From Methanobacteriota archaeon (GTDB lineage Archaea > Thermoplasmatota > Poseidoniia > Poseidoniales > Poseidoniaceae), in the NCBI GenBank assembly GCA_002727515.1, contig PBXF01000043.1, forward strand, positions 3,006 to 16,560: a stretch of 13,555 bases of DNA, written 5' to 3'. The position numbers and the translations under genes are program-made. The notes beneath the pieces are model-generated. The model was not told the origin of the DNA, did not search any database, and was given only the letters and a program-made list of their open reading frames with translations. This document shows positions 1 through 13,555 of this stretch, piece by piece. Position 1 is the stretch's first letter. Each line of letters opens with the position of its first letter.

Positions 1-1698
1 GTACCTGATGTTTCGATTGATGCTAACGCAATTCCTTCAAAGATACGATTGGATAGTGGAGATTCTGTTACTTGGAAAGTTGTGATAATCAACTCAGGCC
101 AAATACCAGTAAAGGGCAAGTTAGTTTACACATGGGACGGAATTGAATACGATGAGGGAGCATCTGGAGAACTAAGTATCCTAGCCGGTGAATCATATGT
201 TTGGGAAAGAACATTACAACCAAACAATGTAGGATCATACAATGCATCATTCCTTGCAGAATGGTTTACAGCTGATGGTTATTATGATAGTAATCCTCTA
301 AATTCATATGCCCAGGGAGAGGTCCAATATCTTGAACAGTTGAGGTTAGTATGGTCTAGGGCCTCAATGAGTTTGGTTGATGAAAATGGCGACAATGCAA
401 CAACTCCTTTCGATGCAGGAAAGACATATACAATATCTGTTAACTCAATATCTCAGGAGTCGGGCTCTGTAAATTATTCCTGTGAAGATGAATTAGGTTC
501 ACAGTTTGAATTGATTCCTATAACCGTTGCAAACAGTGGAGAATTTGTAAAAATTCAATGCACATTTACCGCTTCAGCACCTTATACAAACGTAATTATC
601 AAGCCAGACGACGCTGATGTCAGCGACCCAATAGATTGGAGTTTTGATACCAAAGAAGACTCTTCAAATATCGCTGATGAAGCAGGGGACATATCATTTG
701 CAACCGCAGGATTAATTGCAGTAATTGCATTGGTAATGATTGGAATACTAGTTGCAGCAGTTATTCTTACCAGAGATAGAGAAGAAGAAGTTGATAGGGA
801 TATATTCGACTATTGCCCTGCCTGTGATGGACAATTGGAAGGTTCTGAAGATAGATGTCCATATTGTTCTTTCAACCTAAAGAAAGCTCGAAGGCAATTC
901 CACGATTGTGAATCATGTGGAGAATCAATACCAGACCTGTTAGAAAATTGTCCGTATTGTGGTGCAGAACAAGACACAGGCAAATATTTCGAAAGAAGAG
1001 AGAGAAGAGTTGTGGAACGTGAAGAAATTGCTCTCCCTGAGGAAGAGGAAGAAATCGATCCTGAAACAATACACGCAACGGGATACGAAGATTTCGATGA
1101 AGCAATCAAGGAATTCGGATATGAATCAGATGACCTAGAAGGCGATTGGGACGATAGTATTGCGCAAGCCGAAGCAGAAGTTGAGGCAGCATACGATAGA
1201 AGAATCGCAATCGAGGAATCTCAAGAACTCGATGACGAAGAAGCCATGTCAATGTATACTACTACATTGAAATCAATTGAAGAAACATTCGAATCGCACG
1301 ATATTGATGCAATATTGAAAGATAAGGATATTCAAACGCATGATGTCGAAGATGTTGATGATTTATCTGCAAGTGACGCATCAATTAGGGCAAAACTGTA
1401 CGAAATAACTGGTGAAGAAGGCGTTATGCCTGGAGATGATGTAATGATTGGAATGGGCATCCAAGATCGCTCTCTTGCAGGTAATGCACTACCAGAGGAT
1501 GCCATGGACTTCTCATTCGATGACGAAGACGACCAATTGAATCCAGTTAAATCAGCAACTGAAGAGAACACAAGAAGAAGAAATCTGAGAAGGCGCTCAA
1601 AGAAACCTGAAGTGAAAACTGCTGAATGTGGCGCTTGTGGTTCAGAGATTCCAGTTGACGCAAAGGAATGTCCTGTTTGTGGTGCTAAGTTCGAGTGA
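1..1698 (+). CDS. Membrane-anchored protein with extracellular Ig-like domains and three cytosolic zinc ribbons (5' partial)
   Basis: The reading frame is open from base 1, so the start lies outside the window; 565 residues are visible. Residues about 1-225 are beta-rich and resemble CARDB/Ig-like domains of archaeal surface proteins (for example VTWKVVIINSG). One transmembrane helix spans about 233-257 and ends in a basic TRDR stop-transfer motif. On the inner side come two adjacent zinc ribbons (C272, C275, C286, C289 and C303, C306, C317, C320). A very acidic linker of about 200 residues follows, then a third ribbon at the C-terminus (C543, C546, C557, C560). All three have the same C-x2-C-x10-C-x2-C spacing. 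The architecture suggests a surface-to-cytoplasm scaffold or sensor, but no specific function is recognised. The small secreted protein gene downstream on the same strand may be co-transcribed. Confidence 0.85.
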   Translation, partial: VPDVSIDANAIPSKIRLDSGDSVTWKVVIINSGQIPVKGKLVYTWDGIEYDEGASGELSILAGESYVWERTLQPNNVGSYNASFLAEWFTADGYYDSNPLNSYAQGEVQYLEQLRLVWSRASMSLVDENGDNATTPFDAGKTYTISVNSISQESGSVNYSCEDELGSQFELIPITVANSGEFVKIQCTFTASAPYTNVIIKPDDADVSDPIDWSFDTKEDSSNIADEAGDISFATAGLIAVIALVMIGILVAAVILTRDREEEVDRDIFDYCPACDGQLEGSEDRCPYCSFNLKKARRQFHDCESCGESIPDLLENCPYCGAEQDTGKYFERRERRVVEREEIALPEEEEEIDPETIHATGYEDFDEAIKEFGYESDDLEGDWDDSIAQAEAEVEAAYDRRIAIEESQELDDEEAMSMYTTTLKSIEETFESHDIDAILKDKDIQTHDVEDVDDLSASDASIRAKLYEITGEEGVMPGDDVMIGMGIQDRSLAGNALPEDAMDFSFDDEDDQLNPVKSATEENTRRRNLRRRSKKPEVKTAECGACGSEIPVDAKECPVCGAKFE

Positions 1699-1834
1699 GA
1701 TGCCTGTCAGTACTCATAGGGTTCGTCATTGCGTTAGCTCGGCTGACCCTCTTGACTTCATTCAGGCGTTACTCGCTAGTTGGGTTGTTATTTTCAAACC
1801 ATCGAGCCGTTTTATTGATACATGTGAAAATGGT

Positions 1835-1840
1835 GGAGGT
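1835..1840 (+). promoter_or_regulatory. Shine-Dalgarno site for the small secreted protein
   Basis: GGAGGT lies five bases before the ATG at 1846. It is a near-perfect match to the archaeal anti-Shine-Dalgarno sequence and fixes the start of the downstream gene. Confidence 0.75.
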
Positions 1841-1845
1841 GTTCG

Positions 1846-2409
1846 ATGAGACCTAAATATGCCATCAGGGCTTTTGTTCTGTTGGGTATAATTCTTGCAT
1901 CAAATATTGGATGCATTGGTCTTGTTCCTGCACGTGAATTTATTGAAGATGCTCGTGGAGAGCCTGAAGTCAAAGACGTCATCGAGAAAATTAAACTAAA
2001 TCATACATTTGTATCTGTTTTCCCAGATATTTCATCGACAGTTTATACTCACCAAGAAAGATTCAGTGTAGATGAGAATGTCAACGAAGTGAAGGTATAC
2101 ATTGGTGTTGCTATAGCAGGGCCGGATGACTTATTCCCTGACCTTGGCGCAGATTACCGATTTGTTGAAGCAACTTTGACAGATGCTAATGGTGATGTTG
2201 TATGGAGTCAAAAGTGCCAAAAAACCTGCAATCCTGCAGTATCTACTTTCCAAGAACCACTTGCTATTGGAACTTGGACTATGACAATTGATGCGAGAGG
2301 GTATGGAGAAGATCTTGTAAATACTTACAAAGATTCATTCGAACTCTATGTGCACTTATTCAAAGAGTGTACAGAATATCCAACTGAGGATAAATGCTCT
2401 TTTGATTAA
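1846..2409 (+). CDS. Small secreted or lipid-anchored protein, function unknown
   Basis: This 187-residue protein starts at an ATG with a strong ribosome binding site. Residues 1-22 form a signal-like segment: basic MRPK, a hydrophobic core at about 9-18, then a cysteine at 23. The NIGC before the cleavage point is an imperfect lipobox because position -3 is Asn rather than Leu, so lipid attachment is possible but not certain. The rest is beta-rich, compatible with one Ig-like or jelly-roll domain (about 65-172). Two close cysteine pairs, C124/C128 and C175/C184, could form disulfides outside the cell. I do not recognise a named family. It follows the zinc-ribbon membrane protein on the same strand after about 150 bases. 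Its TAA stop overlaps the stop of the convergent nuclease gene by four bases. Confidence 0.75.
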   Translation: MRPKYAIRAFVLLGIILASNIGCIGLVPAREFIEDARGEPEVKDVIEKIKLNHTFVSVFPDISSTVYTHQERFSVDENVNEVKVYIGVAIAGPDDLFPDLGADYRFVEATLTDANGDVVWSQKCQKTCNPAVSTFQEPLAIGTWTMTIDARGYGEDLVNTYKDSFELYVHLFKECTEYPTEDKCSFD

Positions 2410-3578
2410 GCGAGGCTTGAATCACAAGCATACCTTCTTGAACAGTTTTGACATTTACCGATTCGCTCATGGTTTCTTTTAGCTCCACCTTCAACCATTA
2501 TTCTTTGAATTTCTTTTGTCATATCCATTAATCGGTTATAATTTTCTTCATCCCAGATTATCTGATGAATGTTTTCACTCCCGTATCTGATAACACCATA
2601 TGGTGGCTTTCTTCCAGTTGTTGTTTCAACAAGATGGAGATAAGCAAGCAGTTGCATTTGATGTGATTTATGTGGCTTGTCAGGAACCTTCCCAGTTTTT
2701 TGTTCCATCGGAATAAACTCTCCATCAACTATGACTATCTGATCAGGCCTACCTCTTAGTCCAGTCTCATCATCCTTCAACAAACCTGCAGATTCCTCAT
2801 CATCAGAATATGCAACGTCCATCTTGTCATCAATTCCTGCATCTAATTTTGCAGTTTCTAATTCATTATCTGCGAGAAGGGCTTTTTGTAATTGCCACGA
2901 TGCTAGTAATGTCCAAATCATAGCCAAAACCGCCAAAATAAATCCGGCCTGGCTACGATTCTCAGCCCATGTCAACCCAATAGCATGAAGCATACAAATC
3001 ATAGCGCCAAATAATAATCCTGCCTCTACTCTACCTCCTTCTCCCCAGCCGCCTAAGAATCCTAGAGGCTGGAAAGTAAATGGTATCACAGTCTCATCGA
3101 AATTCTTGATTTCATTATATTCATCAATATTTGAATCAAATTTTAGATATTTTCTCCATGGCAGGTATATTGCTAAAATTGCAAGAATAAGCCAAGTTAG
3201 GGCTAGCATTGTTAGGTACTGAGATACACTTTCCAGAGACCTAGTTTCTTTGTCTAAAAGATAGAATAGAATTGCGTCTGAGACGAAAACAAGTATGATT
3301 GTAAACCACCATGACCAAATAATCAATGCTCTTTTTAGATCAATTTGTTTAGTTTTAAAATTTTGAACCCTTTGATGAATCTCGGCATGCTTAATTTTCC
3401 CTTTTTCTATTGCTTCGCCCTTACCCGTTGCACCTTCTTTCGCTAGCGCCCAAGACAAAGGGCAATAGGTATATCTTTCCAAATCTGAAGCTGATACATT
3501 TAGGGCTTTTTGCTTGTTATCAACCCAGAAACCATCATCATTTGGTGACGCAAATGACTGTCCCTGATTGGATTCCAT
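2406..3578 (-). CDS. Cas4/RecB-like PD-(D/E)XK nuclease with Fe-S cysteines and an inserted four-helix membrane segment
   Basis: Numbering is from the ATG at 3578 (390 residues). The N-terminus holds a Cas4-like start, SASDLERYTYCPLSWAL, with C39, then motif I (G-x3-H, H64). The nuclease core resumes at GLRGRPD (D279), E292-x-K294 (EQK) and a Q-rich QMQLLAY motif ending in Y313. The C-terminus has C376-x2-C379-x5-C385. Together with C39 this is the four-cysteine pattern of the Cas4/AddB iron-sulfur cluster. Between motif I and motif II lie about 215 residues instead of the usual few tens, with four hydrophobic helices near 84-108, 121-141, 184-205 and 210-231. The nuclease halves should fold together in the cytoplasm, next to the membrane. 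All catalytic residues are present, so activity is expected. In-frame starts further upstream exist (ATG 3617, TTG 3629); none has a clear ribosome site, so the start is uncertain. No CRISPR array or other cas gene is in the window. Confidence 0.85.
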   Translation of the reverse strand: MESNQGQSFASPNDDGFWVDNKQKALNVSASDLERYTYCPLSWALAKEGATGKGEAIEKGKIKHAEIHQRVQNFKTKQIDLKRALIIWSWWFTIILVFVSDAILFYLLDKETRSLESVSQYLTMLALTWLILAILAIYLPWRKYLKFDSNIDEYNEIKNFDETVIPFTFQPLGFLGGWGEGGRVEAGLLFGAMICMLHAIGLTWAENRSQAGFILAVLAMIWTLLASWQLQKALLADNELETAKLDAGIDDKMDVAYSDDEESAGLLKDDETGLRGRPDQIVIVDGEFIPMEQKTGKVPDKPHKSHQMQLLAYLHLVETTTGRKPPYGVIRYGSENIHQIIWDEENYNRLMDMTKEIQRIMVEGGAKRNHERIGKCQNCSRRYACDSSLA

Positions 3579-3690
3579 TACCGAAGTGCACCCAGATTTA
3601 CTCAGAATGTTTATCATACATAATAGCAACTATATCTTGAATCATGTCATGAATTCTAATCAACAGCGGCTTCATTCATCGACGAAGCGG

Positions 3691-3697
3691 TTATTTA
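3691..3697 (+). promoter_or_regulatory. Candidate TATA box for rpsB
   Basis: TTATTTA sits about 26 bases before a predicted start site near 3720. That would leave a leader of about 14 bases carrying the GGAG ribosome site at 3722-3725, eight bases before the rpsB ATG. A run of seven G follows the box. This is inferred from spacing and composition only. Confidence 0.35.
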
Positions 3698-3733
3698 GGG
3701 GGGGTTTGTGGCGCAAGTGCTGGAGTCATAACT

Positions 3734-4333
3734 ATGACAGAATTATTGATTGACCGTGAGACATACGAGACCAATGCAGTTCACATTGGTACTCAACAGA
3801 AGAGTGCAGATATGGCACAGTTCATACAAGAGGTTCGCTCTGATGGACTTTACCTAATCGACATTGAAATCACTGACAGTCGTATTCGTTCCATTGCTCA
3901 ATTCATTACAAAATATAATCCAGCAAATGTAATGGTAGTAAGTGCAAGGCAATATGGTCAGAGACCAGCAAGGCTATTCGCTGAAGCAATTGGTGCTAAC
4001 GCAAGTGTTGGCAGATTTATTCCCGGCAGTTTGACGAACCCAGCTCTACGTTCATATGTAGAGCCAGATATCCTGTTTGTAACCGATCCAGCAGCAGACC
4101 AACAAGCACTGAAGGAAGCAGTAAATTCTGGACTTCCTATAGTTGGAATATGTGACGCAAACAACAATTTGAGAAATGTTGACTTGGCTCTACCTGCTAA
4201 TAACAAAGGACGAAGATCACTCGCTCTTCTATACTGGCTTCTTGCCAGGGAAGTCCTGAAAGTCCGTGAAGAAACCACAGACGAAGAATGGGCTAAAAAT
4301 AATGATTTAGAAGAGTGGGAATCCACCTTCTAA
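3734..4333 (+). CDS. rpsB: 30S ribosomal protein S2 (uS2), archaeal type
   Basis: The 199-residue product is a typical archaeal S2 in length and sequence. It is a structural protein of the small ribosomal subunit at the head-body junction. Clear family stretches include VHIGTQQKSADM near 16-27, RSDGLYLIDI near 35-44, VSARQYGQRPARLF near 69-82, RFIPGSLTNPA near 94-104, EPDILFVTDP near 109-118, and NNKGRRSLALLYWLLAREVL near the C-terminus. The ATG at 3734 has GGAG eight bases upstream. The C-terminal tail is short and acidic (DEEWAKNNDLEEWE). Many archaea place this gene beside enolase, RNA polymerase subunits or MEMO; here it is instead followed after 12 bases by a tRNA-dihydrouridine synthase, so the two are probably co-transcribed. 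Confidence 0.97.
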   Translation: MTELLIDRETYETNAVHIGTQQKSADMAQFIQEVRSDGLYLIDIEITDSRIRSIAQFITKYNPANVMVVSARQYGQRPARLFAEAIGANASVGRFIPGSLTNPALRSYVEPDILFVTDPAADQQALKEAVNSGLPIVGICDANNNLRNVDLALPANNKGRRSLALLYWLLAREVLKVREETTDEEWAKNNDLEEWESTF

Positions 4334-4345
4334 AGTTGATGTAAA

Positions 4346-5371
4346 ATGACTAGTTTCATCTTGCCCAAATTCGGCGAATGGCAAGGCGAACAAAGGCCGT
4401 TATTCTTAGCCCCAATGTCAGGTGTAACAGACCTTCCATTCAGATTACTAGCGAAAGAATGCGGAGCAGACTTTACAATAACTGAATTTACCAACTCTAC
4501 AGCATTAACAAGAGACGCTGCCATGTCTTGGAGGAAGATGGAAACCTGTGATGATGAATTGCCATTTATTCCACAAATATTTGGAGGAGTAACCGAAGAT
4601 ATGGCAAAAGCGGCTGAACTTCTAGAAGATAGTGCGGATATCATCGATTTAAATTTCGGTTGCCCAGCTCCTAAAGTCACTAAAATTTGTGCTGGCGCTG
4701 CCCTTATGGGTGAACCTCAGAACCTGGTTTCCATGTGTGAGGAAGTAGTGAACCGTGTGAAAATTCCAGTTACAGCAAAAATGCGTCTTGGCACAGGATC
4801 TGATAGTTTCAACGCAAAGGAAATTTGCCAAGATTTGGAACAGGTTGGAGTACAAAGACTATGCGTCCATGGTCGAACATTGAAACAGCGATATTCCGGA
4901 GTTGCAGATTGGGAGTATATCTCACAGGTGGTAGATTCTGTTGAAGTTCCAGTCATTGCAAATGGAGATGTTGTTGATTCTTCTTCTGCAACAGCATGTC
5001 TTGAGAAGACTCATGCTTCAGGATTGATGATTGGCCGTGGAGCAATTGGTAGACCATCTGTTTTCGGTGAAATCAAGGTAGGATTGGGTTGGATGGCAGA
5101 GGATGAATTACCATGGATCAAAAGTTTCGAAGGTAATTGGAACTCACTTGATGATGTTGAAAAACAATTTGCTACTAGAAGATGGTGTTGGAATCGATAT
5201 ATTGAATTGGCAAGACAGACAACTGGTTTGAACATAAAATCAATGCGTGGGCATGCGGTTTCATTCACTAAGGGTTTGCCAAATGCCAAACACATCAGAG
5301 CGATAATGCATGGCAAAACAAGTAGAGAGGAATTTGCCGCTGCAACAAGTGAATATCTTGAATCATACTGA
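4346..5371 (+). CDS. dus: tRNA-dihydrouridine synthase
   Basis: The 341-residue protein is an FMN enzyme that reduces specific uridines in tRNA to dihydrouridine. The N-terminal TIM barrel carries the FMN-site motif LAPMSGVTDLPFR (21-33) and the signature LNFGCPAPKV (102-111) with the predicted catalytic acid C106. It also has K145 in AKMRLG, the phosphate or substrate motif HGRT (175-178), NGD (206-208) and GRGAIGRP (230-237). The C-terminal helical domain contains the usual MRGH...TKGLPNAKHIR segment. All expected residues are present and the length is normal. Which uridine position is modified cannot be read from sequence. The gene begins 12 bases after rpsB with only a weak ribosome site. 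It ends seven bases from the convergent regulator gene. Confidence 0.95.
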   Translation: MTSFILPKFGEWQGEQRPLFLAPMSGVTDLPFRLLAKECGADFTITEFTNSTALTRDAAMSWRKMETCDDELPFIPQIFGGVTEDMAKAAELLEDSADIIDLNFGCPAPKVTKICAGAALMGEPQNLVSMCEEVVNRVKIPVTAKMRLGTGSDSFNAKEICQDLEQVGVQRLCVHGRTLKQRYSGVADWEYISQVVDSVEVPVIANGDVVDSSSATACLEKTHASGLMIGRGAIGRPSVFGEIKVGLGWMAEDELPWIKSFEGNWNSLDDVEKQFATRRWCWNRYIELARQTTGLNIKSMRGHAVSFTKGLPNAKHIRAIMHGKTSREEFAAATSEYLESY

Positions 5372-5378
5372 AATCAAA

Positions 5379-6476
5379 TTATTGATTTTCTAGTTCAGAA
5401 AGTGTTTTGCCAACTCTTTCAATTCTCCTAAATATTCTTTCTAAATCATCAATAGATTTTCTCTTTAGTAAATCAACAGTAGTTCCAACCAAACGGTATC
5501 CAAGTGGCAATCTGCCTCCTAGAAGGTTGAGAAGTAACATTTGGTCTCTTGGTTCAAGTGACTTTAATGATCTTGAAATTATTTCTGGAGAACAAGTATT
5601 ACTCTTGAGGTGCTTTAGAATTGAGTTTGGTACTGAAAGTCTTTGGAAACCGCCTTTCTTTAGCAGCCAATCTTCTCCTCTCCGCATATGTTGTGTAGTC
5701 ATTGCAGACCATAATGCAGTCGAAAGCCGGTCAGTTCTTGCAACTCTCTCAACCATACCTGTACCACGAAACCTCTCAAGTATTCTACCAACTCTTGGTT
5801 TCGGCCCTTCGCATTCTTCCGCAGCCTCATCAATTGAAATTGGTGAGCCTGAATTTAGTAGCATTTGAAAGACTTTTACTGAAAGAGAATCTGATTTATT
5901 TTCTCTTCCTGGTCTTTCTCCTAACAAACCTATGTCGGCCATAAATCTAGAAATGTCGTTTTCATTTTCAAGCAACGGCCCCCATTCTTTTATTCTGATT
6001 AGGGCACTTGGTTTTCCATCAGGTGGGAGTTCTATTTTCATTGTTGTTTTCTTACCTCTATTCCACAGGTCATCGAGTATCTTTATTCTCTGTTTGTGAA
6101 TAATCGTTGAGCGCGACTTCATATTTTCAATCGCATTTGTAATTGAGCCTCCAACGAGGTAGTATATTTTCCAGCCTTTTCCTGAAGTTGTAGATATTAT
6201 TCCTGCGGACACAAGTCTTGCAAAATGGTGATGGATTGCAGCAGGCGTTAATCCAAGTTCTTCAGCTAATTCCCTTGTTTCAAACCCTTTATCTGGGAAT
6301 TTGAGTAAATGCTCACTAAGAATTCTATGAATTGGGGAAAAGGTTCCTGATTCATCTGATGCCGAATCTTCACGTCTTCTGTGTAGGCATAATGTGTCGA
6401 TAAGCCAAGAAATTAGATTGTCTCTATCCTTCTTACCCGCAGGTAATGGAATTTCTTCGAGACGCAAATCGAACAT
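5379..6476 (-). CDS. Double winged-helix transcriptional regulator, soluble
   Basis: Translation from the ATG at 6476 gives 365 residues; a TTG at 6509 would add eleven that look non-conserved in character. A first winged helix spans about 46-110, with ELAEELGLTPAAIHHHFARL as recognition region and an ArsR/MarR-like wing ending in WKIYYLV. A second helix-turn-helix region lies near 198-260 (ISIDEAAEECEGPKPRVGRILERF). The C-terminal 100 residues are helical and basic, with no recognised ligand domain. The protein is expected to bind DNA; its targets are unknown. There is no clear ribosome site before the ATG. A 30-bp palindrome just upstream overlaps a TATA-like stretch, which would suit autoregulation. 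Two more winged-helix genes lie directly upstream on the same strand. Confidence 0.75.
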   Translation of the reverse strand: MFDLRLEEIPLPAGKKDRDNLISWLIDTLCLHRRREDSASDESGTFSPIHRILSEHLLKFPDKGFETRELAEELGLTPAAIHHHFARLVSAGIISTTSGKGWKIYYLVGGSITNAIENMKSRSTIIHKQRIKILDDLWNRGKKTTMKIELPPDGKPSALIRIKEWGPLLENENDISRFMADIGLLGERPGRENKSDSLSVKVFQMLLNSGSPISIDEAAEECEGPKPRVGRILERFRGTGMVERVARTDRLSTALWSAMTTQHMRRGEDWLLKKGGFQRLSVPNSILKHLKSNTCSPEIISRSLKSLEPRDQMLLLNLLGGRLPLGYRLVGTTVDLLKRKSIDDLERIFRRIERVGKTLSELENQ

Positions 6477-6513
6477 GGTACATTCCGATAGTTGAAGGGT
6501 TTTGAACAATGCG

Positions 6514-6543
6514 CAATAAATGTCTCTCGAGAGACGATTATTG
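6514..6543. repeat. 30-bp imperfect palindrome, probable operator
   Basis: The centre GTCTCTCGAGAGAC (6522-6535) is a perfect 14-bp palindrome. Pairing continues outward so that 13 of 15 base pairs match between 6514 and 6543; the mismatches are 6520/6537 and 6521/6536. It begins two bases after the membrane-anchored regulator gene stops and lies about 40 bases before the next regulator's ATG. On the minus strand the distal arm reads TTTATTG, which could be the TATA box of that gene. A bound dimer would then block its promoter. Archaeal termination usually does not need hairpins, so an operator is preferred over a terminator. Confidence 0.6.
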
Positions 6544-6545
6544 AT

Positions 6546-7193
6546 TCATCTTCGGTCATCGGACCATTCATAGTCAATCTTTCTGTTTCCAATCCATAAA
6601 TCAGAATCAGACAGATGTGGTGCGAGTTCGATTCTATCTTCTCTAAGAATTCCTCTTCTTCTAAGAACTTGAACAGCAGAGTGAACAGATGCTCTCGATC
6701 GGCCAATACGTCTGGCAAGTGCAGCCTGTGACCTTGGTATACCATTCACTTTAATATCCTCAACAATTGTTTTCTGAACAAGAGATAACCCAATTGGCAT
6801 TTGTCTTGCAGCCTCATTTTCTCCTACCTTCATGCCCCTTAGCACTTCAACCTGACTAGGAGCGCCTGCAAAGTAACAAGTTCTTCCGTTAACTGAAATT
6901 ATTGTAATGGATTTTCTACTAGATAATACATCAAGATGGTGTCTTAATGTGCCGTTTGCTGCAGATAGATTTGATTGTAACTCTCTATAACAAAGTCCTG
7001 GATTTTTTTCGAGAGTAAATAGGATTCTTCTTCTCAGCGGATGTTCAAGTTCCCGTAGTTTTGTATTTACGGTTCCTCTTGGGAATGCTAATGCGCCAAT
7101 TTGGGCACCCAGCCCTAAGATTCCACCTGTAGCACCAGTGATGCCAGCAGCGAGCCAAGGGCGCTGGCTTATCCACTGCTTGATTAGTGCCAT
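6546..7193 (-). CDS. Membrane-anchored double winged-helix regulator
   Basis: The 215-residue protein begins with a short basic leader and one hydrophobic, glycine- and alanine-rich segment at about 13-37 that looks like a membrane anchor. Two winged-helix domains follow. The first is near 49-110, opening with ELEHPLRRRILFTLEKNPG in ArsR fashion, with a recognition helix around ANGTLRHHLDVL. The second is near 136-192, with SQAALARRIGRSRASVHSAVQVL. The acidic C-terminal tail is short. The protein should be held at the cytoplasmic membrane face while contacting DNA, an arrangement seen in several archaeal regulators; its signal and targets are not evident. The ATG at 7193 has no ribosome site. 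A TATA-like CTATTAC about 26 bases upstream would allow a nearly leaderless message. It sits 50 bases after the HxlR gene. Confidence 0.75.
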   Translation of the reverse strand: MALIKQWISQRPWLAAGITGATGGILGLGAQIGALAFPRGTVNTKLRELEHPLRRRILFTLEKNPGLCYRELQSNLSAANGTLRHHLDVLSSRKSITIISVNGRTCYFAGAPSQVEVLRGMKVGENEAARQMPIGLSLVQKTIVEDIKVNGIPRSQAALARRIGRSRASVHSAVQVLRRRGILREDRIELAPHLSDSDLWIGNRKIDYEWSDDRR

Positions 7194-7243
7194 AGAGTAA
7201 AACTACAGCAACTCATTTGTAATAGATTCGGTAAGATGTGCGA

Positions 7244-7750
7244 TTATTTGCTTCTCACAGAACCTGTTTGTATCTTTAGGTGTGCAACCAAAGGAGAGAG
7301 TAGACGTCCACAAGTGACCCCATGGGCAGACAATACGTAATCCACTCTAACAGGAGGGCCGTCAGTTACCTTTCTCTCAACTAAACCTTCATCGGTTAGA
7401 AATTTGAGTTTGTCAGATAATGTTCTTGAAGAAATTCCTGAAAGAAGAGACTTCAGTTGATTGAATCTTCTTGCGCCTGCGATATACAAAGTCGAAAGGA
7501 TTTCTATTGTCCATCTACTACCAAAAACATGTAATGCTTCTACAGCTGCTTCAACTTCCCAATCTGTATCCCAGGGAGCACTACCAGAAAATTCTGCGAG
7601 TTGCGCTCTAATTTTGCCACCATTTTCGATAGTATCCTCGATATTTTGTTTTATGTCCCCTATTACTTGAATTGGTAAAACTAGAGGAGGCTCGGGCATA
7701 ATCCTCGGAGTAGATGTCGGTGATAAAACATAGTGTAGGAAAAACGCCAT
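7244..7750 (-). CDS. HxlR-family transcriptional regulator
   Basis: The 168-residue protein carries one HxlR-type winged helix at about 68-160. FGSRWTIEILSTLYIAGARR matches the family's GGKWT...IL helix. ISSRTLSDKLKFLTDEGLVER is the recognition helix and start of the wing, and VDYVLSAHG the family-typical strand and turn. The N-terminal cysteine common in redox-responsive HxlR proteins is absent here; the only cysteine is C147. The first 60 residues have no clear domain. The ATG overlaps the TGA of the upstream HAD/crotonase fusion by one base (TGATG), and there is no ribosome site, so translation is probably coupled. This placement makes it a candidate regulator of the fatty-acid oxidation gene, which is inference. 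A second ATG at 7699 is possible. Confidence 0.88.
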   Translation of the reverse strand: MAFFLHYVLSPTSTPRIMPEPPLVLPIQVIGDIKQNIEDTIENGGKIRAQLAEFSGSAPWDTDWEVEAAVEALHVFGSRWTIEILSTLYIAGARRFNQLKSLLSGISSRTLSDKLKFLTDEGLVERKVTDGPPVRVDYVLSAHGVTCGRLLSPLVAHLKIQTGSVRSK

Positions 7751-9819
7751 CAGGAATTTGAATATGTGGCTTTTCTCCCCTCAATTAATGCACTTAAACC
7801 TTCCAATGCATCATTTGTTGAAAATATAGTTCTAAGGCTTTCAAGTTCAGATTTCAAACCTTCTTCCAAATCTGTATCTTCTGCCAGATTGATCAGATTG
7901 CTTGCTAATGAAACAGCAATAGGCGCAGTTCTTGATAGAGATTTTAATTGTCTTGCAACCAATTTATCTTCAGAATCAAATCCATCAGGACATAGTCCTT
8001 GGAGCAAGGAAGATAGGTTGTCATCACTGTAGAATGATTCAGCGAATTTCACTATCTTCGATTCGCTGTTTGCTGGCTTACCTGGATATTTGTTCGCTGG
8101 TTTACCATTAGCAGATATCTCTGAAATTGTATTATCAACATCAGCTACACCTACTAGGTGAGTGACTAACCCTAAATCTGAAGCAGTTTGAGCATCCATG
8201 AAATTTCCAGCGAGTATAGCCCATCTGGCGCAAGGAATTCCACAAATACGAGTTGGTCTCTGTGTGCCTCCCAATCCAGGATAAATCCCAATATTTGTTT
8301 CAGGGAATCTGAATTGAGTTTTTCTTGTACCAATTCTATAATCACAAGATAATGCTAGTTCCAATCCGCCACCAAGTGCAAGTCCAGTAGTCAGTGCGAT
8401 AGTAGTCTTTTCAGAATTCTCTAACTTGTTGAGGACTCTGTGTCCGTTGGCAGTAAACTCGTAAATATCTGGGAATGAATCTGCCCTCAACTTATCAACG
8501 AAGAATTTGACATCTGCTCCAGCAATAAATGCTTTACCTGCTCCATCCAGAACAATTGTATGAACGGAAGAATCTGAGTTTACCATGTCAATAACATCTG
8601 AAAGTTGGCCTACAACTGTCTCATTCAGTGCATTCATTGCTTCAGGTCTGTTGATTGTAATCGTAGCGATACCATCTTCGATACTTGAATCAACGTAATT
8701 GAAAACAAAACTTTGACTTCTCTCCCAAACACTGGGGGTTTCAAATCCAGCGAGTTTTGCGTAATTTTCAGCCATTGTTTTTGCCTTATCGATTCCGAGT
8801 CGATTTGCAATTTCGAACGGACCTCTCGCCCATCTTAATCCTACTTTTGCCCCTCTATCAACATCTTCAAGGGAACAAATTTCTTCATCAACAATTTGTC
8901 CTGCAACTGCAAATACCTGTCCTAGAAGCCTAGTTCGAATTATTTCCGCTGCTTCATCTGAACATTCAGCATCTTCACCGATATTCCATTGTTCACCTGC
9001 TTCAACCATGTCACGGAGGTTTTGAGCCCCAACATATCTTGGTGTAGCCAATTGCTCGGCTAAGTAATCTGTTGAATGAAGAGCGATTGGGGGACCGGTC
9101 AAGTTCATCAATGCAAAAGGCCCCATTCCGATCTTGAATGCCTTCATAGAAACCGCATCGATTGCTGCAGCACTCGCAACTCCTTCTTGGAGAAGAAGAC
9201 ATGCCTCATTTAACCAGGGTACAAAGAACCTATTTACAACAAATCCAGGTCTATCTTTGCATAAGATTACTACTTTTCCTAGGCCTCTACAATATTGGAC
9301 TGTTCTTGCTATTGTCTCATCAGATGTTGTTTTTCCTGGAATAACTTCTACAAGTCTGTTCTTTGCAGGATGATAGAAGAAGTGTAGTCCGACAAATTTC
9401 TCAGGTCGACCTGATGCAAGTGCGAGTTCGTCAACCGACAAAGATGAAGTGTTTGAAGCGAGAATTGTATCTTCTCCACATGCTTGATTCAATGCGTTAA
9501 AGACTTGAGTTTTTATGTCAAAATCTTCGAATACGGCTTCGATTACTAAATCAGTATCTTCTGCTGTATTTTCAGTACCTACAACGCCGGTTATTCTTCC
9601 CTCGATTTCGGATACTTGTTGCGGTGAGAAGATTCTTCTTTCGACAGCTTCTTGCAGGAAATTGGAAATGATTCCTTTTCCTCTTTCTACCCATTGTTCT
9701 TCTCTGTCAACCATTTGGACATCAAATTCTTCTTGTGCAGTTTTCTGTGCAATACCTGAACCCATGTTGCCGGCGCCTATGATTGCTACTTTGTGTATTG
9801 GCTGCATGTTGGGTGCCAT
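7750..9819 (-). CDS. Bifunctional 3-hydroxyacyl-CoA dehydrogenase / enoyl-CoA hydratase
   Basis: The fusion interconverts enoyl-CoA, 3-hydroxyacyl-CoA and 3-ketoacyl-CoA. Numbering is from the ATG at 9819 (689 residues). The N-terminal dehydrogenase has the NAD-binding VAIIGAGNMGSG motif (GxGxxG at 15-20). Its predicted catalytic H146 and E158 lie in HFFYHPAKNRLVEVI, followed by N196 in FVVNRFF and a duplicated C-terminal helical domain to about 360. The crotonase half begins near 370 with oxyanion-hole regions AFIAGADVKFF and GGGLELAL, and both catalytic glutamates, E487 and E507 (FPETNIGIYPGLGGTQR). Dehydrogenase-first order is typical of archaeal proteins and opposite to bacterial FadB. 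The role may be beta-oxidation, or a 3-hydroxybutyryl/crotonyl-CoA step; sequence alone does not decide. An upstream ATG at 9834 exists, but the GGAGG lies inside that extension and points to 9819. Confidence 0.93.
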   Translation of the reverse strand: MAPNMQPIHKVAIIGAGNMGSGIAQKTAQEEFDVQMVDREEQWVERGKGIISNFLQEAVERRIFSPQQVSEIEGRITGVVGTENTAEDTDLVIEAVFEDFDIKTQVFNALNQACGEDTILASNTSSLSVDELALASGRPEKFVGLHFFYHPAKNRLVEVIPGKTTSDETIARTVQYCRGLGKVVILCKDRPGFVVNRFFVPWLNEACLLLQEGVASAAAIDAVSMKAFKIGMGPFALMNLTGPPIALHSTDYLAEQLATPRYVGAQNLRDMVEAGEQWNIGEDAECSDEAAEIIRTRLLGQVFAVAGQIVDEEICSLEDVDRGAKVGLRWARGPFEIANRLGIDKAKTMAENYAKLAGFETPSVWERSQSFVFNYVDSSIEDGIATITINRPEAMNALNETVVGQLSDVIDMVNSDSSVHTIVLDGAGKAFIAGADVKFFVDKLRADSFPDIYEFTANGHRVLNKLENSEKTTIALTTGLALGGGLELALSCDYRIGTRKTQFRFPETNIGIYPGLGGTQRPTRICGIPCARWAILAGNFMDAQTASDLGLVTHLVGVADVDNTISEISANGKPANKYPGKPANSESKIVKFAESFYSDDNLSSLLQGLCPDGFDSEDKLVARQLKSLSRTAPIAVSLASNLINLAEDTDLEEGLKSELESLRTIFSTNDALEGLSALIEGRKATYSNS

Positions 9820-9825
9820 TTCAAA

Positions 9826-9832
9826 CCCCTCC
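9826..9832 (-). promoter_or_regulatory. Shine-Dalgarno site deciding the start of the HAD/crotonase gene
   Basis: On the minus strand GGAGGGG is read from 9832 to 9826, with eight bases between GGAGG and the ATG at 9819. It overlaps the alternative ATG at 9834, which has no ribosome site of its own. A palindromic GTATATAC at 9846-9853 in the same short gap could be an internal TATA box, but it would start a message too late to include this site. Confidence 0.6.
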
Positions 9833-9859
9833 ATGAATTAAACGGCTGTATATACAAGG

Positions 9860-10903
9860 CTAAAATAACGAGTCATAAGCAATTTTCATCCTTTCTGACC
9901 ATTTTTCTTTTGAGAATTCGTTGGCTCTTTGTCTAACAGCATCGGGGTTGGGCTGAAGATTACTTATTGCATCCCTCCATGCTTCAACATCATTTACTGG
10001 AAGTATATGTTCTTCGAGAGGTATTTCATTGTGAGCAGGAGCATCCGCAACTAGGGCAATTGTTCCAGAAGCATATGCTTCTAGTGGGGGGAGGCCGAAT
10101 CCTTCGGCAACGGAAGGAAACAAAAGAGCGTCTGCATGCTGTAGAGCAGCGATCATTTCATCAGTTTCTAATCTCCCAACCCAATTTAACTTGCAGTTAG
10201 ATTTCACGGCAAGAGAACGCAATTTTTTCTTAGATTTTTCAGAGGATTCCGCCCCTATTTTATGCAGGGTGACATCTAATCCCCCACAAACATTGATTGC
10301 AAAATCAACTCTCTTTCTTTCTTCTTCACTACCTATAATCAAGAGGTTTTTTCCCTCGCTAAACCAATGTGGTCTAGTGGTTTCAATGGAATATTTCTCG
10401 ATATCAATTGCGTGTGGAACATATGCAGTAGGAATCCCGGGAAATCTCATTTCGCACTCTTTTTGGGTATATTTTGAGATACAAACTAACATTGAAGCCC
10501 TTTGGATTCCTTGTTTTATTCTTTTGAGGTCTCTTTTTCTAATTAATGAAGGGGAATTGTCACCTATTTTGACCCCATCATTTTCGAAAGGAAATACATG
10601 GAATAAGTCATGAATTGTAATAACAGATTTACCATCAACCGGACAGAGAATTGCCTGTTCTTGATCAGTAATATGCGTAATATCGCTATTTTTTGACATT
10701 AATGCGACATTTTTAGGCCCACTAAACCATCTTTTCCATATTCTCAAGAAAGGATTTCCAGACCTCTCGTATTCGTGAACTTCGTTGACCTTATATCCTT
10801 TCAGCGAACCACTTTTCAGAGCTTCTAAATGATGTTGGTGTGTACTACCTAAGCCTGAGAATGAGGACATTTTACCTCCTCTGGCAAGTAAGATTTTACG
10901 CAA
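9860..10903 (-). CDS. GT4-family glycosyltransferase
   Basis: The 347-residue protein is a retaining, GT-B-fold transferase that would move a sugar from a nucleotide donor to an unknown acceptor. The N-terminal half has the first Rossmann strand KILLARGG (3-10), a glycine- and serine-rich loop and the acceptor-side ITIHDLFHVFP (95-105). The C-terminal donor half contains NLLIIGSEEERKR, LNWVGRLETDEMIAAL, and the family E-x7-E motif in EGFGLPPLEAYASG (E267, E275). Start choice: a TTG at 10903 with AGGTGG just upstream, overlapping the TYW1 stop, keeps the first strand. An internal ATG at 10870 with its own GGAGG would delete it. There is no membrane helix, so it acts in the cytoplasm, perhaps on surface glycans or glycolipids. 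Only eight bases separate it from TYW1. Confidence 0.88.
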   Translation of the reverse strand: MRKILLARGGKMSSFSGLGSTHQHHLEALKSGSLKGYKVNEVHEYERSGNPFLRIWKRWFSGPKNVALMSKNSDITHITDQEQAILCPVDGKSVITIHDLFHVFPFENDGVKIGDNSPSLIRKRDLKRIKQGIQRASMLVCISKYTQKECEMRFPGIPTAYVPHAIDIEKYSIETTRPHWFSEGKNLLIIGSEEERKRVDFAINVCGGLDVTLHKIGAESSEKSKKKLRSLAVKSNCKLNWVGRLETDEMIAALQHADALLFPSVAEGFGLPPLEAYASGTIALVADAPAHNEIPLEEHILPVNDVEAWRDAISNLQPNPDAVRQRANEFSKEKWSERMKIAYDSLF

Positions 10904-10907
10904 AAAA

Positions 10908-10913
10908 CCACCT
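10908..10913 (-). promoter_or_regulatory. Shine-Dalgarno site overlapping the TYW1 stop codon
   Basis: AGGTGG on the minus strand precedes the TTG at 10903 by four bases and shares two bases with the TAG of TYW1. This favours translation of the glycosyltransferase from the rare TTG start in a shared message. Confidence 0.5.
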
Positions 10914-11913
10914 ATTGAATGACTTTGAGATGTTTTACAGGGTCAGCCACACCCAAATCCTCAGGGAAGAACATTGTCGCTTCTGGAACTGGAATTGGTA
11001 CAATTTCTTTTCCAACGAGAGCAACTCTACTTGGCGGTGAATCGTCCAATAGTTTTCTGTTAGTGAGTGGCGCTAATGCATTTGAAAATTCCAATATGTC
11101 GTCGTGGAAAGGCATATTTTCAGAAGTAAGGTTTTCTCTTGAATTCCCAACATGCACATATCCCTTACATTCAATCCAATCAGGATCTGCACGATTGTCT
11201 AAAGCGGCGTATTGTGGAATGTGTTCCGGATTCATATTTTTGCCTTTAATCAAAGTATGACGGCAGACAATCCGAGTGTCTAGGCTTGGCAAAAGGTCAA
11301 TCGTTTGTTCAAATTTATCCCAAGCTGCTGCATTCCATTTTGGCCTGCATATCTCATCAAACACTTCCTTATTAGGAGCATCAACGGATACATACAATTG
11401 AGTTGGTAGAGTGTCCAGTTTTTCAATAACTTTAGGCAGTGTTCCATTGGTAACTAACATTGTTGTCATACCGTGAGAGTGACATAGTTCCATGTATTCC
11501 GATAGACGATTGTATAACGTAGGCTCCCCATTGAGTGAAATTGCAACATGCTTAGGGTTTTGTGCATCGAGAAACTTTTCTCTTGGTACTTTGGGATTTC
11601 CACCAAATCCAGAAAGAAGTCTCCTTTGAGCTCTTACAGATTCATAAAGCATCTCAAGAGGGTCTTGATCGGATAATTCAAGTGAATCCATGTGCGGCTC
11701 CCTCCAACAATAGGAACATGCTAAATTACATTGGTCTACTACGGGAGACATTTGCATACAGTTATGACTTGCAACCCCGTAGAATTTACCTTTGTAGCAC
11801 TGCCTATCTCTAAGTAGAGATTCCTTGGTCCAGTGGCATACTTTGACTCCACCATGTTCTCCAACAATGTGGTAACGTTGCTTTTGCAACTTCGACTTCA
11901 GGAGGGGGTCCAT
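10912..11913 (-). CDS. taw1: S-adenosylmethionine-dependent 4-demethylwyosine synthase (TYW1/Taw1)
   Basis: This radical SAM enzyme condenses N1-methylguanosine-37 of tRNA-Phe with a pyruvate-derived unit to make the tricyclic imidazoline base of wyosine derivatives. From the ATG at 11913 it has 333 residues. The radical SAM cluster motif is C62-x3-C66-x2-C69 (CNLACSYCW). A second cluster set lies at C26, C39 and C52. As I recall, these six numbers match characterised archaeal TYW1 exactly, which supports this start over the ATG at 12012. Further family marks are ISLNGEPTLY, TNGTLP, YVSVDAP, and the CRHTLIKGKNM and ECKGYVHVG segments. The flavodoxin domain of eukaryotic TYW1 is absent, as usual in archaea. 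It is the first gene of the minus-strand run and is divergent from the AlkB gene. Confidence 0.95.
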   Translation of the reverse strand: MDPLLKSKLQKQRYHIVGEHGGVKVCHWTKESLLRDRQCYKGKFYGVASHNCMQMSPVVDQCNLACSYCWREPHMDSLELSDQDPLEMLYESVRAQRRLLSGFGGNPKVPREKFLDAQNPKHVAISLNGEPTLYNRLSEYMELCHSHGMTTMLVTNGTLPKVIEKLDTLPTQLYVSVDAPNKEVFDEICRPKWNAAAWDKFEQTIDLLPSLDTRIVCRHTLIKGKNMNPEHIPQYAALDNRADPDWIECKGYVHVGNSRENLTSENMPFHDDILEFSNALAPLTNRKLLDDSPPSRVALVGKEIVPIPVPEATMFFPEDLGVADPVKHLKVIQ

Positions 11914-11950
11914 CGCCTTAGCGAAATCACAATCTGTTTTCAAACCAACG

Positions 11951-11970
11951 CATATGTAGTTGTATATTAT
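11951..11970. promoter_or_regulatory. Candidate divergent promoter between TYW1 and the AlkB gene
   Basis: The 66-bp gap holds two TATA-like stretches. On the minus strand ATAATATA (11970-11963) would start a TYW1 message near 11940 with a leader of about 27 bases. On the plus strand CATATGTA (11951-11958) is centred about 26 bases before the ATG at 11980, which would suit a leaderless AlkB message. The second is a weak TATA match. The boxes are adjacent, so the two genes may compete for or share control. Confidence 0.3.
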
Positions 11971-11979
11971 CGTCTGACT

Positions 11980-12972
11980 ATGCAAGAAAGGGTGGAATCG
12001 TGGACTCCACATTTGCTTGGGTTTCTTTTACCGATAATTACCGTGCTTGGTATTCTTAAAGGAGGATATTGGTCGATTTCTGGGATTGCATATGCAATAG
12101 GTCTTTGTCCAATAATCGATGCTATATCACCCAAAGCGGCTCCTACTAGGAGTCAAAATTCAGATAGGCCTTGGAATACAATACTATATCTTCACACTCT
12201 TGCTTATTTATCATGTATCGGAATTCTTCTCTGGCACACCACACAAGAAGGTTTCACAATATCTGTTATTCTAGGAGGCCTGTCAGTGGGCGTAGTAGGT
12301 GGAATTTCAGGAATAATCAATGCACATGAAGCAGGGCACAGAAAAAAGGGCTCGCTTTTGTGGAGGATGTCGAGGCTAAACTTGCTACTTGTCATGTACT
12401 TGCATTTTACAACAGAGCACAATCATGGTCATCATAGAAATTATGCCACAGAAAAAGATCCTGCATCCGCTCCAGAAGGTAGATCGTTCTACACCCAATT
12501 ATTGATGACAATCCCACTACAATTCATCTCAGCCTGGAAAACTCATAGCGCCAAGGGTGCTAAAATCTACCAGAATACAGTTTTTCATGGGTTTATTATT
12601 CAGTTAGCACTTCTTGCATCATTATGGGTACTAAATCCTAATATTATGTACGCGTTTTTGGTTCAAGCAGGTTTAGCGATTGTATTGTTGGAATATGTGA
12701 ACTACATCGAACACTATGGTCTAGTAAGAGAGGTCGGCGAGAAACATACTCAAATGCATTCATGGGAGTACAGGGGAGTTTGGTCTAGGTGGACTTTGTT
12801 GGAACTACCTCTTCATCCCGCACACCACTTGAAGGCAAGTTCTCCTCTCTGGGAACTTCGTGCCCAAGAGAATGCTCCACAGTTACCTTTTGGCTACTAC
12901 ACTATGTTTTGGATAGCATTAATTCCTCCTCTGTGGAAGGGTTTGATGAAAAAACAAATCAGAAATCTGTAG
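11980..12972 (+). CDS. alkB: AlkB-family membrane di-iron alkane/fatty-acid hydroxylase
   Basis: The 330-residue integral membrane protein is expected to hydroxylate terminal carbons of alkanes or similar chains, using oxygen and electrons from a rubredoxin-type partner. It has about six hydrophobic helices. All nine histidine ligand positions known for AlkB can be placed: H116 and H120 in HEAGHRKK, H147, H151 and H152 in EHNHGHH, H245 in NYIEHYGL, and H279, H282 and H283 in LPLHPAHH. DPAS after box 2, HSWE after the NYIEHYGL box, and APQLPFGY with ALIPPLW at the end are also typical. Box 3 differs from the usual LQRHSDHH but keeps the histidines. No rubredoxin domain is fused, and none is encoded in the window. 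Substrate range is not readable. The frame is open back to 11833, but that stretch overlaps TYW1; a GTG at 11992 is an alternative start. Confidence 0.93.
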   Translation: MQERVESWTPHLLGFLLPIITVLGILKGGYWSISGIAYAIGLCPIIDAISPKAAPTRSQNSDRPWNTILYLHTLAYLSCIGILLWHTTQEGFTISVILGGLSVGVVGGISGIINAHEAGHRKKGSLLWRMSRLNLLLVMYLHFTTEHNHGHHRNYATEKDPASAPEGRSFYTQLLMTIPLQFISAWKTHSAKGAKIYQNTVFHGFIIQLALLASLWVLNPNIMYAFLVQAGLAIVLLEYVNYIEHYGLVREVGEKHTQMHSWEYRGVWSRWTLLELPLHPAHHLKASSPLWELRAQENAPQLPFGYYTMFWIALIPPLWKGLMKKQIRNL

Positions 12973-12984
12973 ATAAACCGCATG

Positions 12985-13034
12985 GATTTTAGGTGTTTTG
13001 AAATACACTTAGTGTAAACAATACACCCAAAATC
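12985..13034. repeat. 50-bp nested inverted repeat
   Basis: An outer pair, GATTTTAGGTGT (12985-12996) with ACACCCAAAATC (13023-13034), matches at 11 of 12 positions. Pairing continues through TTG/CAA (12998-13000 with 13019-13021). After a small AAA/AA internal loop comes the perfect inner palindrome TACACTTAGTGTA (13004-13016). It begins 12 bases after the AlkB stop and ends at the edge of the TATA-like box of the small gene. It may be an operator for that gene, an RNA hairpin at the AlkB 3' end, or both. Confidence 0.6.
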
Positions 13035-13042
13035 AATTATAT
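13035..13042 (+). promoter_or_regulatory. Candidate TATA box for the 40-residue gene
   Basis: AATTATAT lies about 35 bases before the small gene's ATG and would start a message near 13062-13065, at the edge of the ribosome site. It directly abuts the nested inverted repeat. The perfect palindrome CACCGGTG follows at 13043-13050. Confidence 0.4.
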
Positions 13043-13063
13043 CACCGGTGCATAAAATAAACT

Positions 13064-13068
13064 AGGTG
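13064..13068 (+). promoter_or_regulatory. Shine-Dalgarno site for the 40-residue gene
   Basis: AGGTG, within AGGTGAG, lies six bases before the ATG at 13075. It is a good match with suitable spacing and is the main reason to accept this short reading frame. Confidence 0.55.
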
Positions 13069-13074
13069 AGAAAA

Positions 13075-13197
13075 ATGGATCACGCACTAGAAACCTGGGT
13101 TGAAGAAGTAATGGACAAACAGAAATACAGAAGCGGTATTTTCGCTAAGAAAAGCTGGACTTCCTGGTTCAAAAATTTGACCTTCGGATCAAAATAA
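13075..13197 (+). CDS. Small 40-residue protein, function unknown
   Basis: An ATG with a good ribosome site and a TATA-like box opens a 40-codon frame ending in TAA, with TGA directly after. The product starts with an acidic helix-like part (MDHALETWVEEVMDK) and changes to a basic, aromatic-rich part from about residue 15 (W28, W31, F32, F37 and six lysines overall). It has no cysteines, no clear membrane helix and no recognised family. The C-terminal half could be amphipathic and lie on a membrane or nucleic acid. It sits after the AlkB gene behind the nested repeat and ends five bases from the convergent DUF3817 gene. It fills the gap neatly and its codons resemble those of neighbours, but no homology could be tested. 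Confidence 0.55.
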   Translation: MDHALETWVEEVMDKQKYRSGIFAKKSWTSWFKNLTFGSK

Positions 13198-13202
13198 TGA
13201 AA

Positions 13203-13499
13203 TCAGTTTGAAACTTCTGCTTCATTATCTGAATTCATGTATTTCCGTTCCACCCAGATAGGGCCTCCGGGTGGAATTGCTGCTGCCATTGCTAATATGG
13301 CTAAGTTGGCGGAAATCCGTCCTTGTCTCTGTTCCCAGTAAACTAAGGCAACATATAGGATGAATAGACCACCATGTATTGGACCAATTATTTTTACTAA
13401 TATTTCGTTGCCTCCAATATACTTTAGCGGCATTGCAATGAAGAATAATGAAATTGTTGAAATTGTTTCTAATATCCCACTGATTCGAAAAAAGTTCAT
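13203..13499 (-). CDS. DUF3817-type small integral membrane protein
   Basis: From the ATG at 13499 the product has 98 residues. It resembles the DUF3817 family: RISGILE near the N-terminus, AMPLKYIGG at 22-30, GPIHGGLFILYV at 39-50 and an AAAIPPGGPIWVERK segment near 72-86. Three hydrophobic helices are likely at about 5-25, 33-53 and 62-80. The family has no established biochemical role that I know of. The start is set by GGAGG at 13507-13511, seven bases upstream. Longer readings would begin inside the preceding gene. The ATG overlaps the TGA of that gene (ATGA), which indicates coupled translation with the zinc-ribbon protein cut by the window edge. Confidence 0.82.
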   Translation of the reverse strand: MNFFRISGILETISTISLFFIAMPLKYIGGNEILVKIIGPIHGGLFILYVALVYWEQRQGRISANLAILAMAAAIPPGGPIWVERKYMNSDNEAEVSN

Positions 13500-13555
13500 G
13501 ATTTTGCCTCCACCATTGGTCTTGATGAACCACAAGAGGGGCACATCTGGTCATC
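13496..13555 (-). CDS. C-terminal fragment of a zinc-ribbon protein (partial at window edge)
   Basis: The frame entering from the right edge encodes 19 residues, beginning DDQMCPSCGSSRPMVEAKS, and ends at a TGA that overlaps the DUF3817 start. CPSCG is a zinc-knuckle half, probably the second half of a ribbon whose first cysteine pair lies outside the window. The last codons contain the Shine-Dalgarno site of the next gene. Nothing more can be said without the missing part. Confidence 0.5.
   Translation of the reverse strand, partial: DDQMCPSCGSSRPMVEAKS

What the first reader, a model, noticed from the sequence alone, without database searches (positions are those of the whole stretch)
2406..3578. 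Cas4-like nuclease split by a four-helix membrane insert
The iron-sulfur cysteines and all PD-(D/E)XK motifs are intact, but about 150 extra residues with four hydrophobic helices sit between motif I and motif II. This would tether a potentially active Fe-S nuclease to the membrane. No cas genes or repeats are nearby. Possible roles are processing of DNA at the membrane (uptake, phage entry, conjugation) or membrane-linked repair. I do not know a described system with this layout.
Basis: partly seen in the sequence, partly recalled or inferred. Interest (0 to 1): 0.72.

Follow-up and report, generated by a model that had tools for sequence, protein, structure and literature searches.

The report
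Membrane-embedded Cas4-type DNA nuclease
A DNA-cutting enzyme of the Cas4 family in marine archaea has membrane helices threaded through its middle, and in related archaea the same enzyme is cut into two membrane-anchored genes, pointing to an unstudied nuclease that works at the cell membrane.

The parts
2406..3578 (-). membrane-embedded Cas4-family nuclease (390 aa)
3369..3497 (-). N-terminal nuclease piece, residues 28-70: first Fe-S cysteine C39 and motif I H64
   Evidence: 106 of 106 and 105 of 106 rows; motif names recalled
2766..3368 (-). insert region, residues 71-271, with four hydrophobic helices
   Evidence: hydropathy; model helices 55-110, 115-138, 183-204, 208-247
3255..3311 (-). 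TM1 (90-108), continuous with the motif I helix in the model
3162..3218 (-). TM2 (121-139)
2973..3029 (-). TM3 (184-202)
2889..2945 (-). TM4 (212-230); the model helix runs on to residue 247
2619..2765 (-). motifs II and III plus QxxxY, residues 272-320 (GRPD279, E292xK294, Q309, Y313)
2424..2453 (-). Fe-S cysteines C376, C379, C385
   Evidence: 106 of 106 rows each
3734..4333 (+). ribosomal protein uS2 gene, divergent conserved neighbour
   Evidence: PF00318; found in 79 of 80 and 20 of 20 related loci
1846..2409 (+). 187-aa ORF, lipoprotein-like by eye, convergent conserved neighbour
   Evidence: no Pfam match; 78 of 80 and 19 of 20 loci
1..1698 (+). zinc-ribbon protein with a hydrophobic segment by eye, conserved second neighbour, open at the window's end
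   Evidence: PF12773; 76 of 80 and 19 of 20 loci

Best explanation
This is a membrane-embedded member of the Cas4/RecB-type nuclease family. The N-terminal piece (first Fe-S cysteine, motif I) and the C-terminal piece (motifs II-III, three more cysteines) fold into one cytoplasmic nuclease. They are joined by membrane helices that leave from the motif I helix and return just before motif II, so both halves lie on the cytoplasmic side. It most likely trims or degrades cellular DNA held at the membrane, in repair or clearance of broken or trapped chromosomal DNA, rather than serving CRISPR or uptake. Shown by computation: family, motifs, hydrophobic helices, predicted closed fold, conservation, split form, neighbours. 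Inferred: topology, Fe-S binding, nuclease activity, substrate and pathway.
Against: In the window's own lineage the neighbours (uS2, a 187-aa ORF, a zinc-ribbon protein) say nothing of DNA repair. The SMC link is confined to one related group, so 10 of 14 is not 10 independent events; 4 of 14 split loci and the fused loci searched lack it. In Poseidoniales rows the inner-outer charge bias is unclear (K+R 10-25% in, 12-13% out) and the hairpin repeat is not detectable. The ScpA call is weak: PF02616 E 0.0012 and 0.018, under cut-off, in 2 of 5 proteins; no ScpA model in NCBIfam for 5 proteins. In the order as a whole only 148 of 243 genomes match. Nuclease activity is not shown.
Confidence: 0.5

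Rival explanations
1. An entry-defence nuclease that works like SNIPE: held at the membrane so that it cuts viral DNA as it is injected while sparing the chromosome.
For: [quoted passage not shown] Poseidoniales-type genomes lack Cas1 (0 of 81), and solo-Cas4 has been suggested to act in defence or repair (PMC5704561, abstract and one section). PADLOC Cas4 and DruK profiles match the nuclease half.
Against: Present in 141 of 145 genomes of the family with fixed neighbours, unlike patchily distributed defence genes (inference). No defence gene identified among the neighbours scanned with Pfam (not every neighbour was scanned; PADLOC was run on only two window neighbours, no hit). No match in phage records; neighbours in two lineages are DNA-maintenance genes. 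The PADLOC hits may only reflect the shared nuclease fold.
Confidence: 0.27
2. A dedicated SMC/ScpA partner: a membrane-anchored nuclease that acts on condensin-held DNA during segregation, with the fused forms keeping that role elsewhere.
For: In 10 of 14 split genomes the pair follows smc and a scpA-like gene, and in the nine loci measured the genes overlap or are at most 34 nt apart. In Thermoplasmatales scpB lies away from scpA (PMC7055376, passages only).
Against: Seen in one related group only; fused genes, the window's included, have no smc in the stretches searched.
Confidence: 0.13
3. The helices are only an anchor and the substrate is not DNA (RNA or another phosphodiester).
For: One relative carries a C-terminal TRAM domain, which I recall as RNA-binding, and the window gene sits beside a ribosomal protein gene.
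Against: The 28 best-ranked solved folds are nearly all DNA nucleases or helicase-nucleases by title; the TRAM fusion was seen in one protein only.
Confidence: 0.08
4. Assembly, frameshift or gene-fusion artefact.
For: None found.
Against: Same architecture in more than a hundred genomes from many assemblies; insert conserved in sequence within Poseidoniales.
Confidence: 0.02

Closest known systems
Cas4 family (PF01930 / TIGR00372), including CRISPR Cas4 of solved Cas4-Cas1-Cas2 complexes (8d3l, 7mi4)
   Different: membrane helices between motif I and II; no Cas1 in Poseidoniales-type genomes; two-gene form in one subgroup
solo-Cas4 (PMC5704561)
   Same: chromosomal, outside cas loci, vertical inheritance suggested for the group by that paper
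   Different: the paper's text does not use 'transmembrane' (count 0) and its one 'membrane' passage is about another protein; no split form in the section read
SNIPE (PMC13190303)
   Same: nuclease held at the membrane with the catalytic part in the cytoplasm (shown for SNIPE, predicted here)
   Different: GIY-YIG fold with one N-terminal helix and DUF4041, against a PD-(D/E)XK Fe-S nuclease interrupted by paired helices; SNIPE is a defence gene found in a minority of genomes, this one is in nearly all sampled genomes of a family
ACE1, Argonaute-associated Cas4 family protein (9iab, 9iac)
   Different: known here only from the PDB titles; Argonaute-associated by title

Membership tests
Cas4 family (PF01930/TIGR00372) | profile score over curated cut-off | tested here: met
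   50.6 vs 22.7 and 70 vs 65 bits
Cas4 family (PF01930/TIGR00372) | RecB-type motifs I-III and QxxxY | tested here: met
   H 105, D 106, E/D 106, K 106, Q 101, Y 106 of 106
Cas4 family (PF01930/TIGR00372) | four conserved cysteines | tested here: met
   106 of 106 at each
Cas4 family (PF01930/TIGR00372) | Cas4 fold | tested here: met
Cas4 family (PF01930/TIGR00372) | Fe-S cluster and nuclease activity | not testable with these tools
   needs protein
CRISPR-associated Cas4 | gene in a cas adaptation module, Cas1 in the genome | tested here: not met
   no other cas gene among 13 window ORFs; 0 of 81 Poseidoniales-type genomes with Cas1; the window's own genome is not held
solo-Cas4 | cas4 gene outside cas and mobile-element contexts | tested here: met
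   window neighbours and conserved neighbours in related loci; no match in phage records
SNIPE | DUF4041 plus GIY-YIG nuclease | tested here: not met
   Pfam scan shows only PF01930 and PF12705 above cut-off
SNIPE | blocks phage at injection | not testable with these tools
   needs infection assays
ComEC-linked DNA uptake | ComEC in the genome | tested here: not met
   PF03772 over cut-off in 0 of 389 phylum genomes (2 weak matches under it); control rings in 10 of 14

The most novel reading that the evidence does not exclude
Thermoplasmatota carry an unrecognised membrane nuclease in which one Cas4 active site and Fe-S cluster are assembled across membrane hairpins, in one lineage from two separate single-helix proteins co-encoded with condensin (SMC-ScpA). 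It would form a membrane-anchored machine that processes chromosomal DNA.
Probability: 0.3. Interest if true: 0.87.

Novelty: new variant of a known kind. Interest (0 to 1): 0.71.

Why it matters
Cas4 is best known as a soluble enzyme of CRISPR spacer acquisition; what solo-Cas4 does is an open question (PMC5704561, abstract). A membrane form, present in 141 of 145 sampled genomes of one family of marine Poseidoniales and split into two genes in relatives (one C-half homologue is named Cuniculiplasma), gives a direct handle: topology mapping, two-half complementation and SMC pull-down can each be tried. If the halves assemble, one nuclease active site and Fe-S cluster would be shared by two membrane proteins, an arrangement that I do not know of from elsewhere (recall, not a search).

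Tried and rejected
First AF2 run on 20 close homologues gave pLDDT 54.6 and was not used. phmmer of the single sequence against the PDB found nothing; the family profile found Cas4, with weak matches to Dna2 and to designed helical proteins. PF01930 in the genome search missed 2 of 5 genomes known to hold the gene, so presence was counted with the protein query. My first guess that the split group were methanogens was not borne out: MCR absent in all 11 genomes tested, 8 of them from the split group, and one C-half homologue is named Cuniculiplasma. The paper search for Cas4 with Methanomassiliicoccales therefore bears on another group.

Artefact, CRISPR membership and ComEC uptake were rejected on the counts given. 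Fused or split as the ancestral form is unresolved: FastTree 0.88 for a fused clade, IQ-TREE support only 21; the whole membrane family has UFBoot 91 and the split clade 96, on 73 sequences with 8 soluble outgroups. Repeat homology of the two hairpins is clear in the 67 non-Poseidoniales rows (hhalign prob 98.3, E 1.3e-14; reversed controls E 0.003-0.006) but not visible within the Poseidoniales rows (prob 0.5). Helix counts at a 1.3 threshold among 154 distinct full-length ORFs: 4 in 128, 3 in 16, 2 in 5, 8 in 4, 5 in 1, so 17 of 154 are odd by this measure; the 16 with 3 are Poseidoniales loci, and I take one aligned helix to be under threshold but did not re-score them. Distribution outside Thermoplasmatota was not established: protein listings were capped at 120 rows and I had no handle to a genome of another phylum; the plasmid search gave 4 partial, nuclease-half matches.

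Absence in print rests on searches of the open PubMed Central library only (51, 95 and 100 were on other aspects); (six phrases such as 'membrane-bound Cas4', 'split Cas4') found 0 papers. Papers beyond those cited were seen as listings only.

Full report
What is there. The minus-strand ORF 3578..2406 encodes 390 aa. Its C-terminal half matches Cas4 profiles above the curated cut-offs and its N-terminal piece carries the first Fe-S cysteine and the motif I histidine (motif names recalled). Between them are four hydrophobic segments, which 1 of 2000 shuffles equalled. H64 and D279 are 214 residues apart, against 18-20 or 41-42 in six soluble relatives.

It is a conserved gene. All 120 listed protein homologues of the first search (of 1095 with E <= 0.001) cover at least 97% of the query. 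The genome-contig scan kept 80 loci (of 131 relatives), whose best segments are 51-96% identical over nearly the whole query. The gene is in 141 of 145 sampled genomes of G002's family but 148 of 243 of its order, so much of the rest of the order seems to lack it; genome completeness is not told. The window and L001 differ with dN 0.016 and dS 0.350, one pair only. uS2 is found in 79 of 80 and 20 of 20 related loci, the 187-aa ORF in 78 and 19, the zinc-ribbon gene in 76 and 19; some loci end at contig ends.

The family is wide in the phylum. In 389 sampled Thermoplasmatota genomes 249 had a match at E <= 0.001, a count that may also take in other Cas4-type nucleases; 81 of these are strong hits (E <= 7.1e-87) that I call Poseidoniales-type by score. 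With a family profile, 223 of 300 genomes of another class matched at E <= 1e-5, of two main kinds: about 330-aa fused proteins and about 180-aa frames. Helix numbers are mostly 4, with 2-helix (L123, L124, L126, L125, L130) and 8-helix forms (L128, L176, L177, L178) (odd counts are told under Tried and rejected). Outside Poseidoniales the two hairpins are homologous to each other, so the insert looks like a module that has been multiplied.

The split form. The 180-aa frames turned out to be C-terminal halves. I fetched 14 of the 15 such genomes that I count in the capped listing (G523 was not fetched): L166-L173 and L265-L270. All 14 have an N-half directly upstream on the same strand that ends in a hydrophobic helix, while the C-half frame begins with one. 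The helices were scored in 10 and judged by eye in L266, L267, L269 and L270 (the pattern was too strict for these). L173 and L270 N-halves were read from three-frame translations, and in L172 the C-half helix lies ahead of the first usual start codon. In the nine loci measured the two genes overlap by 4 nt or are 0 to 17 nt apart; in L170, L171, L173 and L270 the frames overlap more or the start is unclear. Motif residues and cysteines are present in both halves by eye; I did not count them by script. Two genomes (G117, G550) have a split pair besides a fused gene (L116 and L171; L174 and L172), so these are paralogues there. One of the seven homologues found for a C-half is named Cuniculiplasma.

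Context. Cas1 is in 79 of 389 phylum genomes (77 over cut-off) and in none of the 81 Poseidoniales-type ones. In a genome with CRISPR the CRISPR Cas4 is a different, soluble gene beside Cas1: in G347 Cas1 is at C24:12021-12836 and Cas4 at C24:12866-13333, while the membrane form is on C54. ComEC is over cut-off in 0 of 389. In 10 of 14 split genomes the order is SMC, a ScpA-like gene, N-half, C-half, TrpRS; FEN1 is found in 9 and a Rad51-family gene in 8 of these 10, on the other strand where placed. The ScpA call rests on position and weak PF02616 scores in 2 of 5, with nothing from NCBIfam. In 21 of 69 non-Poseidoniales loci (59 fused, 10 split; the 21 are all fused) a TPD (PF14811) gene lies directly upstream on the same strand; its human relative C15ORF41/CDIN1 (the link from PF14811 to it is recalled) is a predicted PD-(D/E)XK nuclease similar to archaeal resolvases, with no activity detected (PMC7261414, passages). 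These loci are related by descent and not independent. No defence gene was identified in the neighbours that I scanned; not every neighbour was scanned.

Mechanism. A mostly even number of helices between two halves of one active site, a split placed between two helices, and the inner-loop charge bias outside Poseidoniales say that both halves face the cytoplasm, where an Fe-S nuclease would be expected. The nuclease would therefore meet DNA at the inner face of the membrane. Chromosome or repair work is favoured over entry defence by near-universal presence in the family, fixed neighbours, and DNA-maintenance neighbours in two other lineages. It is not proven: SNIPE (PMC13190303) shows that a membrane nuclease can be an entry defence and that membrane tethering keeps it off the chromosome.

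Known or new. By family it is a Cas4-type solo nuclease. Its membrane architecture and two-gene form did not turn up in the paper searches that I made. The 2017 Cas4 survey (PMC5704561: abstract, one section, term search) has no occurrence of 'transmembrane' in its text.

Noticed in passing
L166-L173, L265-L270: Cas4-type nuclease encoded as two adjacent genes, each with one membrane helix, in 14 of 14 loci examined.
   Followed up: yes
L265-L269, L271-L274: The split pair lies between a ScpA-like gene and TrpRS behind an SMC gene; FEN1 and a Rad51-family gene are on the opposite strand in most.
   Followed up: partly
L128, L176, L177, L178: Eight-helix versions of the fused protein.
   Followed up: partly
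L127:4142-5887: Membrane Cas4-like protein with a C-terminal TRAM domain and many hydrophobic segments ahead of the nuclease half.
   Followed up: no
G005:C6:85807-86945: Second, degenerate copy of the gene with TGA stops in the frame, beside an intact copy on C7.
   Followed up: no
G301, G380, G598, G571: Longer frames (485-497 aa) with extra residues near query residues 104-117, close to the loop between the first two helices.
   Followed up: no
window 10912-12012 (-): Radical SAM protein with a wyosine-formation domain.
   Followed up: no
window 5379-7750 (-): Three consecutive HTH regulators, one of HxlR type.
   Followed up: no
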